Both the position numbers and the translations under genes were made by a program. Below, one piece after another: positions 1-64,000 of a stretch of DNA of 64,000 nt. Position 1 is the stretch's first letter, and each line of letters begins with the position of its first letter. Below the pieces are notes generated by a model that was not told where the DNA came from, made no database searches, and saw only the letters and a program-made list of their open reading frames with translations. This DNA comes from Lachnospiraceae bacterium (GTDB taxonomy: Bacteria > Bacillota > Clostridia > Lachnospirales > Lachnospiraceae): the NCBI GenBank assembly GCA_016291405.1, contig JAEEXG010000008.1, positions 1-64,000 on the forward strand, given 5' to 3'.

Positions 1-225
1 TATGAAAAAGGCTTTAGCGCTTACATAAACGGAAAAGAAACTACTATTAATAAAGTAGACTATGGCTTTATGGCAGTCCTTGCCCCGGAGGGCGAATCAA
101 CCATCGAATTTAAATACGAGCCTTCCCTTTATAAAGAAGGTAGACTATTCTCCCTCGCGGGAGTTATAATGCTCATAGTTTTATTAATCTTTATGCGCGA
201 TAAAAAAATCCAAAATTCCCCTTGA
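1..225 (+). CDS. C-terminal fragment of YfhO-like membrane protein (5' truncated by window)
   Basis: Open frame 1 from window start, YEKGFSAYINGKETTINKVDYGFMAVLAPEGESTIEFKYEPSLYKEG + TM helix, stop TGA 223-225; resembles the YfhO family C-terminus. Confidence 0.65.
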   Translation, partial: YEKGFSAYINGKETTINKVDYGFMAVLAPEGESTIEFKYEPSLYKEGRLFSLAGVIMLIVLLIFMRDKKIQNSP

Positions 226-250
226 CGAAGCAGGGGCGATATGGTAAAGT
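222..250 (+). promoter_or_regulatory. Sigma-A promoter for rpmG-secE-nusG (TTGACG-N17-TAAAGT)
   Basis: TTGACG 222-227, 17-nt spacer, TAAAGT 245-250. Confidence 0.6.
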
Positions 251-326
251 AATCGAGCAAAGAGATTTTAGGCTCTTTTTTTTATGTTAAAATTTTTAGA
301 TTATATATACGCGGAGGGACAATTTT

Positions 327-476
327 ATGCGTACAAAGATTACATTGGCATGTACAGAATGCAAACAGCGTAACTACAATACTACCAAGGATAAGAAGAC
401 ACATCCTGATCGTATGGAAACAAAGAAATACTGCAGATTCTGCAAGAAGCACACATTACACAAAGAAACAAAATAA
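327..476 (+). CDS. rpmG: 50S ribosomal protein L33 (zinc-ribbon form)
   Basis: [49 protein letters not shown], two CxxC pairs, RBS ggaggg; too short for the ORF track. Confidence 0.95.
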
Positions 477-506
477 TCCGATCCGTACAAAGAGAAGGAG
501 CTTATC

Positions 507-707
507 ATGGCAGATTCCAATAAGAAAGAGAATAAACCCGGATTTTTTAAAACAGTTTCAGTTGAATTCAAGAAGATTGTTTGGCCTTCCAAAGAATCTG
601 TATTCAGACAGTCTGTTGCTGTTACGGCAATTGCTATCGTAGTAGGAATCCTTATTACCGTATTCGATTTCCTTATTCAGTACGGTATTAACTTTATCAC
701 ACAGTAA
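507..707 (+). CDS. secE: Preprotein translocase subunit SecE
   Basis: 66 aa, single TM, between rpmG and nusG. Confidence 0.93.
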   Translation: MADSNKKENKPGFFKTVSVEFKKIVWPSKESVFRQSVAVTAIAIVVGILITVFDFLIQYGINFITQ

Positions 708-721
708 AGTGGAGGCAATCT

Positions 722-1240
722 ATGGCAGAAGCTAACTGGTATGTAGCACATACCTATTCCGGATATGAAAACAAAGTGAAGGTTACACTTGAAAAAACTA
801 TTGCTAACCGTCACCTTGAAAACGAAATCCTTGAAGTAAGAGTTCCTCTTCAGGACGTAGTTGAAATGAAGGATGGCGTACGCAAGACTTCACAGAAGAA
901 AATGTTCCCCGGATATGTTTTGGTAAAGATGATCATGAACGACGACACATGGTATATCGTTAGAAATACTCGTGGTGTTACAGGTTTCGTTGGTCCCGGA
1001 TCCAAGCCGGTTCCTCTTACCGAAGCAGAGATGAAGCCCTTGGGCATTCGTATGGAGAATGTTTCTGTTGACTTTAAAGAAGGCGACACAATCGCTGTTG
1101 TTGCAGGTGTTTGGAAAGACACAGTCGGTGTTGTTACACGTATGGATTACAACAAGCAGACAGCAACAATCAATGTTGAGCTCTTCGGACGTGAAACACC
1201 TGTTGAAATCAGTTTCGCCGAAGTTCGCGCAATGAACTAA
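722..1240 (+). CDS. nusG: Transcription termination/antitermination factor NusG
   Basis: WYVAHTYSGYENKVK N-terminus and KOW C-terminus. Confidence 0.97.
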   Translation: MAEANWYVAHTYSGYENKVKVTLEKTIANRHLENEILEVRVPLQDVVEMKDGVRKTSQKKMFPGYVLVKMIMNDDTWYIVRNTRGVTGFVGPGSKPVPLTEAEMKPLGIRMENVSVDFKEGDTIAVVAGVWKDTVGVVTRMDYNKQTATINVELFGRETPVEISFAEVRAMN

Positions 1241-1350
1241 TTAAGATATTTATAGCCTAGGCTTTAAATATAGAACCACTAACGTGGGAGTGTCTCCGGA
1301 TTCCCCGGATAAAAGACGCGCCTAACCACATAAATATTAGGAGGTGCCAA
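1241..1350 (+). promoter_or_regulatory. Structured rplK (L11) leader candidate
   Basis: Nested pairings: GTGTCT/AGACGC enclosing CCGG/CCGG, and GTGG/CCAC outside; precedes the rplK RBS. Confidence 0.45.
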
Positions 1351-1776
1351 ATGGCAAAGAAAGTAGAAGGTTATATCAAATTACAGATCGCTGCCGGCAA
1401 AGCAACACCTGCTCCCCCTGTTGGACCTGCACTTGGTCAGCACGGTGTAAACATCGTTGAGTTTACAAAGCAGTTCAATGCTAAGACAGCAGACATGGGC
1501 GACACAATCGTGCCCGTTATCATCACAGTATATGCAGACAGAAGCTTTAGTTTCATCACAAAGACTCCCCCTGCAGCAGTACTTATCAAGAAGGCTTGTA
1601 ACATTAAATCAGGTTCAGGCGTTCCCAACAAGACAAAGGTAGCTCAGATTTCAAAGGCTAAGCTTAAAGAAATTGCTGAAATCAAGATGAAAGATCTTAA
1701 CGCAGCAAGCCTTGAAGCAGCTATGAGCATGATCGCAGGAACATGCAGAAGCATGGGCGTAACAGTAGAAGAATAA
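1351..1776 (+). CDS. rplK: 50S ribosomal protein L11
   Basis: [35 protein letters not shown]. Confidence 0.98.
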
Positions 1777-1800
1777 TAAGAGCTTAGGAGGATATTTAAA

Positions 1801-2490
1801 ATGAAACATGGTAAGAAATATGTTGAAGCAGCTAAGCTCGTAGATCGTTCTCAGTATTATGAGACAGCTGAAGCAATCGCTTTAGTTAAGAAGACAGCTA
1901 CTGCTAAGTTTGATGAAACAGTTGAATTACATTTAAGAACAGGTTGTGACGGACGTCATGCTGAACAGCAGATCCGTGGCGCAGTTGTTCTTCCCAACGG
2001 AACAGGTAAGACCGTTAAGGTTTTGGTTTTCGCTAAAGGACCCAAGGTTGACGAAGCTTTGGCAGCCGGTGCAGATTACGCAGGCGGAGACGAACTTATT
2101 CCCAAGATTCAGAACGAAGGATGGCTTGATTTCGACGTTGTTGTAGCAACACCTGATATGATGGGCGTTGTTGGACGTCTTGGTAAAGTTTTGGGACCTA
2201 AGGGATTAATGCCCAACCCCAAGGCCGGTACAGTAACAATGGACGTTACAAAGGCTGTTAACGATATTAAGGCTGGTAAGATTGAATACCGTCTTGATAA
2301 GGCTAACATCATCCACGTTCCCGTAGGTAAGGCTTCTTTCACAGAAGAACAGCTTACACAGAACTACAATGCACTTATGGATGCTATCTTAAAGGCTAAG
2401 CCCGCTGCATTAAAGGGTCAGTACATTAAGTCAGCTACATTGACAACAACAATGGGCCCCGGCGTACGTATGAGCGTTGCAAAGTTCTAA
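1801..2490 (+). CDS. rplA: 50S ribosomal protein L1
   Basis: [16 protein letters not shown]1 signature. Confidence 0.98.
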
Positions 2491-2502
2491 TCAATTAAAT
2501 AG

Positions 2503-2531
2503 TTGACACTTATTAATATATGTGTTAATTT
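2503..2531 (+). promoter_or_regulatory. Promoter of rplJL (TTGACA-N17-TAATTT)
   Basis: TTGACA 2503-2508, 17-nt spacer, TAATTT 2526-2531. Confidence 0.6.
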
Positions 2532-2536
2532 ATACA

Positions 2537-2650
2537 AGGCCGAAGACAGTAGGTGAAGGATTTAACCTTCGTAAGATGACCGCCTACCGAGGAACCAGTA
2601 AGTATTGTTATTTACACCTCTCTGTCTTTAGGCAGAGAGGTTTTCTTTTA
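2537..2650 (+). ncRNA. Ribosomal protein L10 leader (cis-regulatory RNA)
   Basis: GCCGAAGACAGTAGGTG...CCGCCTACCGAGGAA core plus downstream terminator, directly upstream of rplJ. Confidence 0.85.
2617..2650 (+). terminator. L10-leader attenuator terminator
   Basis: CCTCTCTGTCTTTAGGCAGAGAGG followed by TTTTCTTTT. Confidence 0.85.
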
Positions 2651-2696
2651 TACAGAAATACTTCCTGTTCGGCAAATTTTATAAGGAGGTAAGAAA

Positions 2697-3329
2697 ATGG
2701 CTAGTGCTAATCAGTCTATCAAAGACGCAAAGGCCGCAATTGTTGCTGAGATTTCTGAACAGATCAAAGACGCTGAATCAATCGTAGTTGTTGACTACAG
2801 AGGTCTTACAGTTGCTCAGGATACTGCTCTCAGAAAAGCATTCCGTGAAGAAGGTGTTACATACAAGGTTTACAAGAACACATTCATCACAAGCGCAATT
2901 AAAGGCACAGCATTCGAGTCTATCGGTGAATACCTTGAAGGACCTACAGCTATCGCTATCGGCAGAGCTGATGCTACAGCTCCCGCTAGAGTACTTGGTA
3001 AGTTCGTTAAGGAAGCAGATAAGCTTGAAATCAAAGGTGGCGTTGTAGAAGGAACACTTTACGACGCAAAGGGAATCACAGCTATCGCAGCAATCCCTTC
3101 AAGAGACGAGTTACTCTCCAAGTTGCTTGGAAGCTTACAGTCTCCTATTACAAACTTCGCTCGTGTTATGAATCAGTTGGCAGAAAAAGGTGGCGCATCC
3201 GCTACAGCTAACGAAGCACCTGTAGAAGCAAAAGAAGAAGCTCCCGCTGAGGAAGCAAAGGCAGAAGCACCTGCAGAAGCTCCTGTAGAAGAAGCTAAGG
3301 CAGAAGCAGAAGCAACAACAGAGGCGTAA
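2697..3329 (+). CDS. rplJ: 50S ribosomal protein L10 with Ala/Glu-rich C-terminal tail
   Basis: L10 core (DYRGLTVAQDTALRKAFREEGVTYKVYKNTF) plus acidic tail; located after L10 leader. Confidence 0.96.
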   Translation: MASANQSIKDAKAAIVAEISEQIKDAESIVVVDYRGLTVAQDTALRKAFREEGVTYKVYKNTFITSAIKGTAFESIGEYLEGPTAIAIGRADATAPARVLGKFVKEADKLEIKGGVVEGTLYDAKGITAIAAIPSRDELLSKLLGSLQSPITNFARVMNQLAEKGGASATANEAPVEAKEEAPAEEAKAEAPAEAPVEEAKAEAEATTEA

Positions 3330-3378
3330 GCTCTCAAACATGACATTAACAATTTTTAATTAAATGGAGGATTTTAAA

Positions 3379-3750
3379 ATGGCTAAATTAACAGCTCAGG
3401 AACTCATTGATGCTATCAAAGAGTTATCCGTTATGGAATTAAATGACTTAGTAAAAGCTTGTGAAGAAGAATTCGGCGTATCTGCAGCAGCAGGCGTTGT
3501 AGTTGCAGCAGCAGGTCCTGCAGCAGCAGCTGAAGAAAAGAGTGAATTCGACGTTGAACTTACAGAAGTTGGCGCTGAAAAGGTTAAGGTTATCAAGGTT
3601 GTACGTGAAGCTACAGGTCTTGGACTTAAGGAAGCAAAGGATCTTGTTGAAGCAGCTCCCAAGGTAATTAAGGAAGCAGCTGCTAAGGCTGATGCTGAAG
3701 CATTAAAGAAGTCTCTTGAAGAAGCTGGCGCTAAGGTTACTCTTAAGTAA
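3379..3750 (+). CDS. rplL: 50S ribosomal protein L7/L12
   Basis: [34 protein letters not shown]; start moved from 3364 to 3379 because ggagg at 3366-3370 is the RBS. Confidence 0.97.
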
Positions 3751-3774
3751 TTTTACCCCTTATAAAGAATTTAA

Positions 3775-3812
3775 AGCTCATGTCGTAAGACATGAGCTTT
3801 TTATTTTGCTAT
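3775..3812 (+). terminator. Terminator after rplL
   Basis: AAAGCTCATGTCGTAAGACATGAGCTTTTTATTTT. Confidence 0.85.
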
Positions 3813-3814
3813 AT

Positions 3815-4258
3815 TTACCATTGATGAGTGATAAGATAATGCGTCAGATTGTGACGGGTGTGAACATAGGGAATTCTGTTAGGATAGTAGTTTATCATCA
3901 TGTAGATAAAGTATATTAAAGTAATTGCCAAAACAGCTATCAATAGAAAGTCTGTAATTTTATACCTTTTTCCGATTATGTATCTTGTGATAAAAAGCCA
4001 GATTAAAAAGGCTAACCACAAAACGCCCATTGCGTTAATTGTTATGGCTTCTTGAAACCGAAATGAAAGTAAATATTTCATTGACCGTGTGATTCCGCAT
4101 CCCGGGCAGGGGAGACCGAATACCAATACAAAGGGACAGGCGGAGCCAAAGAAATAAATGGTGGTAAACCTGTACACCAAATACGCCAAAACCGCAATCC
4201 AATAATCTTTTATATCGTTAAAAATCCTATGGCCTATCGCCTTTATTTTTTCTTTCAT
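3815..4258 (-). CDS. DUF2752 family membrane protein
   Basis: CPFVLVFGLPCPGCGITRSMKYLL motif; ATG at 4258 (MKEKIK) chosen over the 4297 track start. Confidence 0.75.
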   Translation of the reverse strand: MKEKIKAIGHRIFNDIKDYWIAVLAYLVYRFTTIYFFGSACPFVLVFGLPCPGCGITRSMKYLLSFRFQEAITINAMGVLWLAFLIWLFITRYIIGKRYKITDFLLIAVLAITLIYFIYMMINYYPNRIPYVHTRHNLTHYLITHQW

Positions 4259-4299
4259 AGACACAATTATATAGTAAAAATATTTCTTTGCATACAAAC

Positions 4300-4348
4300 T
4301 TATCCACAGGGGAAAAATAAAATAGATTTTTTTGAATAATTATCCACA
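4300..4348 (+). promoter_or_regulatory. Two perfect DnaA-box consensus sites (TTATCCACA) 40 bp apart
   Basis: TTATCCACA at 4300-4308 and 4340-4348, same orientation, intergenic. Confidence 0.5.
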
Positions 4349-4415
4349 AAGAACTTGATTAAGAAAGAGTTTCTTGGTAACCTAATAAAAAGAAGACTCA
4401 TACGGGGGTATAGTT

Positions 4416-4790
4416 ATGGACGAATTTCAACAGAATAATTTTACGGAAGGTGAGGCTCCGAAGGCACCCAATGCCCCAACCTTTGAAAGAGAGGCGGCAC
4501 CTTCATACAACGGTACACCGAGCAACACACCGGTATATACCGAAGAACCTGTTTCTTTGGGAACATGGATTGGAATGTTACTTTTGGGATTTGTCCCTTG
4601 TGTGAATTTGATAATGCTTTTTGTTTGGGCTTTTTCTGAAGGAAAGAAATCACGTCAGAACTGGGCGAGAGCAAGTCTTATTGTAACAGCCATCGGCGTG
4701 GCGCTTTACTTCATTTTTATACTTGTATTCGGAGCTGCATTTGTTGCGGCGGTTTCTTCAAACTTATCGGATTTACAAGGATATATGTAA
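4416..4790 (+). CDS. Hypothetical membrane protein, two TM helices
   Basis: 124 aa, Pro-rich N-terminus then WIGMLLLGFVPCVNLIMLFVWAF and SLIVTAIGVALYFIFILVFG. Confidence 0.7.
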   Translation: MDEFQQNNFTEGEAPKAPNAPTFEREAAPSYNGTPSNTPVYTEEPVSLGTWIGMLLLGFVPCVNLIMLFVWAFSEGKKSRQNWARASLIVTAIGVALYFIFILVFGAAFVAAVSSNLSDLQGYM

Positions 4791-4796
4791 GATTTA

Positions 4797-4830
4797 AGCC
4801 TCCTTTAAAAGAAGGAGGCTTTTTATATGT
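4797..4830 (+). terminator. Intrinsic terminator
   Basis: AAGCCTCCTTTAAAAGAAGGAGGCTTTTTAT. Confidence 0.85.
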
Positions 4831-4851
4831 TTAGATTAAAGGAAGAATAAA

Positions 4852-5733
4852 ATGTGGATTGCAGATAACTGGAAAGATTATGAAATATTGGATACATCCG
4901 ACGGCGAAAAGCTTGAAAGATGGGGTAAATATATCTTGCTTCGCCCAGATCCCCAGGTTATTTGGAAAAGCGATAAAAAGAATAAAAACTGGAAATCCTT
5001 AAACGGCCACTATCACAGAAGTTCTAAAGGCGGTGGCGAATGGGAATTCTTTGACCTTCCTAACGAGTGGCAGATTTCCTATGCTAATGGCGCTAAGTTT
5101 AACTTAAAGCCTTTTGCTTTTAAACATACAGGATTGTTTCCTGAGCAGGCGGTTAACTGGGATTGGTTTTCTTCTATAATAAAGAGAGAAAAAGAAACAA
5201 ACCCCGATAAGCCCATTAAGGTATTAAACCTCTTTGCCTATACAGGCGGCGCAACTATTGCGGCTTCTTTAGCCGGAGCTGAAGTAACTCACGTTGATGC
5301 TTCAAAAGGAATGGTTCAATGGGCCAAAGAAAATGCCGAAGTCTCAGGCCTTAAAGATGCAAAGATAAGATGGCTTGTGGATGACTGCGTAAAGTTTGTT
5401 GAAAGAGAAATCCGTCGCGGTAATAAATACGATGCAATTATTATGGATCCCCCTTCGTACGGAAGAGGACCTAAAGGAGAAATCTGGAAGATAGAAGAAA
5501 GCATCTATCCCTTTGTGGAGCTTTGCGAACAGATTCTTTCCGATGATGCTGTTTTCTTTCTTATAAACAGTTACACAACAGGACTTCAGCCCGCTGTTTT
5601 ATCCTATATGATAAACATGGCAATAAACAAAAAACACAAAGGTGTTGTGAAAGCCGATGAAATCGGAATACCGGTAACTGAAACAGGCCTTGTGCTTCCC
5701 TGCGGTGCCAGCGGAAGATGGATGAAAGAATAA
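4852..5733 (+). CDS. Class I SAM-dependent (rRNA) methyltransferase, RlmI/YccW-like
   Basis: VLNLFAYTGGATIAASLAGAEVTHVDASKGMVQWAKEN and MDPPSYGRGPKGE motifs. Confidence 0.85.
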   Translation: MWIADNWKDYEILDTSDGEKLERWGKYILLRPDPQVIWKSDKKNKNWKSLNGHYHRSSKGGGEWEFFDLPNEWQISYANGAKFNLKPFAFKHTGLFPEQAVNWDWFSSIIKREKETNPDKPIKVLNLFAYTGGATIAASLAGAEVTHVDASKGMVQWAKENAEVSGLKDAKIRWLVDDCVKFVEREIRRGNKYDAIIMDPPSYGRGPKGEIWKIEESIYPFVELCEQILSDDAVFFLINSYTTGLQPAVLSYMINMAINKKHKGVVKADEIGIPVTETGLVLPCGASGRWMKE

Positions 5734-5757
5734 ATTAAAAAAATTTTAAAATAGGGG

Positions 5758-5786
5758 TTGCTTTTTACATTGATTTGTAGTAATAT
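5758..5786 (+). promoter_or_regulatory. Promoter of the S10 superoperon (TTGCTT-N17-TAATAT)
   Basis: TTGCTT 5758-5763, 17-nt spacer, TAATAT 5781-5786. Confidence 0.6.
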
Positions 5787-5792
5787 AGCACT

Positions 5793-6091
5793 TGCTGTGG
5801 CATAGATAGCTATGAAGCGTGAGGTTGCTGCAGGTGGTAAGTACAATATCACATGCAGGTTTTCCGTGGAGCGAATGTCAAGTTTAAGAAACTGACGACA
5901 AGGTCACTGTACAAAGCAACTGTCTACAATATAGTAGAAACGACGTGCTAATGTCGCTTGCTTTGATTGAGAAGAATACAGCTTATGTGTTCTTCAAAAT
6001 TTTTGAGCATGCAGGACACGCACGGGAGAGTGTACAGTCGCCACTTGTCGTACTTAGCTTTCTAAAGTACGAAAAGGAGGAGACTTTTTTT
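5793..6091 (+). ncRNA. Long structured leader of rpsJ operon (S10-leader candidate)
   Basis: ~300 nt untranslated between promoter and rpsJ ATG; hairpins such as GTCAAGTTTaagAAACTGAC and CGTACTTAGctttCTAAAGTACG next to the SD. Confidence 0.6.
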
Positions 6092-6403
6092 ATGGCAAGT
6101 CAAGTAATGAGAATCACACTCAAGGCATATGATCATCAGTTGGTTGATGCATCTGCCAAGAAAATCATCGAGACCGTTAAAAAGAACGGATCTCAGGTAA
6201 GTGGACCTGTTCCGCTTCCTACTAAAAAGGAAGTTGTAACAATTCTTCGTGCTGTTCATAAGTACAAAGATTCCAGAGAACAGTTCGAACAGAGAACCCA
6301 CAAGAGACTCATCGATATCATTACACCTACACCTAAGACTGTCGAGGCACTTCAGAGATTAGAAATGCCTGCAGGTGTAAGCATCGATATCAAGATGAAA
6401 TAA
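6092..6403 (+). CDS. rpsJ: 30S ribosomal protein S10
   Basis: [31 protein letters not shown]; start 6092 after aaaggaggag; the track start 5945 reads into the leader. Confidence 0.97.
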
Positions 6404-6484
6404 GTAACACATTAATTAAGAAACAAACCTCTACACTAGAATGAATGCGAATGCATTCCGCTGTAGACAAAAGGAGGAAAACAA

Positions 6485-7168
6485 ATGAAAAAAGCTATAT
6501 TAGCTACAAAAGTCGGAATGACTCAAATCTTCAATGAAGACGGATCATTAGTACCCGTTACTGTACTTCAGGCAGGCCCTTGTGTTGTAACACAGGTTAA
6601 GACAGTTGAAAACGATGGTTATGAAGCTGTTCAGGTTGGTTTTGCTGAGAAGAAAGAAAGAATCATCAACAAAGATGCTAACGGCAAGAAAGAATATGTT
6701 CATGCTCATGGCGTAAACAAGGCTATGAAGGGACACTTCGACAAGGCCGGCACTACTACAAAGAGATACGTAAGAGAGTTTAAACTTGAAAACGTAAGCG
6801 ACTATGCACTTGGCGCTGAAATCAAGGCTGACATCTTCGCAGCAGGCGATAAGATCGATGCTACCGCTATTTCAAAGGGTAAAGGATTCCAGGGCGCAAT
6901 CAAGAGATTAGGTCAGCACAGAGGACCTATGAAGCATGGTTCCAAGTTCCATCGTCACCAGGGTTCCAACGGTGCATGTTCTTCACCCAGCCGTGTATTC
7001 AAGGGAAAAGGAATGCCCGGTCATATGGGACACGTAAAGGTTACAGTTCAGAACCTTGAAGTAGTAAGAGTTGATGCTGAAAATAACCTTTTACTTGTTA
7101 AGGGTGCAGTACCCGGACCCAAGAAAGCCTTGGTTACAATCAAAGAAACCGTTAAGGCTAACGCTTAA
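6485..7168 (+). CDS. rplC: 50S ribosomal protein L3
   Basis: [16 protein letters not shown], synteny. Confidence 0.98.
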
Positions 7169-7194
7169 TAAAGATCGGAAGGAGGACCATTAAG

Positions 7195-7815
7195 ATGGCA
7201 AAAGTAGCTGTTTATAATATGGAAGGCAAGGAAGTTGAAAAGATCGACTTAAGCGATGCAGTATTCGGTGTAGAAGTTAACGAACATCTCGTACACATGG
7301 CTGTCGTACAACAGCTTGCAAATAATCGTCAGGGAACACAGAAAGCAAAGACACGTTCTGAAGTTTCCGGTGGCGGAAGAAAACCTTGGAGACAGAAAGG
7401 AACCGGACATGCTCGTCAGGGTTCAACAAGATCTCCTCAGTGGACAGGAGGCGGTGTTGTATTCGCTCCCGTTCCCAGAGACTATTCCTTCAAGCTTAAC
7501 AAGAAGGAAAAGAGAGCAGCTTTACAGTCAGCTCTTACAAGCCGTTTACAGGCTGACAAGTTAATCGTTGTAAATGAACTTAAGCTTGATGAAATCAAGA
7601 CAAAGAACTTTGCAAACGTAATGAAGAACTTAAAGGTTGAAAAGGGACTTGTTGTTTTGGCAGATAACGATGCTAACGTTGTTCTTTCAGCTAAGAACGT
7701 AGCAAATGTTGATACAACACTTGTAAACCAGATCAACGTATATGACATCATGAAGGGCGGCACCATTGTTCTTACAAAGGACGCAGCCAAGAAGATCGAG
7801 GAGGTGTACGCATAA
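7195..7815 (+). CDS. rplD: 50S ribosomal protein L4
   Basis: [29 protein letters not shown]. Confidence 0.98.
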
Positions 7816-8114
7816 TGGCAGCAATTCAGTACTATGACGTAATCCTTAAGCCTGTACTTACTGAAAAGTCTATGGCAGGCATGGGTGAGAAAAAATACAC
7901 ATTCCTTGTACACACTGATGCAAACAAGACTCAGATCAAGGAAGCTGTTGAAAAAATGTTCGCAGGAACAAAGGTTAAGCGCGTAAACACAGTTAACTAT
8001 GACGGAAAGTCAAAGAGACGTGGCGCTACAGTAGGTAAGACAGCAGCAACAAAGAAGGCAGTAGTTTGGTTAACAGAAGACAGCAAGGATATCGAAATCT
8101 TTGCAGGTTTATAA
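7815..8114 (+). CDS. rplW: 50S ribosomal protein L23
   Basis: [14 protein letters not shown], overlaps rplD stop. Confidence 0.97.
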
Positions 8115-8175
8115 GATAGGCCTTCACACTATACGCAATAAAGCGTGATAACAAATAATCAAAGGAGATAAAGAA

Positions 8176-9018
8176 ATGGGAATTAAGACATATAACCCCT
8201 ATACACCCTCCAGAAGAAACATGACCGGTTCAGACTTTGCTGAAATCACAAAGAAGACACCTGAAAAGAGCCTTTGTGTAAGCCTTGCAAAGACAGCCGG
8301 ACGTAACAATCAGGGTAAGATCACCGTAAGACACATCGGTGGTGGTAATAAGAAGAAATACAGAATCGTAGACTTCAAGAGATTGAAGGATGGCATCCCT
8401 GCAAAGGTAGTTGGCATCGAATACGATCCTAACAGAACAGCAAACATTGCACTTATCTGCTATGCAGACGGTGAAAAGTCATACATCCTTGCTCCCGAAG
8501 GACTCAAGGTTGGCATGAAGATCATGAACGGTGCGCAGGCCGAAGTTAGAATCGGTAACTGCTTACCCCTTTCAGAAATCCCGATCGGTACTGAAGTTCA
8601 CAACGTAGAACTTTATCCCGGCAAGGGCGGACAGCTTGTTCGTTCAGCTGGTAACTCAGCTCAGTTGCTCGCTAAAGAAGGTAAGTACGCAACACTTCGT
8701 CTTCCTTCAGGCGAAATGAGAATGGTTCCCATCGTATGCCGTGCTACAGTTGGTACAGTTGGTAACGTTGATCACAGCCTTGTTAATATCGGTAAAGCCG
8801 GACGTAAGCGTCACATGGGCATCAGACCTACAGTTCGTGGTTCTGTAATGAACCCCAACGACCATCCTCATGGTGGTGGTGAAGGTAAGTGTGGTATCGG
8901 TCGTCCCGGTCCCAGCACTCCTTGGGGCAAGCCTGCACTTGGTCTTAAGACACGTAAGGCTAAGAAGGCTTCTAACAAGCTCATCGTAAGAAGACGTAAC
9001 GGTAAGGCTATTAAATAA
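8176..9018 (+). CDS. rplB: 50S ribosomal protein L2
   Basis: [26 protein letters not shown]. Confidence 0.98.
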
Positions 9019-9035
9019 TTCAGGAGGATAGATAA

Positions 9036-9317
9036 ATGGCTAGATCAATTAAAAAAGGACCTTTCGCAGATGCAAGCCTTCTTAAGAAGGTTGATGCAAT
9101 GAATGCAGCCGGACAGAAGCAGGTTATCAAGACTTGGTCCCGTCGTTCAACAATCTTCCCTTCATTTGTAGGACACACGATTGCTGTTCACGACGGACGT
9201 AAGCACGTTCCGGTATATGTAACAGAAGACATGGTTGGACATAAACTTGGTGAATTCGTAGCTACCAGAACCTTCAGAGGTCACGGTAAAGACGAAAAGA
9301 AGTCTAAAGTAAAGTAA
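9036..9317 (+). CDS. rpsS: 30S ribosomal protein S19
   Basis: [19 protein letters not shown]. Confidence 0.98.
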
Positions 9318-9344
9318 GAGGCAATTTGAAAGGAGGACACATCT

Positions 9345-9731
9345 ATGGCAAAAGGACATAGATCTCAAATTAAGAGAGAAAGAAATGCACAGAAAGATAC
9401 AAGACCTTCAGCAAAATTGTCTTACGCTAGAATTTCGGTTCAGAAGGCTTGTTTCGTATTAGATGCCATCAGAGGAAAAGATGCAAAGACAGCTCTTGCT
9501 ATTCTTACATATAATCCCAGATATGGTTCAAGTATCATTAAGAAATTGTTGGAGTCAGCTATTGCAAACGCAGAAAACAATAACGGTATGAACGCTGACA
9601 ACCTTTACGTAGCAGCATGCTTCGCTAACAAAGGACCCACAATGAAGAGAGTAAGACCCCGTGCACAGGGCCGCGCTTACAGAATTGAAAAGCGTATGAG
9701 CCACATCACAATCGTGCTGGATGAAAGATAG
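9345..9731 (+). CDS. rplV: 50S ribosomal protein L22
   Basis: [25 protein letters not shown]. Confidence 0.98.
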
Positions 9732-9745
9732 GAGGAGCAAAAAAG

Positions 9746-10405
9746 ATGGGACAGAAAGTTAATCCTCATGGACTTAGAGTCGGTGTTATAAAGGATTGGG
9801 ATTCCAGATGGTATGCTGAATCCGACTTCTCCGACAACTTAGTAGAAGATTACAACATTAGAAAATATCTCAAGAAGAAATTATTTGGCGCAGGAATCTC
9901 TAAGATTGAAATCGAAAGAGCTTCAGATCGCGTTAAGGTAATTATCTTCACCGCAAAGCCCGGTTTAATCATCGGTAAGGGCGGTCAGGAAATCGAAGTA
10001 ACAAAGAACGAAGTATCAAAGCTTACAAACGGTAAGAAAGTTCTTGTTGACATTAAGGAAATCAAGCGCCCCGATAAGGACGCACAGCTTGTTGCTGAAA
10101 ACATTGCTCAGCAGCTTGAAAACCGTGTATCCTTCCGTCGTGCTATGAAGTCTGCTATGTCTCGTACACTTAAGTCAGGCGCTCTTGGTATCAAGGCAGC
10201 TGTTTCAGGTCGTGTAGGCGGCGCAGATATCGCTCGTACAGAGTCTTACAGCGAAGGTACTATTCCGCTTCAGACAATCAGAGCTGACATTGATTACGGT
10301 TTCGCAGAAGCTGATACCACATATGGTAAGCTTGGCGTTAAGGTTTGGATCTACAAGGGTGAGGTCCTTCCTACAAAGTCTAACAAGGAAGGGAGCGATA
10401 AATAA
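9746..10405 (+). CDS. rpsC: 30S ribosomal protein S3
   Basis: [23 protein letters not shown]. Confidence 0.98.
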
Positions 10406-10842
10406 TGTTAATGCCTAAAAGAGTAAAGCGTCGTAAACAGTTCCGTGGCACTATGGCAGGAAAAGCGATGCGTGGAAATACCATTTCTTATGGTGAATTC
10501 GGTCTTGTAGCAACAGAGCCCAGCTGGATCAAGTCAAACCAGATTGAAGCAGCCCGTGTAGCTATGACAAGATACGTAAAACGTGGTGGTCAGGTTTGGA
10601 TTAAGATTTTCCCCGACAAGCCCATCACAGCTAAGCCGGCAGAAACTCGTATGGGTTCCGGTAAAGGAACAGTAGAATATTGGGTAGCAGTAGTTAAGCC
10701 CGGACGTGTAATGTTTGAAATTGCCGGTGTTCCTGAAGAAACAGCAAGAGAAGCATTACGTTTGGCATCTCACAAGCTTCCTGTTAAATGTAAGATCGTT
10801 TCTAAAGCGGACTTGGAAGGCGGTGCATCTAATGAAAACTAA
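10405..10842 (+). CDS. rplP: 50S ribosomal protein L16
   Basis: [21 protein letters not shown]. Confidence 0.97.
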
Positions 10843-11041
10843 TAAGTATGTTGAAAGCTTAAATGCAAAGACAACTGCAGAATTAGCTAAGGAATTAACC
10901 GATGCTAAGAAGGAACTTTTCAATTTAAGATTCCAGAATGCCACTAACCAGTTAGATAACACAGCAAGAATTACAGAAGTTAGAAAGAACATAGCAAGAA
11001 TTCAGACCGTTATGACTGCAAAGTCTAAGGCTGAAGCCTAA
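10832..11041 (+). CDS. rpmC: 50S ribosomal protein L29
   Basis: [41 protein letters not shown]; start 10832, overlapping rplP; track start 10715 is an artefact. Confidence 0.95.
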
Positions 11042-11078
11042 GTTCGGCATTTGACAATCAGAAAGGAGACTTAGAATC

Positions 11079-11336
11079 GTGGAAGAAAGAAATCTTAGAA
11101 AAACACGTACCGGTAAAGTTGTCAGCGACAAGATGGACAAGACAATTACGGTTGCAGTTGAAGATCACGTAAAGCATCCTCTTTACGGAAAAATCGTTAA
11201 GAGAACTTACAAGCTTAAGGCTCATGATGAAGAGAACACTTGTAAGATCGGTGATACAGTTAAAGTAATGGAAACAAGACCTCTCTCAAAAGGTAAGAGA
11301 TGGAGACTTGTTGAAATCGTAGAAAGAGCTAAGTAA
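11079..11336 (+). CDS. rpsQ: 30S ribosomal protein S17
   Basis: [22 protein letters not shown]. Confidence 0.97.
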
Positions 11337-11356
11337 GCATTGGAAGGAGAAAAAGC

Positions 11357-11725
11357 ATGATTCAACAGGAAAGCAGATTGAAGGTTGCTGATAACACCGG
11401 TGCTAAAGAATTGCTTTGCATCCGTGTTATGGGCGGATCTACAAGAAGATATGCTAACATCGGCGATGTTATCGTTGCCAGTGTTAAAGATGCTACACCC
11501 GGTGGAATGGTTAAGAAGGGTGATGTAGTAAAGGCTGTTGTTGTTCGTACAGTTAAAGGCGCTCGTCGTAAAGACGGTTCCTATATTAAGTTTGACGAAA
11601 ATGCTGCAGTAATTATCAAAGATGACAAGGAACCCAAGGGAACCCGTATCTTTGGACCTGTAGCACGTGAGCTTCGTGAGAAACAGTTCTCAAAGATTGT
11701 TTCTTTAGCTCCCGAAGTACTCTAG
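11357..11725 (+). CDS. rplN: 50S ribosomal protein L14
   Basis: [24 protein letters not shown]. Confidence 0.98.
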
Positions 11726-11736
11726 GAGGTAGCTAA

Positions 11737-12051
11737 ATGGCAACAATGAAGATTAAGAAAGGTGATACTGTTAAGGTTATCGCCGGCAAGGACACCGGAA
11801 AAGAAGGTAAGGTCCTTGTTGTAGACCAGAAGAACGCTAAGGTAGTTGTAGAAGGCGTTAACATGGTTACCAAGCATATGAAGCCCTCCCAGGCTAATCA
11901 GAATGGCGGCATTGTACAGAAGGAAGCAGCAATCGATGTTTCAAACGTAATGCTCGTATTCAAGGGTAAAACTACTCGTGTTGGCTTCAAGATGGATGGC
12001 GACAAGAAGGTCCGTTTTGCTAAGGCAACGGGCGACGTTATTGATAAGTAA
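11737..12051 (+). CDS. rplX: 50S ribosomal protein L24
   Basis: [22 protein letters not shown]. Confidence 0.97.
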
Positions 12052-12067
12052 AGGAGGCCGATGAAAC

Positions 12068-12607
12068 GTGAGTAGATATAAGGATTTATACAAAAACGAA
12101 ATTGTCAAGGCAATGACAGACAAGTTCGGTTATAAAAACGTTATGGAAGTTCCTAAGCTCGACAAGATCGTTATCAACATGGGTGTTGGTGAAGCTAAGG
12201 AAAACGCTAAAGTTTTAGAATCTGCTGTAGCTGACATGGAAAAGATTGCAGGTCAGAAGGCAGTTATTACAAAAGCTAAGAAGTCTGTTGCAAACTTCAA
12301 GATTCGTGAAGGACAGGCAATCGGATGTAAGGTTACACTTCGTGGAGAAAAGATGTATGATTTCTGCGATCGTCTTGTAAACCTTGCACTCCCTCGAGTT
12401 CGTGACTTCAGAGGCGTAAATGCAAACGGATTTGACGGAAGAGGAAACTACGCACTTGGTATCAAGGAACAGATCATTTTCCCTGAAATCGAATACGATA
12501 AGATTGATAAGGTTCGTGGTATGGACATTATCTTCGTAACTACAGCAAAGACAGATGAAGAGGCACGTGAATTACTTAGATTATTCAACATGCCGTTCGC
12601 GAAATAG
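12068..12607 (+). CDS. rplE: 50S ribosomal protein L5
   Basis: [16 protein letters not shown]. Confidence 0.98.
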
Positions 12608-12621
12608 GAGGAGACAAAAAT

Positions 12622-12807
12622 ATGGCTAAAACAGCAATGAAGCTTAAACAGCAAAAGAAGCCTAAGTTCTCTACCAGAGCTTATACCCGCTGCAAAATTT
12701 GCGGACGTCCCCATGCAGTATTAAGAAAGTATGGAATCTGCAGAGTTTGCTTCCGTGAACTCGCTTACAAGGGTGAAATTCCCGGCGTAAAGAAAGCCAG
12801 CTGGTAA
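12622..12807 (+). CDS. rpsZ: 30S ribosomal protein S14 type Z (zinc-binding)
   Basis: [25 protein letters not shown], 61 aa. Confidence 0.96.
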
Positions 12808-12830
12808 AAAGAAGGAAGGAGGACAATCAA

Positions 12831-13232
12831 ATGGCATGTAATGATCCCATTGCAGATATGCTTACAAGAATTCGTAATGCTAACACTGCAAAACACGATA
12901 CAGTAGATGTACCTGCATCAAAGATGAAGACAAGCATTGCTCAGATTCTCTTAGATGAAGGTTTCATTAAAAAATATGAAATCATTGAAGACGGCAATTT
13001 CAAGACTATCCGTATCACATTAAAGTATGGTGCTGATAAGAACGAAAAGATTATCTCCGGTATCCAGAGAATTTCTAAACCCGGTCTTCGTGTATACGCA
13101 AGCAAGGAAGATCTTCCTAAGGTTCTTGGTGGACTTGGTATCGCTATCATCTCCACAAACCAGGGCGTTGTAACCGACAAGAAAGCTCGTGAGCTTGAAG
13201 TTGGCGGCGAAGTTCTTGCATTCGTATGGTAA
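12831..13232 (+). CDS. rpsH: 30S ribosomal protein S8
   Basis: [14 protein letters not shown]. Confidence 0.98.
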
Positions 13233-13275
13233 TTTTTTTGAATTATTAACCTAAATTTTAATAGGAGGTACGGGC

Positions 13276-13815
13276 ATGTCACGTATAGGTAAAATGCCAA
13301 TCGCGATTCCTGCAGGTGTAACTGTAGAAGTTGCAGAAAATAACAAAGTGACCGTTAAAGGTCCCAAGGGAACACTTGAAAGAGTATTACCCAAGGAAAT
13401 GGAAGTTAAGGTTGAAGGCGCAGAAGTTACAGTTTCTCGTCCCAACGACTTAAAGAAAATGAAATCCCTTCACGGATTGACCAGAACACTTATCAACAAC
13501 ATGGTTGTAGGTGTTACATCCGGTTATGAAAAGAAGCTTGAAGTCAACGGTGTTGGTTACAAAGCTCAGAAGTCCGGTAAGAAGTTAACATTATCCTTAG
13601 GTTATTCACATCCGGTTGAAATGGAAGATCCCGCAGGTATCGAAACCGCAGTTGATGGTAACGTTATCATCGTAAAGGGTATCGACAAAGAAAAAGTTGG
13701 CCAGTTTGCAGCTGAAATCAGAGACAAGAGAAGACCTGAACCTTATAAGGGCAAGGGTATCAAGTATGCCGATGAAGTTATCAGACGTAAAGTTGGTAAG
13801 ACCGGTAAGAAATAA
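13276..13815 (+). CDS. rplF: 50S ribosomal protein L6
   Basis: [15 protein letters not shown]. Confidence 0.98.
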
Positions 13816-13835
13816 TAGATAAGGAGAGTGTTAAA

Positions 13836-14204
13836 ATGGTTAGTAAAGAATCTAAACAGGAAATCCGTGTTAAAAAGCACATGAAAATCCGCAACCGTTT
13901 TGCCGGAACAACTGAAAGACCTCGTCTTGCAGTATTCCGTAGCAATAACCATATGTATGCTCAAATTATCGATGATACAGTTGGTAAGACTTTAGTAGCT
14001 GCGTCCACAAACGAAAAGGACGTTAAGGCTCAGTTAAAGAAGACTAACGACGTCGAAGCAGCAGCATATTTAGGTACTGTAATTGCAAAGCGTGCAATTG
14101 AAAAAGGTATTAAGACAGTTGTCTTTGATAGAGGCGGCTTTATATACCAGGGAAAAGTAGCAGCATTAGCTGACGCAGCAAGAGAAGCTGGGTTGGAATT
14201 CTAG
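13836..14204 (+). CDS. rplR: 50S ribosomal protein L18
   Basis: [18 protein letters not shown]. Confidence 0.98.
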
Positions 14205-14221
14205 GAAGGAGAACACATCAC

Positions 14222-14731
14222 ATGAAACGCACTATGATAGATACAACTAACATGGAGTTCAGTGAAAAGGTAGTAACCATCAAGCGTGTTACAAAGGTTG
14301 TTAAGGGCGGACGTAACATGCGTTTCACAGCCTTGGTAGTTGTTGGTGACTCTAACGGTCACGTAGGCGCCGGCCTTGGAAAAGCTGCTGAAATTCCTGA
14401 AGCTATTCGTAAAGGTAAAGAAGACGCTATGAAGAATCTCGTAAGTGTTGCACTTGACGAGAACAAATCAATCTCTCATGATTACTTTGGTAAGTACGGA
14501 TCAGCTTCCGTATTACTTAAGAAGGCCCCTGAAGGTACCGGTATTATCGCAGGTGGTCCCGCTCGTATTGTTTGCGAACTTGCAGGCATCAAGAATATCC
14601 GTACAAAGTCACTCGGATCAAACAACAAGCAGAACGTTGTTCTTGCAACAATTGCAGGCCTTTCTGAGCTTAAGAGCCCTGAACAGGTTGCAGCAAACCG
14701 TGGCAAGTCCGTTGACGAAGTAATGGCGTAA
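14222..14731 (+). CDS. rpsE: 30S ribosomal protein S5
   Basis: [28 protein letters not shown]. Confidence 0.98.
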
Positions 14732-14745
14732 GGAGGACTGTAATC

Positions 14746-14940
14746 ATGGCAACAAAGAAAGTTAAAAAGATTAAAGTTACTTTAGTGAAATCTACTATCG
14801 GAGCCATTCCGAAGCACAGAGCAACTGTTGAAGCATTAGGCCTTCATAAGCTTAATCAGACAGTAGAGCTTCCTGATAACGATGCTGTAAAGGGAATGAT
14901 TCAGCAGGTTAGACACTTAGTTAAAGTAGAAGAAGCTTAA
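14746..14940 (+). CDS. rpmD: 50S ribosomal protein L30
   Basis: KVTLVKSTIGAIPKHRATVEALGL. Confidence 0.96.
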   Translation: MATKKVKKIKVTLVKSTIGAIPKHRATVEALGLHKLNQTVELPDNDAVKGMIQQVRHLVKVEEA

Positions 14941-14958
14941 TAAAGAGGAGGTGTCACA

Positions 14959-15399
14959 ATGGAATTATCTAACTTACAGCCCGCAGAAGGCTCTAAACAC
15001 AGCGATAATTTTAGAAGAGGTCGTGGACACGGTTCAGGAAACGGCAAGACCGCAGGTAAGGGTCACAAGGGTCAGAAGGCTCGTTCCGGTCAGCCCAGAA
15101 TCGGTTTCGAAGGTGGTCAGATGCCTTTGTACAGACGACTTCCTAAGAGAGGTTTCAAGAACAGAAACCATAAAGAAATCGTAGCTATTAACGTAAGCGC
15201 ATTAGAAGTGTTCGATAACGGTGCAACAGTTGATGTTGAAGCACTTATCGCACAGGGAATTATTAAGAACCCTGCAGACGGTGTTAAGATTCTTGGCAAC
15301 GGAGAACTTACCAAAAAGCTCAATGTTAAGGTTAACTCTTACAGCGAATCAGCTAAAGAGATGATTGAGAAGCTTGGTGGAACTGCAGAGGTGATCTAA
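14959..15399 (+). CDS. rplO: 50S ribosomal protein L15
   Basis: [24 protein letters not shown]. Confidence 0.97.
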
Positions 15400-16718
15400 T
15401 GCTTAAAACACTCAGAGATGCATTAAAGATAAAAGAAGTAAGAACAAAGTTACTTTATACATTGTTAATGATCGTCATCATCAGAATCGGCTGTCAAATG
15501 CCGGTTCCCGGTGTTGACCGTAGTTACTTTGCTAACTGGTTTGCAAGCCAGACAAGCGATGCATTCAACTTCTTGGATGCTTTCACAGGTGGTTCGTTCT
15601 TGCAGATGTCATTATTGGCATTGAACATCACACCTTACATTACATCTTCCATTATTATGCAGCTCTTAACAATTGCAATCCCTGCACTTGAAGAGATGCA
15701 GAAGGAAGGCGGCGAAGGCAGAAAGAAGATTGCTTCTATCACTCGTTACGTAACAGTAGCACTTGCACTTATCGAATCAACAGCAATGACCATTTCATTC
15801 GGTCAGAGCGGTTTGCTTCAAAAGTTCAATGCACTTAACGTAATCACAGCAATCGTTGCTTTGACAGCAGGTAGTGCTTTCGTAATGTGGATTGGCGAAA
15901 GAATTACAGAGAACGGTATCGGAAACGGTATTTCCATTATCCTTCTTGTAAACATCATTTCAAGAATCCCTCAGGATATGACAAGTCTTATTTCACAGTT
16001 CGTAACCGGCAAGCTTATTGCTCAGCAGATTTTGGCTGTTGTTATCATTCTTGCAATCCTTGTACTTATGATTATGCTTGTAGTATTACTTAACTCAGGC
16101 ATTCGTAAGATCCCTGTTCAGTACGCTCGTCGTTCACAGGGTTCACAGATTGGCAGCGGTACAGCTTCCAATATTCCGATCCGTATCAATACAGCAGGTG
16201 TTATTCCGATTATCTTTGCATCATCACTTTTGCAGACACCCGGAATCATCACTTCCTTGGTAATGGGCAACCAGAGTCCTAGCGGAGTTTGGGGTGAAGT
16301 ACTTAAGTACTTAAGCTCAAGATACTGGGTCAACAAAGCATACCCGATTTACTCAATCGGCTTACTTGTTTATTGTATCCTTGTTGTTGTATTTGCTTAC
16401 TTCTATACATCGATTACATTTAATCCTATAGAACTTGCAGACAACTTAAAGAAGTCAAACGGCTTTATCCCCGGCATTCGCCCCGGTAAGCCTACCAGCG
16501 ACTATATTACAAACATTTTGAATGCCATCATCTTCATTGGTGCAATCGGACTTACGATCGTAGGTGTTTTACCTTACATCTTCTACGGAGTATTTAATGC
16601 TTCCGTAACATTCCTTGGCACCAGCCTTATCATTATCGTAAGCGTTATCATTGAAACACTTACACAGGTTGAAGGCATGATGCTTGTAAGAAATTACAAG
16701 GGATTTTTAAATCAGTAA
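15399..16718 (+). CDS. secY: Preprotein translocase subunit SecY
   Basis: 439 aa multi-TM, synteny, PVPGVDRSYFANWF. Confidence 0.98.
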   Translation: MLKTLRDALKIKEVRTKLLYTLLMIVIIRIGCQMPVPGVDRSYFANWFASQTSDAFNFLDAFTGGSFLQMSLLALNITPYITSSIIMQLLTIAIPALEEMQKEGGEGRKKIASITRYVTVALALIESTAMTISFGQSGLLQKFNALNVITAIVALTAGSAFVMWIGERITENGIGNGISIILLVNIISRIPQDMTSLISQFVTGKLIAQQILAVVIILAILVLMIMLVVLLNSGIRKIPVQYARRSQGSQIGSGTASNIPIRINTAGVIPIIFASSLLQTPGIITSLVMGNQSPSGVWGEVLKYLSSRYWVNKAYPIYSIGLLVYCILVVVFAYFYTSITFNPIELADNLKKSNGFIPGIRPGKPTSDYITNILNAIIFIGAIGLTIVGVLPYIFYGVFNASVTFLGTSLIIIVSVIIETLTQVEGMMLVRNYKGFLNQ

Positions 16719-16855
16719 TCATTTATTTGCACATATGGTTCGGAGTGGGATTTATCCCGCTCCGAAGTTGTGCGTTAAAAAAGAATATTATTTGGAGGCC
16801 TTAAAAAGGTTTCTTTATACTATAGATACTTACTTAAAATAAGGAGCAGTTCAAA

Positions 16856-17500
16856 ATGAAGATTATTATGTTAGGAGCCCCCGGTGCCGGAAAAGGTACT
16901 CAGGCAGAAATGATTTGCGAAAAGTACAACATTCCTCATGTTTCAACAGGCGATATCTTCCGTGCAAACATTAAAAACGGAACCAAGCTTGGTATGGAAG
17001 CAAAACAGTACATGGATAAGGGCTTACTTGTTCCCGATGAATTAACAGTAAAGATTTTACTTGACCGCGTAGCTCAAGATGATTGTAAGGACGGATACGT
17101 ACTCGACGGATTTCCTCGTACAATTCCTCAGGCAGAAGTATTGGACAAGGCTCTTACAGAGTTAAACGACAAAGTTGATTACGCAATCAACGTTGATGTA
17201 CCCGATGAAAACATCATCAACCGTATGTCAGGAAGAAGAGCATGTGTTTCTTGCGGTGCTACATACCATGTAGAATATGCTGCTCCCAAGAAGGAAGGCA
17301 TCTGCGATAAGTGCGGAGCCGAACTTATTTTAAGAAACGATGATAAGCCTGAAACTGTAAAGAACAGATTAAGCGTTTATCACGATCAGACACAGCCTTT
17401 AATCGAGTACTACTCAAAGAAGGGTATCCTTAAAGAAGTAGACGGAACAAAGGCAATGAACGAAGTATTTAATTCAATAGTAGATATTCTTTCAAAGTAG
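16856..17500 (+). CDS. adk: Adenylate kinase with zinc lid
   Basis: GAPGAGKGTQAEMI; CVSCGATYHVE...CDKCGAEL. Confidence 0.98.
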   Translation: MKIIMLGAPGAGKGTQAEMICEKYNIPHVSTGDIFRANIKNGTKLGMEAKQYMDKGLLVPDELTVKILLDRVAQDDCKDGYVLDGFPRTIPQAEVLDKALTELNDKVDYAINVDVPDENIINRMSGRRACVSCGATYHVEYAAPKKEGICDKCGAELILRNDDKPETVKNRLSVYHDQTQPLIEYYSKKGILKEVDGTKAMNEVFNSIVDILSK

Positions 17501-17508
17501 GAGGAAAC

Positions 17509-18267
17509 ATGTCAGTAACGATTAAATCTCAAAGAGAGATAGAACTCATGAGAGAATCGTGCAGGATTCTCGGAGAAGTGCATGATGCACTTTCAAAGAT
17601 TATAGCACCGGGCATCTCGACAAAGGAAATAGATATAGAAGGCGAAAAGCTGATAAGAAGCTACGGCTGCATACCTAACTTTTTACACTATAACGGATTT
17701 CCCGCTTCGATTTGTGTGTCCGTAAACGACGAGGTCGTACACGGTATTCCCAATAAGAAGAAAATTTTAAAGGAAGGCGATATCGTAAGCTTGGATTGCG
17801 GTCTTATTTATAAGGGTTATCACTCAGATGCCGCAAGAACCTACGGAGTCGGAAAGATTTCAGACGAAGCTCAAAAGCTTATCGATGTTACAAAGCAGTC
17901 ATTCTTTGAAGGAATCAAATATGCAAAAGCCGGCAATCACTTATACGATATTTCAAATGCCATCGATGATTATGTAACACCTTTTGGCTACGGAATCGTA
18001 AGAGACTTGGTTGGACACGGAATAGGAACGAGTCTTCACGAAGATCCTCAGATTCCTAACTTCAGACAGAAGCGTCACGGCATTTTGCTTGAGCCCGGTA
18101 TGACACTTGCAATTGAGCCCATGATTAACATGGGAACATGGGAAGTCTGCTGGGAAGACGATGACTGGACGGTAGTTACCGAAGACGGTTCATTGTCAGC
18201 ACATTATGAAAACACAATCCTCATTACCGAGGGTGAACCCGAAATATTGACACTTGGCAACAAATAA
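17509..18267 (+). CDS. map: Methionine aminopeptidase type I
   Basis: VGHGIGTSLHEDPQIPNF, synteny. Confidence 0.97.
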   Translation: MSVTIKSQREIELMRESCRILGEVHDALSKIIAPGISTKEIDIEGEKLIRSYGCIPNFLHYNGFPASICVSVNDEVVHGIPNKKKILKEGDIVSLDCGLIYKGYHSDAARTYGVGKISDEAQKLIDVTKQSFFEGIKYAKAGNHLYDISNAIDDYVTPFGYGIVRDLVGHGIGTSLHEDPQIPNFRQKRHGILLEPGMTLAIEPMINMGTWEVCWEDDDWTVVTEDGSLSAHYENTILITEGEPEILTLGNK

Positions 18268-18279
18268 CGGAGGAATTGA

Positions 18280-18498
18280 ATGTCTAAACAGGATGTTATT
18301 GAAATTGAGGGAACTGTAGTTGAAAAGCTTCCCAATACCATGTTTCAGGTAGAACTTGAAAACGGCCACAAGGTTTTGGCACACATTAGCGGTAAGCTTC
18401 GTCAGAACTTTATCCGTATCTTACCCGGTGACAAGGTAACGCTTGAATTATCACCTTACGATCTTTCAAAAGGAAGAATCATTTGGAGAGATAAATAA
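18280..18498 (+). CDS. infA: Translation initiation factor IF-1
   Basis: [41 protein letters not shown]. Confidence 0.97.
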
Positions 18499-18523
18499 GC
18501 TAAAATTTCTTTTAATTTATAGG

Positions 18524-18552
18524 TTGCAAACAGGAAACTGTTGTGATACAAT
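18524..18552 (+). promoter_or_regulatory. Internal promoter upstream of rpmJ (TTGCAA-N17-TACAAT)
   Basis: TTGCAA 18524-18529, 17-nt spacer, TACAAT 18547-18552. Confidence 0.5.
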
Positions 18553-18628
18553 GATACTCGGTCTTTTTTGGGCGAGGAGCTTTTGCTTGCATAAAAAAGG
18601 CTATCGGAAGAACTGAAAGGAGGACATC

Positions 18629-18742
18629 ATGAAAGTAAGATCTTCTGTAAAACCTATTTGCGAAAAATGCAAAGTTATCAAGCGTAAGGGAAAGATCAGA
18701 ATTATCTGTGAAAACCCTAAGCACAAGCAGGTACAGGGTTAA
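18629..18742 (+). CDS. rpmJ: 50S ribosomal protein L36
   Basis: [40 protein letters not shown] aaaggagg; absent from ORF track. Confidence 0.96.
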
Positions 18743-18982
18743 TCCTATTATAGGATTTGAAGTATATATACGTAGTAATTAATTGATTTATTCAATTATT
18801 TGAGCCTACGAATAATACTTTTGAAACCGAGGAGAGCTCAATAATACGGAGAGCTCGTAACCTGTCGGAAAAATCGGGAGCCGTCCCGATCGGGTGATAT
18901 TAATCACCTCATTCAATTAGTAATTGCATGCAAGGCATGCGCACATGTGGCATAAGCCACGAGAATTTGGAGGAAATAAAAA
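18743..18982 (+). promoter_or_regulatory. Multi-hairpin leader upstream of rpsM-rpsK-rpsD-rpoA
   Basis: Successive hairpins CGTAG...AATTGAtttatTCAATT...CTACG, CGGGAgccgTCCCG, GGTGATattaATCACC, GTGGCataaGCCAC before rpsM SD. Confidence 0.5.
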
Positions 18983-19351
18983 ATGGCTCGTATCGCAGGT
19001 ATTGACTTACCCAGAGAAAAACGTGTTGAAATCGGTTTGACTTACATCTACGGTATCGGTAGAACATCATCAAACAAGATTTTGGCAGCCGCAAAGGTTA
19101 ACCCTGACACTCGTGTTAGAGATTTAACTGACGAAGAAGTTAAGAGAATCGGCGAAGTTATCGCTGAAGGCTACACAATCGAAGGTGACCTTCGTCGTGA
19201 AGTAGCATTCAACATCAAGACTCTTCAGGAAATCGGATGTTACAGAGGTATCCGTCATCGTAAGGGACTTCCCGTACGTGGACAGAAGACAAAGACAAAC
19301 GCTCGTACTCGTAAGGGTCCCAAGCGTACTGTAGCAAATAAGAAGAAGTAA
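18983..19351 (+). CDS. rpsM: 30S ribosomal protein S13
   Basis: [26 protein letters not shown]. Confidence 0.98.
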
Positions 19352-19393
19352 GTAACCAGTAAATAGTAATTGGAGAAAGTAGGTTAGTTTAAA

Positions 19394-19786
19394 ATGGCTA
19401 AAGTTGCAAAGAAAGTAACAAAAAAGCGCGTAAAGAAAAACGTTGAACGTGGACAGGCACATATCCAGGCATCTTTCAACAACACAATTGTTACATTAAC
19501 AGATGCTGAAGGTAACGCTTTATCATGGGCAAGTGCCGGTGGTCTTGGATTTAGAGGTTCAAAGAAATCTACTCCCTATGCTGCACAGATGGCCGCAGAG
19601 ACAGCTACAAAGGCTGCTATCCCTCACGGCTTAAAGTATGTTGACGTATTTGTAAAGGGTCCCGGCTCAGGCCGTGAAGCTGCAATTCGTGCACTTGCTG
19701 CTGCAGGTTTGGAAGTTGTTTCTATCAGAGACGTAACTCCTGTACCTCACAACGGATGCAGACCCCCCAAGCGTCGTCGTGTGTAG
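19394..19786 (+). CDS. rpsK: 30S ribosomal protein S11
   Basis: [19 protein letters not shown]-terminus. Confidence 0.98.
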
Positions 19787-19882
19787 TCTTATTTACTGTT
19801 TTTAATAAGACAATTAACAAGCGTTGGAAGAAGACAGCCTAGAAGGCTGCTGTAAACAATAATTTGAAAGGAAATTAAAACA

Positions 19883-20473
19883 ATGGCAATTAACAGAACT
19901 CCTGTATTAAAAAGATGCAGATCTTTAGACCTTGATCCTATCTTTTTAGGATATGACAAGAAGTCAAACAGAAGCTCACGTGCAGGCAAGAAGATGTCTG
20001 AATACGGATTACAGCTTCGTGAAAAGCAGAAAGCAAAATTCATCTACGGCGTACTTGAAAAGCCTTTCCGTAACTACTATGAAAAGGCTGATCGTATGAA
20101 AGGTATGACCGGTGAAAACCTTATGGTTATGCTTGAATCAAGACTTGACAACGTAATCTTCCGTATGGGATTTGCTCGTACACGTAAGGAAGCAAGACAG
20201 GTTGTTGACCACAAGCATGTATTGGTAAACGGAAAGTTAATCAACATTCCTTCTTACCTCATCAAGGCCGGCGATGTTATCACATTGACAGACAAGGCTA
20301 AAGAATTACAGCGTTATAAAGATGTCCTTGAAGTAACAGGCGCTAGACTTGTTCCTGAATGGATTGACGTAGATCAGGACGCTTTCAAGGGAACCATCAA
20401 GAATCTTCCTACAAGAGAAATGATTGATGTTCCTGTTAACGAAATGCTTATTGTCGAATTATATTCAAAATAA
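19883..20473 (+). CDS. rpsD: 30S ribosomal protein S4
   Basis: S4 domain RLDNVIFRMGFARTRKEARQVVDHKHVLVNGK. Confidence 0.98.
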   Translation: MAINRTPVLKRCRSLDLDPIFLGYDKKSNRSSRAGKKMSEYGLQLREKQKAKFIYGVLEKPFRNYYEKADRMKGMTGENLMVMLESRLDNVIFRMGFARTRKEARQVVDHKHVLVNGKLINIPSYLIKAGDVITLTDKAKELQRYKDVLEVTGARLVPEWIDVDQDAFKGTIKNLPTREMIDVPVNEMLIVELYSK

Positions 20474-20509
20474 AGTAATTTCACAAAATCCTAAAGGAGG
20501 GTATTTACT

Positions 20510-21478
20510 GTGTTTGAATTTGAAAGACCGAATGTTGAAGTTGTTGAAGTGTCCGAAGATAAGAAGTATGGCAAGTTTGTTGCTGAGCCCCTTGAGAGAG
20601 GCTATGGTATTACCCTTGGCAATTCTTTAAGAAGAATCATGCTTTCTTCATTACCCGGTGCTGCAGTAAGCCAGATTAAGATTGAAGGTGTACTCCATGA
20701 GTTTTCTTCAATTCCCGGAGTAAAAGAAGACGTAACTGAAATTATCTTAAATGTTAAGAAACTCGCAATCAGAAATACAAGTGATTCATATGAGCCCAAG
20801 ACAGCTTATATCGATTTCACAGGTGAAGGCGTTATCAAAGCTTCAGACATTCAGGCTGATTCTGACATTGAAATCTTAAATCCCGATCTTGTAATCGCTA
20901 CACTTTGCGGCGGCAAGGATGCTAAGTTCTACATGGAACTTACAATCACAAAGGGCCGTGGATACGTAAGCGCAGACAAGAATAAAAACGATGATCTTCC
21001 CATCGGTGTTATTGCAGTTGATTCAATCTACACACCTGTAGAAAGAGTTAACATGACTGTTAACAACACTCGTGTAGGTCAGGTTACTGATTTTGACAAA
21101 CTTACATTAGACGTTTATACAAACGGTACTCTTGCTCCCGAAGAGGCTGTAAGCCTTGCAGCAAAGGTATTAAGTGAGCACTTGTCACTCTTCATCGACC
21201 TTTCCGAAGCAGGACAGAAGACAGACGTTATCACAAGTAAGGAAGACAGCTCTAAGGGAAGACCTGTTGATGACATGAGCATCGATGAGTTGGAACTTTC
21301 TGTTCGTTCTTACAACTGCTTAAAGAGAGCAGGCATCAATACTGTTGGTGAACTTGTAAACAAGACACCCGAAGACATGATGAAGGTTAGAAACCTTGGA
21401 CGCAAGTCTTTAGAAGAAGTATTGTTCAAACTTAAGGAGTTAGGTTTACAGTTAAACTCCGTTGAAGACATGATATAG
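20510..21478 (+). CDS. rpoA: RNA polymerase subunit alpha
   Basis: [23 protein letters not shown] and C-terminal [12 protein letters not shown]. Confidence 0.98.
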
Positions 21479-21536
21479 TTTAGAATGCATTGATTGTGCG
21501 GTAAGACCGTAAGAGCACGCACGAAAGGAATTTAAA

Positions 21537-22019
21537 ATGGCAAAGTACAGAAAGTTAAGCAGAACATCTGCACAGAGAAAGGCTTTATTAAGAGGCCAGG
21601 TAACATCATTAATTGCTAACGGCAAGATCGTTACAACAGAAGCTAAGGCTAAAGAAGTTTCTAAGATCGCTGAAGGACTTATTGCATTAGCAGTTAAGGA
21701 AAAAGACAATTTTGAAACAGTTAAAGTAACAGCTAAGGTTGCCAAGAAAGATAAAGATGGCAAGCGCGTTAAAGAAGTAGTAGACGGAAAGAAAGTTACT
21801 GTGTACGAATCAGTTGAGAAGGAAATCAAGAAAGATAAGCCTTCAAGACTTCACGCACGTCGTCAGATGCTTAAGGTTCTCTACACAGACGAAACCAACA
21901 AGCTCTTCGATGAAATCGCTCCCAAGTATGTAAATCGTAACGGTGGTTACACAAGAATCGTTAAGATTGGTCAGCGTAAGGGTGATGCTGCAATGGAAGT
22001 ACTTCTTGAGTTAGTTTAA
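21537..22019 (+). CDS. rplQ: 50S ribosomal protein L17 with internal Lys-rich insertion
   Basis: [26 protein letters not shown]. Confidence 0.96.
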
Positions 22020-22027
22020 TTCAAAGA

Positions 22028-22061
22028 TAAAAGAGAGTATCGAAAGATACTCTCTTTTTTG
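22028..22061 (+). terminator. Terminator after rplQ
   Basis: AAAAGAGAGTATCGAAAGATACTCTCTTTTTT. Confidence 0.85.
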
Positions 22062-22077
22062 TTATTCGTTTATTTAA

Positions 22078-22278
22078 TTATTTTCCGTTCTTTGCGGCAT
22101 ACTCGGCTAAGGTTTCATTGCCACCCATCACTCTTGCAATTATGGCGCATATGATAATGATGAGAATAATCTTAGCTAGGGGTATGATTATATTTTTTTC
22201 ATATGGTGCAAGTTTTTCACGTATTATTTTGTATTTATCTTTAAAGAAAGATCCTATTCTCTCCAATAAGCTTTTCAT
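22078..22278 (-). CDS. Small single-TM hypothetical protein
   Basis: 66 aa, MKSLLERIGSFFKDKYKIIREKLAPYEKNIIIPLAKIILIIIICAIIARVMGG; weak RBS aagga on minus strand. Confidence 0.5.
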   Translation of the reverse strand: MKSLLERIGSFFKDKYKIIREKLAPYEKNIIIPLAKIILIIIICAIIARVMGGNETLAEYAAKNGK

Positions 22279-22367
22279 ATGCCCAGTTCCTTGTATTTTC
22301 TTTGTAATTTAAGTATAATCAATTAGATTGTAATATTCTAGTTTATTCTTTGATAAAGGTAATTAAA

Positions 22368-23219
22368 GTGGAAATTGTAAAAGCAGATCATCTTTCATTT
22401 GATTATATAAGACGAGACGAAGAAGGCAACGTTGAAGGCATCACGACAGCAGTCAACAATGTTTCTTTCACCGTTAAAAAAGGAGAGTTTGTGGCAATCC
22501 TTGGTCATAACGGCTCCGGTAAATCCACTCTTGCCAAGCACTTAAACGCAACTTTGTACCCCACAGAGGGTGCGGTTTATGTGGAAGGCAAGGATACTAA
22601 CGATGAAAAGAACCTTTGGGATATACGTGAGACAGTTGGAATGGTGTTTCAAAATCCCGACAACCAGATAATCGGTCAGATTGTTGAAGAAGACGTTGGG
22701 TTCGGACCTGAAAACTTAGGCGTTCCCACTAAGGAAATCTGGGAAAGAGTTGAAGAATCCTTAAAGGCAGTGGGAATGTATGAGTATAGAACCAAATCTC
22801 CCAATAGATTATCAGGCGGACAAAAGCAGAGAGTGTCAATTGCAGGCGTGCTTGCAATGCATCCTTCTTGCATAGTGTTTGATGAACCAACGGCCATGCT
22901 TGACCCCATAGGACGTAAAGAAGTTATAAGAGCCGCAAGAGCTTTAAATGATGTTGAAAAAATCACGGTAATTTTGATTACTCACTACATGGATGAAATT
23001 GTTCATGCAGATAAAGTAATTGTAATGGATAAAGGTTCAATCGCAATGGCGGGAACTCCACGTGAAATCTTTTCGCAGATTGATAAGCTTAAAGAACTTA
23101 GGCTTGATGTGCCGCAGGTAACAATGTGTGCGCACTTACTTAAAGAAAAGGGATTAAATATTCCCGGAACAATACTTACAAATGATGAGCTAATAGAGGC
23201 TTTAAAGAAATGTCGATAA
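22368..23219 (+). CDS. ecfA1: ECF transporter ATPase A1
   Basis: Walker [22 protein letters not shown] 22368 or TTG 22350 start. Confidence 0.93.
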
Positions 23220-24049
23220 TTGTAAATCATGTTACGTATCGTTATAATGCAGGAACCGCAATGGAAAATACCGCACTTAACGATGTAAATATTAAAATAA
23301 ATGATTCTGAATTCATAGGTCTTATCGGGCATACGGGCTCGGGTAAGTCGACCTTGGTGCAACATTTAAACGGGCTTATAAAGCCTACGGAAGGCGGCAT
23401 CTATGTTGACGGAGCAGATATATGGGACGAAGGATATGATTTAAAGAAACTTCGCGGAGAAGTGGGACTTGTATTTCAATATCCCGAGCATCAGCTTTTT
23501 GAAACAGATGTGTTTACGGATGTTTGCTTTGGACCAAAGAACTTAGGCCTTTCTGAAAAAGAGATTCAGTTAAGAGCCTATGAAGCATTAAAAATGGTTG
23601 GAATTGAAGATGATTATTTCTACCAGTCACCCTTTGATTTATCCGGTGGCCAAAAGCGAAGAGTGGCCATTGCGGGAGTGCTTGCCATGAAGCCTAAAGT
23701 GCTTGTGCTTGACGAACCTACGGCAGGTCTTGATCCTAAGGGCAGAGATGAGCTTTTGGATAAGCTTTCTTCCATTAGAAAAGAAACCGGATGCACAATA
23801 GTGCTTGTGTCTCACAGCATGGAAGATGTTGCAAACTATGCTGACAGAATTGTCGTTATGGATAAGGGAACCGTGGTCTACGACGATACGCCGAGGAATG
23901 TCTTTAAGCATTACAAAGAGCTAAAAGAAATGGGGCTTGGCGTTCCGCAGATAACAGAAACCATGTATGCGTTAAAAGAAGCAGGTTTCAACGTTTCAAC
24001 AGATATAATTACTATAGAAGAAGCAGTTAAGGAAATACTTGGATGTTAA
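23210..24049 (+). CDS. ecfA2: ECF transporter ATPase A2
   Basis: [32 protein letters not shown]. Confidence 0.94.
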
Positions 24050-24843
24050 AAGATATAACACTGGGTCAGTACTACCCGCAGGAATCGGTAATACACAGGC
24101 TTGACCCAAGAGTGAAATTGTTTGGAACCTTTCTTTTCATCATTTCACTTTTTATAAATGACAATTTCATAGGATATATTGCATCGGTGTTGTTTTTGAC
24201 AACGGTGATAATCCTTTCAAAGGTACCTTTTTCTTTTATGGTACGAGGCATGAAGGCAATTGTGCTTTTGCTTCTTTTCTCGGTTGTTTTAAATCTTTTT
24301 ATGACCGAAGGTGAGGTACTGGTTTCTTTTTGGAAACTAACCATCACAAAAGAAGGGCTCTATACCGCTATATTTATGGCGCTTAGGCTTTCTTTCCTAA
24401 TTATTGGTTCGAGCATTATGACTCTTACCACAACGCCCAATCACTTAACCGACGGCCTTGAAAAGAGCCTTGGATTTTTGAAAGTGATAAGAGTGCCGGT
24501 TCATGAAATATCAATGATGATGTCCATTGCCTTAAGGTTTATCCCGATTTTGATGGAAGAAACCGACAAGATCATGAGAGCGCAGATGGCAAGAGGCGCC
24601 GATTTTGAGAGTAAGAATTTAATTAAAAGAATAAAGAGTTTGATTCCGTTACTGGTACCGCTTTTTGTTTCAGCCTTCAGACGTGCAAACGATCTTGCAA
24701 TGGCAATGGAGGCAAGATGCTATAAAGGCGGAGAGGGAAGAACCAAGATGAAGCCCTTAAAGTACCAAGGAATAGACAGAGTATCGTATTTGATCATTTT
24801 GCTTTATTTTGCAAGTATAATTGCAATCAGGGTAATCGTATGA
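24043..24843 (+). CDS. ecfT: ECF transporter transmembrane protein EcfT
   Basis: HRLDPRVKLFGTFLFI, ARGAD motif, synteny. Confidence 0.94.
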   Translation: MLKDITLGQYYPQESVIHRLDPRVKLFGTFLFIISLFINDNFIGYIASVLFLTTVIILSKVPFSFMVRGMKAIVLLLLFSVVLNLFMTEGEVLVSFWKLTITKEGLYTAIFMALRLSFLIIGSSIMTLTTTPNHLTDGLEKSLGFLKVIRVPVHEISMMMSIALRFIPILMEETDKIMRAQMARGADFESKNLIKRIKSLIPLLVPLFVSAFRRANDLAMAMEARCYKGGEGRTKMKPLKYQGIDRVSYLIILLYFASIIAIRVIV

Positions 24844-25598
24844 GAAGAGTGCTTTTGTGCGTAGCATACGACGGGACGGCATACGCCGGATGGCAGGTTC
24901 AAAAGAATGCAGTGACCGTTGAAGGTGAACTTAATAAAGCTCTTTCAGATTTGTGCAAAGAAACCGTTGAGGTTATCGGAGCAAGCAGAACGGATGCCGG
25001 GGTTCACAGTTTATCAAGCATGTGCGTGTTTGATACAAATATGAGAATGCCTGCCGAAAAGTTTTCTTTTGCCTTAAATACTAAGCTTCCCGATGATATC
25101 AGGGTGGTGTGGTCTAAAGAAGTGAATGAAAACTTTCATCCAAGACACTGCTTAACAGAGAAAACTTACGAATACCATATATACAATGCGGATTTTATGC
25201 CGCCCACAAAGAGGCTTTATGCATATCAAGAAAGGCGTGAGCTTAACATTGAAGCTATGAAAGAAGCTTCGAAATATCTGGTGGGAGAGCATGATTTTAA
25301 AAGTTTTTGCAGCGCCGAATCAACTGCGGAAACAACAGTAAGAACAATAACAGACATTGATGTCTTTAAAGATGGCGAAGAAGTAGTCATTTCGGTCTCG
25401 GGAAACGGATTTTTATACAATCAGGTAAGAATCATAGCAGGCACCCTTATGTGGGTGGGCTTAGGCGTTAGAAAACCTGAAGACGTAAAAGATATGTTAG
25501 AAGCCCTCGACAGAAGTGCAAGCGGACCTACCGCACCGGCCCACGGACTCCTTTTAAAAAGCTTTAAATTTTTGGAAGAAGAGGGCTTGAAACCTTGA
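24840..25598 (+). CDS. truA: tRNA pseudouridine synthase A
   Basis: YDGTAYAGWQVQ, GASRTDAGVHS. Confidence 0.96.
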   Translation: MRRVLLCVAYDGTAYAGWQVQKNAVTVEGELNKALSDLCKETVEVIGASRTDAGVHSLSSMCVFDTNMRMPAEKFSFALNTKLPDDIRVVWSKEVNENFHPRHCLTEKTYEYHIYNADFMPPTKRLYAYQERRELNIEAMKEASKYLVGEHDFKSFCSAESTAETTVRTITDIDVFKDGEEVVISVSGNGFLYNQVRIIAGTLMWVGLGVRKPEDVKDMLEALDRSASGPTAPAHGLLLKSFKFLEEEGLKP

Positions 25599-25606
25599 AA
25601 ATGTGC

Positions 25607-25635
25607 TTGACAGAGCCACTTTCTTTGGTTATACT
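25607..25635 (+). promoter_or_regulatory. Promoter of rplM-rpsI (TTGACA-N17-TATACT)
   Basis: TTGACA 25607-25612, 17-nt spacer, TATACT 25630-25635. Confidence 0.75.
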
Positions 25636-25641
25636 GTCTTA

Positions 25642-25725
25642 GTGTGCGAATGCGTTTAGTGTGCCTTACCACTGCCCCGGAAAGGCATATGAACATAAAT
25701 TCACGATAGTACTTGATTTTTTATG
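25642..25725 (+). ncRNA. Ribosomal protein L13 leader candidate
   Basis: Leader between a strong promoter and rplM: GTGTGCGAATGCGTTTAGTGTGCCTTACCACTGCCCCGGAAAGGCATAT. Confidence 0.5.
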
Positions 25726-25736
25726 GAGGAAACACA

Positions 25737-26165
25737 ATGAAAACATTTATGGCAAATCCTGCTACCATCGAAAGAAAATGGTATGTAGTTGACGCTACAG
25801 ATAAGACTCTTGGACGTTTAGCTTCTGAAATTGCTAAGGTTTTAAGAGGTAAGAACAAAGCAATTTTCACTCCTCATGTTGATACAGGTGATTATGTAAT
25901 CGTTGTAAACGCTGAGAAGATTTCTGTTACAGGTAAGAAGATGGAAGAAAAGACATACTTCCGTCACTCTGATTATGTAGGCGGTGTACGCACAATGCCT
26001 TTGTCAGAAAAGCTTGCTACAAAGCCTGAAGAAGTTATCGAAATCGCTGTAAAGGGCATGCTTCCCAAGGGACCTCTTGGACGTAAGATGGCCAAGAAGC
26101 TTTTTGTATACGCAGGACCTGATCACAAGCATGAAGCTCAGAAACCTGAAGTATTGACATTCTAA
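25737..26165 (+). CDS. rplM: 50S ribosomal protein L13
   Basis: [30 protein letters not shown]; start after ggagg. Confidence 0.97.
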
Positions 26166-26190
26166 GAGGAACTGAAAGGAGATTACCAAA

Positions 26191-26598
26191 ATGGCTAAGA
26201 AAGCAGCTAAAGCAGCTAAGTTTTACGGAACAGGTAGAAGAAAATCTTCCGTAGCTAGAGTATATTTAGTACCCGGTAAGGGAACTATCACAATTAACAA
26301 GAGAGACATTGATGAATACTTTGGTCTCGAAACATTGAAAGTTATCGTTCGTCAGCCCCTCGCAGCAACAGAAACTGCTGACAAGTACGATGTTATCGTA
26401 ACTGTTAAGGGTGGCGGATTTACAGGCCAGGCAGGTGCTGTTCGTCACGGTATCGCTCGTGCATTACTTACAGTTGATGCAGACTTCAGACCTGTATTAA
26501 AGAAGGCAGGATACCTTACAAGAGATCCTCGTATGAAGGAAAGAAAGAAGTACGGCTTAAAGAAAGCTCGTCGTGCTCCCCAATTTTCAAAACGTTAA
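26191..26598 (+). CDS. rpsI: 30S ribosomal protein S9
   Basis: [26 protein letters not shown]-terminus. Confidence 0.98.
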
Positions 26599-26611
26599 TA
26601 AGAACCAAAAC

Positions 26612-26646
26612 AATAGCCTCCACGTATGTGGGGGCTATTTTTGTGT
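26612..26646 (+). terminator. Terminator after rpsI
   Basis: AATAGCCTCCACGTATGTGGGGGCTATTTTTGTG. Confidence 0.85.
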
Positions 26647-26811
26647 TCTTATACGTTTTGAGAACTGGGGGCACCCAAGAGTATGCCGGAGGCATGCTCG
26701 AGCCGCAACATACTGTTCTAAATTGGGATAGAAATTGATATAATTGTTAAAAATGATAGTTTATGCTTTTGAATCTTATTTTCTACGATAATAGGAATTT
26801 GAGGAGTTCAA

Positions 26812-27351
26812 ATGAAGAAAATTTTAGTCATGGACGAGAAAAATTATTCACTTGAAATGGATGAAATCATCCGTGAGGCGGTTAGAGCCGTTATTTTTTT
26901 AAAAGGTAAACTGCTGATGATAGAGAATGATTTTGGAGAGACAAAACTCCCTGGAGGGGGTATCGAAAAAGGGGAAAATGAGTATCAGGCTTTGATGAGA
27001 GAGGTAAAAGAGGAAACCGGATATGATGTAATCTATGAGTCAATCAGGCCCTTTGGAGAAATAGAGGAAAAACGTTTATCTACGCATGAGCCAAAGATAT
27101 GGCATCAGATCAGCAGGTTATATTTCTGCGATGTAAAACCTACTAAGGGCCTATGCAATTATACGGAAAACGAAAAACAGTACGGATTTCATCAGGTAAC
27201 CTATTCATTGGATGAAGCTATTTCTAAGAATGAAAAGATGTTGGGAAAAGAAGGAAGACAAGCATGGAATGAGAGAGAGTATAGAACGTTATTACTGATA
27301 CGTGACGCTGTGAAAGACAATCTTATGTCCAAGCCGGATAAAACTATTTAA
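26812..27351 (+). CDS. NUDIX hydrolase
   Basis: GGGIEKGENEYQALMREVKEETGY Nudix box. Confidence 0.9.
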   Translation: MKKILVMDEKNYSLEMDEIIREAVRAVIFLKGKLLMIENDFGETKLPGGGIEKGENEYQALMREVKEETGYDVIYESIRPFGEIEEKRLSTHEPKIWHQISRLYFCDVKPTKGLCNYTENEKQYGFHQVTYSLDEAISKNEKMLGKEGRQAWNEREYRTLLLIRDAVKDNLMSKPDKTI

Positions 27352-27369
27352 TGTGTGAAGGAATTTAGA

Positions 27370-27717
27370 ATGGAGAATCATATTATGAACTTGACTCCTT
27401 CCCCGCTACGAATGATTAGGGAGGGAAAAAAGACAATAGAACTTCGTTTATATGATGAGAAGCGGAAAGCAATATCAGTGGGTGATACAATAACTTTTTT
27501 GAACACAGAAGATGTGACAGATACTCTGACGGTAATAGTAAAAGAACTGTACATTTTTGATTCATTTGAGGATTTGTATCAGAATCTACCGTTGCTTGAA
27601 TGTGGTTATACGGACGAAGATATAGCAACTGCATCACCGACAGATATGGAAGAGTATTATTCAAAGGAAAAGCAGGCTCAATACGGTGTTGTGGGGATAA
27701 AGATTGCTTTGTTTTAG
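27370..27717 (+). CDS. ASCH-domain protein
   Basis: IREGKKTIELRLYDEKRKAISVGDTITF...CGYTDEDIATASPTDMEEYYSKEKQAQYGVVGI; start uncertain (27355 alternative). Confidence 0.8.
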   Translation: MENHIMNLTPSPLRMIREGKKTIELRLYDEKRKAISVGDTITFLNTEDVTDTLTVIVKELYIFDSFEDLYQNLPLLECGYTDEDIATASPTDMEEYYSKEKQAQYGVVGIKIALF

Positions 27718-27811
27718 ATTTAAAGCAATGGAATAGACGTGATTTATTATTTCTGCTATCATTTTGAGTAAGCTAGTATTTGACAGAAGCGCTTAATCGG
27801 AGGGTTGCAAA

Positions 27812-28837
27812 ATGAAGGTGTTGTTTATAGGTGGTACCGGCACTATAAGCGCCGGAATAGTAAGAAAACTTGTGAATGACGGGAAATGGGAAGTCTGGCT
27901 TTTAAATCGCGGAAACAGAAAAAACGTGATTCCTAAAGGCGTTCATACCATTACTGCGGATATTAACGATGAAAAGAAAGTGCTTGAAGCAATTAAAGAT
28001 ATGCATTTTGATGTGGTGGGCGAGTTTGTGGGCTTTACTCCGGATCAGGTGGAGAGAGACTATAGATTGTTTAAAGGCCGCACTAATCAATATATTTATA
28101 TAAGCTCTGCATCCGCATATCATAAACCTGCGGCAGACTACAGAATCACAGAGGGAACCACCCTTGCAAACCCTTACTGGGAGTACTCAAGAAACAAAAT
28201 CGCTTGCGAAGAGTTTCTAATGAAAAAATACAGAGAAGAAGGCTTTCCTGTAACAATTGTGCGCCCGAGCCATACCTATGATGAAAGAAACATCCCTATA
28301 GGTGTTCACGGAAATAACGGTTCATGGCAGGTTATTAAGCGAATGATGGAAAATAAGCCTGTAATTATACAAGGCGACGGCACATCTTTGTGGGCCCTTA
28401 CTTTTAACGATGATTTTGCAATAGGATACACTGCCCTTATGGGAAATCCCCATGCAATAGGTGAGGCCTTCCAGATTACGGGAGACGAGATTTTAAGCTG
28501 GAATCAGATATATAAAACGATTGCCGATGCTCTTGGCGTTACTTTGAAGCCTTATTATGTTTCATCACGGTTTCTTTCCGATGTGGGTAAAAAGAATGGA
28601 TACGACTTTGAAGGAAGCTTGATTGGCGATAAGGCCGTATCAGTAGTGCTTGACAATGCAAAATTAAAGAGATATGCGCCTGATATGACAACGCATATTC
28701 CTTTTTCGGAAGGCGTAAGAATTGCTCTAAAATACATCTTAGAGCACCCGGAAGAATGCCAAAAGCCGGACCCTGAGTTTGACAAATTTTGCGATGACGT
28801 GATAGATGCGTTGGAAGAAGCAAAGAAGAAGTTTTAA
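27812..28837 (+). CDS. NAD-dependent epimerase/dehydratase (extended SDR)
   Basis: FIGGTGTISAGIVRKL; IYISSASAY. Confidence 0.88.
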   Translation: MKVLFIGGTGTISAGIVRKLVNDGKWEVWLLNRGNRKNVIPKGVHTITADINDEKKVLEAIKDMHFDVVGEFVGFTPDQVERDYRLFKGRTNQYIYISSASAYHKPAADYRITEGTTLANPYWEYSRNKIACEEFLMKKYREEGFPVTIVRPSHTYDERNIPIGVHGNNGSWQVIKRMMENKPVIIQGDGTSLWALTFNDDFAIGYTALMGNPHAIGEAFQITGDEILSWNQIYKTIADALGVTLKPYYVSSRFLSDVGKKNGYDFEGSLIGDKAVSVVLDNAKLKRYAPDMTTHIPFSEGVRIALKYILEHPEECQKPDPEFDKFCDDVIDALEEAKKKF

Positions 28838-28853
28838 ATAAGGAGGATAGAAA

Positions 28854-29018
28854 ATGGAAAAACAGATTATTACAATAAAAATTGTCACTGAAGGCGAAAA
28901 ATGCGTGATGCAGGATAAAGAGATTGTCGATTGGTATAAGGAGCACGTAGAGGCTATGTTTAACCCCATATACGGTACTCCAAAGATTGACGTTAAGCTT
29001 GAAAGAATAGAAGAATAG
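28854..29018 (+). CDS. 54-aa hypothetical protein
   Basis: MEKQIITIKIVTEGEKCVMQDKEIVDWYKEHVEAMFNPIYGTPKIDVKLERIEE with aaggagg RBS; not in ORF track. Confidence 0.65.
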   Translation: MEKQIITIKIVTEGEKCVMQDKEIVDWYKEHVEAMFNPIYGTPKIDVKLERIEE

Positions 29019-29049
29019 AAAGAAATCGGTACATACGGAGGGTAATTAG

Positions 29050-30594
29050 TTGGAGCATTTTGTTGATGAAAAGACCGTCATGCAGTTCTATCTTGAATGC
29101 ATGGAAAGAGACGAAATTCTTTTTTTGAATGGAAAAGACGATCTAAAGAAAGATATTAAAAAATCCTTGGAAGAGCTCATTCAAGAATCCAAGATGAACA
29201 ATAAGATTCAGATTGCGGTTGTGCTTTGGAAGAAACTTTTTGAAGGGGCGATGAGCTATCTTTCGCCAAATAAAAAAGGATACGATAAGATATTTAAGTA
29301 TTTTGATTCTTATGTTGAGTTTGAAGAGCTTATTTTCGCTTCGGATTCTTTTTACAGAGACCACACTCTTCACTGCCTGTGGGTATATTTTTTAGGAGAG
29401 TATCTTTACAGAAAGCCTGAGTTTTCTGAGCTTTACAGATTGGATAGAGAGACTAAAGAGTCTTATAAGGTGATTGAAAATCTTTCAGAAAACTTGCATT
29501 TGGTTGAAGGTAACGATGCGAATGTATTAAAAAGAGTTTTAAAGCTTGTTGATGAATCAAAAGACTTACAGGACTCACAAAGGTGTATTGCGGCACTTAC
29601 CCACGATCTTGGATATCCCCTTAAAAAGATTGAAAAGATCAATAAAGCAATGAACAAGGTGCTTCCCTACTTTGCAATCAACAATTTTGAAAACTTTAGC
29701 TTTGAATATGAAAACATTCAGCAGGAATTTGTGAATCAGTTTATTGACTTTATTTCAAGACAGTCTGAAGTGAATGTAACTCAAAAGGATGATTTGTCCA
29801 AAGAAGCTCTTTCTGCTTTAATGAAGGGTTTTAGCAATCAAAATTACCATGGAAGCGAACTAAACGTTTTAATGGGAAGCTTAGAGGCGCTTCCTGAAAA
29901 AGAAAAAGAACTTTTAAAGGGCAGTTTTAAAGTAGAGGCTTTATTCCATGCGCCTTTTAGTCAGAAGGTTTCTTATTACAATGATTTTGAGGCTTACCAG
30001 CACGGAATTATGAGCGCTTTCTTGCTTATGAAGAATTTGCAGGCCTTTCAGGATATCGACTATAACAGGCCCGATTGGCTGATTCCCATGCCAAATGCAA
30101 GAATCCTCACGCTTCATGATATTTTGGCATCGATTTCCAATCACACAAGCGATAGCTATCAGATTGAGCATATAGATGAAAACTCATTCTTAACATTTGT
30201 GGATGAACTTGAAGAGTTTTCAAGAATTTCAAGAGCAAGCCAGAACAGAGAATACGTTGAAGAATTCTGTGACACCGCTCTTTACATGGAAGATGGTTGG
30301 CTTAACATTGTGTTTGAATTTAACAACACTAACCTTGATAACTTAGATCCGGAGATTTCATTTAAGGGAAGATGTAAGAGATTCTTATCCCTTTTTGATA
30401 TCGCCAACCTGGATGAATACTTAAAGATAAGGGTAACAATCTTAGGAAAGCTTCCTACAGACAATAACGAGTATGTTCTTGAAATTGCTAAGCACCACGC
30501 GGACATAAGGATTAACGGAGAATCAAAGGATATCCCCAAGTACTTAAAGTCCACTCAGTTTTTAACTAAAGAAGAATATGCGCGTAACGCATAG
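29050..30594 (+). CDS. Large HD-superfamily-like hypothetical protein
   Basis: 514 aa; FYRDHTLHCLWVYFLGEYL and AALTHDLGYPLKK motifs. Confidence 0.6.
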   Translation: MEHFVDEKTVMQFYLECMERDEILFLNGKDDLKKDIKKSLEELIQESKMNNKIQIAVVLWKKLFEGAMSYLSPNKKGYDKIFKYFDSYVEFEELIFASDSFYRDHTLHCLWVYFLGEYLYRKPEFSELYRLDRETKESYKVIENLSENLHLVEGNDANVLKRVLKLVDESKDLQDSQRCIAALTHDLGYPLKKIEKINKAMNKVLPYFAINNFENFSFEYENIQQEFVNQFIDFISRQSEVNVTQKDDLSKEALSALMKGFSNQNYHGSELNVLMGSLEALPEKEKELLKGSFKVEALFHAPFSQKVSYYNDFEAYQHGIMSAFLLMKNLQAFQDIDYNRPDWLIPMPNARILTLHDILASISNHTSDSYQIEHIDENSFLTFVDELEEFSRISRASQNREYVEEFCDTALYMEDGWLNIVFEFNNTNLDNLDPEISFKGRCKRFLSLFDIANLDEYLKIRVTILGKLPTDNNEYVLEIAKHHADIRINGESKDIPKYLKSTQFLTKEEYARNA

Positions 30595-30617
30595 GATTAG
30601 CAGTAAGAAAGGCTCCA

Positions 30618-30648
30618 TGGCTGTGGGGCCTTTTTATAAACTATAGAC
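30618..30648 (+). terminator. Intrinsic terminator
   Basis: GGCTCCATGGCTGTGGGGCCTTTTT. Confidence 0.7.
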
Positions 30649-30742
30649 AAGGTTGTCTAATGCAAAAAAACGGCAATTCCCGCTTTGTGTCGTGTTATTT
30701 TTGCAAAGAAATTATTATTCTGCAAGGGAAAGGAGGAATCCC

Positions 30743-31942
30743 ATGGATCAAAAGAAGATAGGTTTATTTTTGAAGGAACTAAGAAAGCAAAAAGGGATTA
30801 CCCAGGAAGAACTTGCTGAGCATTTTAATGTTTCTTCAAGAAGTATTTCTCGTTGGGAGACCGGAAGCAATATGCCGGATATTTCTCTCCTTACCGGCAT
30901 TGCTGATTTTTATGATGTGGATGTGAGAGAAATCATTGAAGGAGGAACAAAAAGCGGGATGAATGAAGAAATAAAAGAAGTTGCCGATAAAATGGCAGCT
31001 TATGCGGGGGCTGAAAAAGGAAGCCTCTTTAAGTGGGTAAGAATAATAAGTTTAGCAGGAACAGTTCTGCTAACCATAGCGATAGTGTTACAATGCGTAA
31101 ACTATGAACCAAACATTGTAAGGGCAGGAGGAATCGCCCTATCCTTTTTAGGTCTTATAGCACTAGCCGTAACCACACTTTATGCAAACGGAATACTGGC
31201 AAAGCTTGCAAAAAAGAAAGCATTTAAAATAATAGTGCAGATTGTGGTAGCTTCACTTATTGTGATAAGTCTAAAGTTTATAATCGTTGCATTGGCTGTT
31301 ATCGGCCTTGGAACTTTGGAAGAAAAGCAGCCCTATGATAAGAAGACAGGAATAGAAAGCTATGACAAGGTAAGCATAATTAAGGAATATGGCTCTGATT
31401 TAGACAGCGGACTGTTTCTTTTCCCGGATGATACAAAAAATGCCATAAAGGTGGATTTTGAGTCAGCGTTGAAAACCGGATTATTTGACACTGAAGGAAG
31501 CATTTTTCTTTCCGCAGATTATACGGATGAGGATTATAACAAAGAAAGAAACCGCCTCTCTCAAGTGACATGCACGGTTTATAAAACAAATTACGAGGAT
31601 AGTGACTACCATGTCGGAAAAGTAGAATATGACACAGACTCTTATAACTATCCTGCATACGTTGCTTGTGACGGATATGACAATGTTTATGAGTATGCGC
31701 TTTTGGATGAAGAAAACAATCGAATCGTGTATGTGCTTTTATCAAATCCTTTCATTACAGAGAGTGCGGAAATGGCAGTGGATACGGATTATTTAAAGAA
31801 AGACATAAAAGCCTATGACTTAAGCGGCGACAACGACGTTCTTGATAATTTCACCATCTATAGTTACAGCTTTTCAAAGGGCATTTGGAGCGAGTATTCA
31901 CTTGAAGATGAAGGAAGAACGCCTAAGGGAAATTTAAAATAA
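30743..31942 (+). CDS. XRE-family HTH regulator with C-terminal membrane region
   Basis: IGLFLKELRKQKGITQEELAEHFNVSSRSISRWETGSNMPD then TM helices; ATG 30743 after aaggagga. Confidence 0.85.
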   Translation: MDQKKIGLFLKELRKQKGITQEELAEHFNVSSRSISRWETGSNMPDISLLTGIADFYDVDVREIIEGGTKSGMNEEIKEVADKMAAYAGAEKGSLFKWVRIISLAGTVLLTIAIVLQCVNYEPNIVRAGGIALSFLGLIALAVTTLYANGILAKLAKKKAFKIIVQIVVASLIVISLKFIIVALAVIGLGTLEEKQPYDKKTGIESYDKVSIIKEYGSDLDSGLFLFPDDTKNAIKVDFESALKTGLFDTEGSIFLSADYTDEDYNKERNRLSQVTCTVYKTNYEDSDYHVGKVEYDTDSYNYPAYVACDGYDNVYEYALLDEENNRIVYVLLSNPFITESAEMAVDTDYLKKDIKAYDLSGDNDVLDNFTIYSYSFSKGIWSEYSLEDEGRTPKGNLK

Positions 31943-32037
31943 AGATAGCTTAGAACCTCTGCGAGAGCGGAGGTTTTTTGCTTCATCTCCTTAATAAGAG
32001 TATAATTAAGGCAGAAAAATAAAGAGAAGGTGGATTT

Positions 32038-32955
32038 ATGGGTAATACATTTTTCTTTGGCTTTGAGCCAAAACTTATGGAATGGATGCAGGCGCATTTG
32101 GGAAGCGCAGGGGTTTCTTTTTTCGCAGCATGCTCCGCTTTTGGCGAAGAAACCATTTTAATCGGGGTTATGTGCGTGCTTTATTTTATCTATGACAAAG
32201 AAACAGCAAAGTTTGTGGCCAGGCGCTTTATGGTGGCGGGATGTGCACTTGCCTGCATAAAAAATCTGGTGTGCAGATTAAGGCCATACATGGTGCATGA
32301 AAATGTCAATTGTTTAAAGCCTGTGGATAAGAACGCAGACATTATGGATATTACGGCGCAAGGTTATTCTTTTCCAAGCGGTCACTCGGAAGGCAGTGCT
32401 GCGATAATCGGAGGAACCGCTATTAAGCTAAAAAAGAGGTGGCTTTCCATTCTAGCCACAATCTTAGTCTTTATGGTCGGTGTATCAAGAGTGGCTTTGG
32501 GAAATCACTATCCTACGGATGTGCTTGCGGGATGGGCAATCGGCCTTGGAAGTATATTTTTGTTTTCTTTGATGGAAAAGATAATTAAAAAAAGATGGGT
32601 GATATATCTTATCTGGATTTTAATCTTTGCATCGGGATTGTTTTATTGCACCACAAACGATTACTTTACTAATTTCGGCATGATGCTTGGGGTGTTTGCG
32701 GGTGATTTATTTGAAGAAAAGTATGTTAAGTTTGAAAAGCCCAAGAACATTTTGTTCGGGCTTTTAAGGATGGTGGGAGCCTTGGTACTTTACTTTGGAC
32801 TTAATACCTTACTTAAACTTCCCTTTTCAAGCGAGTTTCTTCATTCAGGAACCTTCATGGCTCACTTGGTGAGGATGGTCAGATATGCCATAGTTTTATT
32901 TATGGCTATGGGTGTTTACCCTATGGCATTTAAGGCCTTTAAAAAGAAACAATAA
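32038..32955 (+). CDS. PAP2-superfamily phosphatase, multi-TM
   Basis: CRLRPYM...YSFPSGHSEGSAA...SRVALGNHYPTDVLAGW. Confidence 0.9.
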   Translation: MGNTFFFGFEPKLMEWMQAHLGSAGVSFFAACSAFGEETILIGVMCVLYFIYDKETAKFVARRFMVAGCALACIKNLVCRLRPYMVHENVNCLKPVDKNADIMDITAQGYSFPSGHSEGSAAIIGGTAIKLKKRWLSILATILVFMVGVSRVALGNHYPTDVLAGWAIGLGSIFLFSLMEKIIKKRWVIYLIWILIFASGLFYCTTNDYFTNFGMMLGVFAGDLFEEKYVKFEKPKNILFGLLRMVGALVLYFGLNTLLKLPFSSEFLHSGTFMAHLVRMVRYAIVLFMAMGVYPMAFKAFKKKQ

Positions 32956-33021
32956 TAGCGAAAGCCCTCGGCATGGGGAGTGCCGGGGGCCTTCTTAATG
33001 ATGATGTAAAAAGAATGAGAA

Positions 33022-34137
33022 TTATTCGTCAAAGAATTCTACAGATGCAAGCTTCTCTGTCCCTAAATCCCACATAACGTCAACGGTTGTTCCGTTAAAG
33101 TTAAATACGTAGCGAAGCTGTCTTGCATCGTTTTCGCCGTAATCCGTGTAATCGTAGTAAACTTCTTCAATCTCGATTACAGGATTCTTGTAGCCGTAAA
33201 GACGTTCAATTTCTGCCAAAACTTTGGGTAAATCGGTTTTAAGCCTTGATTCTGCCTCGGCGTCTGAGAAACTATCAAGAGAAGCAAAGTGCTCTCTTCC
33301 TCGAACGGCTACAGCGCCGATTGATGAATCGTCCATGTTTATAACAACTATATAGTCGGTGCTGTTAGAAGAACCGCCCACCTGTTCCCAATAGATAAAG
33401 TACATATCATGGGATGTGCCAAGAGAAGGGTCTGTGGCTGAGGGCTTAAATGCTTCAACTCTTGTGTTCCATCCTGAAGCTACGTCTTTTCCGAAAAGCT
33501 TTTCCAATGCAGGACGGGCAGCCTTTACAAGATCTGCTTCAGATGTGCCTTCCAAGGGTACGTAAGGAGAGGGCGTATTATCCGCAACTTCTTTAGCTTT
33601 CTGCTCCATTACATAGTCCTTCTTTGTGCTATAGTCTATAAATTCAAGAAGGTCTTCATCTGTCATGTTATCGGGTAAGTGAAGCTTGTGGTCTTCTTCA
33701 ACGTAGCAAACGGATTTTCCGTCCCATTCGGCTAAGGTGGCAACTCTTGCTACATCTCCTTCGGGATACTTTCCTTCTGCATTGTATTTTCTTTCAAGCT
33801 CAGCAACTTTGAGGGCTTCTTCGTCGCTTAACTTTCTGCTGTAAGCTTCATCAATGGTTACACCTGTGTCATTTTGAAGGTCCAATGCGTATTCATGGAT
33901 CTCGGTTTCGGGCATTGCTTCCATACGCATCTGCACGCTTTGGTAATATGCGTAGGATGCAGCTCCTGTGCATCCAAAGACGATGACACCGATTAAGGCT
34001 GTTAAAGCACCGGCATATCTGAATCTAAAGTCACCGGCCCTTTTACCGCGCTTACAGTTTTCGTATAATTCTTTCTTCATTCTGTTTGATATCTCAATGT
34101 TTGAGAAAAGCTCTTTATTAAAATCACTCTTATTCAT
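33022..34137 (-). CDS. Putative anti-sigma factor / membrane-anchored hypothetical
   Basis: Single TM (AGALTALIGVIVFGCTGAASYAYY) with large C-terminal domain; overlaps the ECF sigma gene; ATG 34137 after ggaggag. Confidence 0.6.
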   Translation of the reverse strand: MNKSDFNKELFSNIEISNRMKKELYENCKRGKRAGDFRFRYAGALTALIGVIVFGCTGAASYAYYQSVQMRMEAMPETEIHEYALDLQNDTGVTIDEAYSRKLSDEEALKVAELERKYNAEGKYPEGDVARVATLAEWDGKSVCYVEEDHKLHLPDNMTDEDLLEFIDYSTKKDYVMEQKAKEVADNTPSPYVPLEGTSEADLVKAARPALEKLFGKDVASGWNTRVEAFKPSATDPSLGTSHDMYFIYWEQVGGSSNSTDYIVVINMDDSSIGAVAVRGREHFASLDSFSDAEAESRLKTDLPKVLAEIERLYGYKNPVIEIEEVYYDYTDYGENDARQLRYVFNFNGTTVDVMWDLGTEKLASVEFFDE

Positions 34138-34642
34138 ATGCAACTCCTCCGTCATAGGCCTTTCCGAGGGTTGAGAGGGTCTCTCTTGCTCGTTGCAGGC
34201 GTTTCTTTACGGCGCATTCCGATATATTTAAGATGGCTGAAATTTCTTTAACAGAATAGCCTTCCACATAATAAAGGATTACTACGCCTTTAAGTTTTAC
34301 ATTTAGGTTCCATATAAGTTCAAGCTTTTCTTTGTCTTCCATATCGAGCCCTTTTGTGATTTTTATGCTTTCTTCCACCTCATCAAGAGGGATACCGGCA
34401 TGCATCTTATGAAATCTTAGGAACTCTCTGCATTTATTCTGTGATACTTTGATAAGCCAAGCTTTCTTATGTTCTTCGGAATGAAAGTGTGGGCGCTTGG
34501 TCATGTATGCCAAAAAGGTTTCTTGGAGCACATCTTTTGTGTCCTGCTCACTTTTAAGCATCAAGAAACAAATCTTATAGAGCATGTTACTGTAGTTTTC
34601 GATGACCCGCTCTAAGCTTGCATTCCTTTCTTCTTGGTTCAT
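34130..34642 (-). CDS. ECF sigma-70 family RNA polymerase sigma factor
   Basis: DTKDVLQETFLAYM region 2 and VKEISAILNISECAVKKRLQRARETL region 4; start MNQEERN after aaggagg. Confidence 0.92.
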   Translation of the reverse strand: MNQEERNASLERVIENYSNMLYKICFLMLKSEQDTKDVLQETFLAYMTKRPHFHSEEHKKAWLIKVSQNKCREFLRFHKMHAGIPLDEVEESIKITKGLDMEDKEKLELIWNLNVKLKGVVILYYVEGYSVKEISAILNISECAVKKRLQRARETLSTLGKAYDGGVAYE

Positions 34643-34801
34643 TTTGTTGTCCTCCTTAAGTGATAACAACAGGTCTTCGCGAATGGCCTTTCACTATATA
34701 TATGATTTTGAAATCCAAAAGGTGACATTCTCAAAAAATAATTATAAACTAATTCGGTAAGCACTTTTAAAAGAAACTATTTAGATTCATGAAAATAATT
34801 A

Positions 34802-34832
34802 TTGACCTTACAGTTAACTGCAATGATACAAC
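34802..34832 (+). promoter_or_regulatory. MerR-type promoter with 19-bp spacer (TTGACC-N19-TACAAC) and imperfect dyad
   Basis: CTTACAGTT/AACTGCAAT dyad between -35 and -10, just upstream of MerR gene. Confidence 0.6.
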
Positions 34833-34856
34833 AGTAGTCGAAAGGAGGATTCTGAT

Positions 34857-35678
34857 ATGACAATTAAAGAATTTGCAGCACTCGTAGAGTGCAATCCCCA
34901 GACACTGAGGTATTATGATAAAGAAAATCTGCTGAAACCGGTTAAGGTAGATGAGTGGACTGGGTACAGATATTATGAGGCAGATCAGGCGTTAGATTTC
35001 GTAAAAATAAAGAACCTTCAGAACGCGGGTTTTACAATTGATGAAATCAAGAAGCTTGCGAACGCCGATAATGAAACAATATTGGCTGCTTTTGATGAAA
35101 AAATCAGAGAGCAGAAAGAAAAATTAAATAAGACAATAGAAATCAGCAAGTCATATCAGAACGAAATGACAATGATGAAAAATAAACTTGAAGCTTTAAA
35201 GAAAATGCTTGATTGTTCCATGGCTGCATTCGATCCTGTGAAGGAATTTGGAATTGACAAACAAACCTACGGTGAAATCTCAAAAGAAGTAACAGGTTGT
35301 CTTGAAGAAGCTATATCGGAAGGATGTATAAAGTACTTAAATAATATTGATTTTATTCCCGATGATATAGAAGGTGAACTTGAAAAAGATCACGAATGCA
35401 ACATTGATTTCTTTAACTCAAGCAAATATGAGCTTGTTTATGAAAAGCATGGCTGGAGCCATGTTAAGGATTTTTTTGATGAGCTTTCTTTTGAAAAAGA
35501 AGGCGAATATGCAATGCTTTTTAAGACTAATGAGGAAAGAGCAAAGAACTTTGCTTTTATAAACACAGTACTTGCTTTAGCCATGAAGAAAAACGAGGAA
35601 GTAAAGAAAAAAGTAAGTTGTAACGTGCACAGAACCGAAGATGGTGAAAATCACTTCTGGTTATTTAAGGTATTATAG
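34857..35678 (+). CDS. MerR-family transcriptional regulator
   Basis: MTIKEFAALVECNPQTLRYYDKENLLKPVKVDEWTGYRYYE, coiled coil, distinct C-terminal domain. Confidence 0.92.
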   Translation: MTIKEFAALVECNPQTLRYYDKENLLKPVKVDEWTGYRYYEADQALDFVKIKNLQNAGFTIDEIKKLANADNETILAAFDEKIREQKEKLNKTIEISKSYQNEMTMMKNKLEALKKMLDCSMAAFDPVKEFGIDKQTYGEISKEVTGCLEEAISEGCIKYLNNIDFIPDDIEGELEKDHECNIDFFNSSKYELVYEKHGWSHVKDFFDELSFEKEGEYAMLFKTNEERAKNFAFINTVLALAMKKNEEVKKKVSCNVHRTEDGENHFWLFKVL

Positions 35679-35734
35679 TGACGGAAAGAAGGTCTTCGCA
35701 TAAGCGGAGACCTTTATTTTCAAAAAAGTAAAGA

Positions 35735-35763
35735 TTGAAAGATTAATAATACTGTGCTAATCT
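35735..35763 (+). promoter_or_regulatory. Promoter for ABC-F leader (TTGAAA-N17-TAATCT)
   Basis: TTGAAA 35735-35740, 17-nt spacer, TAATCT 35758-35763. Confidence 0.5.
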
Positions 35764-35806
35764 TTAAAAGAATAAAAGAAAGGGCGCTTGTCGCATAGGT
35801 GAACGA

Positions 35807-35821
35807 ATGATTATTAGATAG
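35807..35821 (+). promoter_or_regulatory. Putative leader micro-ORF MIIR*
   Basis: AGGTGAAC SD-like then ATGATTATTAGATAG; a second AGGTGAAC at 35830-35837 precedes TTGATTAAGGCTACGTAG (35841-35858). Confidence 0.4.
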
Positions 35822-35936
35822 TTTGATTTAGGTGAACACGTTGATTAAGGCTACGTAGGTAGCAGTTTTGTGTACGCTTAAATTGGATTATCATGCATTC
35901 TTAGCCTGTTTAATAATATAGGTTTATTTTTGTGTG

Positions 35937-35975
35937 AGTCTATTTTGCGTATGCAGAATGGACTTTTTTGTTTTA
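35937..35975 (+). terminator. Attenuator-like terminator immediately upstream of ABC-F gene
   Basis: AGTCTATTTTGC-GTAT-GCAGAATGGACT (12 bp fully paired including G-U) then T-rich tract. Confidence 0.8.
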
Positions 35976-35987
35976 GAGGGAGGAAAT

Positions 35988-37448
35988 ATGGCACAAAAAT
36001 TACTTATAAAAGCTGAGAATATAGTTCACTCATACGGTGAGCAAACAGTGCTTGATTTTGACAAGTTTTACCTTTATGAAGGTGAGAAGGTGGGCCTGGT
36101 AGGCGTAAACGGTGCAGGGAAAAGCACGCTCCTAAAGATACTATCAGGTGAATTAAAGGCAACCGAAGGAACTGTTTTCAGAGATTGTAATCCCGTCTAC
36201 TTTGAGCAATTTGCTTCAGATGAATCCTACTATGAAACAGACTACAGTGAAGCGGGAAAGATGGGTGTAAGTGAACAGATATGGCAAGAAAACGTAAGCG
36301 GTGGAGAAGATACGAGAATCAGACTGGCAAAACTCTTTTCAAATAACCAGGCGGTTGCTTTCCTTGATGAGCCTACGTCAAATCTCGATTTTGAAGGCGT
36401 AAATATGTTAAAGAAGCGCCTCAAAGAAATTGATACGATGGTGATTATTTGCCACGACAGAGCAGTACTTAACGAGCTTTGCAACAGGATTGTGGATCTT
36501 TCCTTTGGTAAGCTTCAAAGTTACTCGGGAAATTATGATGAGTATGTGGCTCAGAAAGAAGAACAGTTTAAAACAAAGCAAAACGAGTATGAAAACTATC
36601 AGGCTGAGAAGAAGCGCCTGCAGGGAGTTTATCTTGAAAAGAAAATAAAGGCGGTAAAAATCGAAAAGAAACCGAAAAACATATCTGCAAGTGAAGCAAA
36701 AGTAAGAGCGTATATCGGAAATCATAAGCCTGAAGACAAAGCAAGAAATATGGAGAAAAGTGCCACTAATGTTTTAAAGCGAATAGAGCACATGGAGGTA
36801 AAAGAAAAGCCAAAGGTTGAACCTACCGCAAGACCTGATTTTAGGCTCACAAATCCCCCAAAGAATCCGATTGTTATAAGAGGAGAACATGTTTCTTTTT
36901 CTTATGGTGATAAGGTCATATTTGAAGATGCCGACTTCATGATCAAGAACGGGAGTAAAGTGGCGATTCTTGGCGGAAACGGAGCGGGAAAGACAACGCT
37001 TTTGGAAATGATAAATAAGCGGGAAGAAATCTACGTCGTGCCGGGAGCAAAGATTGGCTATGCCAAGCAAAACATGTCTCAGATTGATTTAAACAAGACT
37101 GTTTTAGAAAATGTAAGGAGAGTAAGCATCCAAAGTGAGAGCCTTTCAAGAATCATTTTGGCGAGGCTCCTGCTTTCAGAAAGAGACATAAATAAAATGG
37201 CTAAAGACCTTTCAGGCGGGGAAAGAATGAAACTTTCTTTTGCAATGTTGTTTGTTTCGGATGTAAATCTCCTTATCTTGGATGAGCCCACAAACTACCT
37301 GGACATTCCTTCGGTGGAGGCACTTGAAAAGCTACTCATGGAATATGAAGGGACCCTAGTGTTTACATCTCATGACAAAACCTTTGTTGAAAGAATAGCG
37401 ACTGAAAAGCTCATCATAAAAGATAGAAAGCTTAAAAAAGCAGAGTAG
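35988..37448 (+). CDS. ABC-F family ATPase (Lsa/Vga-like ribosomal protection candidate)
   Basis: Two ABC domains (GVNGAGKSTLLK...VSGGEDTRIRLA; GGNGAGKTTLLE...LSGGERMKLSFA) joined by a charged linker, no TM; ATG 35988 after gagggagg. Confidence 0.85.
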   Translation: MAQKLLIKAENIVHSYGEQTVLDFDKFYLYEGEKVGLVGVNGAGKSTLLKILSGELKATEGTVFRDCNPVYFEQFASDESYYETDYSEAGKMGVSEQIWQENVSGGEDTRIRLAKLFSNNQAVAFLDEPTSNLDFEGVNMLKKRLKEIDTMVIICHDRAVLNELCNRIVDLSFGKLQSYSGNYDEYVAQKEEQFKTKQNEYENYQAEKKRLQGVYLEKKIKAVKIEKKPKNISASEAKVRAYIGNHKPEDKARNMEKSATNVLKRIEHMEVKEKPKVEPTARPDFRLTNPPKNPIVIRGEHVSFSYGDKVIFEDADFMIKNGSKVAILGGNGAGKTTLLEMINKREEIYVVPGAKIGYAKQNMSQIDLNKTVLENVRRVSIQSESLSRIILARLLLSERDINKMAKDLSGGERMKLSFAMLFVSDVNLLILDEPTNYLDIPSVEALEKLLMEYEGTLVFTSHDKTFVERIATEKLIIKDRKLKKAE

Positions 37449-37454
37449 GAAAAA

Positions 37455-37488
37455 GAAAAAAGCCTCCACGAAAGTGGAGGCCTTTTTG
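37455..37488. terminator. Bidirectional terminator between convergent genes
   Basis: AAAAAAGCCTCCACGAAAGTGGAGGCCTTTTT. Confidence 0.85.
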
Positions 37489-37497
37489 ACTAAAGGT

Positions 37498-38142
37498 TTA
37501 CTGAATGTCAGATGCGATATCGATGTTTATGCCTGTGATGCCTACCCAAGCGCCGTCCTTTGCTTCAGATGATTCTGCGTGAGCAAGGAGCCACTTGTTG
37601 GTAGCTGTGATAAGTTTATCTTCCTGATTGGCGGGAGTGAACTTAGGGCATCCAACGTTCGTGCCCTTAGGAAGTCCAACCAATACCTGGAAGCCTGAAT
37701 CCTTGTGAGCCTGGCAGGGAGCGTAGTGAAGAGCTGTAGCATATACTTCAATCATAACGCCCTTGGGGCAAAGGAAAGCTTTAACTTTGCTTGAGTCAAT
37801 CTTGTGGTTAACGATTTCTTCACGCTTAGCAAGAAGGAGAATGAAATCTGTTGCGCCAAGGTTTATTTCGCTTGAGCGATGATATTCAAGGCAGTTAAGC
37901 TTTGTGTTGTGGCCGTTACACCATCCAAACTGCATGGGTGAGCCACCAAATAAAGATGTAGCGATTTTTTCTGCTGCAGGAAGCTCCTGTAATGCCTTTT
38001 CTTCGGCAACATAGTCGGTGCCTACAGGAACGGGAGTCTTGTCTCTCAAAGCTTCCATGATTTGTTTCTTTTCTTCGTCATAGCCTTCAATAATGCGGCC
38101 GTAGTTTGTAAATTCAGGATCTGTTACTTTTAATATTGTCAT
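37498..38142 (-). CDS. DUF4867-like hypothetical protein
   Basis: CLEYHRSSEINLGATDFILLLA...family resemblance from memory; ATG 38142 after ggaggg. Confidence 0.55.
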   Translation of the reverse strand: MTILKVTDPEFTNYGRIIEGYDEEKKQIMEALRDKTPVPVGTDYVAEEKALQELPAAEKIATSLFGGSPMQFGWCNGHNTKLNCLEYHRSSEINLGATDFILLLAKREEIVNHKIDSSKVKAFLCPKGVMIEVYATALHYAPCQAHKDSGFQVLVGLPKGTNVGCPKFTPANQEDKLITATNKWLLAHAESSEAKDGAWVGITGINIDIASDIQ

Positions 38143-38320
38143 GTCACCCTCCAAATGTGTTTGATTTGCCGGTTCTTAATGAAAGGATACACCTTTAAAG
38201 GGGCTTTTGCATATCAATTTTTTCCTTAAGACTTTCAAATATTGCTGTATTTATAAATATGTTGTAGATAGTAGATAAATGAATTAGAATTTCTATTAGT
38301 GGTTTCTTTAGGAGGCATAG

Positions 38321-39322
38321 ATGCAGATAAGAAAGGCAAAGCCGGAAGACTTAGATTCCATATTGGAAATATATAAAATTGCCAGAGAGTTTATGATTAA
38401 CTCCGGAAATCCGAACCAATGGCGAAAAGAAAAGCCTGCGAAAGAGCAGATTGAGGCAGATATAAAGAACGGGATTTGTAATGTAATTTACGAAGGAGAT
38501 GAGATCCACGGAGTGTTTGCTTTGTGCGAAGGAATCGACCCAACGTATTCATACATAGAAAACGGTGCATGGCTAAACGATGAAAAGTACGTAACCATTC
38601 ACAGAATCGCAAGTGACGGTAAAGCTCACGGCATCTTCGAAGCTGCAATGAATAAGTGCAAAGAATACGCCGATAACATAAGAATCGACACTCATGAAGA
38701 TAACAAAGTCATGCAGGGTGCTTTAAAGAAATTCGGATTTAAGCGTTGCGGAATTATATATCTTTCAAACGGTGAACCAAGAATTGCATTTCAGTGGAAG
38801 AAGGAAGTAAGAATAGAGACTAAAGACTTAGTCCTTAAGAAGGCTGAGTTTGATGACTGGAAGCCGCTTCTTAGAAACATTTGGAGTCATGAGGAATCGG
38901 CAAAGTATATGCTTTGGAAGGTTACAAAGACACAAGAAGAAGCAAAGGCGCGAATAATTCGAACTCTTGAGTTTGAGGAAAAAGAAAAGTATGCGCTGAT
39001 TATTTATAAAAAGCCTGAGATGGAAGCAATCGGGTTTGCGGCAATGAGAGAGTGTGAGCCCGGTGTTTTTGAAGAGATGGGGGTAGCCTTTGGGCCTGAC
39101 TTTGTGCATAAGGGATACGGAAAGCAGGTTTTGACTGCCATGTGCGAGGAAGCAAAGAAAGCGGGGGCAAAGGAATTTTTGGCAAGTCACAGAAAGTTAA
39201 ATGTAGCGTCAAAAGCGTTAATAGTTTCTTGTGGCTTTGAATATGACTATGAGTCGGAAGAAAAGGAAGATCCTAGAACCGGCGAAAAATACACGATAGT
39301 AAACTACAGAAAGAAACTATAG
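38321..39322 (+). CDS. Tandem GNAT acetyltransferase (two GNAT domains)
   Basis: N-terminal GNAT (MQIRKAKPEDLDSILEIYK) and C-terminal GNAT (ETKDLVLKKAEFDDWKPLLRN...GVAFGPDFVHKGYGKQVL). Confidence 0.82.
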   Translation: MQIRKAKPEDLDSILEIYKIAREFMINSGNPNQWRKEKPAKEQIEADIKNGICNVIYEGDEIHGVFALCEGIDPTYSYIENGAWLNDEKYVTIHRIASDGKAHGIFEAAMNKCKEYADNIRIDTHEDNKVMQGALKKFGFKRCGIIYLSNGEPRIAFQWKKEVRIETKDLVLKKAEFDDWKPLLRNIWSHEESAKYMLWKVTKTQEEAKARIIRTLEFEEKEKYALIIYKKPEMEAIGFAAMRECEPGVFEEMGVAFGPDFVHKGYGKQVLTAMCEEAKKAGAKEFLASHRKLNVASKALIVSCGFEYDYESEEKEDPRTGEKYTIVNYRKKL

Positions 39323-39349
39323 ACTAAAGATTGAAGGCAGGAAAAAAGA

Positions 39350-40072
39350 ATGGTGTTATGGATTATCGCAACATTTGTGGCGTTTTTTATTAAGGGCCTA
39401 TGCGGATTTGCAAATACATTGGTGTTTACATCGATAATGGGATTTGGGGCAAATAACGTGGCAATCTCGCCGGTCGAATTAATGCTTGGATATCCCGCAA
39501 ACTTTATTTTGACAATTAGAAACAGAAAGAAACTGGACCCTAAAGTATATATTCCTTTGGCGGTGCTGGTGCTTGCAGGATGCATTCCCGGAGCATTACT
39601 GCTTAAAAACGTGGACGCTACCTACATTAAAATTGTGTTTGGTGTAGTGATTATCTTAATCGGAATCGAAATGTTTTTTAGGGAGCAAGGGAAACTTAAG
39701 TTTAAAGAATCAAAGCTTGTTCTTGGAATTATAGGCATTCTATCAGGCGTTTTGTGTGGGCTTTTTGGCGTTGGCGCTTTGCTTGCAGCCTACGTTGGAA
39801 GAGTGACCGGCACAAGCGATGAGTTTAAAGCAAATATAAGCGCAGTATTTATTGTTGAAAACACCTTTAGAATCATCCTTTACAGCATCATGGGAATCAT
39901 TACGTTCCAGGGCTTTAAGCAGGCTCTTATCCTAATGCCTGTTGTTATTGCGGGATTGTTTGCGGGAATATTTAGCTCAAAAGTATTGAATGAAAAAATA
40001 GTAAAGCGTCTTGTAATTATACTTTTGATAGTATCAGGTGCTGCATTAATCATCATGAATTGTAATAAATAA
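39350..40072 (+). CDS. TauE/SafE-family sulfite exporter-like permease
   Basis: 240 aa multi-TM; GLCGFANTLVFTS...GVLCGLFGVGALLAAYVGR. Confidence 0.85.
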   Translation: MVLWIIATFVAFFIKGLCGFANTLVFTSIMGFGANNVAISPVELMLGYPANFILTIRNRKKLDPKVYIPLAVLVLAGCIPGALLLKNVDATYIKIVFGVVIILIGIEMFFREQGKLKFKESKLVLGIIGILSGVLCGLFGVGALLAAYVGRVTGTSDEFKANISAVFIVENTFRIILYSIMGIITFQGFKQALILMPVVIAGLFAGIFSSKVLNEKIVKRLVIILLIVSGAALIIMNCNK

Positions 40073-40081
40073 AAAATGCTT

Positions 40082-40115
40082 GACATACAATTGTCAGTCA
40101 ATTATACTTTCGATT
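40082..40115 (+). promoter_or_regulatory. Consensus promoter TTGACA-N17-TATACT with TGACA/TGTCA dyad at -35
   Basis: tTTGACAtacaatTGTCAgtcaatTATACT in the 40080-40115 interval. Confidence 0.7.
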
Positions 40116-40140
40116 AAATAATTTTAAGAAAGAGGAAACT

Positions 40141-40254
40141 ATGTTAGAATTTACAATCTCTAAATCTAATATGAATGCCCCCGAACCCTGGAATAATAAT
40201 CAGGGGTTATTTGCATACGTATTTGATGAGGAAGATTTAGCGCGCCAAGCATAG
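40141..40254 (+). CDS. 37-aa micro-ORF
   Basis: MLEFTISKSNMNAPEPWNNNQGLFAYVFDEEDLARQA, RBS aaagagg, consensus promoter; not in ORF track. Confidence 0.55.
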   Translation: MLEFTISKSNMNAPEPWNNNQGLFAYVFDEEDLARQA

Positions 40255-40279
40255 GATTACTTAGTCTAAAAGGATTATT

Positions 40280-40320
40280 AAGCCTCATCAAACTAAATGT
40301 TTGATGAGGCTTTTGTTTTT
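40280..40320 (+). terminator. Intrinsic terminator abutting the SD of the next gene
   Basis: AAGCCTCATCAAACTAAATGTTTGATGAGGCTTTTGTTTTT. Confidence 0.88.
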
Positions 40321-40334
40321 ATTAGGAGGGAAAA

Positions 40335-41102
40335 ATGATTATTAAGAACGAAATACCCATACTGGAATATGATGATGCTTCAAAAGAAGTTATTTCTCCA
40401 AAGCAGGATGTGGAAGAATTAAAGCTTCCAAAGAAGTGTCTTATAGCATTCTTAAGTGGATGCGTGGAAGAATATGCAAAGGCACATAACGCAACAATAG
40501 CTGAAGAAATCATTACATTCTCACATGTGGTTAAAATTTATATTTTGCATGAAGATGATGAAGATATTTGCCTTATTCAGCCAACTATCGGATCTGCGGC
40601 AGCAGTGCAGGCTTTGGATGTTTTGATTGCCTGCGGATGTGAAAAGATTATAGCCGTAGGCTCTTGCGGAGTGCTTGCGGACTTACCGGAAAACGCTTTC
40701 TTGGTACCTACAAAGGCGCTTAGAGCAGACGGAACATCTTATCATTATTTACCTGCATCAAGATATGTGGAGCTTGATGGGGATGCAATTAAGGCTATAG
40801 AGCGTTGCTTTACAAAGCACGATTTACCTTTTGTCACCACCACCACTTGGACAACGGACGGCTTTTACAGAGAGACAAAGGATATGGTTAAGTACCGTTT
40901 GGAAGAGGGCTGTGAGGTAGTGGAAATGGAATGCGCCGGAATGGCGGCATGTGCTAAAAAGCGCGGAGCTAAGTTCGGACAGTTTCTTTTTACAGCCGAT
41001 TCTTTGGCAAACGTGCATGAGTACGATACCAGGGATTGGGGCTTAGCGTCCCACGAAAAGGCGCTGCTTCTTGGACTTGAAGTATTAAGAGAGTTTAACT
41101 AG
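40335..41102 (+). CDS. Nucleoside phosphorylase (PNP/UDP family)
   Basis: IACGCEKIIAVGSCGVL, VVEMECAGMAACAKKRGAKFGQFLFTADSL. Confidence 0.88.
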   Translation: MIIKNEIPILEYDDASKEVISPKQDVEELKLPKKCLIAFLSGCVEEYAKAHNATIAEEIITFSHVVKIYILHEDDEDICLIQPTIGSAAAVQALDVLIACGCEKIIAVGSCGVLADLPENAFLVPTKALRADGTSYHYLPASRYVELDGDAIKAIERCFTKHDLPFVTTTTWTTDGFYRETKDMVKYRLEEGCEVVEMECAGMAACAKKRGAKFGQFLFTADSLANVHEYDTRDWGLASHEKALLLGLEVLREFN

Positions 41103-41111
41103 GAGGGAAAA

Positions 41112-42392
41112 ATGGAGTTAATAAGAGTACAGGATTCTGACACAAAGAAAGCCTATGAAATGTATATGACATTTGCGAAAGACGAAAACGGATACATCAA
41201 TCCTGTGTACGGCTATGAGTACGATGAATTTCTTAAATGGATAGATAAAAAGAGAGACTGGAGCGTAGGAAAAAATCTTCCGGAAGGTTTTGTGCCGGAT
41301 ACCACTTACATTTTGGAAGATGATGGAAAGTATGTGGGAGCCTTTAACTTAAGGCATCACTTAAACGACTTTTTAAGAGAGGGCCCGGGGCATATAGGAT
41401 ACGGCATTTCCAAAGAATATCGAGGGAAGGGCTATGCCACAAAGGGACTTTTGCTTACCCTAGAAAAGGCCAAAGAACACGGAATCTATGAGGCATATTT
41501 ATCCGTTAACAAGGATAACCCGGCAAGTCTAAAGGTGCAAAAAAAGTGCGGAGCCTACATTCATCATGAAAACGACAAGGAGTACTTTACAAGAATTAAC
41601 CTTGAAACAAAAAGGGAAGAAATAGTTGAAAACTATTATAAAGCCTATGATGAAGACAGCAGACTTCAAAGAAGCTGTCACGGCAGGCTTGAATACGCCA
41701 CCACAATGCACTACATCCATAAGTACGCTAAGGAAGGTGCCAAGATTTTGGAAGTTGGCGCGGGAACAGGAAGATACAGCGTGGCACTTGCAAAGGAAGG
41801 CTTTGACGTAACTGCGGTGGAACTTACAAGTGCAAACCTTGAAGTTTTAAAGAAAAACGGAGAGGGCGTAAAGACACTTAAGGCCCTTAAAGGGGACGCC
41901 ACAAACCTTAAAGACATTGAGGATGGCACCTTTGATGTAACGGTGGTGCTAGGCCCCTTCTATCATTTATATGAAAGAAAAGACCTTGATAAGGCCATAA
42001 AAGAAGCCTTGAGAGTCACCAAGAAAGATGGAATTGTGATGTTTGCATACATTTCAGTTTATGCAATTATGTACATGAACTACTTTCAGGGAAACTGGGC
42101 TTTCGGAGAGGAAGAAAACTTTACGAAAGACTATAAGGTTAAGCACTATAAAGAGCAGGTTTTCACAGGCTTTGACGTAGAAGAGTTTTCTCATCTGTTT
42201 GATGATAAGGACATTGACTATATCACAACCGTATCTACCGATCAGTGTATCGGGGCCTTGGAAGAAAGAAGTGATTTCTCTCTTCCCGATGCAGACTTTG
42301 CGGCTTTCTTTAAATGGCACCTTGCAATCTGTGAAAAGAAAGAACTTCTTGGAAGCGGCTGCCACCTATTGTATATCTGTAAGAAAAGATAG
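41112..42392 (+). CDS. GNAT acetyltransferase fused to SAM-dependent methyltransferase
   Basis: N-terminal GNAT (GHIGYGISKEYRGKGYATKGLL); C-terminal class I MTase (ILEVGAGTGRYSVALAKEGFDVTAVELT). Confidence 0.85.
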   Translation: MELIRVQDSDTKKAYEMYMTFAKDENGYINPVYGYEYDEFLKWIDKKRDWSVGKNLPEGFVPDTTYILEDDGKYVGAFNLRHHLNDFLREGPGHIGYGISKEYRGKGYATKGLLLTLEKAKEHGIYEAYLSVNKDNPASLKVQKKCGAYIHHENDKEYFTRINLETKREEIVENYYKAYDEDSRLQRSCHGRLEYATTMHYIHKYAKEGAKILEVGAGTGRYSVALAKEGFDVTAVELTSANLEVLKKNGEGVKTLKALKGDATNLKDIEDGTFDVTVVLGPFYHLYERKDLDKAIKEALRVTKKDGIVMFAYISVYAIMYMNYFQGNWAFGEEENFTKDYKVKHYKEQVFTGFDVEEFSHLFDDKDIDYITTVSTDQCIGALEERSDFSLPDADFAAFFKWHLAICEKKELLGSGCHLLYICKKR

Positions 42393-42424
42393 ATACTGTA
42401 TTTATAAAAATACGGAGAAAGAAA

Positions 42425-43264
42425 ATGTCTAAAACCATTGAAGAAATTGCTCTTGACTGGGAAGAAAAGTATAGATACGGTTCCGTTGAAAAAAGAAAGA
42501 TAAGAGCCTCGCTTTGGAAGCCCTATTACTCGTTAGTTTATGAGGCGCAAAGAAACGCAAAGTACAAAGCCCCCGATAAACCCGATGAGCTCATACAAAA
42601 GCTATCGGATATAGGCGCAATAACCAAAGACTCTAAAGTCCTTGATATAGGAGCAGGCCTTGGGGGCCACACCTTTCAGATTGCTAAAATAGCAAAAGAA
42701 GTGGTTTCTTTGGACACTAACGAAGTCGCTCTTTCTATATTAAATAAAAGGGCAAAAGAAAACGGTGTTAAAAACGTGACCACAATCAACACTTCATGGG
42801 AAGACTATCAGGCGACAGATAAGTATGACATGGTGTTTTCTTCCATGTGCCCTGCTATCTGCAATATAGAAGAAATAAAGAGAATGGAATCTTTATCAAA
42901 GGGCTATTGCGTGCTTATTACGGTCATGGCAGGGTCTTATGATAAGCACAGAAAGAAAATGATGGGCGAGCTTAACTTAAAGCCCGAAGGCATGATCACG
43001 GACTTTGATACCTACAAGGAAGTGCTTTTAGCTATGGGGCGGGATGTAAAGGAAGCTACCAAAACCACAAAGCATGAATATAAGACTTATCTTGAAGATT
43101 TGCTTGATACAATGCCCACCTATTTTAAGATTTTTGGCATAGATGAGGAAAAATCGGTTTCTTTTATCAAAGAATACTTTAATAAAAATCAAGAAGACGG
43201 ACATTTAAATGATGAAACTTTAATGAATATAGGTATGCTTTATTGGAAACCGAGTAAAAACTGA
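42425..43264 (+). CDS. Class I SAM-dependent methyltransferase
   Basis: KVLDIGAGLGGHTFQIAKIAKEVVSLDTN. Confidence 0.88.
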   Translation: MSKTIEEIALDWEEKYRYGSVEKRKIRASLWKPYYSLVYEAQRNAKYKAPDKPDELIQKLSDIGAITKDSKVLDIGAGLGGHTFQIAKIAKEVVSLDTNEVALSILNKRAKENGVKNVTTINTSWEDYQATDKYDMVFSSMCPAICNIEEIKRMESLSKGYCVLITVMAGSYDKHRKKMMGELNLKPEGMITDFDTYKEVLLAMGRDVKEATKTTKHEYKTYLEDLLDTMPTYFKIFGIDEEKSVSFIKEYFNKNQEDGHLNDETLMNIGMLYWKPSKN

Positions 43265-43456
43265 TGGTTTCCGTTTTGCGACTGTCTTGCGAATAGACAC
43301 CCAATAGTGGAGAAAACTTGACAAATATGAGCAAAACCAATAAATTATTATTGACAGAAATGAACTTTATAATGATATGAAATCGTTATTAGGTTGTGTA
43401 GTATAATGATAAATGTAAAAATCTGTTATTTTTAGTTAAGTTGGAGGATATTATTT

Positions 43457-43852
43457 ATGGCATGTTTTCTTGTATCGGCAGCCGAAGCTGCTGTAGTTAC
43501 AGCGGTTGAAAAGAAAGAAGCTAAGAGAGAAATGCTTCATGCATCAGAGCATGGTCACGTAGAAGAGGTTAAGGTTCCTTTTTCAAGAAAGCTTAAATGG
43601 CTTAAGAGCTTACTTCTTGGCGGAGCTGTTTTACTTATGTTTGAGCACGTTTGGCACGGAGAGGTAGTTGCATGGTTTCCTTTCCTTACAGCAATGTCTA
43701 ATGCAGAAGATGCAGCTGAAATGTTTAAGGAAATGGGAACAGTCGGCGTTAGCATGGCACTTTTAATCACAGTAGTTTGGGGCGTTATGTGCAAAGTTGC
43801 CGATGCTATTGTTAAAAGACCTGTATCAGAGGCTCAGAAAAACGAAGCATAA
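43457..43852 (+). CDS. Small hypothetical membrane protein (His-containing)
   Basis: 131 aa; MLHASEHGHVEEVK and FEHVWHGEVVAWF; two hydrophobic segments; RBS ttggagg. Confidence 0.75.
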   Translation: MACFLVSAAEAAVVTAVEKKEAKREMLHASEHGHVEEVKVPFSRKLKWLKSLLLGGAVLLMFEHVWHGEVVAWFPFLTAMSNAEDAAEMFKEMGTVGVSMALLITVVWGVMCKVADAIVKRPVSEAQKNEA

Positions 43853-43866
43853 TCGGGGGAATAAAA

Positions 43867-44178
43867 ATGACATTACTTATTACAGTTTTTGCAGCTGTTA
43901 TAGCTACTGTTAAATGGTATACACGTAAGGATGACTCAATGAAGCTCGGTATTCTTTTGTTTATGTACTGGGGCGCATCTTTAATGTGGTTTGTGGATGC
44001 AATCTTTGAATATGTCGAAAGCGGCGCAGCTTACTTTACACCCGCTATCGAGGATGTTTTAAACGATGCATTCTTAGGCCTTTGCGTTGTAGCATTAGGT
44101 TTAATTATCTGGGTGGTACGTTTGCTTATTACAGATCCCAAGGGTTCTGTTCGTGCAGCACTTACAAAGAAAAACTAA
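43867..44178 (+). CDS. Small hypothetical membrane protein
   Basis: 103 aa, three predicted hydrophobic segments, 14 nt after the preceding gene. Confidence 0.75.
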   Translation: MTLLITVFAAVIATVKWYTRKDDSMKLGILLFMYWGASLMWFVDAIFEYVESGAAYFTPAIEDVLNDAFLGLCVVALGLIIWVVRLLITDPKGSVRAALTKKN

Positions 44179-44187
44179 ATTATTACA

Positions 44188-44232
44188 AAATCAAGAGACC
44201 GAAAGGATGCAAATCCCTTCGGTCTCTTTTAC
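44188..44232 (+). terminator. Intrinsic terminator
   Basis: AGAGACCGAAAGGATGCAAATCCCTTCGGTCTCTTTT. Confidence 0.8.
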
Positions 44233-44289
44233 AATGGTTGAAAATATGTTTTAATTAACGTTGTAAAGAAACCCCGCAAGGAGGATTAA

Positions 44290-45498
44290 ATGAGAACTCT
44301 TTTTATAGATTGCGGTATGGGCGCTGCAGGCGACATGCTTACCGCAGCCCTTTTGGAAAATACGGGAAATATGGAAGAATCGGTTAAAAAGGTAAACGGC
44401 TTAAACATTCCCGGTGTTACGTTTACTTTCGAGAGTGCTAAGAAGTGCTCTGTTACAGGCACGCATGTGCATGTACTTGTAAACGGCGAAGAAGAGGGAG
44501 AAGAAACCCATCATCATCATGAGCATGAGCACACTCATGACGGTCACACTCATTCACACTCCGCGAACTCTTTACATGATATAGAACATATTGTAAAAGA
44601 CCACATTAATGCAAGTGATAGGGTCAAAGAAAACATTCTGGGAGTCTATAAGCTTTTGGCAGAAGCGGAAAGCCACGTCCACGGAGAACCTGTGTCACAG
44701 ATCCATTTTCATGAAGTGGGAAACATGGATGCCATTGCGGATATTTCGGCCGTATGCTTTTTAATAGATGAATTAAAGATAGAAAGAATAGTTTCTTCAC
44801 CCATACACGTAGGAAGAGGAACCGTTAAGTGCGCTCACGGCATACTTCCTGTTCCGGCACCGGCAACAGCGGTTTTGCTTCAAAACATTCCGATTTATTC
44901 AAGGCCCGAAGTCACCGGAGAGCTTTGCACACCTACAGGCGCGGCCCTTTTAAAATTCTTTGTAAATGAATTTGGCGAAATGCCTGTAATGACTTGTGAA
45001 TCAATCGGTTACGGCATGGGAAAGAAGGATTTCCCCATAGCAAACGTCGTAAGAACTTTTGTGGGTGAAACTACGAATAGTAACAAAGAAACCATTACGG
45101 AGCTTTTATTCTCTGTGGATGATATGACGGGAGAAGAAATTGCTTTTGCCGCAAATCTTTTACTTGATAGCGGTGCAAAGGATGTATTTACAACCGCCAT
45201 CGGCATGAAGAAAGGTCGCCCCGGCGTTCTTGTAACCGTCCTTACAAAAGAAGATAAAAAGGAAGAGATTTTAAGACTTATTTTTAAGCACACCACCACA
45301 ATCGGCGTAAGGGAAAGAGTAAACACAAGATACGAGCTAGACCGTGTGATTACAGAAGAAGAAACCAAATTCGGAACCATAAGAAAGAAGGAATCTTCAG
45401 GTTACGGCGTTAAAAAATCAAAGTATGAATACGATGATTTGGCGAAAATTGCAAAAAACAATGACTTAAGTATTCGCGATGTTTTAAATAACCTTTGA
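44290..45498 (+). CDS. larC: Nickel pincer cofactor biosynthesis protein LarC (single ORF)
   Basis: FIDCGMGAAGDMLTAALLE, His-rich loop THHHHEHEHTHDGHTHSHS, HFHEVGNMDAIADI, GELCTPTGAALL. Confidence 0.92.
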   Translation: MRTLFIDCGMGAAGDMLTAALLENTGNMEESVKKVNGLNIPGVTFTFESAKKCSVTGTHVHVLVNGEEEGEETHHHHEHEHTHDGHTHSHSANSLHDIEHIVKDHINASDRVKENILGVYKLLAEAESHVHGEPVSQIHFHEVGNMDAIADISAVCFLIDELKIERIVSSPIHVGRGTVKCAHGILPVPAPATAVLLQNIPIYSRPEVTGELCTPTGAALLKFFVNEFGEMPVMTCESIGYGMGKKDFPIANVVRTFVGETTNSNKETITELLFSVDDMTGEEIAFAANLLLDSGAKDVFTTAIGMKKGRPGVLVTVLTKEDKKEEILRLIFKHTTTIGVRERVNTRYELDRVITEEETKFGTIRKKESSGYGVKKSKYEYDDLAKIAKNNDLSIRDVLNNL

Positions 45499-45533
45499 TA
45501 ATACAGATAAGTATGAGCATAAAACCAAAGTTA

Positions 45534-45562
45534 AAAGCAGGGAAAATTCCCTGCTTTTATTT
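45534..45562 (+). terminator. Intrinsic terminator after larC
   Basis: AAGCAGGGAAAATTCCCTGCTTTTATTT. Confidence 0.75.
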
Positions 45563-45565
45563 ATG

Positions 45566-45621
45566 TTGACACGGTGTCAGTTTTTTGATATATTTCTTTT
45601 TGTTAAATTGACACGGTGTCA
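45566..45621 (+). promoter_or_regulatory. TetR promoter with two identical palindromic operators
   Basis: TGACACGGTGTCA at 45567-45579 and 45609-45621; first contains -35 TTGACA with TATATT at 45589-45594 (N17). Confidence 0.8.
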
Positions 45622-45646
45622 GTTTACGCGTGAAGAGGAGAATAAA

Positions 45647-46315
45647 ATGCCAAAATGCTCGTGTGAAGAGACTAAGAAAAAGCGTGAAGAAATAGTTGAC
45701 GCTTGCTCAAAACTTTATGAGACCATGGCCTATAAGGATATCACCATTAAAGAAATAGGCCGTTTTACTTCATTTACAAGAACATCCATCTATAATTACT
45801 TTGCCACAAAGGAAGAGATTTTCTTGGAGCTTTTGATGAGAGACTTTAGATCATGGATTGAAGATCTTGACTCTATTCCTGCCAAGGGAGAGCTTTTAAC
45901 CTTGGATGAAGCGGCCGACGGTTTGGCCGGTTCTTTGGCAAGAAGAGTAAGAATGTTAGGGCTTTTAAGTATGAGCCTTGCAGACATGCAGGATAATTGC
46001 AGGATGGATAACTTAATAGAGTTTAAGAAGGTTTATAACAGTACAGGCCAAGCCATTCGAAGAGTGTTGGAAAGAGTGACTCCGGAAATTACAGAAGAAG
46101 ACAAGCAGGCCTTTGTGTGCGCTTTTTATCCATTTATATACGGGCTTTACCCTTATACAGCCATCAACAAAAAACAGGAAGAAGCTGAACTAAAGACGGG
46201 AGTTCCCTGTTGCTGCGTGTGCCATAAAATGTACGACGCCGCAAGGCCCTGTATAAAGATGCTTTTGGAAGCTGTTATTTGCGGATGCAACGGAAAGAAT
46301 TTTCAAAAGAAATAA
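45647..46315 (+). CDS. TetR/AcrR-family regulator
   Basis: DITIKEIGRFTSFTRTSIYNYFATKEEIFLEL HTH; start 45647 after gaggag, since the upstream track extension translates the operators. Confidence 0.9.
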   Translation: MPKCSCEETKKKREEIVDACSKLYETMAYKDITIKEIGRFTSFTRTSIYNYFATKEEIFLELLMRDFRSWIEDLDSIPAKGELLTLDEAADGLAGSLARRVRMLGLLSMSLADMQDNCRMDNLIEFKKVYNSTGQAIRRVLERVTPEITEEDKQAFVCAFYPFIYGLYPYTAINKKQEEAELKTGVPCCCVCHKMYDAARPCIKMLLEAVICGCNGKNFQKK

Positions 46316-46329
46316 AAAGAGGTTTTTAA

Positions 46330-47028
46330 ATGACAGAAAGAATTTTAGGCATTCTACAGGAAGCCTTTACAAGAATACTTGCTGCAAGCATTCAGGTAAC
46401 CTTGCCACTTACCATAATCGGCTTTACCCTTGCGATGGTGATTGCCATGATTATGGCCCTTGTGCAATACGCAAAGGTTCCGGTGCTTACTCAGATAGCA
46501 AGATTATACATTTGGATATTTAGAGGAACGCCTCTTTTGGTGCAGTTATTCTTAGCTTATTTCGGACTTCCCAAGCTTGGAATCGTGATGGATGCCTTCC
46601 CCTGTGCGGTAATGGTGTTTGCACTTAATGAAGGAGCTTATTGCTCCGAAACCATGCGTTCGGCCCTTGAATCGGTTTCCGAAGGACAGATTGAGGCAGG
46701 GTATTGCGCCGGGATGAACTACTTACAGATTATGTGGCACGTAGTGCTTCCTCAGGCCTTTAGAACAGCCTTCCCGCCCCTTTCAAATTCACTTATCAGT
46801 ATGCTTAAAGATACATCTTTGGCCGCTACAATCACCGTTGCGGATATGTTTATGGCAGCTCAGAGAGTGGTTGGCCGTACCTATGAGCCTTTGTGGGTAT
46901 ATATAGAAGTTGCACTTGTTTACCTTTTCTTCTCAACTTTACTTACAATCCTTCAAAGAGCGGGAGAAAAGCGCTTAGGCTTCTTTACCTCTAAAGAAGT
47001 AAATACAAAGAAAGAGGTGAGAGCATAA
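46330..47028 (+). CDS. Polar amino acid ABC transporter permease
   Basis: YIWIFRGTPLLVQLFLAYFGLP; GYCAGMNYLQIMWHVVLPQAFR (EAA loop). Confidence 0.92.
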   Translation: MTERILGILQEAFTRILAASIQVTLPLTIIGFTLAMVIAMIMALVQYAKVPVLTQIARLYIWIFRGTPLLVQLFLAYFGLPKLGIVMDAFPCAVMVFALNEGAYCSETMRSALESVSEGQIEAGYCAGMNYLQIMWHVVLPQAFRTAFPPLSNSLISMLKDTSLAATITVADMFMAAQRVVGRTYEPLWVYIEVALVYLFFSTLLTILQRAGEKRLGFFTSKEVNTKKEVRA

Positions 47029-47780
47029 TGAGTTTTTTTGAAGTTAAAGACGTAAAGAAAACATTCGGAACAAACGATGTGCTTTTGGGAATAGACTTAT
47101 CCGTTGATAAGGGCGACGTTATCGCGGTTTTAGGCCCAAGCGGCTCCGGAAAGACTACATTTTTAAGATGTATAAATTTCCTTGAAAAGGCCACAGGCGG
47201 CACCATGACCTTTGACGGAGAGACCTTTGATTTAGCCCACATAAAGAAAAAAGAAATTGCAAAGATCAGAAAGAAAACAGGTTTTGTGTTTCAAAGCTAC
47301 AACCTTTTCTTAAATAAAACGGCGCTTCAAAACGTAATGCTGGGACTTACTTCAGGAAGAAAGATGAAGAAGGAAGAAGCAAAGAAGATAGCCGAAGAAA
47401 TGCTTGAAAAAGTAGGGCTTAAAGAAAGAATGAACTATTACCCAGGACAATTATCCGGAGGGCAGCAGCAAAGAGTGGCAATTGCAAGAGCCTTGGCCAC
47501 AAGCCCTGAAATTATCTATTTTGACGAGCCGACTTCAGCACTTGACCCCGAACTTATCGGAGAAGTGCTTTCGGTCATGAAACAGCTTGCTTCGGAGGGC
47601 ATGACGATGCTTGTTGTAACTCATGAAATAAATTTTGCAAGAAATGTTGCCAATAAGATTGTGTTTATGGATGGAGGACACGTGCTTGAGGCGGGACCTT
47701 CAAAGGAATTCTTTGAAAACCCGAAGAATGCGCGCACCAAAGAATTCTTAAACAACATCACAACGCAGCATGAAACTTGA
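47028..47780 (+). CDS. Polar amino acid ABC transporter ATPase
   Basis: GPSGSGKTTFLRCINFLE, LSGGQQQRVAIARAL. Confidence 0.94.
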   Translation: MSFFEVKDVKKTFGTNDVLLGIDLSVDKGDVIAVLGPSGSGKTTFLRCINFLEKATGGTMTFDGETFDLAHIKKKEIAKIRKKTGFVFQSYNLFLNKTALQNVMLGLTSGRKMKKEEAKKIAEEMLEKVGLKERMNYYPGQLSGGQQQRVAIARALATSPEIIYFDEPTSALDPELIGEVLSVMKQLASEGMTMLVVTHEINFARNVANKIVFMDGGHVLEAGPSKEFFENPKNARTKEFLNNITTQHET

Positions 47781-47794
47781 CCAGGAGGAATAAA

Positions 47795-48595
47795 ATGAAG
47801 AAATTATTATCACTTGCATTGGTATTATCAATGGCAGTACTTTCTTTTGCAGGATGCGGAAAGAAAGAAGAAGTTAAGGAAGGCGATTTGCTTTCTAAAA
47901 TTAAGGCACAGGGATACTTCACTGTAGCTATGGAAGGACAGTGGGCACCTTGGACCTATCACGATGAAAATGACAATCTCACAGGCTTTGAAGTTGACGT
48001 TGCAAAGGCAGTAGCAGATAAGCTCGGCGTTGAAGCAAGATTCGTTGAAGGCGAATGGGACGGCCTTTTGGCAGGTGTTCAGGGCGGAAGATACGACCTT
48101 ATGGCAAACGGTGTAGGTGTAACAGATGAAAGAAAAGAATCCTACGAATTCTCAGATCCTTATGTATTTAACAGAACAGTTTTGATTGTTAGAAATGACA
48201 ACGAAGACATTAAGTCACTTGAAGATTTAAAGGGAAAGACAACATGTAACTCAGCAAACAGTACATATCAGACAACTGCTGAAAGTTACGGCGCAACCGT
48301 AAAGGATTTAGAAACCCTCGATCAGACTCTTGAAGAAGTAACGGCAGGAAGAGTTGACGCTACATTAAACGCAGAGGTTTCTTTTAACGATTATTTAAAG
48401 GCCCATCCCGATGCACCTTTAAAGGTAGCAGCAGTTGATCCCGATGTTGAAAAGTGTGCAATGATTATGCCTAAGGGTGAAAACAGCTATGCTTTAAGAG
48501 ATGCTGTAAATAAAGCACTTAAAGAGCTTGCAAGCGAAGGCAAGTTAGCAGAAATTTCCAATAAATACTTTGGAATGGACATCACAAAAGAATAA
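47795..48595 (+). CDS. Amino acid ABC transporter substrate-binding lipoprotein
   Basis: Lipobox LSFAGCGKKE; GWAPWTYHDENDNLTGFEVDVAKAVA; start after aggagg. Confidence 0.92.
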   Translation: MKKLLSLALVLSMAVLSFAGCGKKEEVKEGDLLSKIKAQGYFTVAMEGQWAPWTYHDENDNLTGFEVDVAKAVADKLGVEARFVEGEWDGLLAGVQGGRYDLMANGVGVTDERKESYEFSDPYVFNRTVLIVRNDNEDIKSLEDLKGKTTCNSANSTYQTTAESYGATVKDLETLDQTLEEVTAGRVDATLNAEVSFNDYLKAHPDAPLKVAAVDPDVEKCAMIMPKGENSYALRDAVNKALKELASEGKLAEISNKYFGMDITKE

Positions 48596-48658
48596 ATATT
48601 TGTATCCACGTTCACCAATATGTTATAGTGGGAAGAAATGAGACAAGGGAGAATGAGA

Positions 48659-49366
48659 ATGGTAAAAACTATACTTTACGACTTGGACGGAACATTGCTT
48701 CCTATGGACATGGAAGTCTTCACTAACGCATATTTTGGATACCTTGTAAAGAAAATGATTCCTTACGGGTATGAAAAGGACTCGCTCATTAAAGCGATTT
48801 GGGGCGGCACCAAAATGATGGTGAAAAACGACGGTAACAAAACAAATGAAGATGCTTTCTGGGAATACTTTTTAAAAGAGGGAAACTCTAAAATAGAGGA
48901 TAAAGAAATCTTTAACGAGTACTATGAGGTTGAATTCGATCAGGTTAAAGCCCATGTGGGATTCAATGAAAAAGTACCGGCTTTGATTAAAAAGGTTAAA
49001 GAATTGGGACTTAGACAGGCCCTTGCCACAAACCCCATTTTCCCTTCCGTAGCCACAAAGAAACGAGTATCCTGGGCAGGGCTTTCAACCGACGATTTTG
49101 AATATTTTACAACTTATGAGAATTCTCATTTTTGTAAGCCAAACCCCAAATACTACGAAGAGCTTTTAAAAAAGATTGATGCTAAGCCCGAAGAATGTCT
49201 TATGATAGGTAACGATGTCGAAGAAGACATGGTGGCTGCTTCATCTTTGGGAATAAAAGTTTTTCTTGTGACAGATTGGATGCTTAATCCAAACAATAAG
49301 GATATAAGCGCCTTCCCTCACGGTGACTTTGATGACGCCCTTGAATACATAAAGAAAGTGAGCTAG
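48659..49366 (+). CDS. HAD-family hydrolase
   Basis: ILYDLDGTLLP; MIGNDVEEDMVAASSLGI. Confidence 0.88.
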   Translation: MVKTILYDLDGTLLPMDMEVFTNAYFGYLVKKMIPYGYEKDSLIKAIWGGTKMMVKNDGNKTNEDAFWEYFLKEGNSKIEDKEIFNEYYEVEFDQVKAHVGFNEKVPALIKKVKELGLRQALATNPIFPSVATKKRVSWAGLSTDDFEYFTTYENSHFCKPNPKYYEELLKKIDAKPEECLMIGNDVEEDMVAASSLGIKVFLVTDWMLNPNNKDISAFPHGDFDDALEYIKKVS

Positions 49367-49370
49367 AAAA

Positions 49371-49781
49371 GTGGATAAATATATTCATACCGTGCAATAC
49401 TATGAAACCGATAAAATGGGCATCACCCATCATTCAAACTACATCCGCTGGATGGAAGAAGCAAGATGCGACCTTTTAAAGCAGGTTGGATGGCCCTATG
49501 AAAAGATGGAAGAGCTCGGCGTCATATCGCCTGTAACCGCAGTCGAATGTAAATATAAAATAAGTACCACATACGCAGAAAAAATCGCCATTAGAGCCAA
49601 AGTCGAAGAATTTAAGGGCGTAAAGCTTAAGGTTTCTTATACAATGGAAAACGAAGCGGGAAAGACCGTTTTTGAAGGAAAATCGGAGCATTGCTTTTTA
49701 TCAACCGACGGAAAACCCATGATACTTTCAAAGAAATTTCCCGATTTACACGAAGTTTTGACGAAAGCCGTAGGTGTATAG
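49371..49781 (+). CDS. Acyl-CoA thioesterase (4-hydroxybenzoyl-CoA thioesterase-like hotdog)
   Basis: YYETDKMGITHHSNYIRWMEEAR. Confidence 0.88.
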   Translation: MDKYIHTVQYYETDKMGITHHSNYIRWMEEARCDLLKQVGWPYEKMEELGVISPVTAVECKYKISTTYAEKIAIRAKVEEFKGVKLKVSYTMENEAGKTVFEGKSEHCFLSTDGKPMILSKKFPDLHEVLTKAVGV

Positions 49782-49790
49782 AGGCGCGAT

Positions 49791-50381
49791 ATGATATTTG
49801 CTTTGGAAATAATCGGCACCATCGCCTTTGCCATTTCGGGCGCTATGGTGGGAATTGAAAAGAAAATGGATATTTTCGGAGTGCTGGTGCTTGGCATGAC
49901 TACTGCCGTTGGCGGAGGAATAATAAGAGACCTCCTTATAGGAGTGGTGCCGCCTATGGCATTTCAAGAGCCGGTATACGCACTTACCGCAATTGCTGTC
50001 TCAATAATAGTTTTCTTACCCTTTGTAAGAAACAGGATTAACAAAATAAGCAAGATGATATTACTTATGGATTCTATCGGACTTGGAATCTTTACTGTAA
50101 TCGGTATTAAGGCTGCGGCGTCTTTTAACAACGCGTTTCTTTCTATCTTTCTTGCACTGGTAACGGGTGTAGGTGGAGGAGTATTAAGAGATGTGTTTGC
50201 ACAAGACCGTCCTATGATATTTGTAAAACACTTTTACGCTTCCGCGTCGATTATAGGTGCAGTTGTTTCATTGCTTTTATGGAGCATTAATGTGGAAACA
50301 TCTATGATAGTAGGCGCAGCTACGGTTATTGTGTTAAGAATTCTTGCAGCGAAATTCAGATGGCATTTGCCGAAAGCATAA
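49791..50381 (+). CDS. Trimeric intracellular cation channel (TRIC/UPF0126) family protein
   Basis: MVGIEKKMDIFGVLVLGMTTAVGGGIIRDLLIG repeated GGG-RD pattern. Confidence 0.9.
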   Translation: MIFALEIIGTIAFAISGAMVGIEKKMDIFGVLVLGMTTAVGGGIIRDLLIGVVPPMAFQEPVYALTAIAVSIIVFLPFVRNRINKISKMILLMDSIGLGIFTVIGIKAAASFNNAFLSIFLALVTGVGGGVLRDVFAQDRPMIFVKHFYASASIIGAVVSLLLWSINVETSMIVGAATVIVLRILAAKFRWHLPKA

Positions 50382-50454
50382 AGAAACATTTTTAAAGACA
50401 GATTTAACGTTATTTTAACGGTAGCATACTATAATCCTTAAAAAGGAGTTTGGT

Positions 50455-51603
50455 ATGATTTACATTGTTGAGATTAACGCAATCTGTCTTTTTATTTTGC
50501 TTTTTACCCTATCAAGCGTTTGCTCAAAATCCGAAAGACAGGTTTCAATCAGATATTACATCATGTGTATAGTATCTTCATTAGTGTGCATTATTGCGGA
50601 CATTTTCTTTCAGATTGTGGAAAACGGTTCGAACGGCACGCTTAGAATGGTGCCATACTTAAACTTCTTTATTAATCTGGTCTATTATCTTTTTGATGTG
50701 GCGTCCGGATACTTTTGGTTTATGTACGCAGAATACGCCATAGACGGAGCCGTAAAGAATAAAAAGATACTTAAATATATTGCGATAGCGCCGCTAATCA
50801 TTAACACTCTTCTTTGCATTATCTCCTTTAGAACCGGAACTTTGTTCTTTATAAATGCAGAGGGCAAATATGAAAGAGGACCTTTATTTATCGTAAATAC
50901 GGCATTTTGCTACATCTATGTAATATTTGCAAGCGTTCATGCTTTGATTAAGTCTTACACCACGCAAATATATTTTAAAAAGAGTGAGTACAGGATAATT
51001 TCAGCATACATTCTTTTCCCCTTTGTGCTTGGAATAATCCAGATTATTTTTCCGGATGTTCCGACGGTTTGTCTAGGCATGGCAATTCCCATCATGTTTG
51101 TGCACATTAAGATTCAGGACCTTCAGATATCAACCGATTACTTAACAAACATGAATAACAGAAATCAATTGATCCGTTTCCTTACAAACAAAATAAGAAA
51201 CGGCACCACAAATCTTTACGTGTTCATGATGGATATCGATAAGTTTAAGCATATTAACGATACCTACGGCCACACGGAAGGCGATAAGGCTTTAATAAGT
51301 GTGGCCGATAAGCTAAAAGAGGTTGCAAGGCAGTACGGAGGCATCATAGCGAGGTACGGAGGAGATGAATTTACCTTTGCAACAGAGCTTATGGATGAAA
51401 ACTACGTAAACGAGATTAAGGCTTTGATTAAAACAAAGATGGAAGAAGCATCGCTGAATCACACCTTTAAAATCGGAATGAGTGTGGGATGTGCAAAATA
51501 CGAAAAAGGAATGAAGCTTGTTGAAATAATATCTGCGGCAGACAAAATGCTTTATGAAGAAAAACGAGCAAGAAAAGCAAAAGAAGCAGAGGATGCAAGA
51601 TAG
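50455..51603 (+). CDS. Membrane GGDEF diguanylate cyclase
   Basis: N-terminal TM segments; DIDKFKHINDTYGHTEGD...IARYGGDEFTFA. Confidence 0.92.
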   Translation: MIYIVEINAICLFILLFTLSSVCSKSERQVSIRYYIMCIVSSLVCIIADIFFQIVENGSNGTLRMVPYLNFFINLVYYLFDVASGYFWFMYAEYAIDGAVKNKKILKYIAIAPLIINTLLCIISFRTGTLFFINAEGKYERGPLFIVNTAFCYIYVIFASVHALIKSYTTQIYFKKSEYRIISAYILFPFVLGIIQIIFPDVPTVCLGMAIPIMFVHIKIQDLQISTDYLTNMNNRNQLIRFLTNKIRNGTTNLYVFMMDIDKFKHINDTYGHTEGDKALISVADKLKEVARQYGGIIARYGGDEFTFATELMDENYVNEIKALIKTKMEEASLNHTFKIGMSVGCAKYEKGMKLVEIISAADKMLYEEKRARKAKEAEDAR

Positions 51604-51606
51604 CAA

Positions 51607-51645
51607 TAAAAAAGGGAAAGCTAAATGCTTTCCCTTAATTTTATA
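51607..51645. terminator. Bidirectional terminator between convergent genes
   Basis: AAGGGAAAGCTAAATGCTTTCCCTTAATTTT. Confidence 0.75.
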
Positions 51646-52033
51646 CTGTTAAACTCATAGCGCTTAGATTCTGCTTTAAAAATTCAATTTCTGATTCTAT
51701 GTAAGTACGCTCGCCGTTTGAAAGATTCTTATCGTTTGCTTTCGAAGCAAGTGTGGTACATTTCTCTATAAGGTTTGAGGCTCTTACCGAGTCGCTAAAG
51801 TCTTCTTTACTCTTAAGGTTGTTCTTAAAATATGTTGCGCTGTGTCCTAAATCTTTTACTTCGTTTAAAACTCTTGAAGATATCATTACAGATACCGCAG
51901 GTGTTTTATCTATAGGTTTAACTTTAGAAGGCTCCTTTTCCGGCTTTACTTCCTTGGGAGCTTCGTTTACAGATTTGGTGTCACCGACAGCATATTGTAA
52001 AACATTTCCCGAGCTACTAACAGATGTAGTCAT
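51641..52033 (-). CDS. Hypothetical protein with flagellin-like C-terminal motif
   Basis: MTTSVSSSGNVLQYAVGD...LIEKCTTLASKANDKNLSNGERTYIESEIEFLKQNL; RBS aaagggga; start 52033. Confidence 0.65.
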   Translation of the reverse strand: MTTSVSSSGNVLQYAVGDTKSVNEAPKEVKPEKEPSKVKPIDKTPAVSVMISSRVLNEVKDLGHSATYFKNNLKSKEDFSDSVRASNLIEKCTTLASKANDKNLSNGERTYIESEIEFLKQNLSAMSLTV

Positions 52034-52086
52034 ATGTCTTTTCCCCTTTAACATACAAAAACAAGTTTTACACGTTTACAATGCAT

Positions 52087-52115
52087 ATATCGGTTTATTT
52101 ATATTGAAAGTTTAG
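52087..52115 (-). promoter_or_regulatory. Sigma-28/SigD-like promoter
   Basis: Minus strand CTAAA-N17-CCGATAT upstream of the flagellin-like ORF. Confidence 0.55.
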
Positions 52116-52232
52116 CATAAAATTTCAAAATGGCAACACTTTTTTGCCAAAAATGACCGAAAAAGTGCATTTTTTTGCCCTATTGGGCGAAAAAGTATAA
52201 GATTTATACCTTAAATATGGTAAGACAACGAT

Positions 52233-53186
52233 TTAAATGTAACCAAAAGTTCTCAGAATAAAGAGCCAGAATGTTAGTGTAAAAGAACTTAAAAGTGTGG
52301 TCACCATAACGGAAGCGCAGGATAAATGTCCGTCGTGTCCCATGTTCTTTGCCATTATAAATGAGCTGCTTGTGGTGGCTGTTCCAAGCATGATAAGGGC
52401 CGCCACAATCTTTTCATCCCTGAATCCAAGAAGTACGCACACAGGTAAAAACAATAGGCAAAACAGTATCAACTTATTAAAGATAACGAGTGATAGGGCG
52501 CGAGAGTTTTCTTTTATATTTGAAAACTCAAAGGATGCGCCGAGTCCTATTAAGGCTAAGGGTGAAGCTACATTTGCAAGGTATGATACCGATTTATCAA
52601 CAATCTTTGGCATTTCAAAGGGAAGGAGTGTAAATAAAAATCCTGCCAAAATACCAAGGATAATAGGATTTGTCACAAGGTTAAAGAGGGTCTTTTTAAT
52701 TGTCTCCTTAAAGCTTTGATTTAAATTGGTTTCTTTGGACGTTAAAGACAAAAGAATAACGGAAACAATGTTGTAGATTGGAACGGAACCTATTATCATA
52801 AGGGATACCATGGCTACGTTATCGTAGACATTTGTCATAAATGCGATGCCAAGGGTAGCGGCGGCACTTCTGAAAGAAGCCTGGATGAACTCGCCCTTGT
52901 CGCAGGATTTGCAAAAAATCTTTGCAAGTAATGCACTTATTAAGATACTTAAAACAGTGCTTAGCATGCAAAAGAGCACAAAGGTTGAATCCCAGATATT
53001 TACAAAGTCCTGTTTTGACAAATCGTAAAAAAGCAATGCCGGTAAGAATACTCTGAAAACCAGCTTGTTTATGCCGTTTGCCACAGGCTCGTTTATTAAG
53101 TTAATGCGCTTTAGAATGTAGCCAAGCACCATCACAATAAAAATCGGAAGGGTGGCGTTTAAAGAAAATATAAGATTATCAAGCAT
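52233..53186 (-). CDS. AEC-family (auxin efflux carrier-like) transporter
   Basis: 317 aa multi-TM; LGYILKRINLINEPVANGINKLVFRVFLPALLF. Confidence 0.88.
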   Translation of the reverse strand: MLDNLIFSLNATLPIFIVMVLGYILKRINLINEPVANGINKLVFRVFLPALLFYDLSKQDFVNIWDSTFVLFCMLSTVLSILISALLAKIFCKSCDKGEFIQASFRSAAATLGIAFMTNVYDNVAMVSLMIIGSVPIYNIVSVILLSLTSKETNLNQSFKETIKKTLFNLVTNPIILGILAGFLFTLLPFEMPKIVDKSVSYLANVASPLALIGLGASFEFSNIKENSRALSLVIFNKLILFCLLFLPVCVLLGFRDEKIVAALIMLGTATTSSSFIMAKNMGHDGHLSCASVMVTTLLSSFTLTFWLFILRTFGYI

Positions 53187-53308
53187 TTTTATCTCCTATT
53201 GCTTCAAGGGCATTATAGCACTTTACATTGGAAAAGTTCTTACTAATTTTTAACAATCATATGATAGAATGACAATGATTTTTAGTGATTTATTATCTCG
53301 GAGAAAAC

Positions 53309-55525
53309 ATGATTACAGTTTTAATTTATGTAGTACCGTTAATTATTTCGGTATTTTCTTTATGGATATTGCTTGTTACGACGGAAGAGCAAAAGAATAC
53401 ATACCATGCACTTTTGTTTATAACTGTATTCTTTGTTAACCTGTCGTATTTTTGTGTTGCCATTTCAAAGTCCACGGACGATGCGCTCCTAGCCACTAAG
53501 TTTACTTATTTTAGCGGCACTTTCTTAATGCTTTTCATTATTAAATGCATGCTTCAGATTTGTAACATTAAGGTTAAGCACATTTGGTTTGTGCCCTTAG
53601 TGCTTCTTAACATGGAAATAATGATTTCCGTTTTTACCGCAGGTTACACCCCTTGGCACTATATTTCAGCGGTTCGCGCCGAAGAAAATGGGGTTGTGTA
53701 CCTTGCGAAGGTGTATGGACCGCATCATACTCTTTACACCGTGACCCTTATAATCAGCATGTTAATTCCTATGGCAATAGTTATCTGGGCCTTTATAAAC
53801 AGAAAGAAAGTTTCCTGGATATATGCGCTTTTACTTGCTTTAATGGAACTATTGACCGTTGTCATATATTTCGGTGAAAGATATGTGGGCTTAAGAGCGG
53901 AGTTTCTTCCTTATGCCTATGCTTTTGATGAAATAGTTATTCTATACATTTTAAAGCGAGCCGCCATATATGATGTTAACGCAAACGTAGAGCTTTCTTT
54001 TGCCAATACGGACGACCACGGATATGTTATTCTAAGTGCCACAAGAAAGTATATGGGAAGCGACGAAGTGGCAAGGATGTACTTCCCCGAAGTAAACAAC
54101 CTTGAAATAGACTGCGAAATTAAAGACCCGTTCCTTAGAGATGAATTCGGAGACTGGATTTTAGAATCCCGTGAACATTCCGTTCCTCCTAAACTTTATG
54201 AAAGATGCGGAGACATCGTAAAGGTTACGGTAAGGCCTTTCTATGCAAAGGACGGAAGGAAAAACCTTGGCTTTATTTTGCAGATTGTTGATGACAGCGA
54301 GACTCAAAAATATATTTCAAGGCTTAAAGAAAGCAAGGAATTTGCGGAAGACATGGCCAAGAGAGCAGATGCCGCAAACAAGTCAAAGAGCGAATTTCTG
54401 GCAGGTATTTCTCATGAAATAAGAACACCCATCAATGCGGTTTTGGGCTTTGATGAAATGATAATAAGAGAGTCAACGGAAGAAAAGATTAAAAACTACG
54501 CCGTTGATATAAAGAAATCGGGCACCACCATGCTTGGGCTTATTAACGACCTTTTGGATTTATCAAAGATAGAGTCCGGTAAAATGGAGCTTGTGCCCAC
54601 AAACTTTAATCTTGTGGTGCTTTTAAACGAAGTAATCAATATGACAAGCGTTCGCGCCCAGGATAAGGGGCTTGACTTTAAGATTGAGATAGATAATAGT
54701 ATTCCTAAGAATCTTTACGGCGATGAGGTAAGGCTTAAACAGATTATGGTAAATATTCTTACCAATGCCGTTAAGTATACAGAGACCGGTACTGTTACCC
54801 TTATTATGAATTACAGGAAGGTTTCTTTGGACAAGATTAACTTATACGTGGCTGTTGCCGACACCGGTATCGGCATGAAAGAAGATACCATAAAGCAGCT
54901 TTTTGAGCCTTATCAAAGAATTGATGAAGTAAAGAATCGATATATTGAAGGCACGGGCCTTGGAATGTCCATTACTCATAAGCTTTTGGCGCTTATGAAT
55001 TCTAACCTTGATGTAATGAGCGTTTACGGGGAAGGCTCGCGGTTTTCTTTTGAAGTAGAGCTTTCGGTTGTAGGAGATGAAGTAATCGGAAATCTTGAAG
55101 ACAGCTTTAGAGAGCTTCACGAAAGCTTAAAGGAGTACAAGGCTTCTTTTACAGCGCCGGATGCTCAGGTTTTGATAGTTGACGATACTAAGGTTAATAT
55201 AAAGATATTCAAGGGACTTTTAAAGCATACCCTTGTTAAAATCGATGAAGCCCTTTCCGGTATGGAAGCTATAGAATTGACCCGTCTTAAAAAGTATGAT
55301 GTAATTTTTATCGATCACATGATGCCGAATATGGACGGAATCGAGACTTTCAGAGCAATTAAGTCTGAAGAAGATAACTTAAATCACTACACGCCCATGA
55401 TTATGCTTACTGCAAATGTTTCTTCAAACTCAAGGGAATATTATAGTTCCGTCGGATTTGATGACTTCATGGGAAAGCCTATCGACCCCATTTTACTTGA
55501 GGCTATGCTAAAAAGATTTTTATAG
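53309..55525 (+). CDS. Hybrid sensor histidine kinase (7TM N-term, HisKA, HATPase, REC)
   Basis: SEFLAGISHEIRTPINAVLGFDEM; GTGLGMSITHKLL; VLIVDDTKVNIKIFKGLL...FIDHMMPNMDGIE; ATG 53309. Confidence 0.92.
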   Translation: MITVLIYVVPLIISVFSLWILLVTTEEQKNTYHALLFITVFFVNLSYFCVAISKSTDDALLATKFTYFSGTFLMLFIIKCMLQICNIKVKHIWFVPLVLLNMEIMISVFTAGYTPWHYISAVRAEENGVVYLAKVYGPHHTLYTVTLIISMLIPMAIVIWAFINRKKVSWIYALLLALMELLTVVIYFGERYVGLRAEFLPYAYAFDEIVILYILKRAAIYDVNANVELSFANTDDHGYVILSATRKYMGSDEVARMYFPEVNNLEIDCEIKDPFLRDEFGDWILESREHSVPPKLYERCGDIVKVTVRPFYAKDGRKNLGFILQIVDDSETQKYISRLKESKEFAEDMAKRADAANKSKSEFLAGISHEIRTPINAVLGFDEMIIRESTEEKIKNYAVDIKKSGTTMLGLINDLLDLSKIESGKMELVPTNFNLVVLLNEVINMTSVRAQDKGLDFKIEIDNSIPKNLYGDEVRLKQIMVNILTNAVKYTETGTVTLIMNYRKVSLDKINLYVAVADTGIGMKEDTIKQLFEPYQRIDEVKNRYIEGTGLGMSITHKLLALMNSNLDVMSVYGEGSRFSFEVELSVVGDEVIGNLEDSFRELHESLKEYKASFTAPDAQVLIVDDTKVNIKIFKGLLKHTLVKIDEALSGMEAIELTRLKKYDVIFIDHMMPNMDGIETFRAIKSEEDNLNHYTPMIMLTANVSSNSREYYSSVGFDDFMGKPIDPILLEAMLKRFL

Positions 55526-55535
55526 GAAAACGGTT

Positions 55536-56636
55536 ATGGAAAAAAACGAAATATTGAGAATTTACGGTACGGATTATAAGGAAATGACAAAGACGCTCCT
55601 TAACGAGGCGCGTCTTTTTGAGCGCATTAAAAAGGGCGCAAGAATAGGAATTAAGCCAAATTTAATGGCTCCCGTTCCCGCTGACTTTGGCGCCACCACC
55701 CACCCTGAAGTAGTTGCGGGAATTATTGAGCACTTACAGGAGCATGGCTTTAACGACATTAGAATCATCGAAGGCTCATGGGTTGGCGATAAAACCGAAA
55801 TGAGCTTTGAATATTGCGGATACAATAACTTAAAGGATACTTACGGCATTACCCTAGTGGACACTCAAAAGGAATCTGCCTATGAAACCGGAAACGGTGA
55901 TATTAAGGTAAACGTTTGTAAGTGTATGCAGGATGTGGACTTCCTTATTAACGTGCCTGTAATAAAGGGCCACTGCCAGACAAACATTACTTGCGCCCTT
56001 AAAAATATGAAGGGCCTTATTCCTAACTCAGAAAAGAGAAGATTTCATTCAATGGGGCTTCACGAGCCTATTGCCATCCTTAATTCCTGCCTTAAGCAGG
56101 ATTTTATCGTGGTTGACCACATCTGCGGCGACTTAGATTCAGAAGGCGGCGGAAACCCTTATCATACAGACTGTGTCATGGCAGCAGTAGACCCTGTTTT
56201 ACTTGATGCCTATGTATGTAAGCTTCTAGGCTATGAAGTGTCTGATGTTCCATACATCGGCCTTTCCGAAAAGGCAGGTGTGGGATGTGCTGATCTATCC
56301 ACATTAAAGATGCACACTATCGGCGGAGACGGCGTTGAAAAAGACGAAGTTTTACCAGTTTCTCACAGAATCATAAAGCTTAAAGACTTTGCAAAGGACG
56401 TTGATACCTGTTCTGCATGTTACGAAAGCTTAATGGAAGCCCTTGAACGCCTCCAAGACGAAGGATTGCTTGAAAAGTTTAATTCAAAGATTATGATCGG
56501 CCAGGGAAACCGCGGACAAATCGGCGAATACGGAATCGGTAACTGCACAAGCAAGTTTAAACACTACATTAAAGGTTGCCCTCCCGAGAGCGATGATATT
56601 TACGAAGGCATCAAGGGGTGGATTGAAGAGCAATAA
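55536..56636 (+). CDS. DUF362-domain protein
   Basis: IGIKPNLMAPVPADFGATTHPEVVAGIIEHL, VPVIKGHCQTNITCALKNMKGLIP. Confidence 0.85.
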   Translation: MEKNEILRIYGTDYKEMTKTLLNEARLFERIKKGARIGIKPNLMAPVPADFGATTHPEVVAGIIEHLQEHGFNDIRIIEGSWVGDKTEMSFEYCGYNNLKDTYGITLVDTQKESAYETGNGDIKVNVCKCMQDVDFLINVPVIKGHCQTNITCALKNMKGLIPNSEKRRFHSMGLHEPIAILNSCLKQDFIVVDHICGDLDSEGGGNPYHTDCVMAAVDPVLLDAYVCKLLGYEVSDVPYIGLSEKAGVGCADLSTLKMHTIGGDGVEKDEVLPVSHRIIKLKDFAKDVDTCSACYESLMEALERLQDEGLLEKFNSKIMIGQGNRGQIGEYGIGNCTSKFKHYIKGCPPESDDIYEGIKGWIEEQ

Positions 56637-56691
56637 TAGTGGCCCATGGACGTAACAAAGAACGTTTAAAAGCACTGCAAAGGGAGAAACG

Positions 56692-58128
56692 ATGGGAAAG
56701 AACAGACGTATACTAATTGGAATAATAATCGTAACGACAGTCTTTTTTGCATGCGGTTGTTCATTTAAAGCCGATGAAGTAAATCCTGACAATGCCTTAA
56801 TAAGTGAGACTTCGGTTGATGAAAACCTAGAAGCCGAAAGCAAGCCGAAGTTAGATACCTCGCTTCCTTTTGACGAACTGTTTAAAGAATACGCATCTTC
56901 ACTTGGCGAGACTTATGACTACGGAATTACTTATGCGTATATATCGAATATGAAAGATGGTATCGGCGAAAGTGATAAAGCTGCCATCGCAGAGTTCTTA
57001 AGCAAAGAAGAAAACTCTTACATTCTTGATTTTACCCTCCCCTTAACGGAAGATATTTTTGTGTCAGAAGAAACCGCTCAGCTCACAAAGGATACGGCAA
57101 GAGCATTTGCAGACTATATTCTTGATACTTACGGGGAGGAAGAATTAAAGAAGCTAACCAAATCGAGCGTTAGGGACGAAGAAAAAACACGCCTTAAAAA
57201 TGAATGGCTTAAAACAATCGGAGTGCCTGTAGAGTATACGCCGGCTGCATCGTTTTTCTTTGTAAATAATGAGTCGGAGGATAGGGCTAAATATCCGTAC
57301 TATATCGAAAGTGAAACCTATGACCTGTTCATAGCAACGGAAGATGTTGTGGTGGGGGGGTACAGTGAACTTTTTAAAACATATGAAAAGACAAGCGAGT
57401 ACTGGGAGGAAGATTTAAAAGACGCAAGGGAAAAGTACTTTGGCTTTGACAAAGAAGTTCCGAGAGTAAAAATGTATACTTGCTTTTCCGAAGGTGATTC
57501 CAAGGGAGAAATTCTCGATGCAGAGTATTGGGATAAAAAGATTCGCCTGTTTCGTAATTTCGATGTTGCAACAGAACTTTTCTTACATGAATACACTCAC
57601 CATTTGCAGTTTTCTTCAAATATAAACGCGATGCTTATAAGGCGTGAAACTATCAGCGCAATGGACGAAGGCTACGCGGTGGAATTTGACAACTATGAAT
57701 ACGAAAGGCATGCTTACAATAAGTTTCTTGAAAGCGAAGAACTCGAGTATAGAAATCTTTGGAGCGAAGAAACCGGGCAGTATGACTTTGCCATGTACAA
57801 CGACATGCTTGCTTATTGCGAAGACACAGTGAGTGGTATAGAGTATTACAGCGTATCCCAGACCATGGAAACCACCGGCCCTGGAATTAAGCCATACACC
57901 AAACTTTCCTATCATATGTTAGGTAGCTTTATACATTACTTAAAGCTTACAAAGGGCGAAGAAACCGTTATGGAAGCCTTTGCCGAACCTGAAAAGTTTG
58001 AGGCGCTTTTTGAAGGAGACTACGAGGCGACTTACAAGGCCTGGAGAGAGTGGCTCTATGAAAGAGTGCATTCTGATGAAGAAACCTTGAACAAAATATT
58101 GTTTCATGCCAATGGGAATAATGCTTGA
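56692..58128 (+). CDS. Lipoprotein with HEXXH metallopeptidase motif
   Basis: Lipobox VFFACGCSFK; ATELFLHEYTHHLQFSS, downstream MDEGYAVEF. Confidence 0.75.
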   Translation: MGKNRRILIGIIIVTTVFFACGCSFKADEVNPDNALISETSVDENLEAESKPKLDTSLPFDELFKEYASSLGETYDYGITYAYISNMKDGIGESDKAAIAEFLSKEENSYILDFTLPLTEDIFVSEETAQLTKDTARAFADYILDTYGEEELKKLTKSSVRDEEKTRLKNEWLKTIGVPVEYTPAASFFFVNNESEDRAKYPYYIESETYDLFIATEDVVVGGYSELFKTYEKTSEYWEEDLKDAREKYFGFDKEVPRVKMYTCFSEGDSKGEILDAEYWDKKIRLFRNFDVATELFLHEYTHHLQFSSNINAMLIRRETISAMDEGYAVEFDNYEYERHAYNKFLESEELEYRNLWSEETGQYDFAMYNDMLAYCEDTVSGIEYYSVSQTMETTGPGIKPYTKLSYHMLGSFIHYLKLTKGEETVMEAFAEPEKFEALFEGDYEATYKAWREWLYERVHSDEETLNKILFHANGNNA

Positions 58129-58178
58129 GTAAATAATCATAGATTACTTCTTGTAAATGACTACAATTATACTAAGAA

Positions 58179-58207
58179 AAGGGCTGCGGTATTCCGCAGC
58201 TTTTTAT
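58179..58207 (+). terminator. Intrinsic terminator
   Basis: GGGCTGCGGTATTCCGCAGCTTTTT. Confidence 0.85.
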
Positions 58208-58350
58208 ATATTTACAAAAGCCCCCTTTTTGTGTATATTTTGTTATGTGCTGCTCGAAATAACGAGCAAATCGATTGTGGCAGCCCGTATGCGGGTTGGC
58301 AAAATCCCCATTTTTTAAAATGTAACAAGGCGTAAAGGAGGTAAAACAGA

Positions 58351-58379
58351 TTGACGATATAGGATATATCCTATATACT
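58351..58379 (+). promoter_or_regulatory. Promoter with perfect 20-bp palindromic operator
   Basis: TTGACG-N17-TATACT; ATATAGGATATATCCTATAT (58357-58376) is its own reverse complement. Confidence 0.75.
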
Positions 58380-58396
58380 AATAATCGACAAGACAA

Positions 58397-58477
58397 ATGA
58401 AGTTTCAAGTAGAGTTTTATGAGAAAGAGAGTAAGGAGCAACCGGCCATAGAAGGGAGAAATCATAATGAGCACTAG
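58397..58477 (+). pseudogene. N-terminal remnant of a HigB/RelE-type toxin
   Basis: MKFQVEFYEKESKEQPAIEGRNHNEH*, 26 aa; first ~19 aa look like the start of a HigB-like toxin, then joins the antitoxin RBS. Confidence 0.55.
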
Positions 58478-58766
58478 ATTTGACGACTTTTTGGAAGAGC
58501 AATTAAAGGATGATGAGTTCAGAAAAGAATTTGAAGCCCTTCAACCGGAACATGCAGTTATTCAGGCGATAATAGATGCAAGAAAAGAGTCAGGGCTTAC
58601 GCAAAAGGAACTGGCTGAGAAAACAGGAATTGCACAGGGGGATATCAGCAAAATTGAGAAAGGCTTGGCTAATCCTTCGCTTAAAACGCTTAAACGACTT
58701 GCCCTTGGTATGGGCAAAGTGCTAAAAATCGAGTTTGTATCTATAGAAAACACCATAAAGGGATAG
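58467..58766 (+). CDS. HigA-like XRE-family antitoxin (orphan)
   Basis: EHAVIQAIIDARKESGLTQKELAEKTGIAQGDISKIEKGLANPSLKTLKRLALGMGKVLKIEF. Confidence 0.88.
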   Translation: MSTRFDDFLEEQLKDDEFRKEFEALQPEHAVIQAIIDARKESGLTQKELAEKTGIAQGDISKIEKGLANPSLKTLKRLALGMGKVLKIEFVSIENTIKG

Positions 58767-58855
58767 TGGCTTAATTGCGCCATCCTCTTTACTTTTTCAA
58801 AAAAATGATTTAGCATATTAAAAGTGTGTAGTAAACAAAGAAAAGGAGTAGCATT

Positions 58856-60520
58856 ATGAATCTTTCACCACTTCAGAAAGCTAGATATGAATATCAGCCC
58901 AAGCTTCCCGGAATGCTTAAGGCAGGTATCAAAGAAATCAGCGTTAAAGTAGGATCTGCTACAACAAGCGTTGCAGATCAGGATAAAATTAAAGCTCTTT
59001 TCCCTAACACTTACGGAAAAGAAGAAATTACATTTGTAAAGGGTAACAACACCGCAGCTTCCAAGAAGCAGGTAGTTGGTGTAATCCTTTCAGGCGGACA
59101 GGCACCCGGCGGACACAACGTTGTTTGCGGTCTTTATGATGCATTAAAGGCAACAGATAAGAACAACGTTCTTTTAGGATTCAAGGGCGGCCCCAGCGGA
59201 CTTTTGGATGACGATTATATCGAATTTACAGATTCTTTCATCGATGAATACAGAAACACAGGTGGTTTTGATATCATCGGTTCAGGAAGAACAAAGCTTG
59301 AAACAACAGAACAGTTTAAGGTTGTTACAGAAGTAGCTAAGAAGCACGGACTTACTGCTATCGTTATCATCGGCGGCGACGATTCAAACACCAACGCAGC
59401 AGTTTTGGCTGAATACATGGCAGCAAACAACACAGGCGTACAGGTTATCGGATGCCCTAAGACAATCGACGGTGACTTAAAGAACGAAGATATCGAAGCA
59501 TCATTCGGTTTTGATACAGCAACAAAGACATACTCAGAGTTAATCGGTAACATCGAAAGAGACTCTAACTCAGCTAAGAAGTACTGGCACTTCATTAAGG
59601 TTATGGGACGTTCCGCTTCCCACGTAGCACTTGAATGTGCTCTTGAGACACAGCCTAACATCTGCCTTATCGGTGAAGAAGTTGCAGCAAAGAAGATGTC
59701 ACTTGCTCAGATCGCAGGTCAGATTGCTGACTCTGTTGAAAAGAGAGGAAATGCAGGAAGCAACTTTGGTGTAGCTATTATCCCTGAAGGTATTGTTGAA
59801 TTCGTTCCCGAATTCTCAGTACTTATTGCAGAAATCAACGAACTCTTGGCAGGAAAGAAAACAGAAGAATTTAACAATCTTCCTGACTGGGCTGCTAAGT
59901 ACGATTTCATTAAGAAAGGTCTTACAAAGGAATCATTTGCAGTATTTGATATCCTTCCCGAAGCAATTCAGAAGCAGCTCTTCTTAGAAAGAGACCCTCA
60001 CGGAAACGTACAGGTTTCTTTGATTGAATCTGAAAAGCTCTTCTCAGAACTTGTTAAGGCTGAACTTGATAAGAGAAAGAAAGCAGGCACTTACAAGGGT
60101 AAGTTTGCAGCACAGCATCACTTCTTTGGTTATGAAGGAAGATGTGCATTCCCTTCAAACTTCGATGCAGACTACTGCTACTCACTTGGATACAATGCAT
60201 TCATGCTTATCTCTTACGGTTATACAGGATACCTTTCAAAGGTTTCAAACCTTGCTAAGCCCGCTGATGAATGGGTTGCAGGTGGTATGCCTATCACAAA
60301 GATGATGAACATCGAAAGAAGAAACGGTGAAGACAAGCCCGTTATCAGAAAGGCACTTGTTGAACTTGATGGCAAGCCTTTCAAGTACTTTGCAGCAAAC
60401 AGAGATAAGTGGGCAGTTGAAACTGCATTCACATATCCCGGTGCTATTCAGTACTACGGACCCGCTTCCGTATGTGACCTTACCACAAGAACACTTGCTC
60501 TTGAAAAAGGACAGATGTAG
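58856..60520 (+). CDS. pfp: Diphosphate-fructose-6-phosphate 1-phosphotransferase
   Basis: 554 aa; [48 protein letters not shown]. Confidence 0.93.
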
Positions 60521-60550
60521 TAGTTAAGGACATAAAAAATAATACATATT

Positions 60551-60596
60551 GTAGCGACTTCATAAAAAAATATGGAGTCGCTATTTTTTTGTGAAT
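60551..60596 (+). terminator. Intrinsic terminator after pfp
   Basis: AGCGACTTCATAAAAAAATATGGAGTCGCTATTTTTTT. Confidence 0.8.
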
Positions 60597-60698
60597 CATT
60601 ATGGTGTATAATGGGTTACATAAAGTGGGATACTAGTGTTACGAATGGCATTTGGTCAACTTCGAATATACCCAAAAGTACTCAGAGGGAGGGGCGCC

Positions 60699-62993
60699 GT
60701 GATTTCTAAGAAAGTCGGCAAAACTGCATTATTTACATTGGGCTTAGGTTTATGCCTTTCCTTTTTGTACCCTTCTTTAGACTCTTATGCTTCGGACTTT
60801 GTGAGCGAAGTTTTGGATGAAGTCAATGATTCCATTGATACAATCAGAGAAAATAAGGAAATACTTGCAACCATATATCTTTGTGACACCTATGACATAA
60901 AGGATGCTCCGAGCAAAACTGCGGGCACCGTTCAAACCGTCTTTAGCGGCCAGTCCGTTACCATTTTGGAAAATACCACCGATGAGGAAGGAAACGTTTG
61001 GGCTAAGGTGTCATTTTTCTATGGGGAAGATAAGTACGGATATGTAGAAAGAAGCTATCTTGCCACAGCGGATAATGATTACTTAGGCGCAGAAGAAGAT
61101 GCGGGAATAGTCGATAACAAAATCGAAGACCCGATAATAAACTTCATAGCTCCAAAGCTTTACATGAAAAGCGGGAACCTTAACTTAAATTTGGACGGCT
61201 TAAACAGGGCCGGCATTATGTCGGAGGGCGACACAGATTCAGATGTTTCTGAAAATGAAATAGATATGTCGTTAACAGACGGAGAGGACGGAGAAGAAAC
61301 CCCTTCAAATCCGGATCCTTATCCCGCTGATATTATGGCTTTCCCCGAAAGCTACAGAGAAGCTTTGGCAGCACTTAAAAACGCTCACCCAAATTGGACC
61401 TTTGTAAAGATGCCAACAGGCGTGTCATTTCAGACGGCGGTAAACAGTGAACTTGGCGATAAAAGCTTAATTCATTCTTCACTCGGCGCGGCAGTAAGAG
61501 AAGGACTTTACGGTCAAAACACCTGGTATTACGCAACTCCCGAAATCCTTAGCTATTACATGGATCCAAGAAACTTCTTAAATGAAGAAAAGATATTCCA
61601 GTTTGAACTTTTAACATACAATGCCGAATATCACACGCAGCCGGCTCTTGAAACCTTCTTAAGCACTACATTTATGAAAGGCCCTGCACATGCTCCCCAA
61701 ATGGACATAACCTATGCAGACATTATTTGGAACCTCTCAAGAGTTAAGAATATAAGCCCCTTCTTCCTTGCATCAAGAATCTATCAGGAGCAGGGAAACG
61801 GCACTTCGCCTATGATTTCAGGCACTTACCCGGGATATGAAGGGTATTATAACTACCTAAACATCGGGGCAAGCGGAAAGACAAACACCGAAGTAATTAC
61901 AAACGGTCTTTCCTATGCAAAGAACAGTGGCTGGTCTGATCCCTACAAAGCCATAGACGGCGGAGCAGATCAGATATCAAAAAATTACGTTTTAAAAGGT
62001 CAGGACACCTTATACCTTCAGAAGTTTAACGTAAATCCCGCAACAGGAAACATGTACGGACATCAGTACATGCAGAATATTTCCGCGGCCTCATCGGAAA
62101 GCTCTTCCACAAAGAAAATGTATGCGGGAGCGGGTTCTTTAAACCAGAATTTCGTGTTTAAGATTCCTGTATATAACGATATGCCCGATACTCCGAGCCC
62201 CTATCCTCAGAGCAATCAAAAGGCAGTTTTATACTTGCCGGATAGTGCAGCTTCAAACAACGTGACACTATCATCGGAAGTTTGGATTGACGGCGTAAAG
62301 AAAACAAGCACAAGCAGAAACAGATACATTGTGGTGGACACAGAGTCTCAAAGCGCCACAAATGCAGTTATATATAAATACAATTCCGCAGGTACATGCA
62401 CGGGTATGTATGTGTGGTTATTAAACTACGCTAATGGCGGATATTCGGTAACATATGAAAGCGAGTTAGAGGACTTGCTTAATATTGTCGGGTTCTCGAT
62501 TAGAATCAAAGGTGATTCAGGAATAAGAGCCATGACATCGATCAATAGAAACTTGAGGTTGAAACTCTTAAATCAAGGAGTCGATGGCTATAAGGCGACG
62601 GAATATGGAACCGTTGTAATGACGAAGAACAACCAAGCAGTTTATCCGTTTGTAAGGGGCGGTGAAAAGACAGCCGTAGGTCTAGCGTATGGAACGGATA
62701 GTTCAGGAAAAAGAATTGATGCCATCTATGAGACGGTAGATGGAAGAGATAGATTCACTTCAGTTTTGATAGGACTTCCGGCTAAATCATATAAAAAAGA
62801 CTATTCCTTCAGAGGATATATAGTTTTAAAGAATTCTACCAGAACGATAGTAATCTATGGACCACCTTCATCAAACAGTATTTATAACTTGGCAAATATT
62901 TATATTGCCGGAAGATATTATAAACAGGGTTCAGCTGCAGATATTTTCTTACGACAGATAATTGCGGATGGCGATAATCCGCCAACACCATAG
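60699..62993 (+). CDS. Secreted SH3-domain, glucosaminidase-like cell-wall hydrolase
   Basis: Signal peptide, SH3-like segment, then AALKNAHPNWTFVKMPTG...SRIYQEQGNGTSPMISGTYPGYEGYYNYLNIGASG; GTG 60699 after gagggagg. Confidence 0.75.
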   Translation: MISKKVGKTALFTLGLGLCLSFLYPSLDSYASDFVSEVLDEVNDSIDTIRENKEILATIYLCDTYDIKDAPSKTAGTVQTVFSGQSVTILENTTDEEGNVWAKVSFFYGEDKYGYVERSYLATADNDYLGAEEDAGIVDNKIEDPIINFIAPKLYMKSGNLNLNLDGLNRAGIMSEGDTDSDVSENEIDMSLTDGEDGEETPSNPDPYPADIMAFPESYREALAALKNAHPNWTFVKMPTGVSFQTAVNSELGDKSLIHSSLGAAVREGLYGQNTWYYATPEILSYYMDPRNFLNEEKIFQFELLTYNAEYHTQPALETFLSTTFMKGPAHAPQMDITYADIIWNLSRVKNISPFFLASRIYQEQGNGTSPMISGTYPGYEGYYNYLNIGASGKTNTEVITNGLSYAKNSGWSDPYKAIDGGADQISKNYVLKGQDTLYLQKFNVNPATGNMYGHQYMQNISAASSESSSTKKMYAGAGSLNQNFVFKIPVYNDMPDTPSPYPQSNQKAVLYLPDSAASNNVTLSSEVWIDGVKKTSTSRNRYIVVDTESQSATNAVIYKYNSAGTCTGMYVWLLNYANGGYSVTYESELEDLLNIVGFSIRIKGDSGIRAMTSINRNLRLKLLNQGVDGYKATEYGTVVMTKNNQAVYPFVRGGEKTAVGLAYGTDSSGKRIDAIYETVDGRDRFTSVLIGLPAKSYKKDYSFRGYIVLKNSTRTIVIYGPPSSNSIYNLANIYIAGRYYKQGSAADIFLRQIIADGDNPPTP

Positions 62994-63004
62994 GAGGGAC
63001 AAAG

Positions 63005-64000
63005 ATGAAGAAAAATAAATCTATATTCTTATTAGCATCGATTCTTGCATCGCTGGTTCTTCCGGCATGCACGAATCCCTTTGAAGCAACGATTCACAGA
63101 GGCAATGAAGGATTATTTGATTCATCAAAGAATAATGCGAGCCAAGGCTCATCTCTTTCAGAATTAGACGGAGAGCTAAAAGAGGTTCTTTCGCTTATGC
63201 AAAAAGAAACCGCAGAGGGCTTAACCAAAGACGAATACATGACACTTGCTTCTTTGTGCGAAGGAAAGGGCATGGTGAAAGCAAAGAGGGATGTATTGGA
63301 AGATGCATACAGACTTTTTCAAGACCCTGAAATTTTGGAAGAGTGTGAAAATATAAGCGTAAACGGACTTGAAGAAAGCGATGAAGTTGTTAAGCTTCTA
63401 GACGCTGTTCTAACCGGAATGGCTACAGGAACAGGGGATTTGTCCGAGGCGGCAGATCTGATTGACAGTGACGGTTTCTTCGATACCTTGATGCCTAAAC
63501 TTAAAGAAGGAAGAAGAAATTACTTTTACGAAGAAGACGCTGAGCCTTATTTTGTGCTTACGGTAGGTTATGCCGAAAACGGCGAGAAGGCTGTGGAGGC
63601 ATACTTCTTTGATAAAGCAACAAAAACTTGCTATATACTTCAAAAAAGGTTAAACCAGTTTTCTTTCTTTACCGAAATGGGTGAATTTGAGAACCTTGAA
63701 GATGTATTTAACAGATTCAAATCAGAAACCTTTGAAAAACTAACAGTCGATAGCTATTCGGGAGTTATGAAGAAAGAAACCGGAAGCATAAAAGAAGGGA
63801 AGCTTGTAGGAGACTACGAAGCGGTTGTTGCATACTTTGATAACTATGCAAACGACAAGGTTTCTACCCTTATAAAGAACATGGATAATTACTCAAAGGT
63901 AGTATTTAAAGGCGCCTTTGATGAAAACGGAAAACCTTCCGTTGAAGCGCTTAGCGATAAAAACATAGAAAAACTCGTTAAAACCGAGGATGGAAAAACG
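63005..64000 (+). CDS. Lipoprotein, function unknown (3' truncated by window)
   Basis: MKKNKSIFLLASILASLVLPACTNPFEAT lipobox; frame open to window end (332 codons). Confidence 0.8.
   Translation, partial: MKKNKSIFLLASILASLVLPACTNPFEATIHRGNEGLFDSSKNNASQGSSLSELDGELKEVLSLMQKETAEGLTKDEYMTLASLCEGKGMVKAKRDVLEDAYRLFQDPEILEECENISVNGLEESDEVVKLLDAVLTGMATGTGDLSEAADLIDSDGFFDTLMPKLKEGRRNYFYEEDAEPYFVLTVGYAENGEKAVEAYFFDKATKTCYILQKRLNQFSFFTEMGEFENLEDVFNRFKSETFEKLTVDSYSGVMKKETGSIKEGKLVGDYEAVVAYFDNYANDKVSTLIKNMDNYSKVVFKGAFDENGKPSVEALSDKNIEKLVKTEDGKT

Follow-up and report, generated by a model that had tools for sequence, protein, structure and literature searches.

A chromosomal HigBA-type operon in a Lachnospiraceae genome that has lost most of its toxin gene and kept its antitoxin and palindromic promoter site

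The window analysed here, a stretch of 64,000 nucleotides from a Lachnospiraceae genome, contains a HigBA module by descent that is not a functional toxin-antitoxin pair. Compared directly with the intact orthologous locus of a close relative (L016), most of a HigB/RelE-type toxin gene has been deleted, while the antitoxin gene and the operator have been kept. Our preferred reading, to which we give a probability of about 0.75, is that this is a toxin-deleted chromosomal higBA operon whose antitoxin would still repress its own promoter and could counter an incoming homologous toxin.

Orphan antitoxins are well documented; this is a clear-cut case of the known kind and no new system, and taken alone it is ordinary. 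Genome surveys often turn up such genes, mostly with no more than a guess at where they come from and what they do. In the present case the comparison of the same locus in two genomes yields the exact event, and the family supplies many independent repeats with the operator in place. These repeats allow protection from incoming homologous modules to be tested against mere decay.

The deletion seen against an intact ortholog

In an antitoxin search of 84,980 species genomes the closest relative of the window is L016, from the Lachnospiraceae MAG RUI583; the contig G012:C211, found in the genus search and of equal length (3311 bases), is very probably the contig of L016. The two loci share the upstream DNA, the promoter, the palindrome and the start of the downstream phosphofructokinase gene. 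In L016 the toxin is intact. It is encoded at 2148-2501, has 117 residues, belongs to the HigB/RelE-type family PF05973 (Gp49, E 2.2e-27), and its stop codon touches the antitoxin start.

The DNA alignment shows that exactly 283 bp of L016 (2199-2481) are missing from the window. The first-pass annotation had proposed from the window alone that most of the toxin gene was deleted, and had suggested alignment with intact related loci as the way to define the event; both the deletion and its limits are now seen. The junction lies at 58447-58448 on the forward strand, with a microhomology of one base (A). Upstream of it codons 1-17 of the toxin gene remain (MKFQVEFYEKESKEQPA, 58397-58447, forward strand), and 50 of these first 51 bases are identical in L016, with a 95% protein match over residues 1-19. 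Given 50 identical bases out of 51, the homology of the short open reading frame to the toxin is not due to chance.

The remnant starts at the ATG at 58397 and is read for 26 codons across the junction (58397-58477, forward strand). The identity to the toxin stops after codon 17 (...EQPA), and residues 18-26 (IEGRNHNEH) are the product of a shifted frame. The stop codon at 58475-58477 is located just inside the antitoxin gene, so that the frame overlaps the start of the antitoxin, the ATG at 58467, by 11 nt. The two ATGs and the 26-codon frame had been annotated and are found in the sequence. The 26-residue peptide is too short for profile (HMM) searches, which give no match, and the DNA alignment to the orthologous locus took their place. 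The proposed homology to a toxin start therefore holds at the DNA level, and for codons 1-17 only.

The deletion removed toxin residues 18 to about 111. For HigB of S. pneumoniae the catalytic residues are R68, R73, F90 and K92 (PMC7984235); they align with R62, R71, F88 and K90 of the L016 toxin on the assumption, drawn from the residue types, that a 20-residue tag shifts the numbering of the chain. All four mapped active-site positions fall within the deleted part, and the locus thus lacks a full-length RelE-fold toxin with active-site residues. Further, the genome has no other PF05973 protein, and the toxin finds no second match in an assembly that is 99% complete. The intact antitoxin gene is accordingly an orphan, whose toxin partner is missing both from its neighbourhood and from the rest of the genome. 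The toxin-first order, with an HTH_3 antitoxin directly downstream, is present by descent, as seen from the remnant start and the L016 ortholog.

Some other differences between the two loci can be observed. Ten of the 11 base differences between the antitoxin genes are located in the first 96 bases (58467-58562 versus L016:2501-2596), with one in the rest; this cluster adjoins the deletion junction and is likely a recombination tract. Upstream, a gene for a putative lipoprotein of 478 residues, with no Pfam match, is present in one copy in the window. In L016 the gene is separated from the toxin-antitoxin locus by an extra tandem paralog (L016:383-1927, versus 56692-58128 in the window). A search of the flanking DNA against Rfam gave only sub-threshold matches, which were rejected.

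The antitoxin and its promoter

The antitoxin (58467-58766, forward strand, 99 residues) shares 98% identity with its counterpart in the intact L016 pair. It is a HigA-like protein of the XRE/HTH_3 type: it matches PF01381 (E 1.9e-14), its best PDB match by sequence is HigA of S. pneumoniae (6af3, E 6.5e-9), and the same entry is the top fold match of its structural model (pLDDT 88.6). The L016 toxin also has its best PDB sequence match in the S. pneumoniae HigBA structure 6af3 (E 1.1e-11). The helix-turn-helix is complete, and its conserved recognition region is retained. None of the curated NCBIfam antitoxin models is passed by the protein. A Shine-Dalgarno-like motif for the antitoxin gene (GGGAG, 58453-58457, forward strand), read from the sequence, lies 3' of the deletion and also precedes the antitoxin in L016.

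Upstream of the remnant there is a sigma-70-type promoter (58351-58379, forward strand) with ten of 12 consensus matches, consisting of a -35 box TTGACG (58351-58356), a spacer of 17 nt and a -10 box TATACT (58374-58379). The same promoter/operator block sits at the corresponding position in relatives with an intact toxin. Overlapping this promoter is a perfect 20-bp palindrome, ATATAGGATATATCCTATAT (58357-58376, no strand assigned), which is the predicted operator of the antitoxin. It had been described as lying between the two boxes; the palindrome is indeed perfect and within the promoter, but it occupies the entire spacer and extends three bases into the -10 box. No perfect palindrome in the 64 kb is longer, and the runner-up has 16 bp. 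A search of the 2.8-Mb genome, as recommended in the first-pass annotation, finds no second copy with up to three mismatches, i.e. the site is unique.

The same arrangement recurs in the family. In 59 relatives with an intact toxin the toxin start is usually preceded by TTGACA, a palindrome of the ATATRGGATATATCCYATAT type in the spacer, and TATAAT. A position weight matrix built from 51 of these 59 gives a score of 37.1 to the site in the window, while the next best site in the 64 kb scores 5.3 and 300 random 600-bp segments of the window score at most 1.8. Of 76 intact loci, 66 have a site with a score over 15, located 387-478 bp upstream of the antitoxin. In toxin-broken loci the operator is kept in 18 of 36, there 46-298 bp before the antitoxin. 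Judged by this conservation, the palindrome is the predicted operator of this HigBA family. Since a family-conserved operator lies over the promoter, autoregulation is the expected mode, and it is very likely that the antitoxin in the window acts on its own promoter through the predicted site. In Acinetobacter baumannii HigA needs no partner to repress the promoter of its operon, and HigB is a co-repressor (PMC5906591).

Recurrent loss of the toxin

To see how often the toxin is lost we surveyed 348 genomes of the same family, one per species, with an antitoxin cut-off of 1e-16; an antitoxin-based search of this kind is biased towards loci whose antitoxin can still be recognised. Besides the one in the window, 70 antitoxins pass the cut-off, and 24 of these have no adjacent toxin at that level. 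The converse, a toxin without an antitoxin, is seen in 3 of 49. Three of the 24 (G055:C32, G107:C112 and G019:C64) start too near a contig end to be judged. Four more (L179, L183, L186 and L188) were rejected as orphans, as a DUF4160/DUF2442-HTH gene pair fills the toxin position, partly degraded in L183 and L188. This leaves 17.

The breakpoints vary. Both N-terminal and C-terminal pieces of the toxin are kept in L017 and L040, only an N-terminal piece in the window, L013 and L025, and only a C-terminal piece in L046, L060, L062, L077 and L172, while no recognisable toxin is left in L069, L169, L171 and L175. A tree of 104 antitoxins has 24 toxin-broken rows, among them partial toxins, frameshifted toxins and complete losses; 23 label changes are needed to account for these rows, and the well-supported branches alone force 18. 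On the basis of this tree, the toxin losses are independent events. One sister pair, for instance, consists of the toxin-broken L013 and the intact L015. The toxin-broken antitoxins are all located at or near the tips, and no sizeable clade is toxin-less; the absence of long-lived toxin-broken clades counts against a strongly favoured orphan state.

The toxin-less antitoxin: possible role and alternatives

How might the locus work today? The 283-bp deletion in a chromosomal higBA-type operon spared the promoter, the operator, the ribosome-binding site of the antitoxin and the antitoxin itself. The antitoxin would now head a short transcript whose leader is roughly 80 nt long. It would dimerise on the palindrome and repress its own promoter, and with the toxin co-repressor gone this repression would probably be weaker, giving a steady pool of free antitoxin. 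Perhaps, and here we are less confident, this pool neutralises the toxin of a homologous plasmid or phage, i.e. acts in anti-addiction for as long as it lasts; the orphan state may be short-lived.

Homologous modules do occur on mobile elements. The Ruminococcus albus plasmid pRUMAL04 carries an intact homologous pair whose toxin is 68% identical to that of L016, and homologous intact pairs are also found on viral contigs, the five closest of which carry related toxins (64-68% identity) with operator-like promoter sequences. The viral contigs contain no exact match to the operator pattern; variants are present in the relatives found by the toxin search. Such pairs on mobile elements make it realistic that the antitoxin meets an incoming homologous toxin, and an anti-addiction role is possible. 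Overall, the closest mobile-element toxins share only 60-68% identity with the L016 toxin, and at this distance cross-neutralisation is uncertain. A bolder proposal is that deletion of the toxin alone, with retention of the operator, is a repeated adaptive route by which an addiction module turns into a self-regulated immunity gene against its plasmid and phage homologues. We find this rather unlikely; if true, the independent toxin losses, at least 18 in number, would be evidence for selection, beyond decay alone.

The strongest alternative, which we rate at somewhat below even odds, is that the locus is a plain relic: the deletion is recent, and the antitoxin is now without selection but too young to have decayed. 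The flanking DNA of the window is nearly identical to that of L016, as would fit a recent event. Further, the tip-only distribution, with 23 changes for 24 rows, is also compatible with short-lived relics, and the antitoxins of some toxin-broken loci (G003:C150, G068:C196, G152:C23 and L060) already contain stop codons. Against this stands the pattern of substitutions. For eight toxin-broken antitoxins that could be set against an outgroup and a closely related intact locus, we polarised the changes and found 10 amino-acid to 42 silent changes on the toxin-less branches and 13 to 57 on the paired branches. The two ratios are equal and lie far under the value of about 3.7 to 1 that site counts in the window and L016 pair predict for neutral change. 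It should be noted that every toxin-less branch also spans time before its deletion, so the ratio bounds the period of relaxation and is no proof of later selection. By this count, relaxed selection can only have been confined to a small last part of all eight branches.

In comparison with the preferred reading of a self-repressing antitoxin, its recruitment to control the transcription of other genes is quite improbable. The first-pass annotation had mentioned such a role, the complete helix-turn-helix would allow it, and antitoxins of this type with regulatory roles are known in other systems. However, the genome offers no second full-strength operator, and the degenerate family operator, searched with two mismatches, gives three further weak sites only, compared with one for a reversed control pattern.

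An assembly error, with an intact toxin in the species, is more improbable still. One genome per species underlies the comparison, but the junction sits within a 73-kb contig, its 3' side bears its own substitutions relative to L016, the rest of the toxin is nowhere in the assembly, and similar deletions with other breakpoints are found in many unrelated genomes. Finally, the idea that the 26-codon frame is an independent conserved small protein or a regulatory leader peptide can be dismissed, for although the kept toxin start and the overlapped antitoxin start might allow some translational coupling, in the ortholog this start opens the gene for a 117-residue toxin, the pieces left in other toxin-broken relatives are different ones, and no conservation of the frame at the protein level in several species was found.

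Among known systems HigBA of S. pneumoniae (PDB 6af3/6af4; PMC7984235) resembles the ancestral module in its toxin-first order, in its promoter palindromes, there bound by HigA and HigBA, and in the sequence and fold matches given above. It differs in having four palindromes, whereas the window has one perfect palindrome inside the promoter and no functional toxin. In Klebsiella orphan antitoxins are abundant, and the explanations offered are relic, anti-addiction and regulator (PMC7192599). As in the K. pneumoniae examples (PMC7192599; review PMC7354431), the antitoxin described here is toxin-less in a context of valid pairs; in addition to what that survey gives, related loci across phyla here resolve the exact deletion, the retention of the operator and the repeated losses. 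Anti-addiction is reviewed in PMC7354431, including the chromosomal CcdA of Erwinia chrysanthemi, for which neutralisation of the F-plasmid CcdB has been shown. The antitoxin in the window is likewise chromosomal and could neutralise a homologous incoming toxin, but it is of a different family, and what is demonstrated for CcdA is for it a prediction.

Three minor observations concern related modules. An orphan antitoxin (L021/L165, on G283:C38) shares its contig with an intact, divergent pair of the same family, which lies about 1.3 kb away on the other strand. In a single MAG, Reindeer_2_mag_13, one of two closely related modules is internally deleted (L017) and the other is intact (L024). 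Lastly, the modules at L186:452-1210 and in L179, L183 and L188, in which a DUF4160 gene is followed by a DUF2442 and HTH gene, have the palindromic promoter/operator of the HigBA family and a closely related helix-turn-helix, which suggests that the antitoxin DNA-binding domain and the operator may have been exchanged between two unrelated types of module.
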